Below, piece after piece: positions 1 through 64,000 of a stretch of 64,000 nucleotides of DNA (its first letter is position 1; each line of letters opens with the position of its first letter). The notes under the pieces are model-generated. The model was not told where the DNA came from. It did not search any database and saw only the letters and a list, made by a program, of their open reading frames with translations. This stretch comes from a virus: positions 19,117 through 83,116 of IMG/VR virus record IMGVR_UViG_3300024496_000030; one strand, 5' to 3'. The translations under genes were made by a program, and so were the position numbers.

Positions 1-555
1 AGGGGATACGGGATAACCAGCCTGGTTAACAAGTTGCGTGCCACGACGGCTGGCCTCAATCTCAGAAAGAATGCGACCACTGTTATTGAGATAGTTCATC
101 CCTAAAGCAAGGGATGCAGCACGACGCGCAGAAGGAATAGCAGCACTAACACCAATCGTGGCTAACCCTATCACATTAGGATTGACGCCACCATAGGTAT
201 GACGTTGGATCCATTGGAGTGGGCCACCACCTGCTTCAATGGACTGGTGGCCAAGCTCATGGCCAAGGGTAAACTTACTTGCTTTATCAACGTTCAAAGA
301 AATTGCATTCTCACCTAGCTTTGAATAGCTGGCGCCAGATGGCTGAACGTTTGCAGTAATGGTTGGATTTAATCCTGTTTGTTGAGTATATTGACCAACA
401 ATTTGATTAAGGGCTGGCTGCTCAAAAGCAGATCCAGTCTCCTGCATTCCACGTTGTTGATATTGTTTAATGGCACCACGTTGTAAAGCACGTGCACCAG
501 CCATGCCAGCTAGTGCAACGCCACTTTGCAATGCTGTTTTAGCAGCTTGATTCAC
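1..555 (-). CDS. Zinc metallopeptidase, partial (C-terminus cut by window edge)
   Basis: The reading frame is open from a GTG at 555 to the left edge, giving 185 visible codons. It holds an HELGH zinc motif at residues 99-103 and a downstream EIEASRRG at about 165-172. This spacing resembles the HExxH plus E-x-E-A-S-R-R arrangement of M48/YugP-like (Zn_peptidase_2) enzymes, so the role is probably proteolytic, perhaps in virion maturation. The GTG overlaps the upstream stop (GTGA), which implies translational coupling. The N-terminus is Ala/Gln-rich. Family is fairly clear; substrate is unknown. Confidence 0.7.
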   Translation of the reverse strand, partial: MNQAAKTALQSGVALAGMAGARALQRGAIKQYQQRGMQETGSAFEQPALNQIVGQYTQQTGLNPTITANVQPSGASYSKLGENAISLNVDKASKFTLGHELGHQSIEAGGGPLQWIQRHTYGGVNPNVIGLATIGVSAAIPSARRAASLALGMNYLNNSGRILSEIEASRRGTQLVNQAGYPVSP

Positions 556-755
556 TCGGGATCAAAGTATGGTTCAACATCTTGGTAACCGGCAGAACGG
601 TTCCAATAGTTGTAGCTATTAGGAGGCAGAGGACCAATCCGTTCATACGGGTTGTAGTCCATTGGTTGCAGTGTTGCCATTTCAGAGCGGATCTCTGGGA
701 TCAATTGCTCTGTATAAGCTTTTAATTGTTGCTTTGCTTTATCAGCTTTAGACAT
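552..755 (-). CDS. Small protein of unknown function in late operon
   Basis: A 67-aa protein, Pro/Tyr/Asn-rich in its second half, not recognised. Its ATG shares one base with the stop of the gene upstream, and its stop overlaps the GTG of the metallopeptidase, so it is locked into the late minus-strand operon. A small virion or assembly protein is plausible from position only. Confidence 0.6.
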   Translation of the reverse strand: MSKADKAKQQLKAYTEQLIPEIRSEMATLQPMDYNPYERIGPLPPNSYNYWNRSAGYQDVEPYFDPE

Positions 756-1312
756 CAGGATTCAGCCTCAGGTCCGTTGTTGTACATGGCCTCTGGCCCC
801 ATTGCAGCACGCAGTAAACGCTGACGCTCTTGCGCAGTCTTCATGTCATAGGACATGCGCATCTGTTGCATACCCAGTGGAGAACCGGGTTGGTTTAAAG
901 CGATATAGCTTGTTTGTAAATCAGAAGGCATTACGTTACCGCCCATGCGTCCTGCTTCGGGTGGAACGCGGTTACGGGGATCAGTGATGTGATACCCCAT
1001 CAAGGCATTCATGCCAGCATTAGCACCCATGCCACCAACAAAGGCACCAGTCATTGCAGCGCCAGCAGCGGCAAGACCGACATCACGTTTTTTGATAGCA
1101 CCTTTCATTCCAACAGAACTACCAAATTGTTGAGCCTGGCTACCCATGGTCTGCAAGAATTGTCCTACTTTCTGACCAACACCACTGCTTGCAGATTCTG
1201 CTGCTTTCATTCCTGCTTGTGCAACTTGTGCACCCTTTTGTTCAATGCCACGTGCAATGCCGCCTCCTAAATAAGCAGCTGCAGTACGTGCAGATTCTGG
1301 AAGCATTGCCAT
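755..1312 (-). CDS. Ala/Gly-rich putative virion protein
   Basis: A 185-aa protein with a helical Ala/Gln-rich N-terminal half, a Gly/Ala hydrophobic segment near residues 78-106, and a Met-rich C-terminus. No family is recognised. It is the first gene after an intrinsic terminator, so it may have its own promoter in the 1313-1377 gap. Low-complexity composition matches the other late minus-strand proteins, which suggests a virion component. Confidence 0.6.
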   Translation of the reverse strand: MAMLPESARTAAAYLGGGIARGIEQKGAQVAQAGMKAAESASSGVGQKVGQFLQTMGSQAQQFGSSVGMKGAIKKRDVGLAAAGAAMTGAFVGGMGANAGMNALMGYHITDPRNRVPPEAGRMGGNVMPSDLQTSYIALNQPGSPLGMQQMRMSYDMKTAQERQRLLRAAMGPEAMYNNGPEAES

Positions 1313-1327
1313 ATCTTTAAAATAAAA

Positions 1328-1351
1328 AAGGGGCAGTAATCACTACCCCTT
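1328..1351 (-). terminator. Intrinsic terminator after the scaffold-like gene
   Basis: On the minus strand AAGGGGTAGT pairs with ACTGCCCCTT around a four-base GATT loop, followed by TTTTTATTTT. The T-run lies on the minus-strand side, which fits termination of the portal/scaffold transcript just after the stop at 1378. Confidence 0.75.
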
Positions 1352-1377
1352 ATTCTAAACTCAATTGTTTTTAAAGA

Positions 1378-2352
1378 TCAGTCCATCACCAGGAGTTTCT
1401 GGCGGAACACACCGGGATTGCGCTGAGCCTGCGACAGATAACGCCAAGCATTTGCAGGGTCACGTTCAGCCACGTTGCCAAAGTTATCCCAGAAGTTTTG
1501 CGAATCCATGTCTAGCTGAGGACTGGGAGGAACTGGCATATTGGCCCGCTCCAGAGAGGGGTTGTAGTACTCCTGCTCAGGATAAGCTTGCTGCTCTTGA
1601 TAACCATAAGCAGGTTGCTCATCTTTAACGGGGTAGGGACCGTTCTCACCGAAGAACTCACAGGTGTAATCAGCCAGTACATCAGGATCAGTCAAGATCC
1701 GTTCGTAAGCTTGATGTTCCTGGGCCAGTTCTTCCAGCAGTTGAACAGCTTCTGTCAGTTGCTCATAACGAGCAATCAAAGCATCTTCAACGGTGCAGGC
1801 ATATTCATTGAGAACAGCAGGAGCATCGGCACCGAAGTGATCAATAACCTCAAGACTTTGAGGACTTACCCCGTTTGCGAGGAGCTGCTGCGTTGTTATT
1901 TCCTGCGATGTTTGGGAAGAGTTGGGCGAGTAACCCTGGCTGGACGGATAGATCGGGGCTGCCGAATTGTTGCTGTACCCCACGCTCTGTTGGGAACTGA
2001 AGCTGGCCGGGTCGATTCCTTGTGTCGGTGCGGACTGTTGACCCTGGAACGGGAATTGAACTGGTGAACTCAGGAGTGACACCACCCGGTTGAACGCTTC
2101 CTTGTACGGGTTCTCCGCTGTAGGTTGGGACGGCTGGTACGACTGGATAGGGGCGTAAGGTGCCGCCGAGATCTGCGCCTGCATCTGGGGCGCTGGTGCT
2201 TGGGCCGGCTGGTAAGGTGCCACCCACTGGCTGGTTGTTGCCACCGGAGCCTGCGCTGCCGTCTGTTGTGCTACCGGCGCCGCGTAGCTGCTCGGCGGGG
2301 TCGAATACTGTTGGGGTACCGATTGGATCGGCGCTGCGGTATCGGCCTGCAT
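1378..2352 (-). CDS. Putative scaffolding/assembly protein overlapping the portal gene out of frame
   Basis: A 324-aa protein. Residues 1-150 are Gln/Pro/Ser/Ala-rich and look disordered; residues 160-235 form an acidic helical region; the C-terminal 50 residues are polar and contain a WRYLSQAQRNPGVF segment. It starts inside the portal gene in another frame, with a good ribosome site (AAAGAGGT at 2358-2365, five bases before ATG). The overlap with the portal tail is 503 nt. The position after terminase and portal, plus disorder and helix content, suggests scaffold or head-assembly function. That is inference; a protease or minor head protein is possible. Confidence 0.65.
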   Translation of the reverse strand: MQADTAAPIQSVPQQYSTPPSSYAAPVAQQTAAQAPVATTSQWVAPYQPAQAPAPQMQAQISAAPYAPIQSYQPSQPTAENPYKEAFNRVVSLLSSPVQFPFQGQQSAPTQGIDPASFSSQQSVGYSNNSAAPIYPSSQGYSPNSSQTSQEITTQQLLANGVSPQSLEVIDHFGADAPAVLNEYACTVEDALIARYEQLTEAVQLLEELAQEHQAYERILTDPDVLADYTCEFFGENGPYPVKDEQPAYGYQEQQAYPEQEYYNPSLERANMPVPPSPQLDMDSQNFWDNFGNVAERDPANAWRYLSQAQRNPGVFRQKLLVMD

Positions 2353-4084
2353 AAGTTACCTCTTTCTGGAGACTTTCGAGTGTTCTGTAAAGGAATGGCG
2401 TCAGATCAAGACGCGGATCAGCTGCCAGAGGGAGATCTGGGCGCTGGGGGTGAGGAGTGCGCATCTCTTGATTAATGAGATCAAGGAACGATGCATACGC
2501 TCGTTGCACTTGGCCAACCATCCGGAAGGGATAACCAGAGAGCATTTCTGCTACCTCGTCATCCGTCTTGGACGGGAACAAGTACTTAAGTGCCTCAATA
2601 CTATCAACACCCAATTCTTGTAAGTTACGGGTAAAGATAGATTGATTAACTTTGTCCTGTGGCGTGTCTTCATAAACAGGACCCATCCAGCGCCAAAGCA
2701 CTGTGCGGTCGCCGTCAGGGGCAAGACCAATGACACCATTAGGAATTTCTTTGGTTTCAAAAGCTTTATCGAGAGCTTTCTCTAAACCCTTCTCATACTT
2801 TTCTTTTGCTTTTTGATGTTTCTCTAATGCTGCTTCATCTGCATTCTCAGGCAATATCGGATATGTTAACCCAGATGCAACTGCTAATGATTTACGGAAG
2901 AGCTGTTCTTCCTGATAGATCATCAACTCAAAGCAACGGCAGATGCCATAGGTATAGAGCTGCAGACACTTTTTCTTTGCTGTGGCGCTAACACGTCCGT
3001 AAGCTGATTTGATTTCAGTTGCGGTGACGTTAGTAATCGACAGGTCATCAATACCACCAAGCGCCAGGCGAATCTCAGAACGCAACTGATCCACATAGCG
3101 GGACTGGTCTGTACTGATGGCGTTAGGTGTAATGAAACCAACGCGATCAGTCGGCTCCAGGTTGGCAATCACCCGTGGCACACGTAGGCCGCCACCAGGA
3201 AGTCCGATGTAGCCAGCTTGCTTGCGCTCTGTTGGATCCTGTTTAAAGGTGGAGCTAGAGAGGGAGAACTCAGATTGGAAACCAGATTGGCTTGCAATGC
3301 TGGGGCGTTGTACTGCACCTTCCTGTGACGACTCAACAATGTCGTGCTTTGGACGGGAGGACAGCAGTGTGGGGTTACCAAAGAACGACAGGTTTGCCCT
3401 GATGTTCTTGACCATCTCATCGTGAGCAATGATCTGGTTAGCTAACCATTCAAACTCACCGCTGCCATCAGTACCAAAAGCGTCAGGGTTATTGAGAACT
3501 TCTACGCATGGAATAAAGCCCAGCGTGTTCTCAAGTACTTTGTTATCGTTGAAATTAAGTGTCGTCTCCAGGGAATCAAACGACAGTTCTTGTTCACTGT
3601 GGAGTTCGTGAATCTCACTTGGCGTGATACGGAGCCGCACATAACGCTTATCAGTAACCAGGCCTACGCCACCAAATCCACGACTGGATTTAACCTTATA
3701 TGCATAGATGATGATGACTTCTTCTAGATCACCATCTGGAGAGTAATAAGTACGGTAAGCATCTTTATCAAACCAATACAAACGATAGGTTTTCTTTGTT
3801 GGCCTGATGTAAAACAGTCCTTTACCGTAAGATAAAAACCGATCCCAAATAGAATCTAAGCGTGCATCTAAACGATTGAACTTGATAACTTGTTGGATAA
3901 AATCAAAACGTTGCGTTCCAAAGTTATCTTGATTGGGATAAAACTCGACGCCCTGCCGAATCCCAAACATTTTCATTTGGGAGAGGTGGGCATTGATGAG
4001 CATCGTGTCTGCCGTGCCCGTGGACTCACGGTTCACAACAGCTTTGAGCATTCCTTCTAAAACGGATTGGCTCTGGGTGCTCAT
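1850..4084 (-). CDS. Portal-like protein
   Basis: A 744-aa protein downstream of the large terminase, the usual place for the portal. The first 560 residues are globular, with many aromatic and charged residues; the last 150 are Gly/Pro/Ser/Gln-rich and overlap the scaffold-like gene in another frame. Length is typical of portal proteins plus a disordered tail. No Shine-Dalgarno is visible before the ATG. The portal would form the dodecameric DNA channel at the head vertex. The assignment rests on context and general appearance, not on a signature motif. Confidence 0.6.
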   Translation of the reverse strand: MSTQSQSVLEGMLKAVVNRESTGTADTMLINAHLSQMKMFGIRQGVEFYPNQDNFGTQRFDFIQQVIKFNRLDARLDSIWDRFLSYGKGLFYIRPTKKTYRLYWFDKDAYRTYYSPDGDLEEVIIIYAYKVKSSRGFGGVGLVTDKRYVRLRITPSEIHELHSEQELSFDSLETTLNFNDNKVLENTLGFIPCVEVLNNPDAFGTDGSGEFEWLANQIIAHDEMVKNIRANLSFFGNPTLLSSRPKHDIVESSQEGAVQRPSIASQSGFQSEFSLSSSTFKQDPTERKQAGYIGLPGGGLRVPRVIANLEPTDRVGFITPNAISTDQSRYVDQLRSEIRLALGGIDDLSITNVTATEIKSAYGRVSATAKKKCLQLYTYGICRCFELMIYQEEQLFRKSLAVASGLTYPILPENADEAALEKHQKAKEKYEKGLEKALDKAFETKEIPNGVIGLAPDGDRTVLWRWMGPVYEDTPQDKVNQSIFTRNLQELGVDSIEALKYLFPSKTDDEVAEMLSGYPFRMVGQVQRAYASFLDLINQEMRTPHPQRPDLPLAADPRLDLTPFLYRTLESLQKEVTYAGRYRSADPIGTPTVFDPAEQLRGAGSTTDGSAGSGGNNQPVGGTLPAGPSTSAPDAGADLGGTLRPYPVVPAVPTYSGEPVQGSVQPGGVTPEFTSSIPVPGSTVRTDTRNRPGQLQFPTERGVQQQFGSPDLSVQPGLLAQLFPNIAGNNNAAAPRKRGKSSKS

Positions 4085-4100
4085 AGTGGGAAAAAATTAA

Positions 4101-4286
4101 TTAGTTGTCTTCGATCTCGTAACCAGTTTGCAGGCGCCGTAAGGTAATTACGTCATCCTCTACCTCAATATCAAACTCAGTTCCTGGTTGGAGCGCCATG
4201 TCGTGACACAGCTCATCAGGTAAAGGAATGATAGCTGAACCGTAAGCATCTTGCTCAAGTTCAACAACAAAGTAACCGGTGCTCAT
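4101..4286 (-). CDS. AbrB/MazE-like small protein
   Basis: A 61-aa acidic protein. Its centre (IPLPDELCHDMALQPGTEF, then IEVEDDVITLRRL) follows the SpoVT-AbrB/MazE swapped-hairpin pattern: a beta strand, P-x-E-L, a Leu-x-PG turn, and strands ending in an L-R-R. Such proteins bind DNA, often as antitoxins. No toxin gene is adjacent; it sits between terminase and portal. It could regulate the late operon or neutralise a host toxin. Confidence 0.55.
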   Translation of the reverse strand: MSTGYFVVELEQDAYGSAIIPLPDELCHDMALQPGTEFDIEVEDDVITLRRLQTGYEIEDN

Positions 4287-4326
4287 TTGGACGTAGTATC
4301 AGTCTAATTCCGACAATACTCTAACC

Positions 4327-5850
4327 TTAATATTCCAACTCCAACTTGCCCCGTGTCATCAGGCCATTGCAGAGCCAGACCATGGCATCCACACAATCGT
4401 CGTGAGAGCTAACGCCAAAGTTAATGATCTCATCATGGAGCGCTTGGAACTTGCGATACTTGTTGAAGAAGATCTTGCGCTGCTCAAACAGACCCATGAT
4501 GCCCCGGAAGCGTGCCAGTTTGTCGCCACGGAATCCTTTGACTGGATGCCAGATCATGTTGTAGAGACCGTGCTCACCTAAACAGATGCGCTTGAAGTCC
4601 GCCTCCAGAGATGCTTGGTAGGCCACCGCTTCTGACCAAATATCCACGTTGGATCCAGTGGGGAAATATTTGTCACCATCTTTATAAACAATTCCCCATT
4701 CATACATCATTTCCATCATGGCTTCTAGCTTCTCCAGGTTGCCCATCAACCGGAGGCGCTTGGTATCAATGATGTAGATCTTGTCCCCAACCCTACCCCC
4801 TAGTACAAACACACTATAGTCATTACGTTCACGGACACCAGCTGATAGGTCAACACCAACGCCCAACGTGTCGAACTCAGTTGGGATCTTGCTCTTGATT
4901 AGCAGCTCAGGAGAAACCGACAGCTCACTGGTTTGGATAATCTGGTTTTGATACTGGAAACTAAAACTGATGGGAGCCTGGCGCTTACGATCTTGCAAGT
5001 ATTCCAGTGACCACATCTCAGGCCAGTAGGATTTATCGTCACCATTCTCATCAACTGTAATGGCAGATTGAACAATCTGCACCCAATCATTGGCTGGCGT
5101 AAAGGTTGTGTTGTGAATGTCGTCATGGCGGAATCGGGTGCCAAGACAGATAGCCCGAGCACCTTCAAACATGGTCGGAACAATAACTGAGTTCCAGTTA
5201 TCTTCCATGGCTGCACGAATATCTTTGTTCTTAATATCGTCTGCACTCTTGATAGCGTCATCAATAATACAAAGGTGCGAACGTTTTGAGGTCACAGCAC
5301 CTTTCAAACCTGCACAACAAACAGTAAATTCTTCTTCACCAGTTGATCTAATCCCTGCAAACTTCCAATCAATACTCCAATATTCGTTAGAGTTGATCCC
5401 TTTGGCAATCTTAACCATTGGGAAGATTTCTTTATAGTGCTTATTCTCTTCAATGATTCGTTTAATGGCTGCACTCTTAGGACGTGCAACATCAACTGTG
5501 TAAGAAATATAGAGAATCTTTAGCGGTTTCTTGTGCAGTGCATGGATACCAATCGACCACGCTGTAAACAAACCAAGCACCGTGGATTTTGCTGAACCCC
5601 GTGGCGCCAGGATGTCTACATTGGGGCCAGCAATACCAATCAAACATTCAGAGTTGTTGCCTGTGCAAAGGTGCTCATGCCATAGGCGCATGTGCGTTGC
5701 AGGTGGTTTCTCACCTACAACATCACAGAAGTAAGAAAAATCAACCCGTGCTCTTTCAATATCAATATCGCTGGTCTTCTTAACAACCTGTTGCTTTGCA
5801 CCGGCACGGGCAGTCCGCCTGTAAACAGCGTAAAGGGATGTGTTTGCCAT
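4327..5850 (-). CDS. terL: Terminase large subunit (packaging ATPase/nuclease)
   Basis: A 507-aa protein. A Walker A-type loop PRGSAKST lies at residues 83-90 and a Walker B LCIIDD at 193-198. The C-terminal RNase H-like nuclease shows VGVDLSAGVRERNDYSVF around D334 and HDDCVDAMVW near the end. It cuts concatemers and drives DNA into the prohead through the portal. The small terminase lies directly upstream and the portal downstream, the canonical order. GGGAG is present upstream of the ATG. Confidence 0.9.
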   Translation of the reverse strand: MANTSLYAVYRRTARAGAKQQVVKKTSDIDIERARVDFSYFCDVVGEKPPATHMRLWHEHLCTGNNSECLIGIAGPNVDILAPRGSAKSTVLGLFTAWSIGIHALHKKPLKILYISYTVDVARPKSAAIKRIIEENKHYKEIFPMVKIAKGINSNEYWSIDWKFAGIRSTGEEEFTVCCAGLKGAVTSKRSHLCIIDDAIKSADDIKNKDIRAAMEDNWNSVIVPTMFEGARAICLGTRFRHDDIHNTTFTPANDWVQIVQSAITVDENGDDKSYWPEMWSLEYLQDRKRQAPISFSFQYQNQIIQTSELSVSPELLIKSKIPTEFDTLGVGVDLSAGVRERNDYSVFVLGGRVGDKIYIIDTKRLRLMGNLEKLEAMMEMMYEWGIVYKDGDKYFPTGSNVDIWSEAVAYQASLEADFKRICLGEHGLYNMIWHPVKGFRGDKLARFRGIMGLFEQRKIFFNKYRKFQALHDEIINFGVSSHDDCVDAMVWLCNGLMTRGKLELEY

Positions 5851-5873
5851 CCCCTTACCCTAACTCCCTACAC

Positions 5874-6359
5874 TCAGGATTCTTCCGCCAGGATTTTTGT
5901 CCACACAGCCATGACTGCATCCTGGAGTGGACCTTCAATGGGATCATCCTTAAAGATCAAAACAATCTCACGCAACGCCCGATCAGCACCAGCAAGGATC
6001 AAACCTTGCTTATCACCAACGTAGCGTTCATCTTGAATTTGCTTGATGGCACCACGCAGTTCTTTCTGGAGCATGGCGATACGAGCAGTGCCGTTATCTT
6101 GTTTCACCATGCCCAGATCAATGGCTTGACGTAGCTTCTCTACGTCTTCTCGCATACTGCCTACTTCAATCTCCAGGATCTGTTGGAGATTAGTTTTCTT
6201 AAAGGTGGACTGCTGCCACTGGTCACAATCAACGATGCTACCTGTATACCCAAGAAAACGGGCATACAGGTACATTTGGATCGGAGAACTGTGCTTTTTA
6301 CAGAATGTAAGGAACGCTTCTTTTTCGTTAGGAGTTAAAGTTTCTAGCCAATCAATCAT
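5874..6359 (-). CDS. Putative terminase small subunit
   Basis: A 161-aa protein with an N-terminal helical region (residues 1-60, plausible helix-turn-helix) and a central coiled coil (about 65-115). Its position immediately before terL is the main argument. The small subunit recognises the packaging site and stimulates the large subunit. The ATG overlaps the stop of the preceding gene (ATGA). No sequence signature is decisive. Confidence 0.5.
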   Translation of the reverse strand: MIDWLETLTPNEKEAFLTFCKKHSSPIQMYLYARFLGYTGSIVDCDQWQQSTFKKTNLQQILEIEVGSMREDVEKLRQAIDLGMVKQDNGTARIAMLQKELRGAIKQIQDERYVGDKQGLILAGADRALREIVLIFKDDPIEGPLQDAVMAVWTKILAEES

Positions 6360-7327
6360 GCACGGAATGCGCTGCGTGCTTGACTATAATCCTTCTCCTC
6401 TCTATAGCGACGATAGAGTTCCTGTTGCAGTTCGGTTTCCCGCTGTTCTTGAGCTTGCTTGCCAACAGTCAAACGTTCTTCTGCACCCGTTAATCCAATC
6501 TGACGTTCTTGACCGGCAAGCAATTCAGATTGTGTTTTACGTTGCTCTCCACCTGTTAAACCGATTTGACGCTCTGCACTTTCAGAAGCAAGACGTTGAG
6601 TTTCAATCTGACCACGCGTTGATTCGGTGGCAGCAAAACGTGTGGCGCCAGCAGATTGTTCAGAAGCATATTTAGTTGCTTCTGCTTGTGCTTGAGCACC
6701 TTGCAGGTTAAATTCACCCAAACGCTCGTTGGATTTGTTTTCGAGCATCTGCTCATCCAAGCGATATTGACCCTCTAGCTCATTAAAGGTTTCTGCTTGG
6801 GAAGAACCAAGCACATCCATAATGCTGCCAAAGACGCTTTCAATATCGCCAAGATCAACAAAAGTGCCTGCAGGTGTTTTTGTTATTTGGGTTTTACCAC
6901 CATCTTTGCCTTTTCCATCTTTACCTTTATCTTTACCTTTTAAACTAATCGTGCCACTTTGAATGCCTTGCTTTAGAAGATCTTTACCTTGGCTGCCAAA
7001 CTTTTGAATTAACTGATCTTTTTCTTTAGGACTAATTGTAGATCCAAGACCAGATAGGAAAGTCTGTGCTTTTTGAATTGAAGTTTTTTGAGTACCGCCA
7101 CCAGACTTTGGCGTGCCAGAACTGGACGCTTTAGGCACACCGCCTGCTGGTGTTGGTTTTGGGGCAGAGCTAGAAGGCCCTGTGCGCGGTGCCGTTGGGG
7201 TTGTTGCCCGCGCTGTTGATGCAGCAGGAGCGGGCGGGGGAGACGGACGTGGTGCTGACGGTGGAGATCCACCTCCACTCCGTGCACCGCTGCCACCTTT
7301 GGATCCGCCACCTCCTTTTGCTGCCAT
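6356..7327 (-). CDS. Low-complexity virion-type protein with internal repeats
   Basis: A 323-aa protein. The first 95 residues are Gly/Ser/Pro/Thr-rich and disordered. Residues 130-160 are Lys/Gly-rich. The C-terminal half is an Ala/Gln/Glu coiled coil with an imperfect repeat (ERQIGLTGGEQRKTQ and ERQIGLTGAEERLT). It ends in SAFRA. Not recognised. On the minus strand TATAAT near 7358 could be a -10 element for this gene. A virion interior protein is plausible. Confidence 0.6.
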   Translation of the reverse strand: MAAKGGGGSKGGSGARSGGGSPPSAPRPSPPPAPAASTARATTPTAPRTGPSSSAPKPTPAGGVPKASSSGTPKSGGGTQKTSIQKAQTFLSGLGSTISPKEKDQLIQKFGSQGKDLLKQGIQSGTISLKGKDKGKDGKGKDGGKTQITKTPAGTFVDLGDIESVFGSIMDVLGSSQAETFNELEGQYRLDEQMLENKSNERLGEFNLQGAQAQAEATKYASEQSAGATRFAATESTRGQIETQRLASESAERQIGLTGGEQRKTQSELLAGQERQIGLTGAEERLTVGKQAQEQRETELQQELYRRYREEKDYSQARSAFRA

Positions 7328-7370
7328 GAAAAATCCTGTTTAAACTGCTTTAACTATTATAGAGTTGTTA

Positions 7371-7952
7371 TCAACGACGATAACGGAAAGGCTCAACCGT
7401 TGCACGCTTGAGATCACCAAATGCACGACGCTTTTCAGCTTGTGCAGATGCTGCTAAACCAAGTTGTTGTTGCATCGACAGGTTGCGTGCAGCTTGAGCA
7501 GTAGGAGATAACTCCTTCGTTTCAAAAGCTTGCATCTGACGATTCAGCTCCTGGTTGCGCATGTACTCTGTGAAGGGGAGTGATGCAGCACCAAACGCTG
7601 TAGCAGCGCCAAGGTTTAAAACGTTTTGCTTAGCTTCTGACTCCAGGAGATCTTGTTGTAGTGCTCTGGATAATTCCTTATAAGCATCTACATTTAAACC
7701 AGTTGGAGACAAATCCTGTGCACCAGCAACAGAAGGTGGTTGCGCAAAATATTGAAAAGGTTTGGCAACATCGCCAATTGTCTTTTTATATTCTTCTAAA
7801 GCAAGATCAATCGTTTTGCCAGTATTAAAATCAATTCCTTTGTATTTACCAAAAGCAGCTTTTAATTTATCAAGATCAATTTTATTACTAGCCGTTGCTC
7901 CAAAATAATTTGGTGTCGTGGACTGATAAAAGCTGTTGAAATCTTGAGGCAT
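7371..7952 (-). CDS. Unknown late protein
   Basis: A 193-aa protein, Ala/Gln/Leu-rich and probably helical in its C-terminal half, ending in PFRYRR. A strong ribosome site (AGGAGGGG about eight bases before the ATG) supports the start. Not recognised; context suggests a virion protein. Confidence 0.6.
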   Translation of the reverse strand: MPQDFNSFYQSTTPNYFGATASNKIDLDKLKAAFGKYKGIDFNTGKTIDLALEEYKKTIGDVAKPFQYFAQPPSVAGAQDLSPTGLNVDAYKELSRALQQDLLESEAKQNVLNLGAATAFGAASLPFTEYMRNQELNRQMQAFETKELSPTAQAARNLSMQQQLGLAASAQAEKRRAFGDLKRATVEPFRYRR

Positions 7953-7967
7953 GATCAGCCCCTCCTA

Positions 7968-8774
7968 TCAGAAGTAACGGTACTGGGTAGCACCAGCTTG
8001 ACCAATGTTGCTCATGAAACCTTCTGCCATTCGCTGAGCGCCAAGCTGACCTTGCTGACGCATTGCAGCATCAGTAGCCAGAGCAGTCGCCAGTTGAGCA
8101 GCCTTAGCACCACGGATCAGATCAGCTTCTTTCGAACGCTGCTGATAAGCTTCTTGGTAAGGGGCATAACGCAGAGCATTCTGCAGACTTTGCATGTACT
8201 GCTGTTGTTCAAAACGCAGCTGACTTTGAATAGCACCAAGAGGATCAGCGTAACCAGCAGTACCTGGAGGGCCGAACTGACCGAGGTTAGAGGGGGTCAT
8301 CTGACCAGACTCATAACCAGGCACATCAGGAAGCTGGGGCATACCTGCACCCGTTGCTTGCTGAGTTAAGCCAACAGCTTTGGAGATTGGAGTAACAGCC
8401 TTACCTGCAAGACTTGCGCCGCCAGCAGCAAGGGCAGGAACAGCTAAGCCACCGCCAATCAGCGCAGCACCGCCAAGACCTTTAGCAAGGGCAGCTTTAC
8501 CAAGAGCTTGCTGGCCAATCGGGTTAAGGGTGCTGGCGCCACTACGAGCAAACAATTGAGACGCTTTATAAGCTTCTGGAGCAACTTTTGCTGCAAGGCC
8601 TGTACCAGCAAGCCGTGTACCAATAGCACCGGCCGCACCAGGAAGAATAGCACCTAAACCCGTACCAAGGAGGCCACCGCCAATCGTTTGACCAATATCA
8701 CCACCACTACGTTTGTAAGCTTCTGCTGCGCCTAGTCCGCCTCCGAATAAAGCACTAATCAATAACGGGTTCAT
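7968..8774 (-). CDS. Gly/Ala-rich putative virion protein with membrane-like segments
   Basis: A 268-aa protein. Residues 1-60 and 90-130 are Gly/Ala/Leu-rich and could cross a membrane; residues 165-260 are Gln/Ala helical; the C-terminus is QYRYF. AAGAGGA lies upstream of the ATG as a ribosome site. The mix of hydrophobic Gly-rich and helical regions resembles DNA-ejection or inner virion proteins, but no family is recognised. Confidence 0.6.
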   Translation of the reverse strand: MNPLLISALFGGGLGAAEAYKRSGGDIGQTIGGGLLGTGLGAILPGAAGAIGTRLAGTGLAAKVAPEAYKASQLFARSGASTLNPIGQQALGKAALAKGLGGAALIGGGLAVPALAAGGASLAGKAVTPISKAVGLTQQATGAGMPQLPDVPGYESGQMTPSNLGQFGPPGTAGYADPLGAIQSQLRFEQQQYMQSLQNALRYAPYQEAYQQRSKEADLIRGAKAAQLATALATDAAMRQQGQLGAQRMAEGFMSNIGQAGATQYRYF

Positions 8775-8823
8775 GAAATTAAATCCTCTTAATTGTTATT
8801 TTAGAAGAACTATGCTCAACATC

Positions 8824-9330
8824 TTATGCGCCAAACATGCTTGCTGCTCTGCCACCTGCAGCAAGAAGTCCAGCAGCAACTTGTCCTCCGGGAATAATAC
8901 CTGCAATTGGTGCAGCAATGCTGGCAATACTGCTGATAACTCCGGGGCCTCCTCCAGACTGTGTGGTTTTTTGAGTAGCACCGGGCATGTACATTGTGTA
9001 GCCACGCCCACGTGCGGCAGTACCTGCATTAGATGCGTAGCCACGATAATCTTTGGAGTTGCTATAACCACTATTTTGTTGTTTATAAGCAAGCGCTTTA
9101 TTTAAAGCACTAACTCCTGCACTTAACCAATCTGGTTGATCAGAACGGGATCCTAATGCACCAGTTCCACTTAAACCTGGCAAATTTAAAGAGCCACCCC
9201 AATCAACACCTGGCGTTTGTCCCCAGTCAGTGCCGCCACCTGCAGAGCCCCAATCGTAACCACCAATGGTAGGTGCTTGGCCTTTAAAGATATTATCTGT
9301 TTGAACGTAATTGTCGTAAAGTCCAGCCAT
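8824..9330 (-). CDS. Gly-rich putative virion protein
   Basis: A 168-aa protein. I use the ATG at 9330, three bases after the upstream stop, instead of the TTG further upstream. It is Gly/Asp/Trp-rich (GGYDWGSAGGGTDWGQT) and ends in a hydrophobic Gly/Ala helix (residues about 135-165). Not recognised; the late-operon position implies a structural role. Confidence 0.55.
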   Translation of the reverse strand: MAGLYDNYVQTDNIFKGQAPTIGGYDWGSAGGGTDWGQTPGVDWGGSLNLPGLSGTGALGSRSDQPDWLSAGVSALNKALAYKQQNSGYSNSKDYRGYASNAGTAARGRGYTMYMPGATQKTTQSGGGPGVISSIASIAAPIAGIIPGGQVAAGLLAAGGRAASMFGA

Positions 9331-9332
9331 TA

Positions 9333-10541
9333 CTAATTCATGTATGGAGTAAGTTCTTGCCAACTAGAAACAGGGGGTTGTCCCATGGCTTCTGTTGCAG
9401 ATTGAAAAGAACCGTATTTGTGCTTTAGGTATTCTACTGGTTGTTCTTTCTTTAACCGTTCCTCTGCCTGCTTATTAAACAGTGCTTGCGATCCTTTCTT
9501 TGCTAAGTAGCCAGCACCAAGGCCAGCAGCTACGATGCCAGCAGCTGTTGCAAGTTTGGGTGCACCAATCGCTTCTTTCTGTGCAACATCTTCCATCAAG
9601 CTGGTGAGATACTGCACACCTCCCCTAGTTCCCTTGTTGATTGGAATACCAGCTTTTTCTACAGCAACTTCACGCCCCAGCTGTTTAACAGCCTTCTCCA
9701 TTTCTGGAGTACGTGCCATTACTGTTTGTGCATAGCGCATCTTTTCTGGCAATGCTTTTTGCAATGCTCCTGTTGTTCCAATAGCAGCTGCAGTACCAAT
9801 AGCTGTGGATGCCGTAACAGGGAAACCAAAATACTGGATCTCGGGTTCATTCAATCCTTTTGCAGTGCCACGAATAATACCCAGAGGTCCAACAAAAGAT
9901 TGTGATTGTGGATCAATCTTTCCAAAACCTTCTGGCTTCATGTGCTTGTAGCGCAGATACTGTTGGTATGTAGGATAAGCAATCTCAGGACGTTCTTCCT
10001 TAAACGTGGAGTAAGGAAGTGGATCACCACGCCGGCCTGTGAAGTAACGCAGAACAGATTCCGCCATGGGGTTAGCGGATGTGCGTCCTGTTGGATCCTC
10101 TTCTTTTGAGACTGGCAAGATGCTCTTGAAGCCAGCAGGGCGAGCACCTTGAAGCGGATTACCAACAGCACCACCTAAAGCAGCAATAGCAAACGGAGTG
10201 CTACGGCCAAGGAGATCTGTGGTGATGGGATCAAGTCCCATCTTTTCTCCAGCAGCACGACCTACGTTACGGCCAACAGCTAACGTGTGGTTCAAGAACC
10301 AATAGGTTCCGCGTGATGCATCTGTTAAAACATCAAGGGCACCAGTGGCAGCAGCCAATGGCAGATTACCTTGCTTAGCATATTTAACTGCTTCTTTTAC
10401 TCCACCGTAAACAGCGCGTGGTCCTGATGCTCCACGCCCAAGGTTTAAACCTTGCTCAACGTAATTGCTAAATTCACTGCCAAACTTTCCAGCAGCAGCA
10501 ATGCTATTGGAGAGATAATTCGGGATATTTGCAAAGCGCAT
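9333..10541 (-). CDS. Large putative inner virion protein
   Basis: A 402-aa protein of mixed character: Gly-rich segments, an Ala/Thr hydrophobic stretch near 240-260, another near 325-345, and a polar C-terminus. The ATG abuts the stop of the gene upstream. Not recognised. It belongs to a block of Ala/Gly-rich late genes that may encode head-interior or ejection proteins. Confidence 0.6.
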   Translation of the reverse strand: MRFANIPNYLSNSIAAAGKFGSEFSNYVEQGLNLGRGASGPRAVYGGVKEAVKYAKQGNLPLAAATGALDVLTDASRGTYWFLNHTLAVGRNVGRAAGEKMGLDPITTDLLGRSTPFAIAALGGAVGNPLQGARPAGFKSILPVSKEEDPTGRTSANPMAESVLRYFTGRRGDPLPYSTFKEERPEIAYPTYQQYLRYKHMKPEGFGKIDPQSQSFVGPLGIIRGTAKGLNEPEIQYFGFPVTASTAIGTAAAIGTTGALQKALPEKMRYAQTVMARTPEMEKAVKQLGREVAVEKAGIPINKGTRGGVQYLTSLMEDVAQKEAIGAPKLATAAGIVAAGLGAGYLAKKGSQALFNKQAEERLKKEQPVEYLKHKYGSFQSATEAMGQPPVSSWQELTPYMN

Positions 10542-11230
10542 CAGAAGTACCGAGTTGTTGGCGTACTTAACATCTGATTTGCAATCTCAAAGGGATTAGC
10601 GGTGCCACCTTGAGAAACATGGTAGATGTAGCTAGGGAACTTATAGTTCCTGGCGTAAGTTAATTCTAAACGACGTTGGTGCTCTAAAGCAGCAGGATCT
10701 GTTCCAACAATTGCTTCTGGTGTAGCTGCTAATTGGGCACCAGTAATATCAGCTTGCGTTGAAGTTTGTGTATTGCGCCCGCCACTATATCCCTCAGGGA
10801 ATACAGCGCTGGTTACTGCTTTGGTAATTGGTTCAGTTACTGCGACCATGCCAGCAAGACCCAAACCAAACTTCCCTGTAGCAGCTGCGCCACCTGCCAG
10901 TCCACCAGCAATAGCTTCTGGAATGTAAGGATTGCTAGCTAAGCGTTCCTGAAGCCGGCCTTGCATGCCAGCCAGGCGAGGACTCAGCTGTTTAGCGCCA
11001 GCAAGGACTCCGCGTTCAACAGGACCGCTTAATCCACCAATCAGAGCAGAACGCAACAGCGTCTTTTCAATTGGCGGTGCTTCTCCTCCAGTAATGATGG
11101 GCAAGCCCTGTTCAGCAGCAATGGTTAGCGCAGCGTTAATGGCTGTTTCTTTTGCTAACGCTCTGCCGCCAGATGGAGCAACAATGGGGAGCAGGCGTTG
11201 TCCTGCAAAACGTAAGGCTGTTCCAATCAT
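10541..11230 (-). CDS. Ala/Gly-rich putative virion protein
   Basis: A 229-aa protein with a hydrophobic Gly/Ala-rich centre (about residues 30-145) and a polar C-terminus ending in TTRYF. Its start overlaps the previous stop and its stop touches the next start, showing tight coupling. Not recognised. Confidence 0.6.
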   Translation of the reverse strand: MIGTALRFAGQRLLPIVAPSGGRALAKETAINAALTIAAEQGLPIITGGEAPPIEKTLLRSALIGGLSGPVERGVLAGAKQLSPRLAGMQGRLQERLASNPYIPEAIAGGLAGGAAATGKFGLGLAGMVAVTEPITKAVTSAVFPEGYSGGRNTQTSTQADITGAQLAATPEAIVGTDPAALEHQRRLELTYARNYKFPSYIYHVSQGGTANPFEIANQMLSTPTTRYF

Positions 11231-11646
11231 GAGATGCTTGTACCTTCTGAACCTGGGAACTCTTTTCCTTTCTCAGCTTTTTGTTGAATGATTGCAGTTA
11301 GTCCGCCAGGATTAACACGTTCTTCTGGTGCGAGAACAGGACTTTGATCGTATCGTGCAAGAAAAGATTGCAGGTAACCAGGACCACTAATTGCAAATGG
11401 ATCTTTACCAGTATTAGGAACAATCTGTTTTGTACCTGGATACGTTGTTAGATCAAGATCTTCTTGGAAAGATCCGTATTGTTTAGCAGGAAATACAGGG
11501 TTTGTATCACGCAGGTTTGCTAAGTACTTGTTGAGAAACGCTTTCTCACCTGCCATCTGTTGATCAACAAATGGACCCAAAGAATCACCCGCTTCTTTAG
11601 AAGCAGTTTTAACTCTATTGAGATACGGGATTTGCGTTTTAAACAC
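11227..11646 (-). CDS. Unknown late protein
   Basis: A 139-aa soluble-looking protein starting at GTG (MFKTQIPYLNRV). It has no hydrophobic segment and no recognisable motif. It overlaps the following gene by four bases. Confidence 0.55.
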   Translation of the reverse strand: MFKTQIPYLNRVKTASKEAGDSLGPFVDQQMAGEKAFLNKYLANLRDTNPVFPAKQYGSFQEDLDLTTYPGTKQIVPNTGKDPFAISGPGYLQSFLARYDQSPVLAPEERVNPGGLTAIIQQKAEKGKEFPGSEGTSIS

Positions 11647-11651
11647 AGTAA

Positions 11652-11858
11652 TTAGCTACCTTTCTTTTTCTTGCGCAGGCCAGCAAGAGTCTTTGCTAAC
11701 TGCGCACGCTTTACAGTTTTTTCACTGTAGTCGCCAGGGTTCTTAGTAACAGCTTCTGCAAACTCAGCTGTACTCATTCCTTCTTTCTCTGCTTGAGCAG
11801 AAAAGGCGCCAGGCTTTTTGATGGCGCCCTTGATCCAATTACCTTTACTTTCAGCCAT
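11652..11858 (-). CDS. Small basic KGNWIKGAIKKPGA-type phage protein
   Basis: A 68-aa basic protein. The opening ESKGNWIKGAIKKPGAF and the closing RAQLAKTLAGLRKKKKGS match a small protein I recall from many environmental phages, usually near structural genes. Function is unknown; a DNA-binding or head-internal role would fit the charge. Its ATG overlaps the previous stop. Confidence 0.7.
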   Translation of the reverse strand: MAESKGNWIKGAIKKPGAFSAQAEKEGMSTAEFAEAVTKNPGDYSEKTVKRAQLAKTLAGLRKKKKGS

Positions 11859-12292
11859 TACTTAAGCAGTGCTTTTACTTTGTTGATTGTTTCTTCTTTA
11901 CGAGCTTGGCCAGAGACCACATCCGTCAGAAGGTCAGCAGCAACCATCACCTTAGGACGGTCAGCCATTGCTTCGTACTTACGCACTCTATCTGCAGCAA
12001 CCTGGGGCAACCAACGCTTGGTTACTTCCAGAGTCATCTCTTTTAATTCAGCTGCACTGATATGACCATCAGCAACAGACTCAATTGCAAGTTCAACTGC
12101 AAACTCAACATCAGAGCCACTCCATGAACGCATGTTGCGCTCCAGCAGTGGGTCTAACACGTCATAAACACGGGTCAGAATCGGACCGTATTTAACTAAG
12201 TTGCGTGCAGCAATCAGCCGCGACAACCAACCGGCGCCAGCAGTTAAACCAGCACCAATCAGCAAGGCAATGATTGGCTCTAGGGTTGTCAT
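11858..12292 (-). CDS. Protein with one N-terminal membrane segment (holin-like topology possible)
   Basis: A 144-aa protein. Residues 6-25 form a hydrophobic segment (PIIALLIGAGLTAGAGW); the rest is a helical, charged cytoplasmic-type region. AGGGAGG provides a strong ribosome site. A single N-terminal membrane helix with a long soluble tail is seen in some holins, but a better holin candidate lies next to the endolysin at 63.6 kb. Confidence 0.6.
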   Translation of the reverse strand: MTTLEPIIALLIGAGLTAGAGWLSRLIAARNLVKYGPILTRVYDVLDPLLERNMRSWSGSDVEFAVELAIESVADGHISAAELKEMTLEVTKRWLPQVAADRVRKYEAMADRPKVMVAADLLTDVVSGQARKEETINKVKALLK

Positions 12293-12323
12293 AATACCTC
12301 CCTAATAATCATCATTCTAAATG

Positions 12324-14774
12324 TCATAACTCATATGGGTTGCCTACAAAACGAGCATAACGGCTAACTGCTTTTTGCACTGGGCTTGCAGTACCACGTT
12401 TTGTACCTTGTGGATAAGAAAGGGGAACTGGAACAACTTCTGTAGAAGGTGTAGTTGGAAGGGTCACTTCACCTGACAATACTTGCTTTACTAATTCAGC
12501 CCGTTGACGCAGAACCTCTGCTTCTTGAGCGCGGGGGCTACCAGGAGCAGGTGGTTGCCAGGTGGAGAAGCGTGTTCCCATTGCAGCCGGTGCACCACTT
12601 TCACTGATGGCACGGCCTTCGCGGATGCTTGCAGGAATGGTGGCGCCAGGGGTAACGCGACTTGCTACACGACGACCACTTGCACGGGTAGCCTCAATAC
12701 GGCGACGGGCTTGAGCAGCTTGCTGACCACCCATGGCTTGTTGGCTATAAGCAAGACCCGTGGTGGGATCAAGCACTTCAGGTGCTGCTTCTGCCAGTTG
12801 AGCTAAAGCAGCAGGATCAAAAGAGCGTGGATCAATGACTTCAGCACTAACGCCTTTAAACGTGCGGCCTTCACGTCCCATAATTCGTTGGGGTTCTACA
12901 GCAGTGCCGCGTACTGCGCGGACTGCACCACCCAATAGGTCTTCCCGCTTGACCTGGCCTTCTGTCAGGATCTCGCCAGTGTCCACATTTTTGTAGAGGA
13001 AGGGAGTTGCTTCAATGGCACTGCCCTCTCCAGCAGTAAATCCTTCTGCAGCCAGTGCTTCGCGGCGACGACCAACACCACCAACTTCCTGACGACCTGC
13101 ACCACCAGCAGCACGCATCCGGTAGTACTGACTTGTGGGCATCCCTTCCACTTCAGGAACTACACGCGATCCCACAACTTCACCAGTGGTTTCACTGATG
13201 ACGGGAACTTCACGGATGCCTTGAGTAACTTCAGGGCGCAATTTATAAAGAACACCCGTTGCTTCTGCTTGCGCTAGGCGATTGCGTGCCGCTTCACTTG
13301 CAGCAGCTGTTTCACCCAGCAACTTCTTGGTGCGTGGATCTAAGGTTGCAAGTTCTGCTTGAGATGGTTGATAGGTAGAAGGAACACCAAGTTGTTCTAA
13401 TGCACGAGCTTTCATCTTGCTCTGCATGTTTAATGCAGCCTGCAGAGATTCAGCACGGCCCGTTGTAACAGGAACACCGGTTTGTGGATTGACGGTTTGG
13501 CCAAAAGCTTCGTAGAGAGAACCAGTTGGAACACTTTCACCAGAAGGAAGTGTTACACGAATCGGTAAACCCGGTGCTTCGCTGTAGGCAGAACGGATTA
13601 CGCCAGGGTCACCCGTTGCTTGGAAGATTGCTTCTGCTTGTTTCTGTACAGTGGCTGCACGTGGATCAGCAGAAAACACACGTTGCACACCAGAAAGAGA
13701 ACCCTGTGGGATAGGACGTTGCGTTCCTAACAATCCCCTAAGCGTTTCACCAGATTCCACAAAATTTTCTGGAGGCATCTGGCGAATGTTGCGTTCAATG
13801 TTGGTAAAGAACGGAGCATTAGCTGCTTCTGTCACGCGACCCGTCATTGGGTCCAGCACAGAACCTGGCGACAGACGTTGCCGCATTTGTTGCATGGATG
13901 CAGTCTCTAATGCTGGGCTGCTGTATCCAATCTTCTGCGTGAACTGCAAAATGCGGGATTGAATGTCAGGATCAACGCCAGTACCTGTGGTCTGCGTTCC
14001 AATGATGCTTTGTTCTGCTGGAGCAACCATGGTTTGACCGGCGCTACCAAGAGCAGATTCACTCCAGGGGTCTGGAATCCGTGATTTCAGGGACTGATGA
14101 ACACGAACTTCCGCAGGAACCACGTTTTGCGCCCGCACAATGCCGGGTGCAGTGTCATCAATCGCAGAAATGCCGTGTTGTGCTACAGCAAGAACGTTTT
14201 CTGCACCTTCACGGGTAACAAAACTAGGTTCAGCTGCTTCTTTGGCTAGGCCAAGCGCGGATTTAACCTTTGCCTTAGCGCGTTGACCCAGATCACGCAC
14301 CATTCCACCGACGCGTCCCACGCCAAGGTCAGTGCCGGTCAGTTTTTGGGCACCATACACGCCAGCAGCAACAGCACCGACCCCTAACGCCCCTAATGCA
14401 GCCTTTTCAAGGAGTGATTTTGGCTGCTCAGTACCACCAAACCCAGTTTCATAGGCATCATCAGCGTGATGCTGGACATAATGCTGCCCCGTCAGGCTGT
14501 TATTGAGCTGTCCTGCAACCTTTGGGATGTTGTTATCCGGTGTAATAGGCGACTGCAGGAGCGTATTGTCCCCATAATGCCGCACAGAGATGGGTTGATC
14601 GTAAACAATATCTCCTTGAAAGCCTTGAACCTCATCAAAACCGCGAAATTTACCAAATCCTCGGTTGAAATCATACACTTCAGGAGCTAAACGTGCCTTT
14701 TCCTGTGCAGTTTTAGGGTATGGATTGCCAGTTGCAGCTGCCCACAGTGCATAATCTTGCGGAGAAACGGGCAT
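12324..14774 (-). CDS. Large late protein, probable virion or ejection protein
   Basis: An 816-aa protein, the first gene of the leftward late operon. I choose the ATG at 14774 (MPVSPQDYALWAAATG); the frame is also open from a TTG at 14813. It has one hydrophobic Ala/Gly segment at about residues 120-145 and is otherwise Ala/Glu/Arg/Thr-rich with long helical stretches. No enzyme motif is visible. Length and place suggest an inner virion or tape-like protein. Confidence 0.65.
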   Translation of the reverse strand: MPVSPQDYALWAAATGNPYPKTAQEKARLAPEVYDFNRGFGKFRGFDEVQGFQGDIVYDQPISVRHYGDNTLLQSPITPDNNIPKVAGQLNNSLTGQHYVQHHADDAYETGFGGTEQPKSLLEKAALGALGVGAVAAGVYGAQKLTGTDLGVGRVGGMVRDLGQRAKAKVKSALGLAKEAAEPSFVTREGAENVLAVAQHGISAIDDTAPGIVRAQNVVPAEVRVHQSLKSRIPDPWSESALGSAGQTMVAPAEQSIIGTQTTGTGVDPDIQSRILQFTQKIGYSSPALETASMQQMRQRLSPGSVLDPMTGRVTEAANAPFFTNIERNIRQMPPENFVESGETLRGLLGTQRPIPQGSLSGVQRVFSADPRAATVQKQAEAIFQATGDPGVIRSAYSEAPGLPIRVTLPSGESVPTGSLYEAFGQTVNPQTGVPVTTGRAESLQAALNMQSKMKARALEQLGVPSTYQPSQAELATLDPRTKKLLGETAAASEAARNRLAQAEATGVLYKLRPEVTQGIREVPVISETTGEVVGSRVVPEVEGMPTSQYYRMRAAGGAGRQEVGGVGRRREALAAEGFTAGEGSAIEATPFLYKNVDTGEILTEGQVKREDLLGGAVRAVRGTAVEPQRIMGREGRTFKGVSAEVIDPRSFDPAALAQLAEAAPEVLDPTTGLAYSQQAMGGQQAAQARRRIEATRASGRRVASRVTPGATIPASIREGRAISESGAPAAMGTRFSTWQPPAPGSPRAQEAEVLRQRAELVKQVLSGEVTLPTTPSTEVVPVPLSYPQGTKRGTASPVQKAVSRYARFVGNPYEL

Positions 14775-15024
14775 TTTTATAAATATACCTAGATATAACG
14801 ATTTTAGGTGCAATCAATACAGTACCAACGCCAGGAGAAACCCCCTAACTGCCTTAGAAATACCCATTTCATGGTAAAAATCCGGGCAGACATCAAGCTC
14901 GCTCTGCTCGCAGGCGGGTGCGAGAGGAAAAAAAGAAAGGGGCGGGGGATATGCTCCCTCCGGTCGCGTTAACAGCCGGAAGAGAGAGTTCTATTCGGTT
15001 GTGTTCTTTATTTTATTTATCGTC
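14775..15024. promoter_or_regulatory. Divergent intergenic region between late and early modules
   Basis: This 250-nt gap separates leftward late genes from rightward early genes, so it should carry promoters for both. Visible: TATATTTATAAAAATG at the late start; a hairpin CTCGCA/TGCGAG near 14909-14926; and one copy of the GCTCCCTCCGGTCGC repeat at 14953. No convincing -35/-10 pair was identified. Confidence 0.4.
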
Positions 15025-15186
15025 ATGATCTACAGCGTGGAGATCAAGGAAGCGGGCGATGATTTTAGCCAGGCGTATATGTCTGGCTGCGAGGAGAAGT
15101 TTCATTCGGAGAAGGAAGCAGAAGAATATCTGCTGACGTTCGAAGAATGGGAACGTCCGATGCTTTGCATTCGGAAGTACGAATGA
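15025..15186 (+). CDS. Small acidic early protein
   Basis: A 53-aa protein starting at ATG 15025 (MIYSVEIKEAGDDFSQAY). It is acidic and soluble, with two Cys. Not recognised. It is the first gene of the early module and is followed by a repeat that can form a terminator. Confidence 0.5.
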   Translation: MIYSVEIKEAGDDFSQAYMSGCEEKFHSEKEAEEYLLTFEEWERPMLCIRKYE

Positions 15187-15541
15187 AGATTAGGGGGAGC
15201 AACCGCTCCCTCCGGTCGCTTTTTGAGTTTTCCACAGGCTATTTTTACCCTATTTCCACCCTATTTTCCCTCAAATCCCTGTCATACCAAGGCTTCTGAC
15301 TACTATTTGCCTGGACATGTGTCACAACATGGCTTGCACTTTTTCCACAGGCATCAAATCTTTTTACTGGGATCTCAGCGACGATTTGAAGGCTGTTTGG
15401 CTGTTTGTCAGCCTTATCTTCAACCCTGATTTTTATATAACTAGAAATACTTTTAGCAAGATTACCCAGAAGATTGCCTCCAGGAGCTATTTATTCCTCC
15501 TAGATGCAGTCCTCAGACTGCTGTTCTTTGCTTGTTTTCTC
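15187..15541. other. Candidate replication origin (DnaA-box-like repeats), no gene supported
   Basis: This 355-nt gap contains two identical 12-mers TTTTCCACAGGC at 15228 and 15341. TTTTCCACA is the DnaA-box form I recall for Synechococcus oriC. Between them lie pyrimidine tracts (CCCTATTTCCACCCTATTT). A frame is open across part of the gap but looks non-coding upstream of 15542. A perfect hairpin GCAGTC-CTCA-GACTGC closes the region at 15506-15521. Confidence 0.4.
15203..15224 (+). terminator. Repeat element/terminator-like hairpin (CCGCTCCCTNCGGTCGC family)
   Basis: ACCG and CGGT pair around CTCCCTC, with an outer GC/GC pair, and a TTTTT run follows. Closely related sequences occur at 14953, 15919 and 16550, each near the end of a small early gene. 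A weak intrinsic terminator is the simplest reading. Confidence 0.45.
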
Positions 15542-15718
15542 ATGGAGAAGTTCGGTGCTGCAGTGTGCTGCGTTGCTATCGGCATGGCAGCTTTCACTCA
15601 GTTAACGCTTCACTTGCTTGATCAAGCTACGGCTGAGCAATGCAAGAACCATGCGTGGCCTGCACACGCTGACCAGGTGCACCGTGACTGGTGCATCGCT
15701 AACAACTACGAACTCTGA
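15542..15718 (+). CDS. Small secreted or membrane-anchored QCxxHxWP protein
   Basis: A 58-aa protein from ATG 15542. The N-terminal 25 residues are hydrophobic (a signal or membrane helix), followed by EQCKNHAWPAHADQVHRDWC and a terminal NNYEL. I recall this Cys/His/Trp pattern in small cyanobacterial and cyanophage proteins of unknown function. A stem-loop ends 20 nt before the ATG, with a TTCTTTGC linker; see the leader finding. Confidence 0.6.
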   Translation: MEKFGAAVCCVAIGMAAFTQLTLHLLDQATAEQCKNHAWPAHADQVHRDWCIANNYEL

Positions 15719-15722
15719 TCTC

Positions 15723-15914
15723 ATGATCACGATTACTACTGAAGAAGGTCTCCTTCTCACTGATCAACGTGGCAACTATCTATACGATGGGCGCCAGGGT
15801 GATCCTGTTCTCATCGAAGCGCCAGCAGGTCCAATCCGCTTTGGGTTGGAGGACATGCTGCGTTTCTGGACGACGTACTGCCAGTACGGCGACTATCAAC
15901 TTCACCTGTGGTGA
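15723..15914 (+). CDS. Small early protein of unknown function
   Basis: A 63-aa protein (MITITTEEGLLLTDQRGNYL) that looks beta-rich at its N-terminus and ends in aromatic residues. It starts 4 nt after the preceding stop. Not recognised. A CCGCTCCCTACGGTCGC repeat follows its stop. Confidence 0.5.
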   Translation: MITITTEEGLLLTDQRGNYLYDGRQGDPVLIEAPAGPIRFGLEDMLRFWTTYCQYGDYQLHLW

Positions 15915-16001
15915 GTTTCCGCTCCCTACGGTCGCTTTCATACTGTATTAATCAGTAGAGAAAGTTCAGAACAAATTGTCCATCATTACCTTCTCATTCC
16001 A

Positions 16002-16229
16002 ATGAATCTCTTTAACAACCTTGTCAAGGCCAGCATTGCCGGTGGCGTTGTCATCGGTGGTGCTGTTGCCTACGCCAAGCTGAATGACGAGCAGCGTCAG
16101 AAGCTCAACTCTGGTGTCAACAGACTGCGCCGCAAGGTGTCAGATCTAATTGCACCAAATGATGGTGTTTATACCATCCCCAAGGAAGTCGAAGCGGAGC
16201 TAGAAGCTCTGCTCAACGACGACAATTGA
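16002..16229 (+). CDS. Small protein with one N-terminal membrane helix
   Basis: A 75-aa protein. Residues 7-27 (LVKASIAGGVVIGGAVAYA) form a plausible membrane helix; the rest is a charged helix with an acidic C-terminus. Not recognised. A GGAAGC/GCTTCC hairpin lies just after the stop (16243-16259). Confidence 0.5.
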   Translation: MNLFNNLVKASIAGGVVIGGAVAYAKLNDEQRQKLNSGVNRLRRKVSDLIAPNDGVYTIPKEVEAELEALLNDDN

Positions 16230-16303
16230 TGGTCCCTCAGAGGGAAGCGCCATGCTTCCTTCTCTGTGATCTTCATTGATCACGTTCTTCGCATATTCCA
16301 TCC

Positions 16304-16528
16304 ATGGAATCTTTCATCTACGAGAAGGGCAACGACGGTTATCTCGTCACCATCCGTGGTGATTTTGCAGAGATGACCAAGGTTGACCTTGACCGTCAGG
16401 TGTCCAAGTACATCCGCTTGGAGGCACCTGTCGAGCATATCCGCTCCAGTGTGAAGAAGCTGCTGCACCAGGGTTATAAGCTGAGCAATCAGCTAGAACT
16501 TGGTTGGCAGCGTTTCATCGAAGCGTAG
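16304..16528 (+). CDS. Small early protein of unknown function
   Basis: A 74-aa soluble protein (MESFIYEKGNDGYLVTIRGD). It is preceded by a perfect GTGATC/GATCAC hairpin (16266-16283) ending 20 nt before the ATG, with a TTCTTCGCATATTCCATCC linker and no Shine-Dalgarno. This is one instance of the recurrent early leader. Confidence 0.55.
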   Translation: MESFIYEKGNDGYLVTIRGDFAEMTKVDLDRQVSKYIRLEAPVEHIRSSVKKLLHQGYKLSNQLELGWQRFIEA

Positions 16529-16608
16529 GACGAAACCGGAGGGTGCTATCCGCTCCCTTCGGTCGCTCCCTGCTATGGGGAGCCTGATGAGTCCCTGCTT
16601 TGCTCACC

Positions 16609-16866
16609 ATGTCACTTTCTGCTTTCCTCATTAACTTCATGAACCGCCACCGTGATCAGCTACCTGCTTACGTTGGCATTACTCTTGGCATGGGTATCGG
16701 CGGACTCCTGTGCGTTAGCTTGAACAAAGCGATTAATGCCAGGATCCTTGCAACCTGTGACAAGAACCTGAATCAAATCATCTATATCAAGACAGCAGTA
16801 GGTGATAGCTACGGCTGTGTATCCAAGATGGTATTGAACGGGCCACCAGCTCCGATCAAACCATGA
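16609..16866 (+). CDS. Small membrane protein
   Basis: An 85-aa protein from ATG 16609. Residues about 18-40 (LPAYVGITLGMGIGGLLCVS) form a membrane helix. The upstream hairpin GCTCCC/GGGAGC (16565-16583) ends 25 nt before the ATG, with a TGCTTTGCTCACC linker. Not recognised. Confidence 0.55.
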   Translation: MSLSAFLINFMNRHRDQLPAYVGITLGMGIGGLLCVSLNKAINARILATCDKNLNQIIYIKTAVGDSYGCVSKMVLNGPPAPIKP

Positions 16867-16925
16867 GAAAGATTTTATTCAATTCATTGATCTTAACGAT
16901 CATCTTTTTGTTCTTCTGCCTCTAG
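16863..16925 (+). CDS. Possible 20-aa hydrophobic peptide
   Basis: The ATG overlaps the preceding stop (ATGA). The peptide (MRKILFNSLILTIIFLFFCL) is a basic start plus one membrane helix. Coupling to the preceding membrane protein makes translation plausible, but it is very short. Confidence 0.3.
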   Translation: MRKILFNSLILTIIFLFFCL

Positions 16926-16927
16926 TC

Positions 16928-17221
16928 ATGACTGAACAAATGTATAGCCACGACACAATCTGGCTTCTTCTGCACAACATTCCTCTCATGGATTATGCAC
17001 GCCAGGAGGAGCCAAAGCTGTGGAGAAAGTTCATGGAACTTGTTTCCAATGAAACTGCTCAAGGCTATCCCGATACATGGAACACTACTTTCCTAATCAA
17101 TAAGATTGCGGAAGATCTAGGTTCCTATCAACTGCTTCTAAATATCTGGTTGCAGATAGAGGAGCCGTTGAATGATGTTCTTAATCCCATCCAGCGTGAC
17201 TGGATTGATGCTCAACTATGA
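16928..17221 (+). CDS. Early protein of unknown function
   Basis: A 97-aa helical, Trp/Leu-rich soluble protein (MTEQMYSHDTIWLLLHNIPL). It overlaps the next ATG by four bases (ATGA). Not recognised. Confidence 0.5.
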   Translation: MTEQMYSHDTIWLLLHNIPLMDYARQEEPKLWRKFMELVSNETAQGYPDTWNTTFLINKIAEDLGSYQLLLNIWLQIEEPLNDVLNPIQRDWIDAQL

Positions 17222-17460
17222 ACAACTACACCTTTTATCTGCCTGGAATCAACAAGCTGACTGGTGTAAGCCAGGAGGATTGGGATTTCCTTTGCGAACG
17301 TGCAGCAGAGAACAACGTTCTACCTGCCACGCTTGCCGCCAGGATTATCGCCAACGAGTTGGCTCAATGGCGTGATGAGATTCATTACGCCGATCAACAG
17401 GAAGGGCTTCGTGCAAATGAAGCCATGAACCAAGAGAAAGTTATTGAAGAGATTGTTTAA
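17218..17460 (+). CDS. Early protein of unknown function
   Basis: An 80-aa acidic, helical protein (MNNYTFYLPGINKLTGVSQE), translationally coupled to the preceding gene by an ATGA overlap. Not recognised; it resembles small DNA-binding or regulatory proteins only in size. Confidence 0.5.
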   Translation: MNNYTFYLPGINKLTGVSQEDWDFLCERAAENNVLPATLAARIIANELAQWRDEIHYADQQEGLRANEAMNQEKVIEEIV

Positions 17461-17568
17461 TCTTTTCTTTATCTTTCCAGATGTCTGCACTTTGGGATCT
17501 AGGCCTTAGCTTAGTTCCCTTTCTGCAGGCTTCACTTGCCTGCTTTGTACACCTACCTAGACAACACC

Positions 17569-18018
17569 ATGTCTGCTGCTAACAACGGAAACCTGGTCGG
17601 TACCATCGTGTCCGACATCATGACCAAGAATCCCAACGATTCTCTTTCGGTCACACAGTTCCGTGTTGCTCCGCTCGATGCCAGGGAAGAGGATTCTCCG
17701 CTGCCTGTCATCGCTTACAACGGTATCGGTGACAACATCGCCAAGCGCTACAACAAGGGTGACACTGTTGCCCTGACGACGCGCCTGCGTTATGTGACCT
17801 GGATGACGCCAGAAGGTGAGCCCCGTGGCCGCATGGAAGTTATTGTGACTTCCGTAAACACGGTTCGCCTTGGTCAGATCTCAACAGCCCAACGGACTGC
17901 TGAAGCTGCTGGTGTCATTGAAGCGAATACGGTCAACAAATCGCTTCATCCTGTCGCCGCCGCTGCCACCAGGGCTCCTTATGCGCAGGAACCAACCGCT
18001 GAGGTTGTTCCTTTCTGA
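17569..18018 (+). CDS. SSB-like single-stranded DNA-binding protein
   Basis: A 149-aa protein from ATG 17569. Residues 5-105 look like an OB fold (GNLVGTIVSDIM, then a strand-rich region with YVTWMTPEGEPRGRMEVIV). A Thr/Ala-rich tail ends in EVVPF, like the acidic-hydrophobic SSB tip. It should coat single-stranded DNA during replication. A hairpin GCAGGC/GCCTGC ends 25 nt before the ATG. A second SSB-like gene with a DDVPF tail lies at 36.9 kb. Confidence 0.65.
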   Translation: MSAANNGNLVGTIVSDIMTKNPNDSLSVTQFRVAPLDAREEDSPLPVIAYNGIGDNIAKRYNKGDTVALTTRLRYVTWMTPEGEPRGRMEVIVTSVNTVRLGQISTAQRTAEAAGVIEANTVNKSLHPVAAAATRAPYAQEPTAEVVPF

Positions 18019-18053
18019 GCAGAAGGTCAGTCCGACTCTTGCACTTAAACCTT

Positions 18054-18090
18054 CCGGGTTGGTACAGCTGTACTAGCCCGGTGGTTTTTC
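18054..18090 (+). terminator. Intrinsic terminator after the SSB-like gene
   Basis: CCGGG (18054-18058) pairs with CCCGG (18077-18081), with an inner GTACAG/CTGTAC palindrome, followed by GTGGTTTTTC. A second hairpin (TGCAGGA/TCCTGCA, 18091-18110) follows and belongs to the leader of the next gene. Confidence 0.75.
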
Positions 18091-18130
18091 TGCAGGATTC
18101 ATCTCCTGCACAATCCTTTGCACATCACCA

Positions 18131-18520
18131 ATGGGCCTCGATCAGTACGCCTACATCAAGTTTCAACCTGAGTATGAGAACTGGTTGTTCCTTGCGGAAT
18201 GGCGCAAACATCCCAACCTCCAGGGTTGGATGGAACGCCTATGGCGCAAGAAGACGAACAGCAGTGAATCATACGAGAAAGATACATCAATTAATGATGA
18301 ATTCAATGGAGTTGAGCTTGAACTCACCCTTCAAGACATTCTTCAACTCCAAATGGACATCAGAGATAACAATCTTGATGGCGGTTTTGGCACCACAACA
18401 GGATTCTTCTTCGGTTGTAATGCCGATGATGAATACAAGTGGAAAGATCTTAGCTTCTGTGATAGAGCTAAGGTTGCTCTCAAGAATAACCACACTGTTT
18501 ATTACAACAGTTCTTGGTAA
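18131..18520 (+). CDS. Conserved MGLDQYAY-type phage protein
   Basis: A 129-aa protein. The start MGLDQYAYIKF, the central FLAEWRKHPNLQGWMERLW, and the end TTGFFFGCNADD...YYNSSW match a protein family I recall from cyanophages and other phages; function is unknown. It carries the TGCAGGA/TCCTGCA hairpin leader ending 20 nt before the ATG with CCTTTGCACATCACCA. Confidence 0.7.
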   Translation: MGLDQYAYIKFQPEYENWLFLAEWRKHPNLQGWMERLWRKKTNSSESYEKDTSINDEFNGVELELTLQDILQLQMDIRDNNLDGGFGTTTGFFFGCNADDEYKWKDLSFCDRAKVALKNNHTVYYNSSW

Positions 18521-18558
18521 TCTCTCCATCAATCAAACTCACTTACCTTTCATGAACC

Positions 18559-18933
18559 ATGAACAAATCTCTACAAGATCTCCACCCGGTTGAGTTCATT
18601 CTTGTTTGCATCCTCTTTGTTGCAGCAACAATCCTCAACCTATGCACACCCTCCAAACCTACCGAAGCGAAACACCTATCGAACGAACCGAAAGGTTCAA
18701 CGAATGGTACGAACGCTACACCGAATACGAAGGTGAGCCGCTCACCATCACGGTCCACCAGGTCTACGAAAACTATGGTGGACCAGAAGAAGGAGGCTGG
18801 ACCTTCCGTTGCGGTTACCCAATCGAAACCGTCTGCATCTTCTCGAAAGCGCAAGCCCTCAGGGTTCTCCACGAACTCCACGAGAAGTACGACACAGAAG
18901 AGTATGACGACGGAACCTACGACATCTGCTTAG
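18559..18933 (+). CDS. Possible membrane ORF overlapping the next gene
   Basis: An ATG at 18559 opens a 124-codon frame with a hydrophobic helix at residues 12-29 (VEFILVCILFVAATILNL), then a Ser/Thr/Lys-rich tail in a different frame from the gene at 18642. The tail looks like out-of-frame shadow; the membrane helix may still be real. Confidence 0.25.
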   Translation: MNKSLQDLHPVEFILVCILFVAATILNLCTPSKPTEAKHLSNEPKGSTNGTNATPNTKVSRSPSRSTRSTKTMVDQKKEAGPSVAVTQSKPSASSRKRKPSGFSTNSTRSTTQKSMTTEPTTSA

Positions 18934-18983
18934 CCCAGGGCTACGCTGAGTTCTACCCTACGGTCCGTCCTCACTACGAATGA
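18642..18983 (+). CDS. Acidic early protein of unknown function
   Basis: A 113-aa protein from ATG 18642 (MHTLQTYRSETPIERTERF), rich in Glu/Tyr, with balanced globular composition. Not recognised. Preferred over the overlapping low-complexity frame that starts at 18559. Confidence 0.6.
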   Translation: MHTLQTYRSETPIERTERFNEWYERYTEYEGEPLTITVHQVYENYGGPEEGGWTFRCGYPIETVCIFSKAQALRVLHELHEKYDTEEYDDGTYDICLAQGYAEFYPTVRPHYE

Positions 18984-19003
18984 TCTCTTTGCCTGCACCA
19001 ATC

Positions 19004-19264
19004 ATGACGATTCCTGAGAACATCTTCAAGCTTCAGCTTGATTCCATGCCTACAGAGAAAGACGCTGATCCATACGGTGATGTTCTGTTCTTCTCCAAGA
19101 AGAGTGGATGGATCATCACCAAGCTGGAGGATGCACAGGACATGATCGAGGAGTACAACTGTACTCATTGGACATGGACTCCTGAAATCCCGTCAGCTGA
19201 CGACTATGAACTGGATTCCACCAGGACTGAGCAGCTTAGAAATACAGGCTGGTTGAAAGATTAA
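19004..19264 (+). CDS. Early protein of unknown function
   Basis: An 86-aa acidic protein from ATG 19004 (MTIPENIFKLQLDSM). The leader TTTGCCTGCACCAATC resembles the TTTGCAC motif of neighbours, but no hairpin is evident. Not recognised. Confidence 0.5.
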   Translation: MTIPENIFKLQLDSMPTEKDADPYGDVLFFSKKSGWIITKLEDAQDMIEEYNCTHWTWTPEIPSADDYELDSTRTEQLRNTGWLKD

Positions 19265-19311
19265 TAGGATTCTCAATAAACTTCAGTTATCAAGAATCCA
19301 ACTAAACCTAC

Positions 19312-19461
19312 TCACTTCTTGAGTACATATGAACTAGCGGGCGTCATGTTTTCTTTCATGGCGTCCGCTTTATCTTGACGAATTGCATACCAAGTCTGCT
19401 TATCGCTACGGATTGCCGTAGCCTTGACTTTGCTCAGGTAGGTGATCAGTGCGCTTTGCAT
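19312..19461 (-). CDS. Small antisense-oriented gene inside the early module
   Basis: A 49-aa basic protein (MQSALITYLSKVKATAIRSD, ending in SSYVLKK) on the opposite strand from its neighbours. Support is unusually good for its size: a Shine-Dalgarno GAGGA five bases before the ATG and a TATAAATA box with an inverted repeat (CTGTAT/ATACAG) upstream. Not recognised; a small regulator is possible. Confidence 0.5.
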   Translation of the reverse strand: MQSALITYLSKVKATAIRSDKQTWYAIRQDKADAMKENMTPASSYVLKK

Positions 19462-19477
19462 GACTTCCTCGTGGGAT

Positions 19478-19500
19478 CTGTATCTATTTATACAGTACCA
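19478..19500 (-). promoter_or_regulatory. Promoter/operator candidate for the minus-strand gene
   Basis: The minus strand reads TGTATAAATAGATACAG. TATAAATA can serve as a -10 and the flanking CTGTAT/ATACAG inverted repeat could be an operator or stem-loop. No clear -35 is visible. Confidence 0.35.
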
Positions 19501-19540
19501 AGAGGTCCAGGGTATGCATAGTTCACATCGTTACACAATC

Positions 19541-19675
19541 ATGAACGAATCTCCGTACATGGGTTGGGTTGTTCCTTATTCCTGGCAAGAGCCAGAGTAT
19601 GAGGACGATGAACTCGATCAAGTTCCAGAAGATGAAAGTGATTTTGATGACGAAGGGTTATTCACTCTTCGTTAA
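19541..19675 (+). CDS. Small very acidic early protein
   Basis: A 44-aa protein from ATG 19541. The C-terminal half is mostly Asp/Glu (EPEYEDDELDQVPEDESDF), typical of DNA-mimic or inhibitor peptides, but that is only compositional. Not recognised. Confidence 0.4.
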   Translation: MNESPYMGWVVPYSWQEPEYEDDELDQVPEDESDFDDEGLFTLR

Positions 19676-19710
19676 TCACACCATCTTCATTACCACTCTG
19701 CACACTCAAC

Positions 19711-20007
19711 ATGTCCTACAACATTACCGAGATCAAGGACTTCTATACCTTGATCTACGCCATGGAGAAGCGGGTCAAGCAGCTTCTCATTGACGACAGT
19801 AAGAAGCATCAAATGGATGCAGAACCTTCCTGGTCCATGGAGATCATTGAGGATGAAATCATTCCAGCACTGGAGAAGTTCTTGGAAGTCTGGGATGATG
19901 ATCCAACTCCTCAGTATCTCTACGACAACACAGGTGGTGAGCCTCCAGTGACTGCCAATGAGATGCTCAACGCAGCATGGAAGCAGCACCTGGAGATGCG
20001 CTCCTGA
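19711..20007 (+). CDS. Early helical protein of unknown function
   Basis: A 98-aa acidic helical protein (MSYNITEIKDFYTLIYAMEK). The leader contains CTCTGCACACTCAAC directly before the ATG. Not recognised. Confidence 0.5.
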   Translation: MSYNITEIKDFYTLIYAMEKRVKQLLIDDSKKHQMDAEPSWSMEIIEDEIIPALEKFLEVWDDDPTPQYLYDNTGGEPPVTANEMLNAAWKQHLEMRS

Positions 20008-20077
20008 CTACCCTTACAATATCTACATAACACAGGGCATTGGTACATCCTTACTAGTGCCCTTCTCTTTTATTCCC

Positions 20078-20356
20078 ATGAAGACTTTCCTCACTTCTCT
20101 GTTCAGCGCCAGCATCCTCTTACTTGGTTCCTTGCCTGCCCAAGCGCAGTGGGCAATGACTTGCACCAGAGATCCAGGTTCCAGCGTCAACCTACGCAAT
20201 GGCCCAAGTAAGAACAACTATGTCATCGCGTCCATCCCCAACAGTGAGTACATCCGTGCACTCAACTGGGTGTGGGGTAGCGATCAACTCAAATGGTACC
20301 GAGTTGAATACAACGGACTCGTTGGTTGGATGCGTTCAGATTACCTTTGCCGCTAA
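20078..20356 (+). CDS. Secreted SH3b-domain protein
   Basis: A 92-aa protein. Residues 1-24 form a signal peptide ending in AQA. The rest is a bacterial SH3-type domain: SSVNLRNGPSKNNYVIASIP, then KWYRVEYNGLVGWMRSDYLC. SH3b domains commonly bind peptidoglycan or peptides. It heads a run of exported proteins (Pro-rich membrane protein, L,D-transpeptidase), suggesting envelope modification during infection. A GGGCATT/AGTGCCC hairpin ends 15 nt before the ATG. Confidence 0.75.
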   Translation: MKTFLTSLFSASILLLGSLPAQAQWAMTCTRDPGSSVNLRNGPSKNNYVIASIPNSEYIRALNWVWGSDQLKWYRVEYNGLVGWMRSDYLCR

Positions 20357-20358
20357 TC

Positions 20359-20757
20359 ATGGTTAAGAAGTTAATCATTGGAGCAGCAGGACTCGGTGCC
20401 TTCATTGTTGCAGCTGCTCTTGTCTCCATCATCTCTTCCATGGTGTCAGCTTTGATACCAGGGCGCAGTCCTGATGCACCTGGCAAGCTTGATCCACCTA
20501 TCGAAGAGAAGAGCAAGCAAGAGTATGCATCAACTCTCAATCCTAAAGAAGAACCTAAGACTGATGAGTCTCCTAATGAGACACCACCATCTGCTCAACC
20601 TCAAGAAGTTTCTCCACCACAAGAAACTGCACCATCACCTGATCCTTTTCTTGTTGCATCGCCTGCCCCACGCAGCAGTGGACCTGGCAACTTTGATGCG
20701 CCGCCTGCTCCTTATGCAGGTGGTGGCATCTACCCAACTGGCCCAGGTAACATGTGA
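20359..20757 (+). CDS. Membrane-anchored Pro-rich protein
   Basis: A 132-aa protein. Residues 5-30 form a membrane helix (IIGAAGLGAFIVAAALVSII); the remainder is Pro/Glu/Ser-rich and disordered, probably periplasmic. The ATG follows the previous stop by 2 nt. Not recognised; it sits between two exported cell-wall-type proteins. Confidence 0.6.
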   Translation: MVKKLIIGAAGLGAFIVAAALVSIISSMVSALIPGRSPDAPGKLDPPIEEKSKQEYASTLNPKEEPKTDESPNETPPSAQPQEVSPPQETAPSPDPFLVASPAPRSSGPGNFDAPPAPYAGGGIYPTGPGNM

Positions 20758-20803
20758 CCTGAGCAGATGATCCCTATGCATCTGTTCCTTTGCTTTGCAC
20801 CCC

Positions 20804-21592
20804 ATGAATAAACAGATGATCTTCCTTGCTCTTGCAGCTGGTTCCATTACAGCCATCACCCAGCACGGTGTGTCGCAAGTGCTCCTTGCTCACCATCAAG
20901 GACAGCACCCGACACCCTATGACCTGATGGCAAATCAGCCCCATCCTCAACCTCTCGAACAGATTGCTCCAGAGGAGGCCAATGCCACAGGGTCACTCCC
21001 CGTTGCGCCTCCTCCTGCCGTCCTTCCTGCTGACGCTGATTCAGGTCCAGGAACCATTGATGAGCCTGGATCAGCTCGTCCACAGATCCGTATAAAACAG
21101 GGTTGGTCTTGGAAGAATCTTCTTCCACAGCCAGCATCTCGTCCATCTGCATCTCTTGTCCTCACCAGGACGAAAGAACAGGTGAAGACTACCAAAGATC
21201 CGATTTGGGAACTGCAACTTGTCGATAGTAAAGGAACAGTTCTCCAAACGTTACCTGCCTTAACAGGTCGCTCCTATCGTCAAACCGTTGATCGCCATGT
21301 CGCTGGTAACAAATCGCCTCTGCCTCGTGGCGTGTACAGCATTGACCGTTACGGCATTGCTCGTGGTCCGTTTAGTGATCCAGAACTCGGTCAAGGTTAC
21401 TGGATTCCCGTCGTCCCCTTGTTTTCCACAGGTCGCAGTGCTCTTGGATTCCATCAAGACCCCAGCTGGGGAAAACTTAACGGTGAATCCGGTACCTCAG
21501 GCTGTATCGGCCTAGAAAACAAGGAGGCAACAGCCACACTCGTTGAATGGATTCGTCACTTCAACGTTACCAAACTGACTGTCAATTCTTGA
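20804..21592 (+). CDS. L,D-transpeptidase (YkuD family), exported
   Basis: A 262-aa protein from ATG 20804. The N-terminus is hydrophobic (signal or anchor), then a Pro-rich linker (about 35-95), then a YkuD-like catalytic region with ALGFHQDP and SGTSGCIGLEN. The usual S/T-H-G-C is T-S-G-C here, so the His before Gly is replaced; the catalytic Cys and upstream His remain. Such enzymes cross-link or edit peptidoglycan. A CAGATG/CATCTG hairpin ends 19 nt before the ATG, with a CTTTGCACCCC linker. Confidence 0.75.
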   Translation: MNKQMIFLALAAGSITAITQHGVSQVLLAHHQGQHPTPYDLMANQPHPQPLEQIAPEEANATGSLPVAPPPAVLPADADSGPGTIDEPGSARPQIRIKQGWSWKNLLPQPASRPSASLVLTRTKEQVKTTKDPIWELQLVDSKGTVLQTLPALTGRSYRQTVDRHVAGNKSPLPRGVYSIDRYGIARGPFSDPELGQGYWIPVVPLFSTGRSALGFHQDPSWGKLNGESGTSGCIGLENKEATATLVEWIRHFNVTKLTVNS

Positions 21593-21597
21593 ATGCC

Positions 21598-21741
21598 ATG
21601 AAGACTTCATACATCAAGATTGCTTACCGTAATGAAGGTGAATGGCAAACCACAACCTTCAGGACAGATGATCCTCAGTGGCGTGAAACATTCTTGACTC
21701 TGCGCAACAGCTTTCAATCTGTCCGTATTCTGTACAGCTAA
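21598..21741 (+). CDS. Small early protein of unknown function
   Basis: A 47-aa protein (MKTSYIKIAYRNEGEWQTTT), strand-rich and basic, starting 5 nt after the L,D-transpeptidase stop. Not recognised. Confidence 0.45.
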   Translation: MKTSYIKIAYRNEGEWQTTTFRTDDPQWRETFLTLRNSFQSVRILYS

Positions 21742-21749
21742 CCATCGCC

Positions 21750-22100
21750 ATGGGTAAGAAGAAAGACAAGAAGAAGCAAGAGAAGGAACAGCTTCCTGTT
21801 TCTAATCATGCTCTCAAAATTAAATACATCCTGGATCATTTCAACTTTGCCAAAGTTCAAGAGGCAATGGTTGCATTGAACTGGGTATGGCAACACATGG
21901 ATGATCCAGATGATCAAACCATGCGCGTTCCTACCATTGAACGCATGAAACAAACTGCTGCACATCTCCTTTACAGCGCAGCTACTAGCAAGGAACGTTA
22001 CTTTGCAACGGGTGGATTCCATGCTCAGCGTTATGAGTATGGCGATCTCTCCTTGCAATTTGTAGTAGCTGAGTACGATACATGTGATGACACCATGTAA
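21750..22100 (+). CDS. Early protein with Lys-rich start
   Basis: A 116-aa protein; residues 2-14 are Lys-rich (GKKKDKKKQEKEQ), followed by a helical globular region. Not recognised; may bind nucleic acid. Confidence 0.5.
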   Translation: MGKKKDKKKQEKEQLPVSNHALKIKYILDHFNFAKVQEAMVALNWVWQHMDDPDDQTMRVPTIERMKQTAAHLLYSAATSKERYFATGGFHAQRYEYGDLSLQFVVAEYDTCDDTM

Positions 22101-22102
22101 TC

Positions 22103-22444
22103 ATGCAAAACTATCCTCGTTTTTTTCTGCATCGAAACTCCGACAAAACACGCATTGCTAAAGCCATGAACAACATTGAATGGGAATCCAACGACAGCAC
22201 CAAGGATCTCAGCAAGACTGATGCTCCTACCATGCGTCAACTAGCTGGGATGCAGCTCGTCGCCAGGATGAAAGAAGCTGCAGACAAAGTTGGTGCTGGC
22301 TTTGTTGGTGGCTTCATTGATGAGAATGGCAACCGCTTCATGATGTCCAACATGGGCGAAGGCCACATGAAAGAACATCAAATCATGGAGCAACTAGAAC
22401 AATACAAACGTGAAGTAGAAGGAGATGCTACAGACTGGAAGTAG
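22103..22444 (+). CDS. Early protein of unknown function
   Basis: A 113-aa protein (MQNYPRFFLHRNSD), Met/Glu/Asp-rich with a Gly-rich turn (GAGFVGGFIDENGNRFMM). An internal ATG at 22168 is an alternative start. Not recognised. Confidence 0.5.
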   Translation: MQNYPRFFLHRNSDKTRIAKAMNNIEWESNDSTKDLSKTDAPTMRQLAGMQLVARMKEAADKVGAGFVGGFIDENGNRFMMSNMGEGHMKEHQIMEQLEQYKREVEGDATDWK

Positions 22445-22462
22445 CTCTCAGTTACATCCTCC

Positions 22463-22786
22463 ATGTACAACATCTGGAATGCAGCAGCCTATGAAATAAC
22501 AAACATCCTCATTGATTACAACAGAAAACTAGAACTCAACCCATGGATCAAAGCAATCCGTCTCCACTGCTTCCCAGATTGGGTAGCATGGAAGACCGAA
22601 CGCACCATGGGTCGAGTCGATCAACAAATTGAGCAGCTCCAGAAGGAGATGCAAATTGAACACGATAAGAAATATGTCACACCCATCATCAGGGAGCATC
22701 AACCTGATGAGTCCAAGACGCAGCAGCTTCTAGGTGGTACTCTGCAGATCACAGCTCCCTGGTACAAACCAGAGGAGAAAAACTAA
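22463..22786 (+). CDS. Early protein of unknown function
   Basis: A 107-aa protein (MYNIWNAAAYEITNILIDYN) with aromatic-rich N-terminal helices and a charged coiled-coil middle (DQQIEQLQKEMQIEHDKK). Not recognised. Confidence 0.5.
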   Translation: MYNIWNAAAYEITNILIDYNRKLELNPWIKAIRLHCFPDWVAWKTERTMGRVDQQIEQLQKEMQIEHDKKYVTPIIREHQPDESKTQQLLGGTLQITAPWYKPEEKN

Positions 22787-22832
22787 TTGCGTGTACACTG
22801 CATTGAACCTGCATACAATTTACGTTAGAACC

Positions 22833-23087
22833 ATGAAGATGCGCCAGTCCCCAGCTGATCAGAAGCAAGAACAATTCATCGAAGTACTTCGTAATGTCCA
22901 TGCCACACTTACGAACCTCCTTGAGGATCCTCTCTTTATTGATAGTATTCATGGTGAACAGGAAATGGGTCTCGACCTTTCTCTTGAACTCATTGACAAC
23001 ATCATTGCTCGGATCGACCCCAAGGACCACAGCGCTCAGGCCGAACTGATGGATCGCCTTGAACTCACCGCTGTTGATGCTGATTGA
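22833..23087 (+). CDS. Acidic helical early protein
   Basis: An 84-aa protein from ATG 22833 (MKMRQSPADQKQEQFIEVL). It is helical and acidic at the C-terminus. TACAAT upstream (22814-22819) is a possible -10. Not recognised. Confidence 0.5.
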   Translation: MKMRQSPADQKQEQFIEVLRNVHATLTNLLEDPLFIDSIHGEQEMGLDLSLELIDNIIARIDPKDHSAQAELMDRLELTAVDAD

Positions 23088-23214
23088 GTCTCATCAGACT
23101 TATTACACTGTCCAACAAGAGCCGTCTGCTTCTAGCTAGTGCTTCTAAGCTATTCATGCCGTGGTCCTCCCTGTCATGGGTGTTGGATCACGGCTTCTTT
23201 TTGCACACCATCCA

Positions 23215-23607
23215 ATGTTCTCACCCTCAGAATACTTAACAAACCTTAGGCAGATCAGTCTCCTCAATGGACTGGTCACGCCAGTAGGTCAACTCCCTTC
23301 CATTCCTCCCATCCCAAAGATGGAATCAGCTACAGCAGGAATCCCTGTTGTAGCAACTGTTCCAGCAGCGCCAGAATGTAATGACATCATCAATGCTGTT
23401 GCATCCTCTCCTCTTGCAATCAATCTGGCAGCACTGTTTGCAGCTGGATTGATTCTTACCATTCTTATCAAGAAGTACGGACCATCCATCCTTGCCTGGT
23501 TCCGTGACAAGATGCAGCGCTTCCTTGCTTCTATCCGTAGCAAGATCAGTAAGCGACGTAGCAATCTGCTACAACCTTCTGTCTGCACTGTCGTGGTGAT
23601 GGGCTGA
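23215..23607 (+). CDS. Single-pass membrane protein
   Basis: A 130-aa protein. I place the start at ATG 23215 because a stem (GCCGTG 23158-23163 with CACGGC 23189-23194) and a TTCTTTTTGCACACCATCCA linker lie just upstream, although the frame is open from 23161. A membrane helix lies at about residues 72-92 (INLAALFAAGLILTILI), followed by a basic Arg/Lys/Ser region. Not recognised. Confidence 0.55.
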   Translation: MFSPSEYLTNLRQISLLNGLVTPVGQLPSIPPIPKMESATAGIPVVATVPAAPECNDIINAVASSPLAINLAALFAAGLILTILIKKYGPSILAWFRDKMQRFLASIRSKISKRRSNLLQPSVCTVVVMG

Positions 23608-23873
23608 TGTACCGCACAAAAGCACATCACTTTTACAAAGGAAACCAGAAGTTCCTCAGGACTAAACAGTTCTGGACTGTCTGGCGCAAGGTCAGGATGG
23701 TCATTGGCATCATCTATGACAGTTGCTCCGTCATTTTGGTACTCATGAGTCTCGACCGTGTGTACAAATTCAAGAGCTGGAGGGTTGTTAAACCCTGGCA
23801 GATCGCTACTTTGGTCGAGCGTTTACCCAAGCTGTTCCGTACCCTTAGACACCACTTCACCTATGGGATCTAA
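23607..23873 (+). CDS. Basic protein with one hydrophobic segment
   Basis: An 88-aa protein rich in Lys/Arg/Trp/His with a hydrophobic stretch at about 32-48 (VIGIIYDSCSVILVLMS). The ATG overlaps the previous stop (TGATG). Not recognised. Confidence 0.5.
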   Translation: MYRTKAHHFYKGNQKFLRTKQFWTVWRKVRMVIGIIYDSCSVILVLMSLDRVYKFKSWRVVKPWQIATLVERLPKLFRTLRHHFTYGI

Positions 23874-23895
23874 CCGCTTCCAGGGTTCATAAACT

Positions 23896-23981
23896 GATAG
23901 GAAAAACTTAAGGTTACCTACAGCTTTTCTTATCGTTCCATTGCTACGCTGGTTTGCCTACAAACCCTGTCGTAGCAATGG
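23896..23981 (+). ncRNA. Two-hairpin structured leader or small RNA
   Basis: Stem A pairs GATAGGAAAA (23896-23905) with TTTTCTTATC (23925-23934), ten pairs including one G-U. Stem B pairs CCATTGCTACG (23938-23948) with CGTAGCAATGG (23971-23981), eleven perfect pairs, and contains an inner GGTTTG/CAAACC stem with a four-base loop. It lies in a 185-nt gap upstream of the gene at 24059. An independent small RNA or a regulatory 5' leader are both possible. Confidence 0.5.
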
Positions 23982-24058
23982 ATTTCAGTCTTACAAGACA
24001 CTGCACTTGGATAGGTTTGTGCCCTTCATAATTAATTACCGGATGGAAAATATTTACC

Positions 24059-24226
24059 ATGGAATCCAATATGTCGCCAGCAGGAAAACTTGCCTGGGCA
24101 ATCCTTGCTCAACGTCCTGACGGCAAGAGTGAAGTCATCAAGATCACCAATCACGAAGAAGCCGATCAAGCTGTCAAAGAGAATCCCACTCTTTGGTACA
24201 AGAGCGGCCCATTCATGCTAGTTTGA
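24059..24226 (+). CDS. Small early protein of unknown function
   Basis: A 55-aa protein (MESNMSPAGKLAWAILAQRP, ending in WYKSGPFMLV). It sits downstream of the two-hairpin structure. Not recognised. Confidence 0.5.
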   Translation: MESNMSPAGKLAWAILAQRPDGKSEVIKITNHEEADQAVKENPTLWYKSGPFMLV

Positions 24227-24281
24227 ATCCACTCCAGGACACATCCTCGTCACTGTGTCCTGGGGAATCCCCTTCATTCCA

Positions 24282-24491
24282 ATGAAACTTCCTGTGACTG
24301 CTTACATCGTCATGCTTCATCATGCTGATGTAGGTACATTTGCTCCAGCTTTCCCCAATCTTGACGACGCTATTGAGTTCTCCAATGCAATGCGCTTGGT
24401 CAACGATCAACTTGCTGTAGCTGAACCGGTGCCTTTGGTCTCCACGATGGCTCCAGGAGGAAGCAAAGTTTTAGATTGGGTCGAGCATTGA
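24282..24491 (+). CDS. Small early protein of unknown function
   Basis: A 69-aa protein from ATG 24282 (MKLPVTAYIVMLHHADVGTF); a GTG at 24255 is an alternative. A perfect CAGGACAC/GTGTCCTG stem (24235-24262) ends 19 nt before the ATG, and the linker is pyrimidine-rich without a Shine-Dalgarno. Not recognised. Confidence 0.5.
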   Translation: MKLPVTAYIVMLHHADVGTFAPAFPNLDDAIEFSNAMRLVNDQLAVAEPVPLVSTMAPGGSKVLDWVEH

Positions 24492-24511
24492 TTCAACCTA
24501 ATTAAATACAT

Positions 24512-24549
24512 AAGAATCTGTGTTATCTTGTATCGAGGTAACACAGATT
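24512..24549 (+). promoter_or_regulatory. Operator/attenuator hairpin abutting a start codon
   Basis: AATCTGTGTTA and TAACACAGATT form an 11-bp perfect inverted repeat about 13 nt apart, followed by TTTTTT that runs straight into the ATG at 24554. It can act as an intrinsic terminator/attenuator or, as DNA, as a symmetric operator for the ribbon-helix-helix protein encoded next. Confidence 0.55.
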
Positions 24550-24553
24550 TTTT

Positions 24554-24802
24554 ATGGCCGTCGTTCTATCAGTTAGTATCCCCGATGAGATGCACGCCAG
24601 GTGGAAATCATCTGGATTTGATATTAGCCCCAGTGCGATTTTCCAAAATGCTTTGGAGTCACAGCTCACTGAAACCAATCAACATCTCACCTACTGGAGC
24701 AATCGTGCCTTGTCTGCAGAAAAGAAACTAAAGACCATCGAGAAGTTACTGTCTGCTAGTGAGAAGGAGATTAAAAAATTCCTTTACTTTGAAGACATGT
24801 GA
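24554..24802 (+). CDS. Ribbon-helix-helix-like regulator
   Basis: An 82-aa protein. The N-terminal LSVSIPDEMHARWKSSGFD followed by SPSAIFQNALESQL fits the beta strand plus two helices of CopG/ParD/CcdA-like ribbon-helix-helix proteins; the rest is a coiled coil. It probably binds DNA as a dimer and may repress itself through the inverted repeat that abuts its start. No toxin gene is adjacent. Confidence 0.55.
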   Translation: MAVVLSVSIPDEMHARWKSSGFDISPSAIFQNALESQLTETNQHLTYWSNRALSAEKKLKTIEKLLSASEKEIKKFLYFEDM

Positions 24803-24867
24803 TCTTCCTAACAATTGATTGGTAACCTGTTCGGTAGACTACAATTAACAAATGCATCTGCATTTCT

Positions 24868-25050
24868 ATGCCTGACAGAGGTTACCTTTTCTTAAGCGAC
24901 GATCAGCGACTTGATGTTGCAAGCTTGCTAACAACGCTTAAAGGTCTCGGTATTGTCCGAGATGAAACAGATTTTCAAAGGTTTGTCACTGGTTGTTTCT
25001 TCCGTGGTCTTTATGATTACAAAAGAGATCTAACTCGCAGCGACTGCTGA
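24868..25050 (+). CDS. Small early protein of unknown function
   Basis: A 60-aa protein (MPDRGYLFLSDDQRLDVASL) with mixed charge. The upstream GTAGACTACAATTAAC may hold a -10 (TACAAT). Not recognised. Confidence 0.5.
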   Translation: MPDRGYLFLSDDQRLDVASLLTTLKGLGIVRDETDFQRFVTGCFFRGLYDYKRDLTRSDC

Positions 25051-25424
25051 ACAACTAACCAAGAGAATCATTAAGACAATATAAATAATACGATAAACAA
25101 TTGAATCCATTTGATCAAGCTACCAGTACTGCTGCGTAGCTTCATTTTATTTTGCAAATAAATTTAGAAAAGCTTCTCTTGGAGAACGGCCCACCGCCAC
25201 GTAAGAATATTAGATATATACAAAGTAATAACTATACCAATAACACCTAACTAAATACATATGTACCATCCCATAGATAAAAAAATGGACCGGGCACCAC
25301 CCCAGTCCAGAATCTGCTTTGCACACACAGCCTTCAGGATTCCTTTCTGAAGCTGCGTTGTCAGTCTAGTCAAGTCCCGCTAGTATGCGCAAGCAAACGG
25401 CGCAACCTCATTTGCACACCCACC
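25051..25424. other. AT-rich intergenic region with hairpins, no gene supported
   Basis: This 374-nt gap is AT-rich through about 25280. It holds a perfect AAGCTAC/GTAGCTT stem followed by CATTTTATTTT (25117-25152, terminator-like), a TGGAC/GTCCA stem near 25288, a CTTCAG/CTGAAG stem (25332-25352), a free TTTGCACACAC, and a TGCGC/GCGCA stem (25386-25404) ending 20 nt before the next ATG. It likely carries a promoter for the next operon. Confidence 0.45.
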
Positions 25425-25850
25425 ATGTCTCCATTTAATTTCCAGCCTGTTCAACTGCTTGAACTCTCCGACGCTGACACTCCGAGCATTGATGTGCAGG
25501 ATGGACAGCTGATCCTCACCGCTCAACGTGGTGAAGAGAAGATCCGAATCACTGCTCCTCTGCGTCAGGTTCTTCCCCAGGTGGCAGCAACAACTGTCAA
25601 GGGTCCGTCTCGATTGAAAGGGCTTCACCTACCTGGTGGCGATAAGCGTGTTGGTGAGCTGAACGGCATGGCCAAGCTCAACGAACAAGCAGTTCGTGAA
25701 ATCCGTCTCATGATCAGCGATCCGAAGTTTATCAAGAGCTTCCGCACACGCCACGCTCTCTGCTTAGAAATTGCTAAGGCTTATAACGTTCATCCCGCTA
25801 CGGTGAAGAACGTTATTGATAACGTCAGCTGGAAGCACGTCAAGATCTAA
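25425..25850 (+). CDS. Protein with C-terminal helix-turn-helix
   Basis: A 141-aa protein. The N-terminal half is strand-rich; the C-terminus has LNEQAVREIRLM and LEIAKAYNVHPATVKNVI, a helix-turn-helix typical of phage DNA-binding proteins. The leader has a hairpin ending 20 nt before the ATG and CATTTGCACACCCACC. A transcription or replication regulator is likely. Confidence 0.6.
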   Translation: MSPFNFQPVQLLELSDADTPSIDVQDGQLILTAQRGEEKIRITAPLRQVLPQVAATTVKGPSRLKGLHLPGGDKRVGELNGMAKLNEQAVREIRLMISDPKFIKSFRTRHALCLEIAKAYNVHPATVKNVIDNVSWKHVKI

Positions 25851-26242
25851 TGGAAAAGACTTACAGCATCTTGATCCAATTTGGTGATGGAAAGCCTGTA
25901 GCTTCTAAGATCAAAGCAAAGGATGGAGTCGATGCTCAGGACAAAGCATTACGCTTAAACCCTGGTGCACGCTCCATCCGCATCACCGGTGTCTTAGAAG
26001 TCCACCTTCCAAAGCTAAAGCCTCTTCCTAAACCAAAACCAAAGGCTGCTGTTCATCCACTCTTTACAGATGTTGATGATGCAGTGGTTACGGATTACGT
26101 TAGGAACACTTCTCCTGATGTGCGGTTACAGATTTGTCACCAGCTGCGGAAGGAAGGCCTGACCTATAAGGCCATCGCTAAACAATTGGATATGGGTGAG
26201 ACAACAGTTCGCACCTGGATCAAAAACACACTGCCCTCCTAG
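25850..26242 (+). CDS. Protein with C-terminal helix-turn-helix
   Basis: A 130-aa protein whose start overlaps the previous stop. Residues 50-65 are Pro/Lys-rich (PKLKPLPKPKPKA). The C-terminal LRKEGLTYKAIAKQLDMGET and TVRTWI is a helix-turn-helix. It probably works with the preceding HTH protein. Confidence 0.6.
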   Translation: MEKTYSILIQFGDGKPVASKIKAKDGVDAQDKALRLNPGARSIRITGVLEVHLPKLKPLPKPKPKAAVHPLFTDVDDAVVTDYVRNTSPDVRLQICHQLRKEGLTYKAIAKQLDMGETTVRTWIKNTLPS

Positions 26243-26254
26243 TGAGGGCTTTTT
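26233..26254 (+). terminator. Intrinsic terminator overlapping the HTH stop codon, also leader of the PcfJ-like gene
   Basis: GCCCTC (26233-26238) pairs with GAGGGC (26244-26249) and is followed by TTTTTC. The TAG stop of the preceding gene is in the loop. The stem ends 23 nt before the next ATG, so it also fits the recurrent early leader pattern. Confidence 0.65.
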
Positions 26255-26272
26255 CTTTGCACATTTCACACC

Positions 26273-27853
26273 ATGGAATTCCGTCTTCCCACTGAACTTG
26301 CAAACAAACTGGTTGATTATGACCAGACCCTCAAACAAATCAAACCCAAGAAGGAACCAAAAGAAGCCAGCACCAGGCTCAAGCGCAGAACAAAGCTAGC
26401 CTTCCCTTGTCCTGACATCTTCTTTGATCTCACAGTAGATGAGATCCATGAGATCTACGAAGAGTTCTGCTTTCGCCCTGCTCCGATGCGTTATCACACG
26501 GTACGCAGCAATGTAAATCCCATGCTTACTCGTTATCTCGTTGCATGGGATAAGTGTTCACAAACTAAACAAGAGATCTGGTATTGCTGGAAGGTTGGTG
26601 ATAAAGATTGTCCCATCATATTTAGAACATGGGATGAATCAGATCTAGATGATGAGTACCACGAATTCCGTGCTGATCAATCATTGAAAGCTTTAAATAA
26701 AGCTCAAGATAATCCTTTTACTGTTAGATATAAAGCAGAACAAGAACGTTATGAAGCAGTCTCTTGTTTTATATCTGCTGTCTGTAATCAAGTTGAATTG
26801 CCTGAAATCAATAGAGCTTTACATGTAACAGGTAAATTAAATATGTACGGTATTACTAAATTCTTTTATGAGATGTTTTTCTCTGCTAAAGATGAGCAAT
26901 CTTTTTATCCTGCTCAGTGGTTATCAAAACAGAGAATGCACGCTATGACTGAGTGCATGATTGATCTTAAAACAAATAGCACCATCATTAATAGTAAGTT
27001 TTACCAGAACGAAGTAAGAAAAGAAGCTAAGTGTTTAGAGGAAAAAGTATTAACTGGATATATTAATCCTCAGTCTCTTGTTCATAAACTAAGTTACATT
27101 TATTTGTTTCTTACTGTATTTCCTGATGAGTATGATCGTTCCATTAATCTTTATACTCAACTAAGTCAATATCATTTTTCTTCTCATTGGTCTACTTGGG
27201 CAATCTTTGATCGAATTACACGTGTAAGAATTGGATTTAGATCTAAATTTATGCAGTGGTTTACTTCTAAAGTTACACCACAAATGTTTATCAATTGGAT
27301 CCTTGAAGAAGTAGAAATTAAACAGAAGCGTGACTATGACACTACCATCCGCGACACAATGGAAATGTTGATTAAAGCTAGAGAACGAATTGATTACCTA
27401 AGTAATCCCAATCCTGAGTATCTCAAAAAACCTAAGCGCTGGCGTCTCCAGGAGGTTCATGATCATTACGTTGGCATCACTCTTCAGATGGATAACCAGA
27501 TGAAGAATCTACCAACAGATTTGATTCCAGAACCAATTACTTTTGAAACAGAGCTTGGAACCATCCGTATGTTCCAGCCTTCCACCAATCACGAGGTCAT
27601 CCGCTGGGGTAAAGCAGTCCGTAACTGCGTTGGTTCAGCTGGCTATGACGAGCGAGTGCTCAAGCGCAGCGCTTTCCTTGTGTTTGCTGAACGCAACGAG
27701 AAGCCATGGCTAACCTCTTTGCTTACCCTCAACATGGGGATGCTCCACGTGGGACAGACGGTCTCACCGTTCAATGCCAACCTAGAACCTGGTGAGCGCC
27801 AGGTGTATGAGCGGTGTTTACAGCAAGCCATTGGTATTACTGAGCAACAGTAA
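26273..27853 (+). CDS. PcfJ-like protein
   Basis: A 526-aa protein. The C-terminal part has WRLQEVHDHYVGITLQM, VIRWGKAVRNCVGSAGYDER, and a strand-rich end with a Q-T-V-S-P-F-N-A-N segment, the pattern of PcfJ-like proteins of plasmids and phages (H/N-CVGS core). Biochemical function is unknown. Bases about 26680-27400 are much more AT-rich than the ends of the gene, which suggests a divergent or acquired middle. Leader: terminator-type hairpin plus TTTGCACATTTCACACC. Confidence 0.65.
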   Translation: MEFRLPTELANKLVDYDQTLKQIKPKKEPKEASTRLKRRTKLAFPCPDIFFDLTVDEIHEIYEEFCFRPAPMRYHTVRSNVNPMLTRYLVAWDKCSQTKQEIWYCWKVGDKDCPIIFRTWDESDLDDEYHEFRADQSLKALNKAQDNPFTVRYKAEQERYEAVSCFISAVCNQVELPEINRALHVTGKLNMYGITKFFYEMFFSAKDEQSFYPAQWLSKQRMHAMTECMIDLKTNSTIINSKFYQNEVRKEAKCLEEKVLTGYINPQSLVHKLSYIYLFLTVFPDEYDRSINLYTQLSQYHFSSHWSTWAIFDRITRVRIGFRSKFMQWFTSKVTPQMFINWILEEVEIKQKRDYDTTIRDTMEMLIKARERIDYLSNPNPEYLKKPKRWRLQEVHDHYVGITLQMDNQMKNLPTDLIPEPITFETELGTIRMFQPSTNHEVIRWGKAVRNCVGSAGYDERVLKRSAFLVFAERNEKPWLTSLLTLNMGMLHVGQTVSPFNANLEPGERQVYERCLQQAIGITEQQ

Positions 27854-27877
27854 GATAAAGCAACATTCATTGTTGCT

Positions 27878-28099
27878 ATGGAAACCTCCACTGATGCAGG
27901 TCTCACCGTTACCTTTGACGATGAGACCGGCGTTTTTTCTTTTGAATGGGATGAGGAGACTCATCCTGAGTACAACTTTATTAAAGATTTCACCGATGAA
28001 AGTTTTGCTACCATGATGCGCAACTACATGGAGAGCTTGGATCTCCCTCCCAATGTCACGGAAGCCAGCGACGATTCAACCGAAGTTTCAGCCGGGTGA
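27878..28099 (+). CDS. Acidic early protein of unknown function
   Basis: A 73-aa acidic protein (METSTDAGLTVTFDDETGVF). A perfect AGCAAC/GTTGCT hairpin abuts the ATG, so the start may be occluded in RNA. It overlaps the next gene by 47 nt. Not recognised. Confidence 0.5.
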   Translation: METSTDAGLTVTFDDETGVFSFEWDEETHPEYNFIKDFTDESFATMMRNYMESLDLPPNVTEASDDSTEVSAG

Positions 28100-28373
28100 T
28101 CGGGTAGCAGAGCGCCCAAAAGCATCCCTCATCTCTGCTATCCGCAAAGAAGCACGGGAGATTGTTAAAAAGTACACAGGTCACCGCCGTGGTGTTGTAG
28201 TTGGCAACACCATCAAGGTGTTGACTTCAAGCAATGGCCGCACCAGCAGGGTGTGCTACGTCAGCATCTTGTGGGACGGATTGAAAAGTCCTTCTGAACA
28301 TTCACAGATGCGAATTTGTTTAGAAGAAGAGTACGACAAAATCCGTCAGGATCACTATGCATTGACTGAGTAG
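28053..28373 (+). CDS. KOW/SH3-like basic protein, paralogue A
   Basis: A 106-aa basic protein. FQPGDRVAERPK, RRGVVVGNTI, YVSILWDGLKSPSEHSQMR form a small barrel pattern. The gene at 28918 has the same arrangement (FKVGDRVKYN, RLGEVKGIFI, WIQVLWDG, PSDHASQR), so the two are probable paralogues. Nucleic-acid binding is plausible; function is not known. Confidence 0.55.
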   Translation: MSRKPATIQPKFQPGDRVAERPKASLISAIRKEAREIVKKYTGHRRGVVVGNTIKVLTSSNGRTSRVCYVSILWDGLKSPSEHSQMRICLEEEYDKIRQDHYALTE

Positions 28374-28394
28374 ATCTACACACTTCTCTTTCTC

Positions 28395-28709
28395 ATGACT
28401 GACAACAATCATCCGATTACTCCTCCGCCTGAGCTGTTACGAGAATGGGTAGGCAGTCAGCACGGCTACCTCAATGCTGCCCGCTGGGGCGCTGATCAGG
28501 AGCTGGAGGCGTGCTGTGCGGACCTGCGAATGGTTCTTGGACCCAACCAAGCTGATTGGCTGCGCTCCGTGCGCCGCCCCAAGCCGCCGAGCTTGAAGGA
28601 GCAGGCGTTAGGAGCCCTCTATGCCATAGCCACAGGGGCTGATGACACCAGAGAGTTTCACCAAGATCTGGAAACCATTAAGCAAGCTCTTGAATCCCTG
28701 CCCGATTAG
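28395..28709 (+). CDS. Cyanophage-type PPSLKEQAL protein
   Basis: A 104-aa protein. PPPELLREWV, ARWGADQELEACC, RRPKPPSLKEQAL and the C-terminal IKQALESLPD match a protein I recall from cyanobacteria and cyanophages; function unknown. Leader TTCTCTTTCTC, no Shine-Dalgarno. Confidence 0.65.
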   Translation: MTDNNHPITPPPELLREWVGSQHGYLNAARWGADQELEACCADLRMVLGPNQADWLRSVRRPKPPSLKEQALGALYAIATGADDTREFHQDLETIKQALESLPD

Positions 28710-28723
28710 TCAACATCACTTCT

Positions 28724-28891
28724 ATGCGTAATTACTTTCTTGCCACACTCGCAATCCTTACCCTTGTGGTCGGATACGTATTTCTTCTGCAGTCTGCCAA
28801 TGATCGCATTGAAGCCAGGTGTGCTGCCAATGGCGGTCAAGTGCTAACGCAACCTGGCGATGTGTCCAGATGTTTGCGCCCTGCCCAGTAG
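28724..28891 (+). CDS. Small membrane or secreted protein
   Basis: A 55-aa protein (MRNYFLATLAILTLVVGYVF) with an N-terminal hydrophobic helix followed by a short domain with two Cys (RCAANGG...SRCLRPAQ) that could form a disulfide outside the membrane. Not recognised. Confidence 0.5.
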   Translation: MRNYFLATLAILTLVVGYVFLLQSANDRIEARCAANGGQVLTQPGDVSRCLRPAQ

Positions 28892-28917
28892 TCAGACCCA
28901 CTTATCACTTTTCAATC

Positions 28918-29172
28918 ATGAGCGGCAACGCTAAGCGTGAGTTTAAAGTTGGTGACCGTGTTAAGTACAACAAGAAAGGAATGGCTGGTCCTCTTTCTAA
29001 CAACAAACCACACCAAGTGTTTGCTCCACGGTTAGGAGAAGTGAAGGGCATCTTCATTAAAGAAGATGGCAAAGGTTACAAACGCAAGTGGATTCAGGTT
29101 CTCTGGGATGGAGCAGTACGCCCCAGTGATCACGCCAGTCAGCGGCTGGTGTTTGAGCATGAAGAATGTTGA
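28918..29172 (+). CDS. KOW/SH3-like basic protein, paralogue B
   Basis: An 84-aa basic protein from ATG 28918. FKVGDRVKYNKKGM, GEVKGIFIKEDGKG and WIQVLWDGAVRPSDHASQR parallel the gene at 28053. Function unknown. Confidence 0.55.
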   Translation: MSGNAKREFKVGDRVKYNKKGMAGPLSNNKPHQVFAPRLGEVKGIFIKEDGKGYKRKWIQVLWDGAVRPSDHASQRLVFEHEEC

Positions 29173-29196
29173 CTAACCCTGTAAGCTAGGTAACAA
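29169..29196 (+). promoter_or_regulatory. Putative sigma70-type promoter for thyX
   Basis: TTGACT (29169-29174), 16-nt spacer, TAACAA (29191-29196). The same TTGNTT-16-TAAC spacing appears before the genes at 44460 and 54502. The short distance to the ATG (15 nt) would place the GAAGGAA ribosome site near the transcript start. Confidence 0.35.
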
Positions 29197-29211
29197 CGAA
29201 GGAATGAACCA

Positions 29212-29865
29212 ATGAGCATTGTTGAACTTGTTTGGGCTACACCAGATGCTGAAGCACTGATCACTAAGATGGCACGCGTTTCAGCGCCAGCCAATGAGAA
29301 CAACATGGAGACTGCTCCTAAGTTGCTCCGTTACTTAATCAAACATGCTCATTGGTCGCCATTTGAAATGGCAAACATGTGTATAGAGATTCATACAACT
29401 CGTGCAATCTCAGCCCAGATCATCCGTCACCGTTCATTTTCCTTTCAAGAATTTAGTCAGCGCTATGCAGATATCAATCTGTTAGGTTCAACTTACGTGC
29501 CGCACTTGCGTCGCCAGGATACAAAAAATAGGCAGAACTCTGTTGATGATCTTGATGCAGAGATGACCGGTCAATATTACCGGCGCATCAGTACTCTCTT
29601 TGAAGAAGCTGAGCATCTGTATAAAGAGATGGTGAGTTCTGGTGTAGCAAAAGAATGTGCACGTAACATTCTTCCGCTTGCATCTCCTACCCGTATTTAT
29701 ATGAATGGCTCCTTGCGTTCATGGATTACTTATATTGCTCTGCGCGAAAAGCACGGAACGCAGATGGAGCATATGCAAATTGCAAAAGATGCTAAGAAGA
29801 TCTTCTGTGGTCAGTTTCCTACGATTGCAGAAGCTCTAGGTGGCTCTGAAGAATGGACCATCTAA
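29212..29865 (+). CDS. thyX: Flavin-dependent thymidylate synthase
   Basis: A 217-aa protein, normal ThyX length. The signature RHRSFSFQEFSQRY fits the ThyX motif RHRxxSxxxxSxRY that binds dUMP and FAD. It makes dTMP from dUMP using methylene-tetrahydrofolate and NADPH and works with the dCMP deaminase at 36.4 kb to supply thymidine nucleotides. GAAGGAA lies upstream of the ATG, unlike most early genes, which lack a ribosome site. Confidence 0.93.
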   Translation: MSIVELVWATPDAEALITKMARVSAPANENNMETAPKLLRYLIKHAHWSPFEMANMCIEIHTTRAISAQIIRHRSFSFQEFSQRYADINLLGSTYVPHLRRQDTKNRQNSVDDLDAEMTGQYYRRISTLFEEAEHLYKEMVSSGVAKECARNILPLASPTRIYMNGSLRSWITYIALREKHGTQMEHMQIAKDAKKIFCGQFPTIAEALGGSEEWTI

Positions 29866-29951
29866 AAGATAAAGTATAAAGATTAATAACATTTAATTAC
29901 CTGGGCACCGCAAGGGTAAGTCCCAGCTTTGTTGTATTTGCACACACCACG

Positions 29952-30896
29952 ATGGACAACAAACTACCCAAAGTTCCTGAGAAAGCTCTTGAAGCTTTGA
30001 AGGATGGCATTCAATCTGTTCTTGATTCTAAAGATTGGACTGGTTTTCTTTCTGCTATTCGGTGCATACATGACTATAGTTTCAACAATAAGTTGTTGAT
30101 TATGATGGCGCAACACAAGCGTGGATGGGCGTTTAGTCCATTTGTTGCTGGCGCCAGGAAGTGGAACGACAAGTTCAATCGGCAACTTAAGAAAGGTGAG
30201 TTCACCAATCCCATCTGGATCCTTGCTCCAGTACTCATTAAGAAGACGGACGAGAATGGACAAGTCCTTTGTCGTGCGGATGGAACGCCTGAGCAAGTGC
30301 CAATTCGCTTTCGTGGGGTGAAGGTCTATGACCATCATCAAACAGAGGGAGATCCAATCCCTGAACCAGACACCACTGGCATGATGGCACAGCTAGAGGG
30401 AAACATCTCCTCCCATGTCATGGATGGTATGGTTGCCGTTGCTAAGCGCCGTAGCGTTGAGGTGCAGCGTTGTTCTGCAGCTGATCTTGGTGCTGCGCTA
30501 GGCCGCTGCTGGTTTGCCAATCAAGGGCGGGCCAGCAAGATTGAGATCAGTTCAGAACTGAATGAGATCACTGCTGTCAGTGTCATGGCCCATGAGCTGG
30601 GTCACGCCATCCTCCACAACCGTGATGAGTACCAGGAACATGACTCCTCCTCCATCAAAGAACTGGAAGCTGAGTCAGTTGCTTATCTGGTTTGTTCTCA
30701 TTACGGCGTGGATCTTGGTTGTCGCAGCTTTCAGTACATTGTTCATCACAACACTGCGTCTGATGATGTCGTTGCAGATCTTTTGAAGTCAGGTGATCGG
30801 ATCTTCCGTGCCTACGAGGAGATCATTAAGACCACTGATGAATACCTCACGACAGGGCCAGCTCCAGTGGAAGCTAAGATGCTGGCTGCTGTCTGA
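29952..30896 (+). CDS. ArdC-like antirestriction protein (N-terminal ssDNA-binding domain plus zincin)
   Basis: A 314-aa protein. Residues 1-110 match the ArdC N-terminal type (YSFNNKLLIMMAQHKRGWAF, GARKWNDKFNRQLKKGE, IWILAP). The C-terminal domain carries VMAHELGHAILHN (HExxH) and a downstream acidic ELEAESVAYLVC that should supply the third zinc ligand. ArdC proteins protect incoming DNA from host nucleases. The leader has a CTGGG/CCCAG stem ending 25 nt before the ATG and TATTTGCACACACCACG. Confidence 0.8.
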   Translation: MDNKLPKVPEKALEALKDGIQSVLDSKDWTGFLSAIRCIHDYSFNNKLLIMMAQHKRGWAFSPFVAGARKWNDKFNRQLKKGEFTNPIWILAPVLIKKTDENGQVLCRADGTPEQVPIRFRGVKVYDHHQTEGDPIPEPDTTGMMAQLEGNISSHVMDGMVAVAKRRSVEVQRCSAADLGAALGRCWFANQGRASKIEISSELNEITAVSVMAHELGHAILHNRDEYQEHDSSSIKELEAESVAYLVCSHYGVDLGCRSFQYIVHHNTASDDVVADLLKSGDRIFRAYEEIIKTTDEYLTTGPAPVEAKMLAAV

Positions 30897-30906
30897 GTTC
30901 AGATCA

Positions 30907-30930
30907 AGCCAGGCTTCACGAGGCCTGGCT
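30907..30930 (+). terminator. Stem-loop after the ArdC-like gene
   Basis: AGCCAGGC (30907-30914) pairs with GCCTGGCT (30923-30930) around an eight-base loop. CTCTAACC follows instead of a T-run, so it may be a weak terminator or an RNA-stabilising hairpin. Confidence 0.5.
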
Positions 30931-30998
30931 CTAACCGCTTCTGAAGTGCGGGTAACGCCTCATGAAGTAAATCAAAAGGCAACGAAACTCTACCATTG

Positions 30999-31295
30999 AT
31001 GAAAGGTTTTGTCAGCTCAACGCAACCCACACGCACTGCTAGTTATTGGGTTGCCTGTTACTCAAAAGAAGATGAAGATGTTCCGATGGGTATTCACAAA
31101 AAAGTTTTGAAGTATAAGGTAGGACAGGATAAAGAGAAACTTATTATTCGGTACTGCCACCAGTTGTTTGATCTCAACCGCACCATCTGGGATGTGCTTG
31201 TGCACCAGGGGCCATCAGAAGTTCCAGAACACGGCGATCAAGTCGTGATGCGCATGAGTCGTGATCAGTTCCGTGGCTCGACAATTGTTCGTTAA
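30999..31295 (+). CDS. Early protein of unknown function
   Basis: A 98-aa basic protein from ATG 30999 (MKGFVSSTQPTRTASYWVAC). Strand- and helix-balanced; not recognised. The structured RNA candidate begins about 25 nt after its stop. Confidence 0.55.
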   Translation: MKGFVSSTQPTRTASYWVACYSKEDEDVPMGIHKKVLKYKVGQDKEKLIIRYCHQLFDLNRTIWDVLVHQGPSEVPEHGDQVVMRMSRDQFRGSTIVR

Positions 31296-31320
31296 TCCTT
31301 TATAATTTTTTTGGTTCTGA

Positions 31321-31592
31321 TCAGACCCTCGTGGCCACGAGAACGTCCAGTTACTTTCAGGCGTAACTGGATACCTGATATCACAGAGTGGAAGCTGTGA
31401 TGTCAACGATGAAGCAGAAAGAGGAATGGGGGCCGACCCTCATTTAAAACCCGTGAACGGGATCCTCTTCTGTTAAAAATTTTTGTAGGGGCGCAGCCCC
31501 ACCGATAGCTACACGGCAGGGCTGTTCACTTACCAGCAGAAGGAAACCACAAAAACTTCTGCTCCCCAGGGCCTGCCGTGGTTCTTCTACGG
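31321..31592 (+). ncRNA. Candidate large structured RNA (at least six stems)
   Basis: A 341-nt gap (31296-31636) is packed with stems: CTCGT/ACGAG around GGCC (31328-31341); TCCAGTTAC/GTAACTGGA (31346-31371); ATCACAG/CTGTGAT (31380-31401); a ten-pair stem with one bulge (31415-31425 with 31463-31472) enclosing two hairpins (GGG/CCC and CCCG-TGAA-CGGG), a three-way junction; GGGGC-GCA-GCCCC (31488-31500); and CACGGCAGG/CCTGCCGTG (31512-31580) with an inner AGCAGAAG/CTTCTGCT and an outer CCG-TAG/CTA-CGG extension (31502-31592). No coding frame explains it. Orientation is assumed plus. It does not match any RNA family I recognise. Confidence 0.6.
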
Positions 31593-31600
31593 CCCCATCC

Positions 31601-31632
31601 TATAATAGGTTCTATGCGCTTTACAAGAACCT
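31601..31632 (+). promoter_or_regulatory. Promoter -10 and hairpin before the gene at 31637
   Basis: TATAAT (31601-31606) sits just after the structured RNA, and AGGTTCT/AGAACCT (31607-31613 with 31626-31632) forms a perfect seven-base inverted repeat ending four bases before the ATG. No clear -35 is present. An operator overlapping the start region is likely. Confidence 0.4.
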
Positions 31633-31636
31633 CACC

Positions 31637-31867
31637 ATGGCCGTATTATGCAAACCAAAAATCATAGGGACAGTTGCCTGTGATTCCGGTTCAATCGCTC
31701 TTGTTGATCCATCTCATCTCGAAGTATCGGATGCAGATACTGTTCAGCTTCCTCATTGGAATCTGTTTACTTCTGTGGATACTGAAACAGGAGATGGAGA
31801 ATTTGTTGTTTACGCTCAACGTGACAACCGTGGTTGTTTGCGTCGAGTCATCATTGAAATTGAATGA
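31637..31867 (+). CDS. Small protein with CDSGSIALVDP motif
   Basis: A 76-aa protein. GTVACDSGSIALVDPSHLEV is a beta-hairpin pattern I associate with small phage/bacterial proteins of unknown function. Overlaps the next ATG by four bases. Confidence 0.55.
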   Translation: MAVLCKPKIIGTVACDSGSIALVDPSHLEVSDADTVQLPHWNLFTSVDTETGDGEFVVYAQRDNRGCLRRVIIEIE

Positions 31868-32016
31868 TCTCTACAACTATCTTTCTGATCTGGGTTCTCA
31901 TCAATATCATCTTCTTATTTAACTTTAATCTTCCAGTTGGTTACCTTGTTATTGTCAACCTATCCTTTATAGTGGCGAGTATCCTTTCAGATGCTGAGCC
32001 CCACAATCGGATATGA
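31864..32016 (+). CDS. Small membrane protein
   Basis: A 50-aa protein (MISTTIFLIWVLINIIFLFN) with two hydrophobic segments (about 3-21 and 25-42). Both ends overlap neighbours by ATGA, indicating translational coupling. Not recognised. Confidence 0.5.
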   Translation: MISTTIFLIWVLINIIFLFNFNLPVGYLVIVNLSFIVASILSDAEPHNRI

Positions 32017-32291
32017 GCAACCTGCTAGACCCCAGGCGCGAGCCCAACCGTTGGCTTGCTGCTATGTTTGATCACCTTCTTCAGGTAGGCGATTCTGACT
32101 CTCTTGATTCTCTTCGTTCTGGTTATTATCAACTTTGTAATGTTGTTGAGCCTGGTTTGATTGACAGTCTGTTTCAACCTTGGATTGAAGCATATCTTCA
32201 AGGACTCCAGGATGAGGATGGAACAGAAAACATTCAAAATATCCAGCGTCCACCGCAGGGGCTAGAGGATCTGCCGGAACCACTCCAATAA
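32013..32291 (+). CDS. Protein of unknown function
   Basis: A 92-aa acidic protein (MSNLLDPRREPNRWLAAMFD). The ATG overlaps the preceding stop, which supports it. Its 3' part is antisense to the end of the minus-strand gene at 32062. Not recognised. Confidence 0.55.
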   Translation: MSNLLDPRREPNRWLAAMFDHLLQVGDSDSLDSLRSGYYQLCNVVEPGLIDSLFQPWIEAYLQGLQDEDGTENIQNIQRPPQGLEDLPEPLQ

Positions 32292-32745
32292 TTTTCCCCA
32301 GTTCATATAACGGTTCAGCTGCATATGGCGGTCTGTGCCACCAAAACTTCAAGGCTTCCCAATCCACTGACCAGTCCGGGTGGTACGCCAACCACCTGGA
32401 CCATGCCTTGAATTGCTTTTCTGGATGCCGCGAGGTGCAATCCAAATACAAGCAGTCGCCAGGTTCCAGTTGCCAACGTGCTACCAATAGGTGCTTAAAG
32501 CCTTGGTTAATTGATTTGAATCCACCTTTACCTGTTAGGTGGCTGCGCATATTGCTAGCACGTTTGTTCTTTTTATTTCGGTACCAATCATTAAGTTGCC
32601 GCTTTGATTTGCTGATGGCATAAGCGACACGCCATACCCAATGATCACCAGTAAAGCAAAACTCTGGCGTTAGGAAGAGTTTGCAATACTGATCATTGAT
32701 TTTAAACGTAGTAGTGCTACGCTTGCGGCATACTTTATAGGTCAT
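32062..32745 (-). CDS. Minus-strand protein of unknown function
   Basis: A 227-aa frame from ATG 32745. Residues 1-170 look like a globular protein rich in Trp/Arg (ARWQLEPGDCLYLDCTSRHP, LKFWWHRPPY). The last 75 codons are antisense to the plus-strand gene 32013-32291 and are Gln/Asn/Glu-rich, so the true C-terminus may be less constrained. Not recognised. It forms an isolated minus-strand island. Confidence 0.55.
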   Translation of the reverse strand: MTYKVCRKRSTTTFKINDQYCKLFLTPEFCFTGDHWVWRVAYAISKSKRQLNDWYRNKKNKRASNMRSHLTGKGGFKSINQGFKHLLVARWQLEPGDCLYLDCTSRHPEKQFKAWSRWLAYHPDWSVDWEALKFWWHRPPYAAEPLYELGKIIGVVPADPLAPAVDAGYFECFLFHPHPGVLEDMLQSKVETDCQSNQAQQHYKVDNNQNEENQESQNRLPEEGDQT

Positions 32746-32748
32746 GGC

Positions 32749-33027
32749 GTGGACGATCTTATCATCGCTATCCAACAAGATCCCGAACTATGGGAGATTG
32801 TTGAGAAGCTGAAAAGTCCTGATGAAGATCTAGAAGATTTCCTGCTCAGCATAGCGCATATGCTGTCGATTGAATTCCAGGAACTTCATAAGACAGATCT
32901 TTCTGACAAACTTGCTTCCCTTTTCGGTGGTCTTCCTAACAAGTCACTGATCATGGCACCGATGCTTCTGCATATTGCACTGGATATTTTTCTGATGCGT
33001 GCCATTCCTCATCAAATGGAGGGGTGA
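32749..33027 (+). CDS. Protein of unknown function
   Basis: A 92-aa acidic helical protein, apparently from GTG 32749 (MDDLIIAIQQDPELWEIVEK). The start lies 3 nt from the oppositely directed ATG at 32745, so one or both transcripts would be nearly leaderless or start inside the other gene. A later start is possible. Not recognised. Confidence 0.5.
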   Translation: MDDLIIAIQQDPELWEIVEKLKSPDEDLEDFLLSIAHMLSIEFQELHKTDLSDKLASLFGGLPNKSLIMAPMLLHIALDIFLMRAIPHQMEG

Positions 33028-33028
33028 A

Positions 33029-33262
33029 ATGCAACGCGGTTACGTGCTCTGTAACTATGATCTCTCCCAGGTGTTGTGTTTGACACCAGGGAAAGACGGT
33101 GTGATGCTGCAAGATGTGGACAGTACAAAGGTACTCAACAAAGCAGTGTGCCTGCCGGATTTGACTGAAGCTAAAAATGTTTCACAAAGGCTTCAGAATA
33201 AAGAGATGACAGGTGACCTTGAGATTGTTAATGTGGCTCGGCTTTATAAGAAATTTTTCTAA
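33029..33262 (+). CDS. Small protein of unknown function upstream of polymerase
   Basis: A 77-aa protein from ATG 33029 (MQRGYVLCNYDLSQVLCLTP), with GGAGGGG a few bases before the ATG as a strong ribosome site. Not recognised; probably co-transcribed with the polymerase. Confidence 0.55.
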   Translation: MQRGYVLCNYDLSQVLCLTPGKDGVMLQDVDSTKVLNKAVCLPDLTEAKNVSQRLQNKEMTGDLEIVNVARLYKKFF

Positions 33263-33274
33263 GGTGATCTCCTT

Positions 33275-35122
33275 ATGAGATTGGTATTGGACCTTGAGAG
33301 CAATGGGTTGTTGCCAGTAATGGACACAATCCATTGCATTGTGCTACGTAATGTTGATACTGGTAACTTAATTAGCTGTGCAGATCAACCAGGTCATCAC
33401 AGCTTAGAAACAGCTCTTGATTTTATAAAAGAAGCAACGTTACTTGTTGGTCATAACATTATTAAGTTTGATCTACCAGCCCTGAGAAAAATATATCCAG
33501 GTTTTCAACTTAGACCTGATGTTCAGTATTACGATACGTTAGTTGTTAGCAGAGTCATGTGGCCTGAATTAGAGCCTGTTGATGCTGCTAAGTTCTCACA
33601 TATCCCACGTAAATACTTTGGGCGCCACAGCTTGGCAGCCTGGGGTGAACGCCTCGGTGTTAGTAAGATTAATTTCAAAGAAGAGAGTAAAAAAGATAAT
33701 GATGAAGTAGAAGATGTGTGGGAAAGATGGACACCTACAATGCAAACATATTGTGAAGGTGACGTAGAAGTATCGACTAGACTATATGAATATCTTTCCT
33801 GTCAAGATCTGGACTCCAGGTGTCTGGAACTAGAGCATGAGTTTGCTCTAGTCATGGCACAGCAGGAAACATTTGGGTTTCCCTTCAATGAAAAGGCAGC
33901 CTATGCGTTGGTCAACACGCTCAAAGCTCGACGCTCTGAGCTTGAAGATGAACTCCAAGCAACCTTCCCGCCAATCGAGAAGGAACGCTGGTCGGAAAAG
34001 ACTGGCAAACAACTTAAAACAGAGATTACAGTATTCAATCCTGCCTCCAGGACACAGATCTCGCAGCGTCTACGAGCTAAGTACCCTGAGATTACGTTTG
34101 AATCCACGGAGAAAGGCAAGCCAAAAGTGGATGATGATGTTCTGGAGTTTCTTGGTCAGAAATATCCAGAAGCCAAGCTCCTTGCTGAGTACCAACTCTT
34201 TAATAAAAGGCTTGGTCAAATTGCTGAAGGGAAGGAAGCATGGCTGAAGCACTGCAGGATTTATAACGATGGCCGTATTCATGGCGAAGTTATTACTAAT
34301 GCTTGCATTAGCGGCCGATGCAGCCACAAACGTCCCAACATGGCCCAAGTCCCCAGTGTTGGTCACGCTTTTGGAGCTGAGTGCAGGGCTCTGTTTTATG
34401 CTCCTGATGGTTGGCTGCTGGTTGGTGCTGATGCTTCTGGACTCGAACTCCGGGCGCTAGGTTCCTGGCTTGCTTACTTTGATGATGGTGAGTACGCCAG
34501 GCTAGTCAGCACCGAGGGTTTTGATATCCACACATACAATGCCAAACTCTTCGGGATCTACGATGGTGTTGGTGAGATCAGCAAGGCTACCCGTGATCTA
34601 TCGAAGCGGCTTATTTATTGCATCTTGTATGGTGGCGGTGCAAAAAAGACTGGATCCATTATATCTCCTGACGAAAGTGAAGATACCCAATACAAGCAGG
34701 GTAAGAAAACCATTGATACTTTCTATCGGAATCTACCTGCTATCAAGAAGCTTAAAGATCTCATCGACGAACGCATTACGCAACGCGGTTATCTTACTGG
34801 TATTGATGGCAGACGGCTACAGATTCGCTCTAAACATTCAGCCCTCAACCAGCTCCTCCAATCCACGGGCGCAATCGCGGTAAAGAAAGCAACAACAATT
34901 CTTTATAATGATTTAACTAATGAAGGATTAGTCTTTGCAAAAGACTGGGGATTTGTTGCACACGTGCATGATGAATATCAGGCTCTAGTTAAACCTGAGT
35001 ACGTTGATCTTTATACCAAGCTTGCTATTGATTCTTTCCGTAAATCCGGTGAGTACTTCCAGTTAAAATGTCCACTGACAGGTGAGGCTAGGACAGGAAG
35101 GAACTGGCAAGAGACTCACTGA
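33275..35122 (+). CDS. Family A DNA polymerase with 3'-5' exonuclease
   Basis: A 615-aa T7/PolI-like enzyme. Exonuclease motifs: LDLESNG (residues 5-11) and GHNIIKFD (about 60-67). Polymerase motifs: A, GADASGLELR (about 382-391); B, RDLSKRLIYCILYGGG (about 440-455); C, HVHDEYQ (about 561-567). No 5'-3' exonuclease domain is present. It replicates the phage genome together with the primase-helicase at 46.6 kb and the SSB-like proteins. The 3' end overlaps a convergent minus-strand gene by 7 nt. Confidence 0.95.
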   Translation: MRLVLDLESNGLLPVMDTIHCIVLRNVDTGNLISCADQPGHHSLETALDFIKEATLLVGHNIIKFDLPALRKIYPGFQLRPDVQYYDTLVVSRVMWPELEPVDAAKFSHIPRKYFGRHSLAAWGERLGVSKINFKEESKKDNDEVEDVWERWTPTMQTYCEGDVEVSTRLYEYLSCQDLDSRCLELEHEFALVMAQQETFGFPFNEKAAYALVNTLKARRSELEDELQATFPPIEKERWSEKTGKQLKTEITVFNPASRTQISQRLRAKYPEITFESTEKGKPKVDDDVLEFLGQKYPEAKLLAEYQLFNKRLGQIAEGKEAWLKHCRIYNDGRIHGEVITNACISGRCSHKRPNMAQVPSVGHAFGAECRALFYAPDGWLLVGADASGLELRALGSWLAYFDDGEYARLVSTEGFDIHTYNAKLFGIYDGVGEISKATRDLSKRLIYCILYGGGAKKTGSIISPDESEDTQYKQGKKTIDTFYRNLPAIKKLKDLIDERITQRGYLTGIDGRRLQIRSKHSALNQLLQSTGAIAVKKATTILYNDLTNEGLVFAKDWGFVAHVHDEYQALVKPEYVDLYTKLAIDSFRKSGEYFQLKCPLTGEARTGRNWQETH

Positions 35123-36069
35123 GGATTAACTTTTACGTTTCCAGCTGAATCAACATCTAAATTATACTTATAAGGTTTGCCATATCCTTGGGTTACGATG
35201 CCGCGACCAATCATGTCAGGGCTAACAGGCATGAAAAGTGGACGTTTCCAAAAACTTGTATCAGTTAGAAATCCTCCTTTATTTTTAGGTGCATAACCAA
35301 AGTTATATGTTTCATCTTTGATTGTATATTTACTATCTGTTATTGTAGGCTCTACCCAGACGCTTCCTAGTGAGTTGCGTAATTGCCACTGTTCACCAGT
35401 AGTGCCAGTATGCATAGCTTTGTATGCAGATTTTTGTTCTGATGGAGTTGCATCTCCAAAGCGTCTTTGTAAAACTGTTTCTGGCCCTACATCTCCCGAT
35501 GCATAATATAAAGGAACATAGCCTTCTTTAAGTTTTTCTCCATACCAAGGTCGTTGTCCTGGTTCACTTAAAGCGCTTTGCATGAAAGCAGGATCAGAAT
35601 ATTTTTCTTTATTTTGTTTTATATCTGCATAAAGTTGACGCCCAACTGTTTGTGGAATTTGTAAATTATCGGCACCAGTTCCAGATAAATACCGAAGGAA
35701 CATGTTGGTATTTAGATCATATTCATTTTGAATGTCCGGATTAGCTGCGTAATATTCTGATACTTTTTGTATTTCTTTTGGATTACTTAAGACCACACCA
35801 ACAGGATTGGCGCCTGCTTGTGTAATTGCTCTAAGCGCATTCAATGCCTGACCTTGACCAGCAAAACGCCCTGGTTTTCCTTGATAATCATAGCTAGCAC
35901 TTTGTCTTGCTAAACTTTCTTGACGCCGTCTAGCAAGCTCACGTTCACCTTCTTGTTTTGCGCGTGTTAGCGGGGAGGCAGTTCCACCGCCAGGAAGCCA
36001 GCCACCTAAAGCACTGTCTGCTTGGCTCCAAACTTGTCCTGCTTTTCGAAAAAAACTAGATAAAGGCAT
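35116..36069 (-). CDS. Minus-strand putative virion protein
   Basis: A 317-aa protein. N-terminus has a hydrophobic-polar mix (MPLSSFFRKAGQVWSQADSA), then an Arg/Glu-rich helix and a Tyr/Gly/Pro-rich remainder. Composition resembles the late virion proteins, and it lies on the late strand within an otherwise plus-strand region. Not recognised. Confidence 0.6.
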   Translation of the reverse strand: MPLSSFFRKAGQVWSQADSALGGWLPGGGTASPLTRAKQEGERELARRRQESLARQSASYDYQGKPGRFAGQGQALNALRAITQAGANPVGVVLSNPKEIQKVSEYYAANPDIQNEYDLNTNMFLRYLSGTGADNLQIPQTVGRQLYADIKQNKEKYSDPAFMQSALSEPGQRPWYGEKLKEGYVPLYYASGDVGPETVLQRRFGDATPSEQKSAYKAMHTGTTGEQWQLRNSLGSVWVEPTITDSKYTIKDETYNFGYAPKNKGGFLTDTSFWKRPLFMPVSPDMIGRGIVTQGYGKPYKYNLDVDSAGNVKVNPQ

Positions 36070-36179
36070 TACTTTTTCTTTCCGCCATTCTTGGCTTTAC
36101 GGGCGTTTGCATTACCGCTGTTCTGTTTAGCATTTTGCTTAGCAGTAGCAGCGGATTTTTTGTTCTTGGCCTGAGCCAT
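36069..36179 (-). CDS. Small very basic protein
   Basis: A 36-aa Lys/Ala/Asn-rich peptide (MAQAKNKKSAATAKQNAKQN, ending in GGKKK). Its stop shares one base with the ATG of the next gene (TAATG). Likely a DNA-associated head peptide, by charge only. Confidence 0.5.
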   Translation of the reverse strand: MAQAKNKKSAATAKQNAKQNSGNANARKAKNGGKKK

Positions 36180-36246
36180 TTTAATACTATCTTCTACTTG
36201 TCATTCTACGAGAAGTCAGTACAGTAGTTCCGGTGCCCACCTTCTC

Positions 36247-36423
36247 ATGGAACCCCAACGCATCAGCGCTATCAAAGCCTCCCTGTACGACATGTCCATG
36301 GAGGAACTTCAAGATATGAGTGATGATCTCAGTGCTCTCATCTCAGTCTTAATTACACGCCAGGTGGCTATCGAAGATGCCATCTTGGATCGACTCGAAG
36401 CAGCCTTTGCGAAACAGGTATGA
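36247..36423 (+). CDS. Small acidic helical protein
   Basis: A 58-aa protein (MEPQRISAIKASLYDMSMEE). Its stop overlaps the ATG of the dCMP deaminase (ATGA), so it is coupled. Not recognised. Confidence 0.5.
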   Translation: MEPQRISAIKASLYDMSMEELQDMSDDLSALISVLITRQVAIEDAILDRLEAAFAKQV

Positions 36424-36875
36424 ACCCTGAGGAGCACAAATGGCACCAGCGTTTTACCTTGCTAGCTAGGCAAGTTGCCAGCTGGAGTAAGGATCCATCC
36501 ACTCAAGTTGGTTGCGTACTGACTAACAACAAAAAGGTTTTAAGTGTTGGATATAACGGGTTTCCTAAGAACATTAGTGATGACCTAAACCGACTCATTG
36601 ATCGTGAGCAAAAGTATGAAATCACTGTTCATGCTGAGGTTAATGCAGTCACAACAGCTGCACTTCATGGTGTCAGTACTGAAGGCGCTAACGCTTACAT
36701 TACTTTCAATCCATGCTCTCGCTGTGCTGCTGTACTTATCAACGCAGGTATTAACGCCATCTATGTGGATGGCGGTGCCCAAGTCCCTGAGCGTTGGTTA
36801 GAAAACTTTATCTTGGCCAGCAAAATTCTTGCTGAAGCCGGGGTAGAGTACCACACCATTGATCCCACTTCCTAA
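36420..36875 (+). CDS. dCMP deaminase
   Basis: A 151-aa protein of normal length. Zinc site motifs: VHAEVNAV (His ligand and catalytic Glu) and NPCSRCAAVL (two Cys ligands). STQVGCVLTNNKKVLSVGYN and GFPKN fit the deoxycytidylate deaminase subfamily. It converts dCMP to dUMP, the substrate of ThyX. Confidence 0.9.
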   Translation: MNPEEHKWHQRFTLLARQVASWSKDPSTQVGCVLTNNKKVLSVGYNGFPKNISDDLNRLIDREQKYEITVHAEVNAVTTAALHGVSTEGANAYITFNPCSRCAAVLINAGINAIYVDGGAQVPERWLENFILASKILAEAGVEYHTIDPTS

Positions 36876-36877
36876 TC

Positions 36878-37627
36878 ATGAACACTCTGCTTGCTACTGG
36901 TATCTACGCCGGTGAGAAATTCATGGATAATGGTTTGCGTTTTGTGCAAATCAATCTTCCTAAAGTAGGTAATTCAGGAGCACAAGTTCCTCTGCTGGTT
37001 GTACCTAACAAAGCAGCAGGTGAAACCTTTGATGTATTCCAACCTGGTGCAACATTGTTAGTTGGCGGTCGTTTGTATCCCAATCGTCAAGACTACAAGA
37101 TGTACTTGGTTCCTAATCAAGTATTCCAAATTGCACCACCTAACTTAACTGTTAACCAGGTTAATCTTGCTGGTGGTGTTGGATTTATTCCAGAACAAAA
37201 CAAAGAAGATTTGTTTACTTTCTCGCTAATGTGCTCAGCCCCAGCGCAGCAGATCCTTGGTCACACCTGGGATGACAGCCTTGCCTTCCGCATGGAAGCC
37301 TGGGGTGATGACGCTAAGCGCATGACTGCAAACCTCCACGTGGGACGGCAGATTGCTGTCAGTGGCGTGCTCCGCTACAACACCTGGACGACACAGGATG
37401 GTCAGCAGCGTGGCATGTACCAGGTTCGCGTCAAAAGTGGTACCTATGCCTTCTTTGGTAAGAACAAGAAGAAGGAAGAGCAGAATGAACTGCGGGCCAT
37501 TAACACTGGCAATCGGTTTGAGTCGCCAGCAGCTGTCACAGCTGAGCCTTACCAGTCTGCTGTGCAACTGCCTCCTCTCCAGCAGGATGTGCCCGCTGGT
37601 GTAACAACTGATGATGTTCCTTTCTGA
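36878..37627 (+). CDS. SSB-like protein, apparently two OB folds
   Basis: A 249-aa protein. Two strand-rich segments (about 1-85 and 100-195) each resemble an OB fold; the second holds VGRQIAVSGVLRYNTWTTQ. The tail ends in TTDDVPF, like the SSB C-terminal tip that recruits replication partners. It lies among nucleotide and replication genes. A shorter SSB-like gene lies at 17.6 kb. Confidence 0.65.
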   Translation: MNTLLATGIYAGEKFMDNGLRFVQINLPKVGNSGAQVPLLVVPNKAAGETFDVFQPGATLLVGGRLYPNRQDYKMYLVPNQVFQIAPPNLTVNQVNLAGGVGFIPEQNKEDLFTFSLMCSAPAQQILGHTWDDSLAFRMEAWGDDAKRMTANLHVGRQIAVSGVLRYNTWTTQDGQQRGMYQVRVKSGTYAFFGKNKKKEEQNELRAINTGNRFESPAAVTAEPYQSAVQLPPLQQDVPAGVTTDDVPF

Positions 37628-37632
37628 TTGCC

Positions 37633-37857
37633 ATGCCTCCTCAATTTGAACTTACAGGACAGGATTGTCTTTCTTTAAGAGATGCTATTGCTTACGAGTT
37701 TTATATGGATAATGTAGTTACAACTATGGAACAATGCAAAAGTAATGATGAAGATTATGCAAAGGCACTCGCAACGCTTGCAAGAGCTTCATACATTGTT
37801 GCAGATATATTCTGGGCAGCTCGTGAACAGCAACTCAATCCATCTAGTGAATCATAA
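37633..37857 (+). CDS. Small acidic helical protein
   Basis: A 74-aa protein (MPPQFELTGQDCLSLRDAIA), helical, not recognised. Starts 5 nt after the SSB-like stop. Confidence 0.55.
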   Translation: MPPQFELTGQDCLSLRDAIAYEFYMDNVVTTMEQCKSNDEDYAKALATLARASYIVADIFWAAREQQLNPSSES

Positions 37858-37924
37858 GAAAAAGTAATACGTAACAATGAATTCAATCCATCTGCCTTAG
37901 CTAAGGTAGGGGAGGCGAAGAACC

Positions 37925-37955
37925 AAGGGTTGCGGGTCACACTGCAACCTTTTTA
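37925..37955 (+). terminator. Intrinsic terminator
   Basis: AAGGGTTGC (37925-37933) pairs with GCAACCTTT (37944-37952) with one G-U pair, and the T-run TTTTTA follows. A CCTTAGCTAAGG palindrome lies upstream at 37895-37906. Confidence 0.7.
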
Positions 37956-37956
37956 T

Positions 37957-38014
37957 CCTCAGGTCAGCGCCAGCGGAGCCAACCCGTTGTGCAGGTGCAA
38001 CTCCTGTTCTGAGG
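37957..38014 (+). promoter_or_regulatory. Structured leader of the gene at 38052
   Basis: CCTCAG (37957-37962) pairs with CTGAGG (38009-38014), enclosing a GTTG/CAAC stem and a CAGG/CCTG alternative. It begins directly after the terminator and ends 37 nt before the ATG. Probably an RNA leader. Confidence 0.4.
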
Positions 38015-38051
38015 ACCATCTAAACAAACCGACTGCTCTGAACAAACTGAA

Positions 38052-38975
38052 ATGACTTCAATTCTGAACCGCTATCTCAATACTGAGAAGTACCAGGGTG
38101 TCCTGCGTGACTTCTGCAACTGCCAGATCCTGAATGACAAGAGCCAGTGCGGCCTCTTTCTGAAGGACACTGTGCTGGCCCGTATTGGTTGGACTGGTGC
38201 TCCCGATCAATTCCCTGATGCTGAGGAGTACGAGCACACCTATAACAACGGTGACAGCAACAAAGGAATCTTCTTTAAGACTCCCCGCATGGTAGTGCTG
38301 CACTGCGGTTTCAGGAAAGATGTCACCTTTATCGAGAATTCCGAGAAGGGTGGCATCGAAGGAATCTATCCTCGTGATTCGTTTCTCTATGACGATTGGC
38401 AGGAGAAGAATCCCAACAAGCCTTCGCCCTACAAGCGTCGTCGTCTTGTTCTGATCTTCCTTGTTGATGAGAAGGGCACTCCGGTTCACAAGAAGCCGCT
38501 GCTCCTTTCCATCCACGGTGGTGCTTCCAACCTGTTTACCGATGCTTACGGCACTTTCATCGAGCAGCTGGAGTCTGCGTTTGCTGAATTTGCTGGGCTG
38601 AAAGGTGGCGCTGGCTTTGACCCCAAGCAAGCAGCTGCTGCAATCTTTACTCCCACCTTTGGTTCTCAGCTCTATGGTGAGAACAACAAGAGCTGGATTG
38701 CATTCCCCAAGCAATGGGTTGTCCCCACGGTCAAGAACATCGAGTCTTTCTTCCCTAAGGGTGAGGATGATATCGACTTCATTGAGGAAGTGTGGGAGAC
38801 TTGTCCGCCTGAGGTGTATGCCAAGTCCTTCTTCCAGCAATGTGAGAAGGAGATTGGCTACCACGCCATCAAGCCTGGCCTGGATTTCTCCCTGCCTCCT
38901 GTTGAATCCTCTGGCTCCAGTGCTCGTGTGCTGACCGGCGCACGGGATCCTGAGACCGGAGAGATCGAACTCTGA
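38052..38975 (+). CDS. Conserved-looking early protein of unknown function
   Basis: A 307-aa globular protein (MTSILNRYLNTEKYQGVLRD) with no repeats or membrane segment. The C-terminal tail is Ser/Gly-rich and acidic (ETGEIEL). It has its own terminator before and after and a structured leader, so it is a single-gene unit, perhaps highly expressed. I do not recognise the family; replication context makes a DNA-binding role possible. Confidence 0.6.
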   Translation: MTSILNRYLNTEKYQGVLRDFCNCQILNDKSQCGLFLKDTVLARIGWTGAPDQFPDAEEYEHTYNNGDSNKGIFFKTPRMVVLHCGFRKDVTFIENSEKGGIEGIYPRDSFLYDDWQEKNPNKPSPYKRRRLVLIFLVDEKGTPVHKKPLLLSIHGGASNLFTDAYGTFIEQLESAFAEFAGLKGGAGFDPKQAAAAIFTPTFGSQLYGENNKSWIAFPKQWVVPTVKNIESFFPKGEDDIDFIEEVWETCPPEVYAKSFFQQCEKEIGYHAIKPGLDFSLPPVESSGSSARVLTGARDPETGEIEL

Positions 38976-39000
38976 TCTAGACTGCTTCTGGAATGTTCAG

Positions 39001-39024
39001 CCGCTCCTTCGGGGGCGGTTTTTT
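39001..39024 (+). terminator. Intrinsic terminator
   Basis: CCGCTCC-TTCG-GGGGCGG followed by TTTTTT. The T-run overlaps the stop codon of the convergent gene at 39023. Confidence 0.85.
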
Positions 39025-39268
39025 ATTCTTCGTAGTAGGTTTTGATCACATCAGCCTCCAGGTTGGCAAGCCGTGTAATCAAACTTCTAATTACTGCTTG
39101 ACGTTGAACCGAGAGTTGCAATAGCTTCAGAGCTGCAGACTTCAGAACAATCGGATCGTCAACTGCTTCTATTTCTTTTGTCAGCTTCGTAAGCAAGAAC
39201 TCATCTTCTAATGACAGGTTAAAATCATCAGGATTGAACTTAAACTCAATCAGCTCAAAGCCAGACAT
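39023..39268 (-). CDS. Small helical protein, possibly NblA-like
   Basis: An 81-aa protein. DFNLSLEDEFLLTKLTKEIE, then LKLLQLSVQRQAVIRSLI, predicts two helices. The L-S-L-E-x-E-F opening and helix-helix layout resemble NblA, the phycobilisome-degradation adaptor, but similarity is weak and from memory. Isolated on the minus strand. Confidence 0.45.
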   Translation of the reverse strand: MSGFELIEFKFNPDDFNLSLEDEFLLTKLTKEIEAVDDPIVLKSAALKLLQLSVQRQAVIRSLITRLANLEADVIKTYYEE

Positions 39269-39358
39269 CTTGACATGGCATAATGTTTAGTCTAAGCATT
39301 AAACATGCGAAGTAAAGTTTGAGTTAGACTATCTTTATATTCTGATCCACTAGCAACT

Positions 39359-39973
39359 GTGGCAATCCCTAAAGCAGATCCCAAAAGTTTTCTAAACCGT
39401 TATATCGGTAAAAACGATCAAGAGTCTGGTAAAGAACGTAGAGAGCGCCGCCAGGAACGACGCGAAAAGAAAAGAGAGCGTCAGTACAATGCTTCTATTC
39501 CTCAGGAATATAAAGATAAGTATGGTTCTACTGCTGGATCTATGTACGAAAGGGATAAGCTTGCCCAACGTGACGTCTCTACTGCAATGACAAAGCAAGG
39601 CGTTACTCCACTAGAAATAGATCGTTATGGTAGTGATGCTTTAAATGTGGCACGTGCACGCCAGTTAAACGAGCAGAAGAAGCAGATTGCAATGGATACT
39701 CTTACTCCAGGGATGGAGGATCGTCAAAAGGCGTTAGATGAAAGCTTCCGTTTAGCACAAACCGCCGGCATTCCAGGTGCTCGTGACTCTAAGCAAGCAA
39801 CTAAGGATTTCTACACTAAAGAATTTGCTCGGTTTGGTAATAGCGCAAATGTTTTTGGTATGAAAGATCTGCTTGAAATGCGTAACCGGGGCGAAAGCGA
39901 AGGAGATATTCGCCGTATTGCTTTAACCATTGGTAGCGTTGGTCCACTTGCTCGTAAAGAGCTTGGAATTTAA
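39359..39973 (+). CDS. Putative virion protein with GTG start
   Basis: A 204-aa protein starting at GTG (MAIPKADPKSFLNRYIGKND), with a very basic stretch (residues about 25-42, RERRQERREKKRERQ) and helical remainder. Not recognised. TAGACTAT lies about 30 nt upstream, as in the next gene, which also begins AACTGTGGC. Confidence 0.6.
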   Translation: MAIPKADPKSFLNRYIGKNDQESGKERRERRQERREKKRERQYNASIPQEYKDKYGSTAGSMYERDKLAQRDVSTAMTKQGVTPLEIDRYGSDALNVARARQLNEQKKQIAMDTLTPGMEDRQKALDESFRLAQTAGIPGARDSKQATKDFYTKEFARFGNSANVFGMKDLLEMRNRGESEGDIRRIALTIGSVGPLARKELGI

Positions 39974-40021
39974 TTAACGTCTTGCTAGACTATTTTCTAT
40001 AACACATAGACTATAACAACT

Positions 40022-40828
40022 GTGGCTGATACTGCACCAACTACTCCTACCAAGTCACTGTCTCAGCAGTTCCTTGACAAATACTTGGCTGATCCTGAGA
40101 AGAACCCTTATGGTCAGTTCTACTCTCAAGCAGCTGGTAATTCAGTAGTTGGTCAGTTGCCACGTTCTTTTGAGAAGTACGGAGCATTACCTGATCCTTT
40201 AGCTCTTGCTAAACAGTTGCAAGGAGCAGGTGACTCTCGCGCTGTACTAAAAGCTTCTCAAGCTGCTGTTAATAAATTTAGTGAGCAACGTGCTGCTAAT
40301 TATGCAGCTTATGAAGAACCTTACAAAAAAGCTGAAGCATTGTTCCGCCAGCAAAGGCAAACAGGTTTTGCTACTCCAGAAGCAGAACAAGAAGCTCGTC
40401 AAGGTTTAGCTGCTGTTCGTGAAGCCACTTTCATTCCTTACTTAGCCAACCGTGGTTATCTCCAGGCTCAAGAACAGTTGACAAGAGATGCAAGTACTCT
40501 GGCTAAGCGTGAATCCAGGATGTCCCGCATCAGTGAACTGCTGTCTAGCCGTGGTGCTAGTCAAGAAATCATTGATGCAAGTTTAGATCCTTTCAAGAAA
40601 ATTCAGAAACGCCAAGAAAAACGAGCAGCTACTCGCTACGGAGCTGTTAAAGATGTTGGACAAGGTGGCACTGTTGAACTTGGTGATCGTTTAACAGCTG
40701 GAGAAAGTATTAAAGGAATGATGAACAAAGCTGTAGATGAAGCATCTGATCGCCGTTGGCGCAAACAATACCGTGATGGTAAAGCTCCTGGTCAGGGGGC
40801 TGGCTACGAATCCCGATCTAAAGCTTGA
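40022..40828 (+). CDS. Putative virion protein with GTG start
   Basis: A 268-aa helical Ala/Gln/Lys-rich protein (MADTAPTTPTKSLSQQFLDK) with basic C-terminus. The leader shares TAGACTAT and the CAACTGTGGC start context with the gene at 39359. Composition matches the late virion proteins. Not recognised. Confidence 0.6.
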   Translation: MADTAPTTPTKSLSQQFLDKYLADPEKNPYGQFYSQAAGNSVVGQLPRSFEKYGALPDPLALAKQLQGAGDSRAVLKASQAAVNKFSEQRAANYAAYEEPYKKAEALFRQQRQTGFATPEAEQEARQGLAAVREATFIPYLANRGYLQAQEQLTRDASTLAKRESRMSRISELLSSRGASQEIIDASLDPFKKIQKRQEKRAATRYGAVKDVGQGGTVELGDRLTAGESIKGMMNKAVDEASDRRWRKQYRDGKAPGQGAGYESRSKA

Positions 40829-40837
40829 CGGCAACAA

Positions 40838-40868
40838 CTGAAAACCTAGACTGGATCTGGGTTTTCAG
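40838..40868 (+). promoter_or_regulatory. Hairpin between virion-type genes
   Basis: CTGAAAACC (40838-40846) pairs perfectly with GGTTTTCAG (40860-40868). It ends 11 nt before the next ATG. No T-run follows, so a leader hairpin is more likely than a terminator. Confidence 0.5.
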
Positions 40869-40879
40869 CTCTTGCTACA

Positions 40880-41011
40880 ATGGCAAAGAAATCTTTCAGC
40901 GGCACCATTCACAAGGAGTCTGTGCCTAAACGGACTTCTATTGGCCATGGCCGGCGCAAGCGTGGCTCGTTTAAGAACAGCAAAAAGTACAGGGGGCAAG
41001 GAAAAGCATGA
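40880..41011 (+). CDS. Small basic MAKKSxSG...KYRGQG phage protein
   Basis: A 43-aa basic protein (MAKKSFSGTIHKESVPKRTS, ending in KKYRGQGKA). I recall similar small proteins from cyanophages and other marine phages; function unknown, probably virion- or DNA-associated. Confidence 0.6.
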   Translation: MAKKSFSGTIHKESVPKRTSIGHGRRKRGSFKNSKKYRGQGKA

Positions 41012-41067
41012 CCTTCTAGACCTGGAGTAAGTCTTAAAACTGCTCCTGCACACACCACCTGACCGTA

Positions 41068-41940
41068 ATGACCGTAACCGAAGCGCTGCTTTCCGATGCT
41101 CAGCGTCTTGTGTATGGACGCAGAAGAATTATTGACACGCTCTATCAAGAAGATCCAGATAAGTTCAAAGTTTTACAGGCTACTGATATTCAATCCATCT
41201 CACTCCAGGATGATTTGGTTTGTCTGGATCTAGCAGACACCCAACTCTATATAGAGCGGGCAAAAATCCTCAAAAATTTTTGGGAGCACCGCACGCGTAC
41301 CCCTTCCTACTTTGATTACAAGGTCTGGAGCCAGGCATTGAGCAGCCGCCCCTGGCAAGGAACACCTGTTGCAGCCTTGGATTACGGTCCGTCCCAAGCA
41401 ATTGATGCGCTGGAGCCTTTGCTGGGACGCCCGCCTCGAATTCAAACGGATCGTGATGGAGTACAGAAGTTGTACTTTGTTATGGAGAAAGAAGAAATGT
41501 GCAGCTGTGAATCATGGAATCAAATGCATGTTCACAGGCATGAACTTTCTGATGAGTTCTCTACTTATACCGACATAAAATTCAAGCCTATTTGTAAGCA
41601 TTTACAATGGTGTTCTGCCAACATGTTGCTTCATGCAATTCGGTTTGAATCCAGGCAGAACGATAAAGAATATAACCCAAGAATCTGTGTCTACTATTTT
41701 GATCATCGTCGCGGTTTGTTACTGTATCGCGTTACTTATGACGGTGTAAAAACAGGTGGTCAGTGGCTACCTGTTGGTGGGTGGAAAGAAAAAGCTGTCT
41801 ATGACAGCAACCACATGCCAACCGGAGCTTGCTGGCAAACCTTCACCGATGCTTTAACTCAAGATCCTCCCTTCAAACTATCGCCCTATTCCCATAGCCT
41901 GGGTGCTCTGATGAATAGCACCTGCTCTAAACAGTCCTGA
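41068..41940 (+). CDS. SWIM-type zinc-finger protein
   Basis: A 290-aa protein. EEMCSCESWNQMHVHRH followed by FKPICKHLQWC gives a CxC...CxH arrangement typical of SWIM zinc fingers (about residues 141-180), which bind DNA or proteins. The rest is globular and not recognised. Leader: GCACACACCACC before the ATG. Confidence 0.5.
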   Translation: MTVTEALLSDAQRLVYGRRRIIDTLYQEDPDKFKVLQATDIQSISLQDDLVCLDLADTQLYIERAKILKNFWEHRTRTPSYFDYKVWSQALSSRPWQGTPVAALDYGPSQAIDALEPLLGRPPRIQTDRDGVQKLYFVMEKEEMCSCESWNQMHVHRHELSDEFSTYTDIKFKPICKHLQWCSANMLLHAIRFESRQNDKEYNPRICVYYFDHRRGLLLYRVTYDGVKTGGQWLPVGGWKEKAVYDSNHMPTGACWQTFTDALTQDPPFKLSPYSHSLGALMNSTCSKQS

Positions 41941-41964
41941 TTGCACACCACCGCATTACTCACC

Positions 41965-42561
41965 ATGGCTGACAAGCTTTCCCTGATCCAGATTGCTGAA
42001 TCCATCCAGCACATCAGCTTCTTGAAGGACATGCCCGACATCCCCGAAGATGAGCGGGCCATGCTGGAGCAACATCTTCATGATCTGGCTTCTCGCCAGG
42101 AGTCCAAGTTTGATGCCATCATCGGCATGATTAAAAAGTGCGATGCTTATATCGAGGCATTGCAAACAGAGATGGATGAGATTAAGGTAAACCTAGATGC
42201 ATGGAAAAAGAACCGAGAGAAAATGGTTTCCATTGTTAAGTTTGCGTATCAACAGAATCTCATTGATAACAAACCAACAGGCGTTAAATATCAAGCTACT
42301 ATTCGTAAAGTTAAGCCACGTCTTGTGGATAACTTTGAACACTGGGAGGAGGAAGATAAGACTGAATTTGGTTTGCGTAAGACCACAACAGTAACGCGCA
42401 TTAAAGACAACACAGTTGTGGATGTGAAGCAAGAGGATATACCTGATAAAGACCGGGTGCGTGATGCACTTGCTACTGATGACGGCTCAGCGCCAGCAGC
42501 AGCCCAGCTTGTTCCTGGATTCTCCTTTGTGTATGAGCGCCGCAAGAGATTAACTACCTGA
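41965..42561 (+). CDS. Gp157-like coiled-coil protein
   Basis: A 198-aa protein from ATG 41965. It has an N-terminal acidic helix, a long coiled coil (about 40-105: IKKCDAYIEALQTEMDEIKV), a basic strand-rich part (IRKVKPRLVDNFEHW) and a C-terminal FSFVYERRKR. The pattern resembles siphophage Gp157 family proteins, often next to recombination and SSB genes. Leader: TTGCACACCACCGC and CACCATGG. Confidence 0.5.
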   Translation: MADKLSLIQIAESIQHISFLKDMPDIPEDERAMLEQHLHDLASRQESKFDAIIGMIKKCDAYIEALQTEMDEIKVNLDAWKKNREKMVSIVKFAYQQNLIDNKPTGVKYQATIRKVKPRLVDNFEHWEEEDKTEFGLRKTTTVTRIKDNTVVDVKQEDIPDKDRVRDALATDDGSAPAAAQLVPGFSFVYERRKRLTT

Positions 42562-42642
42562 TAAACTAGATGAGTTCCCCCTCTCTTTGATGGGGCCTCA
42601 CGGTTCTGGAGGCGTCCGTTAACGTCTCCCCGACTTCCCCTC

Positions 42643-42813
42643 ATGCGTCGCCAAAAGCTCTGGCACCTCTGGGCAAAAGCACTCGGAGAAAAGACAGGAC
42701 GGACAACCTCAGAAGCTGATCAGGTTGCTCTTATCCGTTCCGTCATCTTCTTAACTTACTTCTTAACTAACTGTTTCATTGTGGCTGGTGTCATTCGCCA
42801 CTGGAACAACTGA
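42643..42813 (+). CDS. Small cyanophage-type membrane protein (LWAKxLGEK)
   Basis: A 56-aa protein. RQKLWHLWAKALGEKTGRTT, then a membrane helix (IRSVIFLTYFLTNCFIVAGV). I recall this LWAKxLGEK plus helix pattern from cyanophages; function unknown. A GGAGGCGT/ACGTCTCC hairpin (42608-42629) ends 13 nt upstream. Confidence 0.6.
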   Translation: MRRQKLWHLWAKALGEKTGRTTSEADQVALIRSVIFLTYFLTNCFIVAGVIRHWNN

Positions 42814-42903
42814 GTCTCGTGTAAGACTTAACACTTTCTCCCTACCCTCCCTAGTAACCAAGAACAACATCCGCTAATCTTGGTGCGGCCTTCCGTACCT
42901 TCT

Positions 42904-43230
42904 ATGGCTGCTGAGTTCTACTACAGGGATTACGAAACCTATTTCCCCACATTCAGCAAGCACTCTGGCAAAATTGCTGAAATGATGGCTCATTTGAACC
43001 ATCAGATTACTGAATTTAATTTGGCGCCAGTACCCAGTCAGGAACTGTTTCGTATGACTTTGGATCTGATGTATTACGTTGATCAAAGTTATAAATCAGA
43101 TCACGGTATTCCTGATCAGTACGAAGTTCTTTCTTTCAAAACTAAAGATGAAATGCTTGATTCAATGCGATCTCTCCTCAAAGAAGAACTTGATCGGTAC
43201 CTGGGATCTAGCGATGCAGCCAATCAATGA
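42904..43230 (+). CDS. Protein of unknown function
   Basis: A 108-aa protein from ATG 42904 (MAAEFYYRDYETYFPTFSKH); the frame opens at GTG 42880. Helical, acidic; overlaps the next gene by 17 nt. Not recognised. Confidence 0.55.
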   Translation: MAAEFYYRDYETYFPTFSKHSGKIAEMMAHLNHQITEFNLAPVPSQELFRMTLDLMYYVDQSYKSDHGIPDQYEVLSFKTKDEMLDSMRSLLKEELDRYLGSSDAANQ

Positions 43231-43405
43231 AACCACTCAGTCCTGGGTCTGTGATGTTGATGAGGACGGTGTTCTTACCTTCCCCGATGAACTCTGGAAC
43301 CTCATGGGTTGGCAGGAAGGAGACACTGTGGAGTTTCTTGATCAAGAAGATGGATCATTTATTCTCAGGAAAGTAGACCCTGAAAGCAATGATCAAGATT
43401 GTTAA
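43214..43405 (+). CDS. AbrB/MazE-like small protein
   Basis: A 63-aa acidic protein from ATG 43214. VLTFPDELWNLMGWQEGDTV, then EFLDQEDGSFILRKV, fits the SpoVT-AbrB swapped-hairpin fold (P-x-E-L, W-x-x-GD turn, terminal I-L-R-K). It is a second AbrB-like gene besides 4101-4286. No toxin gene is visible nearby. Confidence 0.6.
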   Translation: MQPINETTQSWVCDVDEDGVLTFPDELWNLMGWQEGDTVEFLDQEDGSFILRKVDPESNDQDC

Positions 43406-43559
43406 AGATAAGTTGGTCCGACGTTTGAATGTTCATCTGGTGTCTCACATTGGGGCGCCAGAAACATCAACTGATTGGGTCAATGGCTATCAACAAGCCA
43501 TCAATGATGCTGAAAAGTTTCTTGATCAGCTTGAAGTTTATGAACCTTACACAGAATGA
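43389..43559 (+). CDS. Small helical protein
   Basis: A 56-aa protein (MIKIVKDKLVRRLNVHLVSH) starting inside the end of the AbrB-like gene and overlapping the next ATG (ATGA). Not recognised. Confidence 0.5.
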   Translation: MIKIVKDKLVRRLNVHLVSHIGAPETSTDWVNGYQQAINDAEKFLDQLEVYEPYTE

Positions 43560-43969
43560 AACTTTCCGAACTTCTCAACAAGCTGCAACGGTTTCACGAT
43601 CTGTACCCACAGATTGATCCTGAAATCACGCTGACTGAAGTTGCATATTGTACTTATGATATAAGAAAGACTGATCCCGAGTTTTACTGTAGAACTGTCA
43701 AGGAAATTACTTGTTTTGAGTTGCAAACATTCTTGCATATCCCTGCTGAAAGTTTGTTTTCAGAACGCGGTCCTTACCTAAACATCTTCTATGAAGGCGA
43801 TGTTATTGATAGACCAGAAGACTATTGGAAAAACAATTACTTTGCTCAACATGCAAACAAACAAACTGGAGCAGTTCATTCAAGCAGCTGCTCAAGCCCA
43901 GACCCAGGATCTCCAGTGGATCAGCAACCTGTACCAGAGCAGGCTGAAGAATCTTACGGAGAAAAGTGA
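43556..43969 (+). CDS. Protein of unknown function
   Basis: A 137-aa protein. Residues 1-95 are globular (MKLSELLNKLQRFHDLYPQI); the tail is Ser/Pro/Gln-rich and disordered. Overlaps both neighbours, which suggests coupling. Not recognised. Confidence 0.55.
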   Translation: MKLSELLNKLQRFHDLYPQIDPEITLTEVAYCTYDIRKTDPEFYCRTVKEITCFELQTFLHIPAESLFSERGPYLNIFYEGDVIDRPEDYWKNNYFAQHANKQTGAVHSSSCSSPDPGSPVDQQPVPEQAEESYGEK

Positions 43970-44229
43970 GAAATATAATGAAGGGAAGAATTCTGCTTTC
44001 AATGAAAACACACAAACTAATTGACCTCATGCAGCCAGAGTGGGTTTGTACCGACTGTGGTAGGCAATGGGGTCTATGGTGGGATGATGGAAAATACGCC
44101 GGCCCAGCAAAACACTGTGCTACCTTCCATGACGGAAAGTGTGATGTGTGCGGTAATAAAAAACCTGTAACTGAAGCTCGTGACTACGGTTACCTAAAAG
44201 AAGGATGGCATGAACCTTTGGTAGAGTAG
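43966..44229 (+). CDS. Zinc-ribbon-like small protein
   Basis: An 87-aa protein; possible starts are GTG 43966 (overlapping the previous stop), ATG 43978 and ATG 44002. WVCTDCGRQWG and GKCDVCGNK provide CxxC pairs typical of a zinc ribbon. Probably binds nucleic acid. Not assigned to a family. Confidence 0.55.
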   Translation: MRNIMKGRILLSMKTHKLIDLMQPEWVCTDCGRQWGLWWDDGKYAGPAKHCATFHDGKCDVCGNKKPVTEARDYGYLKEGWHEPLVE

Positions 44230-44250
44230 TACCAATAAAAGTGCTTTGGA

Positions 44251-44409
44251 ATGATGCGTCATCGCAGCGCTCTTAAAGAACAAGTTCTTGCTGATGCTCG
44301 TAAGAAAATGGGCATGAGCGATGAAAAACGTACCGAGTTTCAGCAACGAATGAAAGAAGCTAAGGCCAAGCGTATGGCTAAGCAAGAGAAGAAGACAGCT
44401 TCTGCATAA
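44251..44409 (+). CDS. Small basic helical protein
   Basis: A 52-aa Lys/Arg/Met/Ala-rich protein (MMRHRSALKEQVLADARKKM), a single charged helix. Not recognised. Confidence 0.45.
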   Translation: MMRHRSALKEQVLADARKKMGMSDEKRTEFQQRMKEAKAKRMAKQEKKTASA

Positions 44410-44437
44410 TTGCTTCTTAAATAAAACCTGCTAACTT
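44410..44437 (+). promoter_or_regulatory. Putative promoter (TTGCTT-16-TAACTT)
   Basis: TTGCTT at 44410-44415, 16-nt spacer ending in CTGC, TAACTT at 44432-44437, 23 nt before the ATG at 44460. The layout repeats at 54453-54480. Confidence 0.45.
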
Positions 44438-44459
44438 AGTGCTGTAAGTACCATTTCAT

Positions 44460-44696
44460 ATGGCTCGCAGCACTAAACAAGCACGCTTTAAAGGTAAGCC
44501 TTCGGAAATCCTAGACTCCATTGAGTTCGAGGGTTACACCATTCAGTCTTTACGCCACGGGGTAACGGGACATATTCTCTACCGTTATCCCAGCGAAGAT
44601 TATGACTGGGAACCCTGCTGGGGTATGGACCTTGAAACGGCTAAAAAATCGGTGTTGCGCTGTCGAGAAGCAGAGCAACTACAATCAAAAGCATAA
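44460..44696 (+). CDS. Small basic protein of unknown function
   Basis: A 78-aa protein (MARSTKQARFKGKPSEILDS) with aromatic residues in the middle (GHILYRYPSEDYDWEPCW). Not recognised. Has its own putative promoter. Confidence 0.5.
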   Translation: MARSTKQARFKGKPSEILDSIEFEGYTIQSLRHGVTGHILYRYPSEDYDWEPCWGMDLETAKKSVLRCREAEQLQSKA

Positions 44697-44707
44697 TTAG
44701 TGTTGTC

Positions 44708-44968
44708 ATGGGACCAGTTAAGAACGACCTTATGGATGACCTTGCATGGTCCATCTATGAGTACTTAGTTGATGAGTCAACCAAGTACGAGGGTTCTTTG
44801 CTGGTCCTCATGCCAATCACCAAGATTGCTAAACAGTTTGAACGTAATCACCGGACTGTCACCAGGCGGTTGAGTGCGCTTAAAAATGAAGGGTTGATTA
44901 CTCCTATCATCAAAAAAGACTATGTGACACTTTATAGTGTTGCTGATGCGGAGATTCCTGATGAATGA
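44708..44968 (+). CDS. Winged-helix DNA-binding protein
   Basis: An 86-aa protein. PITKIAKQFERNHRTVTRRL plus SALKNEGLITPI is a helix-turn-helix with a short wing, resembling small MarR/IclR-type domains. Likely a transcription or replication-initiation regulator. Its stop overlaps the next start. Confidence 0.6.
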   Translation: MGPVKNDLMDDLAWSIYEYLVDESTKYEGSLLVLMPITKIAKQFERNHRTVTRRLSALKNEGLITPIIKKDYVTLYSVADAEIPDE

Positions 44969-45254
44969 ACGAGAACAAAATCCCGTTGCGGATCTCACAT
45001 TCCTCTTGGGTAGCTTTACTGACAATGGCCGCTCGCTTCGATCTTTTGTGAATCACCCTCAAGAACTGGCTATCACCATCTTGGTTACTGGATTACTGTC
45101 TAACTCCAGGTGGGCAATGGATCCAGAAGATGCCATCAAGACTGCCTTTGTGATTCACGAGCAGATTCAGAAGGAAGTGCAGAACTATCAGTCCTTGAAG
45201 TTCGTCAACAACGTTGAGAACTGCTTTAAGAGACCGGAGTTGACGGAGGAATGA
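44961..45254 (+). CDS. Protein of unknown function
   Basis: A 97-aa helical protein from ATG 44961 (MNEREQNPVADLTFLLGSFT). Coupled to the genes before and after by overlaps. Not recognised. Confidence 0.55.
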   Translation: MNEREQNPVADLTFLLGSFTDNGRSLRSFVNHPQELAITILVTGLLSNSRWAMDPEDAIKTAFVIHEQIQKEVQNYQSLKFVNNVENCFKRPELTEE

Positions 45255-45511
45255 AAAAGAAATCCACGCACGCACCTCTCTCCTACTTCGATATTGATAT
45301 CGAGTGGGGTCATGTCCGGATTGGCAAGCTGTTGATTCACTGGTTTAACTCCAGTGCTCAGTACGACAGCTGGGGAAGTTGCGATATTACGTGGGATCTT
45401 AAGCATTCTTTCCTTTTCTGCTTTAATGAGGTGCGCCAGCGGTTTGAGTTCAGTCACCGCATCATTGATCCCGATATCCGCCGGGTCATGCAGGGCGTCA
45501 AACACTTCTAA
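45251..45511 (+). CDS. Protein of unknown function
   Basis: An 86-aa protein rich in aromatic residues and strands (DIDIEWGHVRIGKLLIHWFN). Starts by ATGA overlap. Not recognised. Confidence 0.55.
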   Translation: MKKKSTHAPLSYFDIDIEWGHVRIGKLLIHWFNSSAQYDSWGSCDITWDLKHSFLFCFNEVRQRFEFSHRIIDPDIRRVMQGVKHF

Positions 45512-45564
45512 TTGGTTGCAACCACTCAGGTTTTTGCTACGTTACAGGGACTTGAGCTGCGTCT

Positions 45565-46485
45565 GTGCCTGCTGTCCTGGATGAAATTTGTGCAGACGTT
45601 CGCTTAATAGAAGAACTAGAGCGCAAGATTTATACGCCGTACTCTAAAACTGCATCGTATGAGCAGTTCTTGGATTACCGTTCCGAAGGGGATACCCGTG
45701 TAGAAATTAACGGTAGTCGCCACTACAAGACGCCTTATGGTGCGCTTCCCTCTGTTACCACAATCCTCTCCGCAACTGGTGGTAACAAGGCAGCATTAGA
45801 AAGATGGGCAAAAAAGAATCCTGGTGGACGAGAAGCAGCAGCTGCACGTGGTACCCGTGTTCACTCCTTAATGGAGGAGTACCTTCTTGGTATCAATAAG
45901 AACCCGCAGATTGATGATGAGGAGATCTATGACTTCTGGAAAGGTCTTCCCGAGAAACTTGACAAGCTGGATCGGGTGGTCTGGGCAGAAAACCCTGCCA
46001 ATCCTGATGATTTTGCTTGGACGATGGGTGGTGATGGTATCTCCCGAGTCTGGCATCCAGGTGTTCACGAGAGCGAAACGTGGGGTTGGGCTGGTGCTCC
46101 TGACATCGTGGCAGAGTACAAAGGAAAAGTGGTTCTTGGTGACCTTAAAACCAGTAATGGCCTGTATTTCAGTAAGTGGCCAGGACCTGAAACCCTGAAA
46201 AGTGAGTACGGAATGAAGCGTGCTGGCTTCATGAAGTACCAAAAGTGCATGATGCAGATGGGTGCTTACGCCATGGCACTGGAGCACACCGTTGGAATTG
46301 TTCCTGAGATCATGATGATCTTTGTGGCAACACGGGAGCGGTCCCAAGTGTTTGCAGTACAGGGCGGGACCATCGAGAAGTACAAAAACAAGTGGCTTGA
46401 TGCTGTAAATAAGTACTATTCTGAGATTCTGCCGTCTCTAAATAAGACTGATATTGATATGGATGTGGTGGACGGCGACGCCTAA
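45565..46485 (+). CDS. PD-(D/E)XK exonuclease (Cas4/RecB-like)
   Basis: A 306-aa protein from GTG. Motifs in order: SVTTILS; RGTRVHSLMEEYL (His of motif I); WGWAGAPDIVAEYKGK (motif II Asp); LGDLKTSNG (motif III D-x-K); YQKCMMQMGAYAMALEH (motif IV Q-x-x-x-Y). This matches RecB/AddB/Cas4-type nucleases encoded by many phages for recombination or DNA processing. No Cys cluster for an Fe-S centre is obvious. Confidence 0.75.
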   Translation: MPAVLDEICADVRLIEELERKIYTPYSKTASYEQFLDYRSEGDTRVEINGSRHYKTPYGALPSVTTILSATGGNKAALERWAKKNPGGREAAAARGTRVHSLMEEYLLGINKNPQIDDEEIYDFWKGLPEKLDKLDRVVWAENPANPDDFAWTMGGDGISRVWHPGVHESETWGWAGAPDIVAEYKGKVVLGDLKTSNGLYFSKWPGPETLKSEYGMKRAGFMKYQKCMMQMGAYAMALEHTVGIVPEIMMIFVATRERSQVFAVQGGTIEKYKNKWLDAVNKYYSEILPSLNKTDIDMDVVDGDA

Positions 46486-46605
46486 GTGCAGGTGTCTGCC
46501 TCGTAAATTAAAGATACGAAGAAAAACGGTGGATCTCCTGGGCACTCCTGTCAAGTGCCGCTACGCTGGCTCCGTCGTCTTCTCCCTGATCCGCAATAAA
46601 ACAAC

Positions 46606-49221
46606 GTGACGACCGCTACTCCAGAACCCAAGCCCCCGCATAAGCATCTGTCTCCAGGTCAGATCAATCTCGATCTGATTCCGGTTGATTTTCCCCTAAC
46701 TCCCTTGCAGGGGAAGAAAGCTTATCTTCCTGGCTGGACTAGCGACCCCAAAACCGTCAGTGAAATCCGTAAAGAATTAGAAGAAGGCAGGGCAACGGGT
46801 GTTGGTTTGCTCTGCGGACAGTGGAGTAATGACCTTGCTCTGATTTTTGTTGATGTGGATGGAGAAGATGCCATCCCCGTCATTGAAGAGCTGGGTGGTG
46901 GTCCAATTGATGAAATCTTTCCTCCCACACTGACCATTACCAGTGGGAAACCTGGGAAATTTCGCATGTTATTTCGGGTGCCGCCAGAGCGCATCCAACA
47001 ACTGCCCGATAAAGCAACCATTAAAGTTGATAAGGCGCCATGGGAAATCCTTTGGAGATCCCGTCAAGGTGCATTGATGGGTGCACACCCTGATACAGCC
47101 GGATATTCCACAACAGCGCACGGTGGTTTTGAATATGCCAAGCGCCTACCGGAAATGCCGGAATGGTTATATGAAGCCATTGCCCGTGCATATCCCAGTA
47201 GCCGTTACCGGAAACGGAACTCTCCAGCTGGTGCTGTCGTTACCCAAAGCATCACGCTGAACTACGACACAGACTCGAAATATCACCAGGAAACTGTTGT
47301 AGCAGAAGCCCTTGAGTACCTGTCCGCACTATCGGAAGAACGGGCTGATGATTATGAAGAGTGGCTTGCAGTTGGCATGTCACTCCACCAAATTGATGAA
47401 TCCTTACTAGAAGCGTGGATTGAATGGTCCGCTCAGTCCGATCAATTTGAAGACGGTGCGTGTGAGCGCAAGTGGTCTAGCTTTGAGCGGCTGCCTGGTG
47501 GACCAAACCCTGATGGCGCCAGGGGTCTGAAAACGCTTCGGGCTAAAGCAAAGGAAGATGGTTACATTGATATGGGAGGCTTTGTTGTTCCTTCCATTGA
47601 TACCATCAGGAAACGTGCTGCCATGGATGACGACGGCACCGTTGAACATGATGAGGGCAACCTATTTGCTGAACTGTTTGGTGGTGTTGCACTGCCAGAC
47701 GATCTTTTCGGTGAGGATGGTGAGCTAGATCTGGTACGGATTCCTGGTCAACCGTCCTTGCCAGGTGGGAAGAAGCAGAAAGGAGCAACCCGTAATCCGC
47801 CTGCTTCTGAGATTGCTAACTTCATCTCACCCATGTTCAACAAAAATGGGTGGCGATATGACCCTAGATTTGATAGGTTTATGAAATATGACCGCCAACG
47901 CGGTGTATGGAATGAGCAAGATCATACGAAAGATTTTAAGCATGAGGTGCAATTTGTCCTCGGAAACACTTCTCTCCCTGGCGGGTACACTTCTCATCTC
48001 GTTAATGATGTGTGTGCTCTGCTGGAGGGGCACCTCACCGAATACCAATGGAATGACGATCCCTCCCGTCTTGCATTCCGTAACGGTGTCTACGATCTGG
48101 ACACCAAGGAATTCCTAGAGCACAACCCTGATCACTTCATCATCTGGGGTCTAGACATTGATTACATCCCAGAGGCTGATCCCGGTCCCATTACCGAGTG
48201 GCTCTACCGCACGCAATATGGTGATGAGGCCAGGGTTAATGTGCTGCGGGCTTGGCTCCGTGCCTGCTTAGTGGGGCGTGGTAATGAAATCCAGCGCTTT
48301 TTTGAAGTGATCGGCCCAGGTGGTCGGGGTAAATCGACCTTTGCCAACCTCTGCTGTGCTCTTGTTGGTAGCGGGAACTACGCCAGTACTACCCTCAACC
48401 AGCTGGAGCAAAGCCGCTTTGAGCTGTCCTCCATCAAGGGCAAGCGCCTGACGCTAATCAATGATTCGGAGCGTTACGGCGGTTCTGCCCAGACCTTCAA
48501 GGCACTGACCGGTGGTGACTCCCTGCGCTATGAGGAAAAGCTCAAGCCCATCGGTGAACCATTTGTGTACACCGGCATGGTCATGGTAGTTGCTAACGAG
48601 CCCATTCAGACAACGGATAACACCAGTGGTTTGAGCCGCCGCCGCTTAACAATTGAGTTCAATAGGCCCTTATATGAGCGCAATAGTGAAGCCAAGGACA
48701 TGATCAAGATTGAACATGGCCGGGTGTCAGGTCTCTGGAAGGACTACCTGCCCGGTCTGGTCAACTGGGTTATGGAGATGGATGAACAAACCATGCGTCA
48801 GTACCTGCTTGACACCAATGAAATGGTGCCAGCACTGCGCCGCGTTCGTAATAACATCCTCCTCAACAGCAATAACCTGATTGAATGGCTGCAATCAGAA
48901 GTGGTGCAAGCTGATCACGTCACTGCTGTTGGTAAGAAGATTCCGAACGGCAATAAAGAAACCAATGAGCGCTATGTCAATAGCAACTACCACCTCTATC
49001 CCAGCTACTGCGAATACTGTGACGCCACGGGATCGAAAGCTGTGGGTCAGAAACGATTTATCAACCTGCTACTGGATTGCTGCAAGAACCAATTAGGTCT
49101 TGATGAGGTCCGTACCTTTAGTAAAGGTGGCAAACCCTTTGTCAAAGGACTTGCTATCCGTAACTCCGATCAGAAATTTAAAGATCTACCGACAATCCTT
49201 CCAGAAGGAAAAGAAGAGTAA
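46606..49221 (+). CDS. Primase-helicase (Prim-Pol plus D5/SF3 helicase)
   Basis: An 871-aa protein from GTG. N-terminus: a Prim-Pol-like domain (about 20-190), with LIFVDVDGED and ITSGKPGKFRMLF. Middle: a linker rich in Pro/Gly/Asp and a D5-N-type region (about 395-540: FRNGVYDLDTKEF). C-terminus: SF3/D5 helicase with Walker A GPGGRGKSTF (about 570-579) and arginine-rich ends. It primes and unwinds DNA for the family A polymerase. The gene ends at a bidirectional terminator. Confidence 0.88.
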   Translation: MTTATPEPKPPHKHLSPGQINLDLIPVDFPLTPLQGKKAYLPGWTSDPKTVSEIRKELEEGRATGVGLLCGQWSNDLALIFVDVDGEDAIPVIEELGGGPIDEIFPPTLTITSGKPGKFRMLFRVPPERIQQLPDKATIKVDKAPWEILWRSRQGALMGAHPDTAGYSTTAHGGFEYAKRLPEMPEWLYEAIARAYPSSRYRKRNSPAGAVVTQSITLNYDTDSKYHQETVVAEALEYLSALSEERADDYEEWLAVGMSLHQIDESLLEAWIEWSAQSDQFEDGACERKWSSFERLPGGPNPDGARGLKTLRAKAKEDGYIDMGGFVVPSIDTIRKRAAMDDDGTVEHDEGNLFAELFGGVALPDDLFGEDGELDLVRIPGQPSLPGGKKQKGATRNPPASEIANFISPMFNKNGWRYDPRFDRFMKYDRQRGVWNEQDHTKDFKHEVQFVLGNTSLPGGYTSHLVNDVCALLEGHLTEYQWNDDPSRLAFRNGVYDLDTKEFLEHNPDHFIIWGLDIDYIPEADPGPITEWLYRTQYGDEARVNVLRAWLRACLVGRGNEIQRFFEVIGPGGRGKSTFANLCCALVGSGNYASTTLNQLEQSRFELSSIKGKRLTLINDSERYGGSAQTFKALTGGDSLRYEEKLKPIGEPFVYTGMVMVVANEPIQTTDNTSGLSRRRLTIEFNRPLYERNSEAKDMIKIEHGRVSGLWKDYLPGLVNWVMEMDEQTMRQYLLDTNEMVPALRRVRNNILLNSNNLIEWLQSEVVQADHVTAVGKKIPNGNKETNERYVNSNYHLYPSYCEYCDATGSKAVGQKRFINLLLDCCKNQLGLDEVRTFSKGGKPFVKGLAIRNSDQKFKDLPTILPEGKEE

Positions 49222-49234
49222 CTGCACAAAAATA

Positions 49235-49267
49235 AGTCTGGCTGACAAAAAATATGTCAGCCAGACT
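49235..49267. terminator. Bidirectional intrinsic terminator
   Basis: AGTCTGGCTGAC (49235-49246) pairs perfectly with GTCAGCCAGACT (49256-49267), loop nine bases. On the plus strand TCTTGTTGT follows; on the minus strand TTATTTTT follows. It separates the primase-helicase from the convergent tail-spike gene. Confidence 0.85.
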
Positions 49268-49298
49268 CTTGTTGTAAAAATATTAGTGAAGGGGACTA

Positions 49299-50237
49299 CT
49301 ACGCTTCGAGGGCAGCAACACGAGCCTTCAGTGATTCAATCTCACCAATGGCTTCCTGCAGTGCAGCCGTCAGCAGCGGCACGAGCTTGGACTGGTCGAT
49401 GCCTTGGTAGATGGGGTTGCCGTCAGCATCTACAGCGTCTTTCTCGCCGGTGATCGCTTCGGGAACGACGGCTTGAACTTCATGGGCGATGAAGCCGTCA
49501 ACCGTTTGGCCTGGGTTGGCAATGAAGTTGAATCGGCTTGGTTTGAGCTGCTGTAGACGGGTGATGCCGTCGGAAACCAACGAGATGTTCTCTTTTAAGC
49601 GATAATCGGAGGAGGTGTTGTAAGACGTTGACGTAGACGTAACACCTATTGTTCCAACTGTTGAGCCACTGCGACGCATCTCTTGTATTGTGCCATCGCT
49701 GTTTCGATTTAAGTAGACAGTAGCATTGCTGCCTCTAGAAGCAAGAAGCGTTGCGCCATCTGCAGCGTTTTCAATTACAAATCCAGTATTTGTGTTTCCT
49801 ACGCCAGGATTAGTTACGGTTGCACCGCAACACAATGTATTTCCATTTTTGTCAATCCTCATCCGCTCCGTCGGAGAACTCGCCCCATCCGCAGTAGTGG
49901 AGAACCTTAGAAGAGTTGGCTGGCTACTTCCGGAAGTCCAAGTGCCTCCATCACGTACTGCCGTAATACTTGCTGCCGGAACATGCCCACTGTCTGCAAA
50001 GTTAATAACACCAATGTTTACACCATCTGCTGGAGTAGAATCGCCTCTGGTAATGAACAACCCACCAGCATTCGTTGCGCCATTTGCATTTCCTTGAATA
50101 AGAAGCCGACAAGTACCCTGAGCGCTACTAGACGTACCAACTAATAAACGTCCAGAGCTGTCTAGATTGACAGATCCATCAGGTGCAGAACTACTTAAAC
50201 TAAAACCTTTGACTAATGCTGCCTTTGTTTGCGACAT
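49299..50237 (-). CDS. Tail-spike/fibre protein with S74 intramolecular chaperone
   Basis: A 312-aa protein. The N-terminal 200 residues are strand-rich Ser/Gly/Asn repeats typical of fibres. The C-terminus is a peptidase S74 chaperone: SSDYRLKENISLVSDGI, VDGFIAHEVQAVVPEAITGE, KDAVDADGNPI, and a terminal coiled coil. S74 domains trimerise the spike and then cleave themselves off. Confidence 0.85.
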   Translation of the reverse strand: MSQTKAALVKGFSLSSSAPDGSVNLDSSGRLLVGTSSSAQGTCRLLIQGNANGATNAGGLFITRGDSTPADGVNIGVINFADSGHVPAASITAVRDGGTWTSGSSQPTLLRFSTTADGASSPTERMRIDKNGNTLCCGATVTNPGVGNTNTGFVIENAADGATLLASRGSNATVYLNRNSDGTIQEMRRSGSTVGTIGVTSTSTSYNTSSDYRLKENISLVSDGITRLQQLKPSRFNFIANPGQTVDGFIAHEVQAVVPEAITGEKDAVDADGNPIYQGIDQSKLVPLLTAALQEAIGEIESLKARVAALEA

Positions 50238-50413
50238 TACGCATCAACTTTATCCTTACCTTTCATTTTACAGGAACAAGATTCACATTTCTTGCACCAA
50301 GTTTTGTCGCCAGGGATTACTTCGGTTCCGTAATCCCAGTCATCATAGCTTTCTGAATTGCGTAGCCAACGGGCAAACTCTTCAATGTATTTTTTGATGA
50401 GTTGTGTTGGCAT
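50237..50413 (-). CDS. Small Cys-rich protein
   Basis: A 58-aa protein from ATG 50413 (MPTQLIKKYIEEFARWLRNS). KTWCKKCESCSCK gives four Cys, a possible small metal-binding site. Overlaps the fibre gene start by one base. Not recognised. Confidence 0.5.
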   Translation of the reverse strand: MPTQLIKKYIEEFARWLRNSESYDDWDYGTEVIPGDKTWCKKCESCSCKMKGKDKVDA

Positions 50414-50415
50414 GA

Positions 50416-50739
50416 TCAAAGAAAACTTGGTAGTTGAGGTCCCTTAGGTCCAGAAGGTTTAGGTGGCATCAACGGTTTAAATCCCCGTTCATAAAGCTGC
50501 TCCATGTAAGGAGAGTCAATGTGCGGAGCTTTAATAATTGCGTTCGGTGGAGTGTAACGAATCGTGCGTGCAACTAAAGGTCCACCTTGTTCTTGTTCAT
50601 ACTCCTGACGCACTCCTAAATCTGGAATACCTTCACCGGCCTGGCTGTAGTCCTGCATACCGCTGACGTACTGCTGCAGAAAACCAATGGTGTTTTTGTC
50701 CCCACCTAATTTCGTAGGGAAATCATTGTCCATCATCAT
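50416..50739 (-). CDS. Late protein with GFLQxY motif
   Basis: A 107-aa protein. TIGFLQQYVSGMQDYS recalls ALGFLQNYLEARRS in the gene at 57055, and both then become Pro/Arg-rich, so they may be related. C-terminus is Pro/Lys-rich. Not recognised; likely a virion protein. Confidence 0.55.
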   Translation of the reverse strand: MMMDNDFPTKLGGDKNTIGFLQQYVSGMQDYSQAGEGIPDLGVRQEYEQEQGGPLVARTIRYTPPNAIIKAPHIDSPYMEQLYERGFKPLMPPKPSGPKGPQLPSFL

Positions 50740-50741
50740 GA

Positions 50742-51545
50742 TCAGATCAGGCCCAGGCGGAAGGCACGAGTTAAGTTACGGGCACGATCACCAGCACTCA
50801 TGCCAGCAGTCGTTGCCATGTCAGCTTGCGTAGCAGTGGCTTCCTGTTGGGCAGCCTGAGATGCCAAAGGATTTAAGGTTTCCATCGTTGGACCCATCTC
50901 ACCTTGGGCACGGGTACCGAGATCACCCATCTGCACCTCTTCTGGAGTAGCAAACGTACCAGCAAAACCCTTGGTTTCAGGGAATGTGGCAGCTAACAGA
51001 GGGTTATAAGCACCAATAGCACCACCGGCTTGGGCCATGGGAGTCTTGGCATATTTCTCCATCCAGATCTTCATGCCAAGATCTTCTGCTTCTGCTTGCT
51101 TTTCTTGCTTGATCAAGTTTTGGTACTGCGCCATCTGCGACTTGTACTCATCACCCTGTGTGTAATCAACAGTGCCAGCAGGAGTCAGACCTTTAACAAT
51201 GGCACCAGCATTAACAGTTCCAGCAGGAATAGTTACAGGTGCAGTCGGAATGTTGACGCCAGTGCCAGGAGCGGGGACACGACCAAGAAGAGACTGATCT
51301 ACCTGCGGAACCGTTTGTGCATTAACACCGCGTGCACCAATTTGATTGCGATTTAAAAAATCAGCAAAGCCTTGTAGTGGTCCACTAGGTGAAGCAATAT
51401 TTTTGATTGGCGCCAGGATTTCTCCTGCTCGTGTTTGGAAGAATTCCCCAGGACCAAATCCTGGTTTGGTCATCATTAACTCACCGCTAGGTTGTTGCCA
51501 ACGCTTTCCTTTACCGGGAACATTAACCCACCGCCCCTGAGCCAT
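50742..51545 (-). CDS. Putative virion protein
   Basis: A 267-aa protein, Ala/Gly/Gln/Thr-rich, with basic N-terminus (MAQGRWVNVPGKGKRWQQPS) and ending in RAFRLGLI. GTAAGAAAGGAT upstream offers a weak ribosome site. Not recognised. Confidence 0.6.
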   Translation of the reverse strand: MAQGRWVNVPGKGKRWQQPSGELMMTKPGFGPGEFFQTRAGEILAPIKNIASPSGPLQGFADFLNRNQIGARGVNAQTVPQVDQSLLGRVPAPGTGVNIPTAPVTIPAGTVNAGAIVKGLTPAGTVDYTQGDEYKSQMAQYQNLIKQEKQAEAEDLGMKIWMEKYAKTPMAQAGGAIGAYNPLLAATFPETKGFAGTFATPEEVQMGDLGTRAQGEMGPTMETLNPLASQAAQQEATATQADMATTAGMSAGDRARNLTRAFRLGLI

Positions 51546-51600
51546 CTTAAATGTAGAAATCCTTTCTTACAATAGTAACACCGGGACACAGGATCTGCTA

Positions 51601-51792
51601 ATGCAAGTTATTCAAACCTTTCCAAAGGGTACCACTATTGAATTGGGTGAAGATCAACACAACAATCAGGTGCACAGAGTTTGTACACCAGGTGGATCCA
51701 TGTGTCGCTACGTTGAACCTTACCATTGTGCGTTGACGTACGCTGAGCAGTTCGAGGAATGGTACCCTCATGCTCCCCAAGACCTAGAGTAA
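51601..51792 (+). CDS. Small protein of unknown function
   Basis: A 63-aa protein (MQVIQTFPKGTTIELGEDQH) with His/Cys/Tyr residues. Its 3' end overlaps the convergent gene at 51768 by 25 nt. Not recognised. Confidence 0.5.
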   Translation: MQVIQTFPKGTTIELGEDQHNNQVHRVCTPGGSMCRYVEPYHCALTYAEQFEEWYPHAPQDLE

Positions 51793-52100
51793 AAAGCTTT
51801 TTGTTTCCTTTCAGTTAGGAATAAGTTGCTAAAGCAGAGGTTTAACCTGTTTAAATCTCTAAATCCGATATGCAAATTGCCTGGATCTTGTTCTGTTGCT
51901 AGTCTCCAGGCAATTCTTTCTGCTGGAAATATACCATTGGCAACAAAAACTCTGTATTTTGCTACACCACCACGGTGATCTAGCTTGGTTGCAGGTTGCA
52001 AAGTCTCCTTATCTAGGAGCAGACCTTTATTTTGGTCATAAATTAGCTCTTTTTGGATAGTAGAAGCCTCAGGAAGTTTCAAATAGAAGTGACTTGCCAA
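51768..52100 (-). CDS. Degenerate HNH homing-endonuclease-like protein
   Basis: A 110-aa protein, apparently from TTG 52100. YDQNKGLLLDKET, KYRVFVANGIFPAERIAWRL and LHIGFRDLNRLNLCFSNL follow the layout of HNH homing proteins (a pattern like GYRVV-N-RFxAHRIAWxL...IDHxNxxxxDNRxxNL), but the expected His residues are Glu and Phe/Arg. It is probably catalytically dead or a repurposed DNA-binding protein. Confidence 0.45.
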   Translation of the reverse strand: MASHFYLKLPEASTIQKELIYDQNKGLLLDKETLQPATKLDHRGGVAKYRVFVANGIFPAERIAWRLATEQDPGNLHIGFRDLNRLNLCFSNLFLTERKQKAFYSRSWGA

Positions 52101-52157
52101 GTTGGGGAAAGCAAATGTACTACTTAGGATTGCCCGTAAACCGTTGTCCCGCAGTCA

Positions 52158-52381
52158 CTTTGCTCCAGGGGGCAAAGGAACGGACGTTTTCAGCAGTTAT
52201 TTCCGCTATTACCTACGGCGTGGCGTTTTAGCTGTTCTAAAGTGTCCGTCATAAGTACGGGTGCTTGGAACGGATACATTAGAACAGCTAGCTACCGGTA
52301 TCTAAAGATATATAGGGATTTAAGAGCAAAAGCGTCCGTTCTTTTGTCAATCCTTAAAATCCCTTGACTCGCAAGGGATTT
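52158..52381. other. Palindromic locus with nested hairpins and AACGGA repeats
   Basis: Part of a 319-nt gap between divergent genes. Outer stem: 52173-52186 with 52333-52346, 14 pairs. Inner stem: 52229-52249 with 52270-52290, 21 positions with one mismatch and one G-U. A CTTTGC/GCAAAG stem (52158-52177) competes with the outer stem. A third stem AAATCCCTTG/CAAGGGATTT lies at 52357-52381. GGAACGGA or its complement recurs four times. Could be a structured RNA, an origin-like element or a small non-autonomous mobile element. Confidence 0.55.
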
Positions 52382-52419
52382 GACCCTATCCTCAAGGTGT
52401 TCCAAAAACCTCCCCTACT

Positions 52420-52926
52420 GTGGACTACCTGCAGTTTTTCAGAGATGAATACCTAACAGAACAAGATCTCGTTGCTTTTGCTACTACTCTCAAGCTGTGT
52501 CAAGATGGAATCGGATTGAGTCCATGCTGGTGCTTGAAGAAACTGGACCACCCTGGCCTCAAACACTTCTCTACATCGCACCGATTCCGTCCCCAGTTCA
52601 AAGGACGGGATGCCAGGCTGCTGGCACTGGCCCTGGTGAATCAGTTCATGCCAGAGGAGGGGGCAGTGGTGGTGCGTAAACACACCTGTCAATCACAGCA
52701 CTGCATCAACCCGTCTCACTACTACTTTGGAACGTTGAAAGATGTGAAGCTAGAGCACGCCAAGAGAAAAGGAATCAATATCAATCCAGCAATGGTCACA
52801 GAAATCCGGTCCAAGCGTGAGTCTGATAAGACTACGTGGACATATCAGAAGTTGGGCAAGTTCTACAAACTCCCCTACCATGTCATCAGACGCATCTGCA
52901 CGGAGAACGCTTACGCCAATGGCTAA
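52420..52926 (+). CDS. HNH/His-Me-finger homing-type endonuclease
   Basis: A 168-aa protein from GTG. VVVRKHTCQSQHCINPSHYYFGT is the zinc loop and active-site region of homing His-Me nucleases (H-x-C...C-x-N-P-x-H). The C-terminus (TWTYQKLGKFYKLPYHVIRR) looks like a helix-turn-helix for site recognition. It overlaps the next gene by 8 nt. Directly preceded by the palindromic locus. Confidence 0.65.
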   Translation: MDYLQFFRDEYLTEQDLVAFATTLKLCQDGIGLSPCWCLKKLDHPGLKHFSTSHRFRPQFKGRDARLLALALVNQFMPEEGAVVVRKHTCQSQHCINPSHYYFGTLKDVKLEHAKRKGININPAMVTEIRSKRESDKTTWTYQKLGKFYKLPYHVIRRICTENAYANG

Positions 52927-53530
52927 CCTTGATGGCATCCTCAGTGAAAACCTGGATTCAATCCTGAAGCCTGATAATAAATTTGAGAACCAGGTCAAGA
53001 AGATCCATCAAGAGACTGCTAATAAGTACTGCCTCTGGCACCGCAACGGCGAGCCCACTCATTGGAACAACTTTGGACTCATGGGAGAATGTCGAGATTG
53101 CTTAGCAGAGATCCACAGAGGGCGCTGCACTGTTGATGTTTGTAACTTTGAACTGGATACCTACTGGACAGTTCGGAACTTCTGGCTAAAGGTGGATATC
53201 AAAGGACCAAATGAGTGCTGGCCTTGGATGGGAGCAACGCGGCGCAACAACCAAGAGACTGTTGCGTACATGCCAAGCCCCTTTCATTCCGCCAAAACAC
53301 AGTCCGCCTCCAGGGTTGCCTTCTGGTTATCACGTGGTTACACAGGGAAATACCGCGTATTCCATCAAGAAGGTTGTGATGTTCTGTGCTGCAACCCACT
53401 GCATCTGCGTATAAAGGAGTTAGCATCAGTACCTCAGCCCACTGAGATCACGACCATAAATCTGAGCTATGGCAACATCTTCGACCGAGCAAAAACCAAT
53501 GCAGAAGCGGAGTCAGGTACTCCCGAGTAA
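52919..53530 (+). CDS. HNH/His-Me-finger homing-type endonuclease
   Basis: A 203-aa protein from ATG 52919. A Cys/His cluster (residues about 38-66: YCLWHRNGEP, GECRDCLAE) precedes an HNH-like domain: GPNECWPWMGATRRNN, SASRVAFWLSRGYTG, FHQEGCDVLCCNPLHLRI. The same C-x-N-P-x-H core as the previous gene suggests a related enzyme. Overlaps both neighbours. Confidence 0.6.
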   Translation: MANLDGILSENLDSILKPDNKFENQVKKIHQETANKYCLWHRNGEPTHWNNFGLMGECRDCLAEIHRGRCTVDVCNFELDTYWTVRNFWLKVDIKGPNECWPWMGATRRNNQETVAYMPSPFHSAKTQSASRVAFWLSRGYTGKYRVFHQEGCDVLCCNPLHLRIKELASVPQPTEITTINLSYGNIFDRAKTNAEAESGTPE

Positions 53531-53810
53531 CTTCCACTCAAAAGAAAAGCAGTACGCAGGCTTCATCACCATTGGTGGAGAAGCTCATGTTACTGATTGG
53601 TTTGAAACCAAGGAAGAAGCTGAGCTGGAATTGCGCTGCCTAGAAAAATCTTTAAGCTACGAATTGATTGAAACTGTAGAAATGGAAGGTATGTATCCAG
53701 AACGCGCTAGAATCATTGAAGAAAAGTATCAAGCCAGTGGCCGTACTAACGGTTTATACACCGGTTTAAATCTGTCTGATGGCAAGATTTCTGACAACGT
53801 TGCCAGTTAA
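53469..53810 (+). CDS. Protein of unknown function
   Basis: A 113-aa acidic protein (MATSSTEQKPMQKRSQVLPS) overlapping the HNH gene by 62 nt and the next gene by 32 nt in other frames. Not recognised. Confidence 0.5.
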   Translation: MATSSTEQKPMQKRSQVLPSNFHSKEKQYAGFITIGGEAHVTDWFETKEEAELELRCLEKSLSYELIETVEMEGMYPERARIIEEKYQASGRTNGLYTGLNLSDGKISDNVAS

Positions 53811-54456
53811 CCTAGGTTTCGTTAACTTAGGAACAGTAGAAACATATCCCACTGGAGGCACAGGGCCTACTGCTTATGGTCCCACATCATACTACGGTAG
53901 TGATCCACTGCCTCCACGTCTGGGAGATTCTGTTAATAACCCTGTTAATCTGGGGAATCTCACGTCTATATATCGCACGATAAATATCTCTAACTCTCAT
54001 GGCGGTTTATCCCGTCAACAAAGTACATTTTTTGCATTCAACTTATTAACGCCACGAGCAATCAAAGTAACCCAGAATTTCAGTCAGACTGCAACAACAC
54101 AGAAAACAAATAAAAACACTTTACTGTCTTTCTACAAAGTAGAAGATGGTACTCATCGCCGAGAACTGCCCATTAATGATCAAGGTTACGTCATTGATGA
54201 AGCGTCGGTAGAAAACGGCGACCAAGAAAACCCTAACGTCTGGACTGATTATCCAGCAACGCAGCTCCCTAAAGGAAACTATATCTTTTTAATTACCAAC
54301 GATATCCGTTATCTAGAAACCACCTACTCAATTTCTTTAGAAGCTTTCATTGCCGACTGGCGCTTTGTGAATGAAAGTGTAGAGGAAGCACTTGACTTTG
54401 GATCCATTACGTCGCCAGTAACAGCTACGCTGGACTTTGGTTCAGTAACATCTTGA
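53779..54456 (+). CDS. Strand-rich protein, possibly virion surface
   Basis: A 225-aa protein (MARFLTTLPVNLGFVNLGTV). It is rich in Thr/Ser/Tyr/Asn; the centre (STFFAFNLLTPRAIKVTQNF, then PKGNYIFLITND) resembles a beta-sandwich binding domain. The end has a short repeat (DFGSITSPVTATLDFGSVTS). Not recognised. Confidence 0.55.
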   Translation: MARFLTTLPVNLGFVNLGTVETYPTGGTGPTAYGPTSYYGSDPLPPRLGDSVNNPVNLGNLTSIYRTINISNSHGGLSRQQSTFFAFNLLTPRAIKVTQNFSQTATTQKTNKNTLLSFYKVEDGTHRRELPINDQGYVIDEASVENGDQENPNVWTDYPATQLPKGNYIFLITNDIRYLETTYSISLEAFIADWRFVNESVEEALDFGSITSPVTATLDFGSVTS

Positions 54457-54480
54457 TTCTTTCAAGAAATCTGCTAACCT
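54453..54480 (+). promoter_or_regulatory. Putative promoter (TTGATT-16-TAACCT)
   Basis: TTGATT at 54453-54458, 16-nt spacer ending in CTGC, TAACCT at 54475-54480, 22 nt before the ATG. Same layout as at 44410. Confidence 0.45.
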
Positions 54481-54501
54481 AATTACAGCTGCATAGCCAC
54501 C

Positions 54502-54705
54502 ATGAAAACTGTTACTCTCAAAGAATTTGAGCTTAACTTCGATGTTTTCATGGATGACATCATTGAAAACAACCGCCACTATAAGATTACTTATGGTGAC
54601 GGTAAAGCTGTCATGATGGTTCCTTATACTGAATATGATCTACTTCTAAACACTTATCAAGACTGGATCGAAGAAACTAAAAGCTCGATTGAAGAAAGCT
54701 TTTAG
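54502..54705 (+). CDS. Phd/YefM-like antitoxin
   Basis: A 67-aa protein. MKTVTLKEFELNFDVFMDDI, HYKITYGDGKAVMMVPYTEY and DLLLNTYQDWIEETKSS follow the Phd/YefM fold: N-terminal strand-helix, a K-I-T...G-K-A-V-M-V-P hairpin, then helices. Such antitoxins bind operator DNA and neutralise RelE/Doc-like toxins. No toxin gene is adjacent, and it has its own promoter candidate. Its stop abuts that of the convergent gene. Confidence 0.7.
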   Translation: MKTVTLKEFELNFDVFMDDIIENNRHYKITYGDGKAVMMVPYTEYDLLLNTYQDWIEETKSSIEESF

Positions 54706-55125
54706 TTAACGGCCAAGATCTGTAAGAGGTTTTGAACCAGTAGAAGTTAAACCTAATGCATCAGAATAAGCTTCTCGTGAATCTTTTTTCTTTTTAGGTT
54801 TATCCATCACTGGTGGTTTAAACATACCGCTTTCTTCTGCAGTTTTTACTAAACCAGAAAGATCTTTAATTTCTGGAGCACGGTAAGGCTCAATAACATC
54901 ACCGCCTCCAGTTGTGTATGGATCATAAACAGGTGCCATACCATACTCACCCAGATAACGATTGACGTTTTCTTGACGAGTGGAGGCAGCTAAACGCGCA
55001 CGTTTCTGGTAAAAATCTGCTAAACCTGTAAGTTTATCTAGATACTCAGGAGATAGGTATTCCCGTACAATGACAGGTTTACCACCTTTAACAACGGTTT
55101 CACTCTTAGGTGCGCTGGAGCCCAT
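54706..55125 (-). CDS. Putative virion protein
   Basis: A 139-aa protein (MGSSAPKSETVVKGGKPVIV) with a helical part and a Lys-rich stretch (DKPKKKKDSREAYS). Convergent with the antitoxin gene with no base between stops. Not recognised. Confidence 0.55.
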   Translation of the reverse strand: MGSSAPKSETVVKGGKPVIVREYLSPEYLDKLTGLADFYQKRARLAASTRQENVNRYLGEYGMAPVYDPYTTGGGDVIEPYRAPEIKDLSGLVKTAEESGMFKPPVMDKPKKKKDSREAYSDALGLTSTGSKPLTDLGR

Positions 55126-55185
55126 TGCTAATCTTTACTTCAGCTTGACTTCTATACTTACTCTATCGGAGATAAACCTGTAAAC

Positions 55186-55524
55186 ATGGGGCACCACCTG
55201 GAACCCACCGACGATCAAAGCAATGATCAAGATCAGCTCAGCGTAGGTAAGAGGTCGCTTCATCAACATAGTCCTTTTACTGAGGATTTTAAAGAATTGC
55301 TCAAGGCAATGTCCACTAAGACGATGTTATCACTAATGTCAACCCAACAGAAGAACTTCGCAAAGTCTTTATGGGAAGCTTGCAACTATGGCGGTCGGCC
55401 TAAACCAGGTGACCTAAAGCACATGGAGCCTATAAGGGATTACTACGAACTGGTTCTCATGATGGATCATCAGCGCCAGTGGGAAGAGAAACAGTTCTAT
55501 TGCAAGCAAGCAAAAAATTGTTAG
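55186..55524 (+). CDS. Protein of unknown function
   Basis: A 112-aa protein (MGHHLEPTDDQSNDQDQLSV) with a polar N-terminus and helical C-terminus. Not recognised. Confidence 0.5.
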   Translation: MGHHLEPTDDQSNDQDQLSVGKRSLHQHSPFTEDFKELLKAMSTKTMLSLMSTQQKNFAKSLWEACNYGGRPKPGDLKHMEPIRDYYELVLMMDHQRQWEEKQFYCKQAKNC

Positions 55525-55548
55525 GCTATGGCAAAACAAACCCTATGA

Positions 55549-56121
55549 ATGAGCTATCGTTTTACCGATCTTGATATTGATCTAGTTACGGTCGAGAACT
55601 ATCAAGAGATTTTAAAACCTTCTTTAGCTCAGCAGGTTACACCGTTCCTGCCGCCAGAGGGAAGCTTTGAAACGCCAGACCTTAAGCGATACCTGGAGCT
55701 GGTCAAGAGCTATGAGGTCAGCACAACGGATCTTATTCACGGGTTATCACTAGCTGATCAGATCAGGATTACCTTCAGTGATATGAAACCCGCCACCATT
55801 TGTGAGAAGTTTCCCGACATTGACTTAGCAACAAAACGGCGATATCGTTGTGTAGCTGAATATTTGATACGCCAGCAAGAGCTAGCTAAACTCAAAGATG
55901 AGAATGGCAAGCTCATTAAGAAACTAGGCAATATGGGAAAGATGGTTGTCATCTATCAACCCCTGCCTAAGATCTGCAAAACCCTACAACAAACCGGACT
56001 CGGGCAGTTTATTAAAGATGAGCGACAGGCGGCAAAGGTTAATCAACGGTCTCCTCTCAACAGCCAAAACTGGTGGGGAGAAGAAGATGGCACAGCTTGT
56101 GATCGAGAGAATCTGTGCTGA
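55549..56121 (+). CDS. Protein of unknown function
   Basis: A 190-aa helical protein (MSYRFTDLDIDLVTVENYQE). The middle (DLATKRRYRCVAEYLIRQQE) looks DNA-binding. It overlaps the next gene by 35 nt. Not recognised. Confidence 0.55.
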   Translation: MSYRFTDLDIDLVTVENYQEILKPSLAQQVTPFLPPEGSFETPDLKRYLELVKSYEVSTTDLIHGLSLADQIRITFSDMKPATICEKFPDIDLATKRRYRCVAEYLIRQQELAKLKDENGKLIKKLGNMGKMVVIYQPLPKICKTLQQTGLGQFIKDERQAAKVNQRSPLNSQNWWGEEDGTACDRENLC

Positions 56122-56434
56122 CATGTGTGACTTCTACGAGAAGTTCTACGGCAACGAAGGTCCTGGCGCCATGGTGTATGTTCCTGGTACTGAAAAGCCT
56201 GAGGACTCCATGTTCTACTTGACGGTCCCAGCATTGATCCAGGCACAGTCTGACTTCCGCTCCAGGGAAATGGATGGTCCTGCTGAGATTATGCAGAAAG
56301 CCATTGCCCGTGCAGAATCTATTAACCCAAAGGAGCAGGCTGTTTTTATCCTCCAGGATGAAAAGCAAATGTCCCTGATCTGCTATAAGCGTGATCAGCC
56401 ACTGCCATTTGCTGAACTGGGAGAGGATGCATAG
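56087..56434 (+). CDS. Protein of unknown function
   Basis: A 115-aa acidic protein from ATG 56087 (MAQLVIERICADMCDFYEKF). I choose this start because GGGGAG lies eight bases upstream; the frame is open earlier. Not recognised. Confidence 0.55.
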   Translation: MAQLVIERICADMCDFYEKFYGNEGPGAMVYVPGTEKPEDSMFYLTVPALIQAQSDFRSREMDGPAEIMQKAIARAESINPKEQAVFILQDEKQMSLICYKRDQPLPFAELGEDA

Positions 56435-57053
56435 GCAGCGGGCTACAACAAATAACCATTTTGAAAAGCTCTATCGCATCTACCGACTAGAGGAAGATTG
56501 GTGTACACCACCTGAATATCTTCCTCTGATTTATCACACCTTAGGTAGCGTTGATCTTGATCCAGGATCAACAGAACATGCTAATAATGAGTTCTTAAAA
56601 GCAGATACAATCTTTACCAAGAAGGATGATGCACTCAACCGCACCGATCCCTGGCGCGGCAATGTGTATTGCTTCCCTCCCACCTATGGCCGCTGCTCCT
56701 TTAACAAACACAGGGGCAGCTGGCGCTGGTCATTACGCGGTGGCTTTGGCGCACAGAGTCCGTCTACAGCTTGGTTCAGACGCCTGGAGAAGGACTGGAA
56801 GCTGGGCTATGTCAATGCTGCCTTGTTCTTTACGGTGACGCCAGAGGTGATGAGAACGGCTCCTCAGATCTGGGATTATCCAATCTGTATTCCGTCAAAA
56901 CGTCCTAAGTTGCTGCACGGCAAGACGTTCTACCAGATTGAAAACTTCCCTAAATGGGGATTCTTTGTATTCTTACCACCCAAGGAAGGTGGCTTTAACC
57001 GCCTGGATAAGTTTGAAGAAGCCTTCTCAACGATTGGGAAGGTTGTACTTTGA
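56427..57053 (+). CDS. DNA N6-adenine methyltransferase (phage Dam type) with variant motif
   Basis: A 208-aa protein from ATG 56427. EDWCTPPEYLPLIYHTLGSV, DLDPGSTEHANNEFLKADTI and FTKKDD match the phage Dam family (T-P-x-x, D-L-D-P-x-S...A-N). The catalytic N/D-P-P-Y motif reads CFPPTYG here, so the first residue is changed and one residue is inserted. It would methylate adenine, perhaps in GATC, to evade restriction, if active. Confidence 0.65.
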   Translation: MHRQRATTNNHFEKLYRIYRLEEDWCTPPEYLPLIYHTLGSVDLDPGSTEHANNEFLKADTIFTKKDDALNRTDPWRGNVYCFPPTYGRCSFNKHRGSWRWSLRGGFGAQSPSTAWFRRLEKDWKLGYVNAALFFTVTPEVMRTAPQIWDYPICIPSKRPKLLHGKTFYQIENFPKWGFFVFLPPKEGGFNRLDKFEEAFSTIGKVVL

Positions 57054-57054
57054 A

Positions 57055-57351
57055 CTAAGACGGTGTAGCGCGAAAGGAATTGCGGTAACCAAGAGAGCGG
57101 TCAGTGTTACCGAAACTGGAAGAACCACGTGGCTCGTAAGGGAGCGCAACGATAGGAATAGTACCGCCTTGTGCAGGGAAAACAAACCGATCATCTTGGC
57201 TCCGTTCCTGTGTGATAGGCAGCCTAGCGGTTGAACGCCGCGCTTCTAAATAGTTTTGTAAGAAACCAAGGGCCTGATTGTTGTCAGGCATCTCCTTTGC
57301 TTCTTTAAAGCGACTGTCAACCTTGTAGGATTGACTCTTCTCAAATGCCAT
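57055..57351 (-). CDS. Late protein with GFLQxY motif
   Basis: A 98-aa basic protein (MAFEKSQSYKVDSRFKEAKE). NNQALGFLQNYLEARRS parallels the gene at 50416. Ends in NSFRATPS. Convergent with the methyltransferase, one base between stops. Probably a virion protein. Confidence 0.55.
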   Translation of the reverse strand: MAFEKSQSYKVDSRFKEAKEMPDNNQALGFLQNYLEARRSTARLPITQERSQDDRFVFPAQGGTIPIVALPYEPRGSSSFGNTDRSLGYRNSFRATPS

Positions 57352-57382
57352 TCTATTATTCTGCCAGCACTAAACGTTAACC

Positions 57383-57790
57383 TTGTCAGATCCAGTCAAT
57401 CACCCCAATCATTACACCAAAGGTGGTGTGGAATGTATTGATGCCATCCAATCCTCAATGACAGAGGAGGCCTTCCGTGGCTACTGCAAAGGTAACATTC
57501 AAAAATATATCTATCGCTACGAAGATAAACAGAATCCTAAGCAGGATCTATTGAAGGCACGGTGGTATCTGGATCGTCTGCTTCAAACGTTTCCTCAAGA
57601 AACTCAGTCAGAGCCTCAACCTCCTCAATCATCAACACCCGAGCAAACGCATCAAGCTCCTGTAAATATTTCTCTGACTCCTCCGGAATTAGACTGCTTG
57701 CGTACCTTAGAGGCTCTAGATCTTTTAGATCAGCTTCAAGGAAAGAAGAGCGGGAGCCCGTCGACCGTGGCGGCTCGTTCCAAAGCGTAA
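57383..57790 (+). CDS. DUF3310-type protein
   Basis: A 135-aa protein from TTG. PVNHPNHYTKGGVECIDAIQ, FRGYCKGNIQKYIYRYEDKQ and LKARWYLDRLL are the DUF3310 signature (related to T7 gp1.7 nucleotide kinase). The domain ends near residue 74; the remaining Pro/Gln-rich tail is antisense to the end of the convergent gene at 57537. Confidence 0.75.
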   Translation: MSDPVNHPNHYTKGGVECIDAIQSSMTEEAFRGYCKGNIQKYIYRYEDKQNPKQDLLKARWYLDRLLQTFPQETQSEPQPPQSSTPEQTHQAPVNISLTPPELDCLRTLEALDLLDQLQGKKSGSPSTVAARSKA

Positions 57791-58427
57791 AGAATTTAGA
57801 AACAATTTCACCGCCAGGGTCTAACCGTAAAAGTTCAGATTCTAAATATTCAATAGCTTTAACCTGCTCGACAGTTCCGTTATAGTTTGCTGCAATGTTC
57901 AACAGACACTGGGGCAGAACACATTGATGTTCAACCAACAACGGAACTTCAATATCACTCTGTAAATAAAGATCTAATTCAGCTCTCCTCCTATCCCTTA
58001 AGGTAGGATCTGATTGATAATTTCTACGCATAAAGGGAGACCATTCTTTAATGATCTCCTCTTTACTTGCGTTGCTATTGATTAATTCAAGCAGCTTACA
58101 TTCCTTGAAGTAAGTAATACCTACACTCTCTGCATAGCTTAGGACAGCACCACGCTTCTTTTCATTCAGTGGCATGTAAACCAGATCAGCCACATACTCA
58201 GAGAAGACCTCTAGATCTTTCTTGAGCTGCTCATCAATTTCATGGCGCCTAACCTTGGTAAACGGTGTAACTGTCTGGCGGCCAATCTTCTTACTGCCGT
58301 AACCAATCAGCCAGGGACCGTCTTCCTTGGTTGCTTTATAGGAGGTATATTCTTCAAACCCAAGATGGATGCGGCAAGGTGTGTACCGCCGCACCAGTTC
58401 AAACGCGTAGTCGGTATAAAAGGACAA
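57537..58427 (-). CDS. GH24 lysozyme-like protein, catalytic Thr not conserved
   Basis: A 296-aa protein. Residues 25-130 resemble the lysozyme fold (LGFEEYTSYKATKEDGPWLI, GYGSKKIGRQTVTPFTKVRR, MPLNEKKRGAVLSYAESVGI, KEWSPFM). The usual T of W-T-x-G-Y-G is Leu, so hydrolytic activity is doubtful. The C-terminal 150 residues are acidic and unassigned. Perhaps a virion-associated cell-wall-binding protein. Overlaps DUF3310 tail by 254 nt in antisense. Confidence 0.6.
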   Translation of the reverse strand: MSFYTDYAFELVRRYTPCRIHLGFEEYTSYKATKEDGPWLIGYGSKKIGRQTVTPFTKVRRHEIDEQLKKDLEVFSEYVADLVYMPLNEKKRGAVLSYAESVGITYFKECKLLELINSNASKEEIIKEWSPFMRRNYQSDPTLRDRRRAELDLYLQSDIEVPLLVEHQCVLPQCLLNIAANYNGTVEQVKAIEYLESELLRLDPGGEIVSKFFTLWNEPPRSTGSRSSFLEADLKDLEPLRYASSLIPEESEKYLQELDAFARVLMIEEVEALTEFLEETFEADDPDTTVPSIDPA

Positions 58428-58452
58428 GGGACCGCTGGCCCCTTATCAGGGC

Positions 58453-58839
58453 TCAGGGAACAACAACAGAACCGTTATAGCTGATTTCGCTATAGCCGTC
58501 TGGAGTGGTCATCAGAACAATATAGTTCTTAGCAGCATTGGTCACAGTCACAGCAACGGCACCTTTGCCCTTGCCTGCTTTTGCAATGTTAAAGAATTTC
58601 TGATAACCGGTTGGCGGGTTGCCAGCGGTGTAGTCATCATCCTGGAAGATCTCGATGGTTTCAATACCAACGCTACGATCAATGGTCACAATGATGTCGC
58701 CAGTAGTTCCGGGGTTCACCAGGAATGCACGCTGACTTAAATCACCAGTGGAACCAGGCAGAGCATCACCTTTATAAACCAGCTCAGCGCCACTAGCGGT
58801 AAAGGTGTCTTGCGTTCCTTGAAAAGTGCGGGTAGCCAT
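58453..58839 (-). CDS. Strand-rich putative virion protein
   Basis: A 128-aa protein (MATRTFQGTQDTFTASGAEL) rich in Thr/Val/Gly, resembling head-decoration or fibre-base proteins. Not recognised. Confidence 0.55.
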   Translation of the reverse strand: MATRTFQGTQDTFTASGAELVYKGDALPGSTGDLSQRAFLVNPGTTGDIIVTIDRSVGIETIEIFQDDDYTAGNPPTGYQKFFNIAKAGKGKGAVAVTVTNAAKNYIVLMTTPDGYSEISYNGSVVVP

Positions 58840-58841
58840 TA

Positions 58842-59063
58842 TCAGTTAATTTGGTTTTGCGTTTGAAACTGGAAGGAGATGTCGGCATCAATACCGTGTT
58901 CTTTAAGGATGCTGAGGAACATCTGACGGTCCATCATTTTCATGTGGAGCATGTCCACGAAGGCTTCCTCTAGCTCATCACGGTCAAGATCCTTGATTGC
59001 CAGAGCTGCTGCATGGATAGCAAATTCACTATCAATGGGCAGATCCAGGGCATTGGCATCCAT
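58842..59063 (-). CDS. Small acidic helical protein, possible NblA homologue
   Basis: A 73-aa protein. SEFAIHAAALAIKDLDRDEL, EEAFVDMLHMKMMDRQMFLS and ILKEHG form two helices. NblA/Ycf18 has a similar plan (EFxL, then R/H-E-x-A, then a Met-rich helix ending in LK). NblA targets phycobilisomes for degradation and is known in some freshwater cyanophages. Similarity is by eye only, and the virion-gene context argues for caution. Confidence 0.45.
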   Translation of the reverse strand: MDANALDLPIDSEFAIHAAALAIKDLDRDELEEAFVDMLHMKMMDRQMFLSILKEHGIDADISFQFQTQNQIN

Positions 59064-59116
59064 TAAAAATTTACCAATCCGTCACTACATCCTAACAGCT
59101 CTGCAATTTTTGGCTA

Positions 59117-59263
59117 CTAGGCCATTGCAGGTTGATCACCAAGTGGAATGTACCGTTGGTCTACGGTGAAGTACGGAATATCTGGTGCGCCCTCTGATTC
59201 CTCTGGGTTGAAATCAGGAAGCCTTTCTGTGACGTAGCCGTTGAGAAAACTTTTTGTATCCAT
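59117..59263 (-). CDS. Small acidic late protein
   Basis: A 48-aa protein (MDTKSFLNGYVTERLPDFNP, ending in LGDQPAMA). It fills most of the gap between 59063 and 59338 and has natural composition. Not recognised. Confidence 0.5.
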   Translation of the reverse strand: MDTKSFLNGYVTERLPDFNPEESEGAPDIPYFTVDQRYIPLGDQPAMA

Positions 59264-59337
59264 GATTAAGAATTGATGAACTTACAACACAGGTGCAAGC
59301 ATAAACACTGGCAAAAACAATGACCAGAGTTGCCATC

Positions 59338-59679
59338 TCACGCAGCAGCAACATGGAAAGTTACAGTTGCAGCAGTGCCACCGCTCTCGCTAACAAAGTT
59401 AGGCCGAATCCATTTCACTGGACGGCCCGACACAGAATAGGATGTATTGCCGTTAGCAGTAATTGTTTGATCAGCAATGATCGGTGCATAGTTTGTTCCA
59501 TCAATGCTGCCTTCTAAACGGACAACAACATTAGTATTGATGTTACTAACCAACACAATTAAGGTGTAGTCACTTGTAGAAAACAAGTTGTTAACTGCAA
59601 CTTGCAAGGTATTGCCAACACCAGGGGCGGTTAACGCTGCATTAATATCAAAGATTGTGTCTTGAAAATAGTTAACCAT
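59338..59679 (-). CDS. Strand-rich putative virion protein
   Basis: A 113-aa protein (MVNYFQDTIFDINAALTAPG) with alternating Thr/Val/Asn strands (TLIVLVSNINTNVVVRLEGS), Ig- or jelly-roll-like. Likely head decoration or fibre. Not recognised. Confidence 0.55.
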   Translation of the reverse strand: MVNYFQDTIFDINAALTAPGVGNTLQVAVNNLFSTSDYTLIVLVSNINTNVVVRLEGSIDGTNYAPIIADQTITANGNTSYSVSGRPVKWIRPNFVSESGGTAATVTFHVAAA

Positions 59680-59681
59680 GA

Positions 59682-60152
59682 TTACCCCAGGGTGGACTTA
59701 AGCAGCCATTGGAATTTTTTGTGAACGCGGCCGCGCTCTACAGCCAAGTCTAAGGTGAACTGATCTTGCATTGCCTCTGCTTCTTCTGCTAGCAGATGGA
59801 ACGATTCAGCTACGGCATTGTTGTTAATAGCAAGCGTCCGGATCATGGCATCTTGATCAAAACAATTCTCAGGCACTGGCGCCAGCATTGAATTGTTAAG
59901 ATCTTCTACACTCATTGGAGTGCTGATATCTAAAGAACGCAGGTGTTCAGCAATGGTATCGAGACCACCCTGCAGTTCTTCGTAGATCTCTTGGGTGAGT
60001 TTGTGGATGGAGTAAAACTTACTGCCCATCAGATTCCAATGGACAATATAAGTTTGATTGAGAAGATGCGATGTATCCCGCAGCAACTGTACCAGATGAC
60101 AGTAACAGGTTGTTTTGGAATCCATTTTTACTTTAGCCATTGCTTTTACCAT
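59682..60152 (-). CDS. Dps-like ferritin
   Basis: A 156-aa protein with the Dps core: NQTYIVHWNLMGSKFYSIHK then LTQEIYEELQGGLDTIAEHL. Ferroxidase ligands H38, H50, D65 and E69 have the spacing of E. coli Dps (H51, H63, D78, E82). Dps forms dodecamers that oxidise and store iron and bind DNA. In the phage it could protect DNA from host oxidative damage or be packaged. Neighbours are virion genes and an HNH insertion. Confidence 0.8.
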   Translation of the reverse strand: MVKAMAKVKMDSKTTCYCHLVQLLRDTSHLLNQTYIVHWNLMGSKFYSIHKLTQEIYEELQGGLDTIAEHLRSLDISTPMSVEDLNNSMLAPVPENCFDQDAMIRTLAINNNAVAESFHLLAEEAEAMQDQFTLDLAVERGRVHKKFQWLLKSTLG

Positions 60153-60158
60153 TTAACC

Positions 60159-60734
60159 TCAAGCTGGAAAAAACTTCTGAGTTTTTGAAAACCATTTTCC
60201 ATCTGCAAATAAAAACTCGGGAGGGCAACCAGTCTCAAGGCGGCGCTTAAGAGCATCTGGATCTTTACCAGATATTCTAGCAGCGTCATATAAGCACATC
60301 TTCTCTCCTTTGTACTCAACAAAAATATTGTTTCTTTTATTACGATTTTGATCATATGCTGTAGCCCACCGAACATTTCCAGGAGCATAGTCTCCTTGAG
60401 GATCAATTCGGTCAAGAGTACATTTATCTGGTCTAGGACCTAACTCATTCCAGAACTCATCAAAGGATTTAAATAAAAATTGAACATGACCATAACAATT
60501 CTTGTGGTTATCTTGAACTCTTTTTTTAGCTCTGTAATAACTTTTATATGCTCCTAATTTTATTGGATCATGTTTTGCTGATGGTTTTTTAACATTGCAC
60601 TTTATACCTGTACGCGCGCAAGATCTACAGACCCACTCACAACCTTTCCGATTATATTGATCTATTCGAATAGATGCTTGTTTTTGACAGGTTTTGCATT
60701 TTACGTCAACGTAGTTCCAACGTGGTGAAGGCAT
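60159..60734 (-). CDS. HNH-like homing-type endonuclease
   Basis: A 191-aa basic protein. An N-terminal zinc ribbon (VKCKTCQK...WVCRSCARTG) is followed by FDEFWNELGPRPDKCTLDRI, DPQGDYAPGNVRWATAYDQN and RNKRNN, the D-R-I-D...G-N-x-R-W-A-T pattern of phage homing-type HNH proteins. The gene sits where the stop codon of the upstream conserved gene should be, suggesting it inserted there. Confidence 0.65.
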   Translation of the reverse strand: MPSPRWNYVDVKCKTCQKQASIRIDQYNRKGCEWVCRSCARTGIKCNVKKPSAKHDPIKLGAYKSYYRAKKRVQDNHKNCYGHVQFLFKSFDEFWNELGPRPDKCTLDRIDPQGDYAPGNVRWATAYDQNRNKRNNIFVEYKGEKMCLYDAARISGKDPDALKRRLETGCPPEFLFADGKWFSKTQKFFPA

Positions 60735-61060
60735 GAGGTCAGAAGCTCAGACCCAACTATACCACTTATAATCATCCACTTCACGCGGTCAGCCCAGAAG
60801 GCAGCTGACATTTTTCCTTTGGCAATGTTTTTAGCATGACGTGCTTTAAAACTTTCCCTGCGTTTACGGTAACTTTCTGATTCACCTTGTTTTTTAGGTG
60901 AGCCAGAAACACCTTGCTGGCCAAAGCGAATGATCTTTTCTTTTCCATTCTCGCACGCCTTGACTACATGCGATTTGGTTGGGTGGCCAGGAGTGCGCTG
61001 CGGTTTATTGCAGGCCATCCGTTCCTTCGCTAACCGCTTGGCCTTTGCACGATCTGCCAT
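60701..61060 (-). CDS. Conserved basic phage protein with extended C-terminus
   Basis: A 119-aa protein. Residues 1-95 (PQRTPGHPTKSHVVKACENG, FKARHAKNIAKGKMSAAFWA, DRVKW) match a small protein I recall from cyanophages that normally ends at about W95. Here 24 unrelated residues follow, reading into the start of the HNH gene, as expected if insertion removed the stop. Function unknown. Confidence 0.65.
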   Translation of the reverse strand: MADRAKAKRLAKERMACNKPQRTPGHPTKSHVVKACENGKEKIIRFGQQGVSGSPKKQGESESYRKRRESFKARHAKNIAKGKMSAAFWADRVKWMIISGIVGSELLTSCLHHVGTTLT

Positions 61061-61064
61061 GGCG

Positions 61065-61262
61065 TCAAACGTAATTAGAGCGACGTTCTTCGCTGATCAC
61101 GGTCATATCAGGACGACCTTGAGCCAGCTTCTGCCAGTTGGTAGGCCAGCGCTCATCACGCGTTTCCTTTAAGTTTTCTTCTGGAGCCGGAAAATCTTCT
61201 GCGCGGATGTAACGATCCAGAAAATCCTTACCTGCTCCTTCTGTATCTTCTGGAGGCATCAT
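61065..61262 (-). CDS. Small acidic/basic late protein
   Basis: A 65-aa polar protein (MMPPEDTEGAGKDFLDRYIR) whose start overlaps the previous stop. Not recognised. Confidence 0.5.
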   Translation of the reverse strand: MMPPEDTEGAGKDFLDRYIRAEDFPAPEENLKETRDERWPTNWQKLAQGRPDMTVISEERRSNYV

Positions 61263-61636
61263 GCGCTTACAACAAAGTCAGTAACGTTGAATAGAGAAAC
61301 AGTCTGAGGTTTCTGCTCTAACCACTGTTTAATTTTACTTTCCCTTTCCTCAGAGTACAATGGATGCCCTTTTTTAAACCAGGCAAAGGGCAGATCCGAT
61401 GCTTTTGATTTATTACAGGAGGTGCAACAACAAGCTAGGTTGTTGCGGGTGTTGTGTCCACCTTTGTGTTTAGGAACAATGTGATCAATTGTGGCAGTAC
61501 GTTCACACAATTGTTTTTCACAGTATGCACATTTCCAATGCCAGGCTTCAAATATTGATTCTCTAAATTTCTTGCGAGCACTCTTAGGAGTTAAAACAAT
61601 GAGATTAACTAAAAGATCGTTCTCACAATGAAACAT
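61259..61636 (-). CDS. HNH endonuclease
   Basis: A 125-aa protein. KCAYCEKQL, TATIDHIVPKHKGGHNTRNN and ACCCTSCNKSK provide the two CxxC zinc pairs and the D-H...H-N-N catalytic core of canonical HNH nucleases. Phages often carry such enzymes near packaging or tail genes; it may help cut DNA for packaging or be selfish. Confidence 0.85.
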   Translation of the reverse strand: MFHCENDLLVNLIVLTPKSARKKFRESIFEAWHWKCAYCEKQLCERTATIDHIVPKHKGGHNTRNNLACCCTSCNKSKASDLPFAWFKKGHPLYSEERESKIKQWLEQKPQTVSLFNVTDFVVSA

Positions 61637-61705
61637 GAGCGGTTCATGATTCCTAACATCAGGTTAGGGTGCACAAACCTGTACTACCTGCTAAGCTGCT
61701 GGAGT

Positions 61706-61780
61706 GCCCGGATAGCCCAATCGGAAGCAGGCAAGCGATTTAAAATCGCTACAGTGAGGGTTCAAATCCCTCTCCGGGTA
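61706..61780 (+). tRNA. tRNA-Leu (anticodon TAA), class I variable loop
   Basis: Acceptor GCCCGGA/TCCGGGT with discriminator A; anticodon stem AGCGA/TCGCT with loop TTTAAAA (anticodon TAA); T arm GAGGG-TTCAAAT-CCCTC. The variable loop is only five bases (ACAGT), whereas bacterial tRNA-Leu normally has a long variable arm. CCA is not encoded. Plus strand, opposite to the surrounding late genes. CCTAAC/GTTAGG and CAGGTT/AACCTG dyads lie upstream. Confidence 0.8.
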
Positions 61781-61783
61781 TAA

Positions 61784-61857
61784 CGGGATATAGCGCAGCT
61801 TGGAAGCGTGCCTGATTTGGGTTCAGGAGGTCGCAGGTTCAAATCCTGCTATCCCGA
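61784..61857 (+). tRNA. tRNA-Pro (anticodon TGG)
   Basis: Acceptor CGGGATA/TATCCCG, discriminator A; anticodon stem CCTGA/TCAGG with loop TTTGGGT (TGG); T arm GCAGG-TTCAAAT-CCTGC. Three bases after the preceding tRNA, so both are probably one transcript. The 3' end abuts the stop of the minus-strand gene at 61858. Confidence 0.88.
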
Positions 61858-62097
61858 TTAATCAGTTAAACCAATCTCTTCTAAGAACAAATCAGTATCT
61901 TGATCTGCTGGATCATAGTCTGCATCTTCTAAAAGTTTTAACAAGAAGTGATGCACACGCTCTGTAACCCAGCGTAGATCCTCATCATTAACATCACAGA
62001 CAATTGCATTAAGACGGAGTTCACGGGACGGCTCCCGTACATAATCTGCAATTAACTCCAGAGCACGATATCGTCCCTTGGTGAACTCACCGAGCAT
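61858..62097 (-). CDS. Small acidic late protein
   Basis: A 79-aa helical acidic protein (MLGEFTKGRYRALELIADYV). Not recognised. Shares one base with the previous gene. Confidence 0.5.
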   Translation of the reverse strand: MLGEFTKGRYRALELIADYVREPSRELRLNAIVCDVNDEDLRWVTERVHHFLLKLLEDADYDPADQDTDLFLEEIGLTD

Positions 62098-62315
62098 CAG
62101 TCTGCACCAAGACCACCAAGAGCTGCCTGTACAGCCTCGGTATCAGCAACATCCTGGCGGTCCTTGACAACCGTAAGGATCTCAAGGGCACCTTGCACTT
62201 TGAGGTAACCCTCTTTACTGCGCATCAGTTTCTCTTCTGTTGCACGGATATCGTCAGCAAGCGCCTTGAGTTGTGCGTTTAACCCCGACTCCAGTTCAGA
62301 AATAATTGCGGACAT
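62097..62315 (-). CDS. Small coiled-coil protein
   Basis: A 72-aa protein from ATG 62315 (MSAIISELESGLNAQLKALA); the frame also opens at TTG 62336. Helical coiled coil beside the endolysin. Could be a spanin-like or regulatory component by position only. Confidence 0.5.
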   Translation of the reverse strand: MSAIISELESGLNAQLKALADDIRATEEKLMRSKEGYLKVQGALEILTVVKDRQDVADTEAVQAALGGLGAD

Positions 62316-62344
62316 AACAATGATTGATCTAGGCAAATAATAAC

Positions 62345-63583
62345 TTATTTGAGATCAATCCACCAACCAGTGTTAGGTCCATCCACAGTCCAGCGGCGCT
62401 TAAAGAGGTTATAGCTATAGCGCAGGCGTTCACCGTTGGTGCTGATGTAGGTGCCACTGTAGTTATCAATTTCACCCCAGGGGTCATGGACAACAAAGCG
62501 TTGCTTCTCTTCTTCATAGCCAATGACACAAATCCAGTGACCGCTTCCTGTTGGCGCATTAGCTGGTCCTTTATGGAGGATGCCAACAGGACAGGGGAAA
62601 CCTTGATCAATGCGTTGCTTGAGATCTTCAATATTGCCGTTTTGCTTGAAAGCCGCTTTTAATCCAAGCTGCTGCAGCGCTTTGACCTGGACCCAGGCTT
62701 CTGTGGTATCACCAATAGCAAACACTTTCTTAATGTAATCATTATCATTGGCGATACAACCAGGCCGCAGATACATCGCTGCCATAGCGCAGCTGGAGGA
62801 GAAACAGGTGCGGCCAGCATCTCTGTAGTTGTCCCGCTGGGACTGATAGGGAACAGGCAGGATCAGGCCGTCGTAGAGCACCTCTGCTTTCTCAGCAGGC
62901 TTGGTCATGGCACCACCTAGGCCATACCAGTGTTCATCAAAGGCCCACCAAACACCAAGGCCCCAGGGAAGTAGAAGCTTAGTGTGCTTAGCACGTTTCT
63001 CAAGAACTTGAACACCTTTATATTCCCGATCTTTTTTAATTGGAACCCGTTGATTGAGTTTCAGTTCACTGCTAGGAACTGGTTCTTTCTTAAGAAAAGT
63101 ATTTGTGACGCAGCGAATATCAATGGTTTCTATGGGCTTGAGTTCAGCGCCAGAGGTAAAGAGTTCAACTTCTTTCTTGCGCCGCTCTACAAGTCCAGGG
63201 AGGACCACACCATCACCCTTAACCCACTTAGGTAACTCTTCTTGTGCAACTTTATTAGGATCTTCTTTGTTATTAAGACGCTTGCGTAATGTGGATTCTT
63301 CTAATGCACCGAGGCCACAGTTAAATGCAAAGGATACCAATGCATCAAATTGTTGTTGATTTAAAGGAACCGTAATTAAAAGATCAACACCCTGCTCAAA
63401 CTTAACCAGATCACGCCGTAACATCTTATTGGCACGATCTTCTGTAATCACCATCCCTGGAGTTACATCATCTCCTGTATGACCGTAACCAACAGTCCAT
63501 ACGCCAACAGGACAAAGATAGGATTCAAGGCGTAAACCTTCAAAGCTTTTAATTAGGTTTAAGCCAGTCTCAGAAATCTTCAC
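62345..63583 (-). CDS. Two-catalytic-domain endolysin (GH24 lysozyme plus C39-like peptidase)
   Basis: A 412-aa protein from GTG. N-terminal GH24: SFEGLRLESYLCPVGVWTVG gives E15-C24-T30, spaced as the Glu/Asp/Thr triad of T4 lysozyme, with Cys in place of Asp as in P1 Lyz; GYGH follows. A middle SH3-like region spans about 170-225. The C-terminus is a papain-like C39 type: RTCFSSSCAM (Cys), SGHWICVIGYE (His), VVHDPWG (Asp). No signal peptide, so it should need a holin. It degrades peptidoglycan at lysis. Confidence 0.8.
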   Translation of the reverse strand: MKISETGLNLIKSFEGLRLESYLCPVGVWTVGYGHTGDDVTPGMVITEDRANKMLRRDLVKFEQGVDLLITVPLNQQQFDALVSFAFNCGLGALEESTLRKRLNNKEDPNKVAQEELPKWVKGDGVVLPGLVERRKKEVELFTSGAELKPIETIDIRCVTNTFLKKEPVPSSELKLNQRVPIKKDREYKGVQVLEKRAKHTKLLLPWGLGVWWAFDEHWYGLGGAMTKPAEKAEVLYDGLILPVPYQSQRDNYRDAGRTCFSSSCAMAAMYLRPGCIANDNDYIKKVFAIGDTTEAWVQVKALQQLGLKAAFKQNGNIEDLKQRIDQGFPCPVGILHKGPANAPTGSGHWICVIGYEEEKQRFVVHDPWGEIDNYSGTYISTNGERLRYSYNLFKRRWTVDGPNTGWWIDLK

Positions 63584-63611
63584 AGCAATCTAGATGCTGC
63601 GTTTATTGTAT

Positions 63612-63866
63612 CTAGTCTGCATTCCTTGACAGGCTAATCAAGGTTGTCAGTACACCCATCATGACGGCAATGGTCCGTGAATCAACGTCACTACAGCCCA
63701 TTGGAGCAGGATCTATTTTGTCACCTTCTAGTGTCCCTACATACTTGGCATACCAAGGCCAGATGGTAGGAAGCACATAAAACCGACAAGCACCCCACTG
63801 CAGTACAGCTACCACCAGGATTGCTGTAGCGGTCCCAACCACAGAACGCCACAGCCAATCCTTCAT
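63612..63866 (-). CDS. Holin candidate
   Basis: An 84-aa protein with hydrophobic segments at about 8-26 (VVGTATAILVVAVLQWG) and 65-79 (TIAVMMGVLTTLISL), short basic start (MKDWLWR), directly upstream of the endolysin in the same operon. Size, two helices and context fit a class II holin that releases the endolysin. No family signature was recognised. Confidence 0.6.
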   Translation of the reverse strand: MKDWLWRSVVGTATAILVVAVLQWGACRFYVLPTIWPWYAKYVGTLEGDKIDPAPMGCSDVDSRTIAVMMGVLTTLISLSRNAD

Positions 63867-63931
63867 AGCAGACTATCCTTGTTCTCTAGTGGGGTCAGCG
63901 GGCGCGGGCGTAATTGAAGAATTGACATGCC

Positions 63932-64000
63932 TTATGTAAGGGGACCTGGAGGCGTAAACGTTCCGGTGTATTTTGCATAACCCTTATAAACAGCAAGATC
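63932..64000 (-). CDS. Partial late gene, C-terminus only
   Basis: The last 22 codons of a frame entering from the right edge (DLAVYKGYAKYTGTFTPPGP, then LT and stop). The Gly/Tyr/Thr/Pro-rich end looks like a fibre or other virion protein. Confidence 0.45.
   Translation of the reverse strand, partial: DLAVYKGYAKYTGTFTPPGPLT

Follow-up and report, generated by a model that had tools for sequence, protein, structure and literature searches.

Directly upstream of two nuclease-type genes in a cyanophage genome lies a nest of inverted repeats, and the question it raises is what such a structure does there. The original prediction had read it as nested stems with AACGGA repeats and had placed three possibilities side by side, namely an endonuclease recognition or operator site, a structured RNA, or a small mobile element that the nucleases would mobilise, with a competing pairing that could act as a switch. 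A switch or operator role emerges from the present analysis, too, as the likeliest kind of function. The specific reading that we prefer, tentatively and as quite possible rather than probable, takes the locus as a conserved leader, acting in cis, through which S-EIV1-like cyanophages would control a two-protein His-Cys-box/HTH operon by translational silencing.

The window, by which we mean the whole 64,000-nucleotide stretch analysed (bases 19117–83116 of an 83,116-bp IMG/VR record), derives from an S-EIV1-like cyanophage. Over 98% of its length, the primase-helicase (46606–49221) is 36% identical to the primase of Synechococcus phage S-EIV1, and about ten further genes of the window also match S-EIV1. 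Outside the locus, the window carries a gene for a Phd-like antitoxin (54502–54705; phrog_375, E 1.5e-14) and, at 61705–61857, a tandem tRNA-Leu(taa) and tRNA-Pro(tgg), which is retained in relatives.

Relatives of the locus were collected with two scans, one with the 190-aa neighbour and the other with an alignment of 168-aa homologues. Each yielded 80 loci, on partly overlapping contigs, and removal of near-duplicates left 60 upstream regions. The locus itself, used as a query, gave no match in the phage collection, and pattern scans of viral contigs returned no exact match, with a gapped pattern recovering near-identical sisters only. Close sisters are 86% identical in DNA to the window, and four contigs are identical to one another at the locus. 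A long inverted-repeat rod was found at the same place in about 60 non-redundant relatives of freshwater and marine origin, upstream of a pair of genes for 168-aa and 203-aa proteins, and the order 63-aa gene, rod, 168-aa, 203-aa, 113-aa and 225-aa gene was kept in nearly all loci with sufficient upstream DNA. The 63-aa gene occupies positions 51601–51792 (+ strand) of the window, and in most relatives a homologue is the immediate upstream neighbour of the element. The isolate S-EIV1 also carries the rod, upstream of a 203-type gene: with G·U pairs forbidden, its top structured segment genome-wide lies directly upstream of the 225-aa homologue of the 203-aa protein. This arrangement recurs in six of the eight closest S-EIV1 relatives (L176, L177, L178, L181, L182 and L183) and in L068; coding sequence occupies the rod position in L179, L180 and L083. 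The element is conserved clade-wide, beyond what the original prediction had seen, and the proposed linkage to nuclease-type genes held, with the 168/203-aa pair downstream of the element in nearly every relative. The degenerate HNH gene on the other flank (51768–52100, minus strand), which had been noted as flanking the locus, proved to be an insertion in the window only; it was found in no close relative, and the close sisters retain the rod without it.

From the outside inwards, the element nests an outermost inverted repeat (P0), the outer stem of the rod (P1), a conserved core and a hypervariable apical hairpin (P3). On the + strand, P1 pairs 52173–52190 with 52329–52346 (18 nt, 89%), and P3 pairs an ascending arm at 52229–52258 with a descending arm at 52261–52290 (30 nt, 80%), which together form the longest close inverted repeat within the window. 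P3 differs in length and sequence between phages. The 3′ strand of the core, CTAAAGATATATAGGG (52302–52317, + strand), corresponds to a clade consensus of about CTATAARRATAAAAAGGGG, with a 5′ strand of about GGGNTNTTTNNNCTTAG (both consensuses drawn by eye), and recurs in all groups, including the S-EIV1 type. A perfect 10-bp hairpin or palindrome spans 52357–52381 (arms 52357–52366 and 52372–52381). The nested stems and the 10-bp hairpin were thus correctly placed from the start. Of the four copies predicted for GGAACGGA or its complement, two are exact (52177 and 52267), a third is the complement with a single mismatch (52335) and the fourth is poor; the AACGGA repeats are not general among relatives. 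The competing stem (52158–52163 with 52172–52177, CTTTGC/GCAAAG) does exist in the window but is absent from the 86%-identical sister, and its proposed role as the switch is not supported.

The + strand of the locus folds at −103.6 kcal/mol, compared with −61.7 kcal/mol for shuffles (z −9.9; − strand z −5.8). With G·U pairs forbidden, it comes only about 14th when its own genome is divided into 2765 overlapping segments, so the high z of the window copy derives partly from wobble pairs and flanks. The upstream regions of most relatives fold well, with z as low as −14.9 (L046), and folding is weak in L016, L043, L146 and L161. In class C rods, which have 44 consensus pairs, 92.4% of cells were paired, compared with 79.0 ± 1.0% when shuffled and 37–51% when slid, and 85 cells carried a double change, compared with 33.6 ± 4.2 in shuffles. 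The arms are hypervariable, yet their pairing is retained through compensatory changes, as had been anticipated; the outcome named beforehand as adverse, conservation as ordinary sequence with no HNH linkage in relatives, did not occur. Upstream of its HNH gene, L068 carries 29-bp perfect arms along with a third, partial descending arm. This suggests renewal of the arms through inverted duplication, a process that would yield perfect pairing without wobble intermediates.

Two features that the original prediction lacked, P0 and a conserved promoter inside it, are new here. P0 joins AGTTGGGGA at 52100–52108 to TCCCCTACT at 52411–52419 (both + strand), the latter being the stretch of leader that immediately precedes the GTG start of the 168-aa gene, with eight of nine positions complementary. 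In relatives, the equivalent upstream site covaries with the leader: complementarity averaged 7.22 bp within a phage and 6.05 ± 0.16 bp when leaders were swapped between phages (maximum 6.53 of 300). P0 reaches 14 bp in L061, 12 in L055 and 11 in L173. Between the D and E groups, the leader change from CCCCTATC to ACCCTATC is matched by a change in the upstream P0 arm. The leader of S-EIV1 nearly repeats one rod arm (24 nt, 92%), so that the other rod arm is antisense to the leader.

The promoter is sigma70-like by consensus match (TTGACT-N17-TATCCT, 52364–52392, + strand) and is directed into the 168-aa gene. Most non-marine relatives have TTGAC-N17/18-TA, likewise a consensus match only, about 51–83 nt before the start and between P1 and the leader; marine copies lack it. 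The −35 element is overlapped by the 10-bp hairpin. Over it lies the palindrome TCCCTTGNNNNNCAAGGGA (52360–52378), which is unique within the window and recurs in L098, where it precedes the rod. A second copy of the promoter ahead of the rod was considered, at a consistent position and with weak scores, and is not claimed. In several lineages (L025 at 6531, L030 at 211, L055 at 307, and equivalents), the upstream P0 arm adjoins GTACNNNNGTAC/GTTC, which we take to be a LexA-like box from the cyanobacterial consensus. This box is intact at the equivalent place in L012, L025, L026, L030, L031 and L048–L061. Its counterpart in the window (52108–52121) is degenerate, and LexA control of the element, with the box intact in several lineages only, is kept as a lead rather than adopted. 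Beside the degenerate box, the start codon of the HNH_3-type degenerate gene abuts the P0 arm.

In the proposed mechanism, the 5′ P0 arm of transcripts reading through from upstream would pair with the leader before the 168-aa start, and the compact rod of P1–P3 between the P0 arms would aid closure, leaving that start hidden. Transcripts begun at the internal promoter would lack the 5′ arm, and from these the 168-aa gene would be translated, so that expression may be timed in this way. The rod would have to fold while its sequence stayed free, which would explain its hypervariability, and new arms would arise by inverted duplication. The predicted mean unpaired probability of the leader was 0.33 in read-through RNA and 0.66 in promoter-started RNA, with the read-through value lower in 35 of 42 cases, and 0.43 when the upstream part was shuffled (p 0.007, a value that ignores phylogeny). 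Several points tell against this mechanism: for the window alone the predicted difference is slight (0.34, 0.50 and 0.39, respectively), the TTGAC promoter is missing from marine copies, and the leader is C-rich (CCCCTAC), with no purine-rich ribosome-binding site in positions 52400–52419. The silencing leader is taken as the most likely reading on account of the predicted accessibility and the precedent of T4-type phages.

The proteins downstream bear on how else the repeats might be read. The 168-aa protein (52420–52926, + strand) was assigned from its motif and predicted structure to an I-PpoI-like His-Cys-box type with a C-terminal HTH. The window copy contains the H-x-C-x4-C-x-N-P-x-H motif shared with I-PpoI, and C90, C95, N97, P98 and H100 are invariant in 16 relatives. 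The catalytic histidine identified by motif (H88, corresponding to I-PpoI H98) is present in the window, and its position is S, F, Y or A in L025, L039, L043, L044, L045, L046, L055 and L061. The structural model (pLDDT 90.6) found in I-PpoI (PDB 1a74, 1evw) its best interpretable fold match, which is weak (TM ~0.35, E ~0.2), and differs from it in the extra C-terminal HTH and in that the catalytic histidine is not conserved in relatives. A PDB sequence search gave no useful match, and no relatives of the protein were found in the bacterial genomes of the searched set. Its C-terminal part (52751–52906) weakly matches mitochondrial ribosomal protein L20 (PF12824, E 0.001, below the cut-off; PDB mL58), probably through a shared helical shape. 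The 203-aa His-Me/Cys-rich protein (52919–53530, + strand), the partner of the 168-aa protein, gave no fold match when modelled, and the equivalent histidine is replaced in marine copies. In L048 and L055–L062, the two genes are fused into one encoding a single 374–376-aa protein. With the zinc ligands and N-P-x-H retained and the catalytic histidine often lost, DNA binding seems, from these sequences, to be more conserved than cutting. In the S-EIV1 record KJ410740.1 (L010), the annotation (7027–7467) leaves out about 237 bases of the HNH/203-like ORF at 7030–7704 on the minus strand, and the + strand CDSs 7462–7563 and 7576–7725, which overlap its 5′ part, look spurious.

Such proteins could also read the repeats as DNA. 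In this explanation, which we consider possible though somewhat unlikely, the nested repeats would serve, in double-stranded or cruciform form, as an operator or autorepression site and possibly as a nuclease target, bound most likely by the 168/203-aa proteins. It is made a serious rival by the rod mismatches. A rod kept as RNA should show far more G·U than A·C on one strand, and the G·T and A·C mismatches were nearly balanced, with 34 and 30 distinct contexts (9 and 12 in strong helices), 53 and 45 alignment columns, and 15 and 9 between sisters, whereas the tRNAs of the same contigs gave 28 and 0 (ARAGORN brackets may hide A·C). Class C alone, the best alignment, had a mild G·T excess (17 and 11 columns), which, like that between sisters, is a weak excess on the + strand and tells against a DNA element. 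Folding energies were lower on the + than on the − strand by 6.3 kcal/mol on average, and z-scores were about equal on both strands, so that composition is the likelier cause. The unique palindrome over the −35, the I-PpoI-like fold with its HTH, and the loss of the catalytic histidine with zinc ligands retained also fit a DNA element, and I-TevI of T4-type phages offers a precedent, as it represses its own late promoter by operator binding (PMC2988022). Against it, the arms lack a sequence motif common to all copies, repeated 9-mers, except in L129, do not generally exceed a random-palindrome null, and P0 stops exactly at the start codon, which fits RNA better. A more specific form, in our view unlikely, would be a sequence-free palindromic element, present clade-wide, with strand-symmetric pairing as a cruciform or hairpin, renewed by inverted duplication and recognised as an operator by structure rather than sequence by a domesticated, often catalytically dead His-Cys-box pair. 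The silencing leader and a DNA operator or cruciform may also hold together.

Strong folding of the + strand, the conserved core and, in the D and E groups, an apical loop complementary to the leader would also suit a structured non-coding RNA that is released from the rod and acts in trans, as a 6S-like decoy, an antisense RNA or similar. We regard this as improbable, given that wobble bias is nearly absent and that a separate small RNA would lack a clear promoter or terminator. The rod resembles 6S RNA (RF00013) in its length of about 180 nt and differs in having no large open central bubble; the 6S model gave no match here, whereas it did in controls. Rfam searches at gathering and permissive thresholds matched no family and returned only sub-threshold hits of miRNA type and similar. 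A group I or II intron and a known riboswitch or ribozyme were likewise set aside for want of an Rfam match, as was a HEARO/OMEGA RNA with IscB/IsrB, whose RuvC-HNH protein is absent among the neighbours.

Less probable still is a replication origin or single-strand initiation site, that is, a structure-conserved hairpin downstream of the P4-like primase gene. The order primase, few genes, rod and HNH is common to the window and S-EIV1, and the rod presumably resembles single-strand origins. However, the GC skew shows no clear turn at the locus and gave no signal of an origin; no replication gene adjoins the rod; and the repeats show no general iteron excess over the random-palindrome null, so that iterons were also discarded as a general principle. 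A small MITE- or REP-like element mobilised by the nucleases, already disfavoured and now very improbable, would account for the inverted repeats beside nuclease-type neighbours and for a second short hairpin with apical-hairpin sequence at the upstream divergent promoter of the marine copy L149 (~2593–2645), but the element sits at the same place in all relatives and is single-copy in its own genome, neither an empty site nor a target duplication was found, and relatives of the 168-aa protein are absent from the bacterial genomes searched.

No element of this kind in S-EIV1-like phages was found in the literature searched, and it is apparently undescribed, although the closest kind, the T4-type leaders, is already known. 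It would represent a deeply conserved regulatory element in cyanophages that are widespread in both freshwater and the sea and of which one isolate, S-EIV1, is available, and it offers a clear test case for whether a fold is kept as RNA or as DNA while its sequence turns over fast. In addition, nucleases of the homing type would here have become a fixed pair of genes, with catalysis seemingly lost in many lineages.

Among known systems, the I-TevI operator resembles this locus in that a palindrome or operator-like sequence covers the promoter that serves a DNA-binding nuclease-type gene; here, the site is putative, and its repeats are far longer and nested. The silencing leader finds its closest counterpart in T4-type phages, in which I-TevI, I-TevII, I-TevIII, segB and mobE, and likewise soc and e of T4, lie under hairpins that sequester the ribosome-binding site and contain an internal late promoter (PMC2988022). 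In both, the inverted repeat that covers the start of a nuclease-type gene cannot form in short transcripts; here, the upstream pairing is borne out by P0 covariation, and the internal promoter by a consensus match outside the marine group. The arms of P0 differ in lying about 300 nt apart around a large rod whose pairing is nearly strand-symmetric, and the genes, rather than being mobile, form a pair fixed throughout the clade. As P0 abuts the start itself and sequesters no Shine-Dalgarno site, the leader is said to work like the T4-type class rather than to be a member of it.
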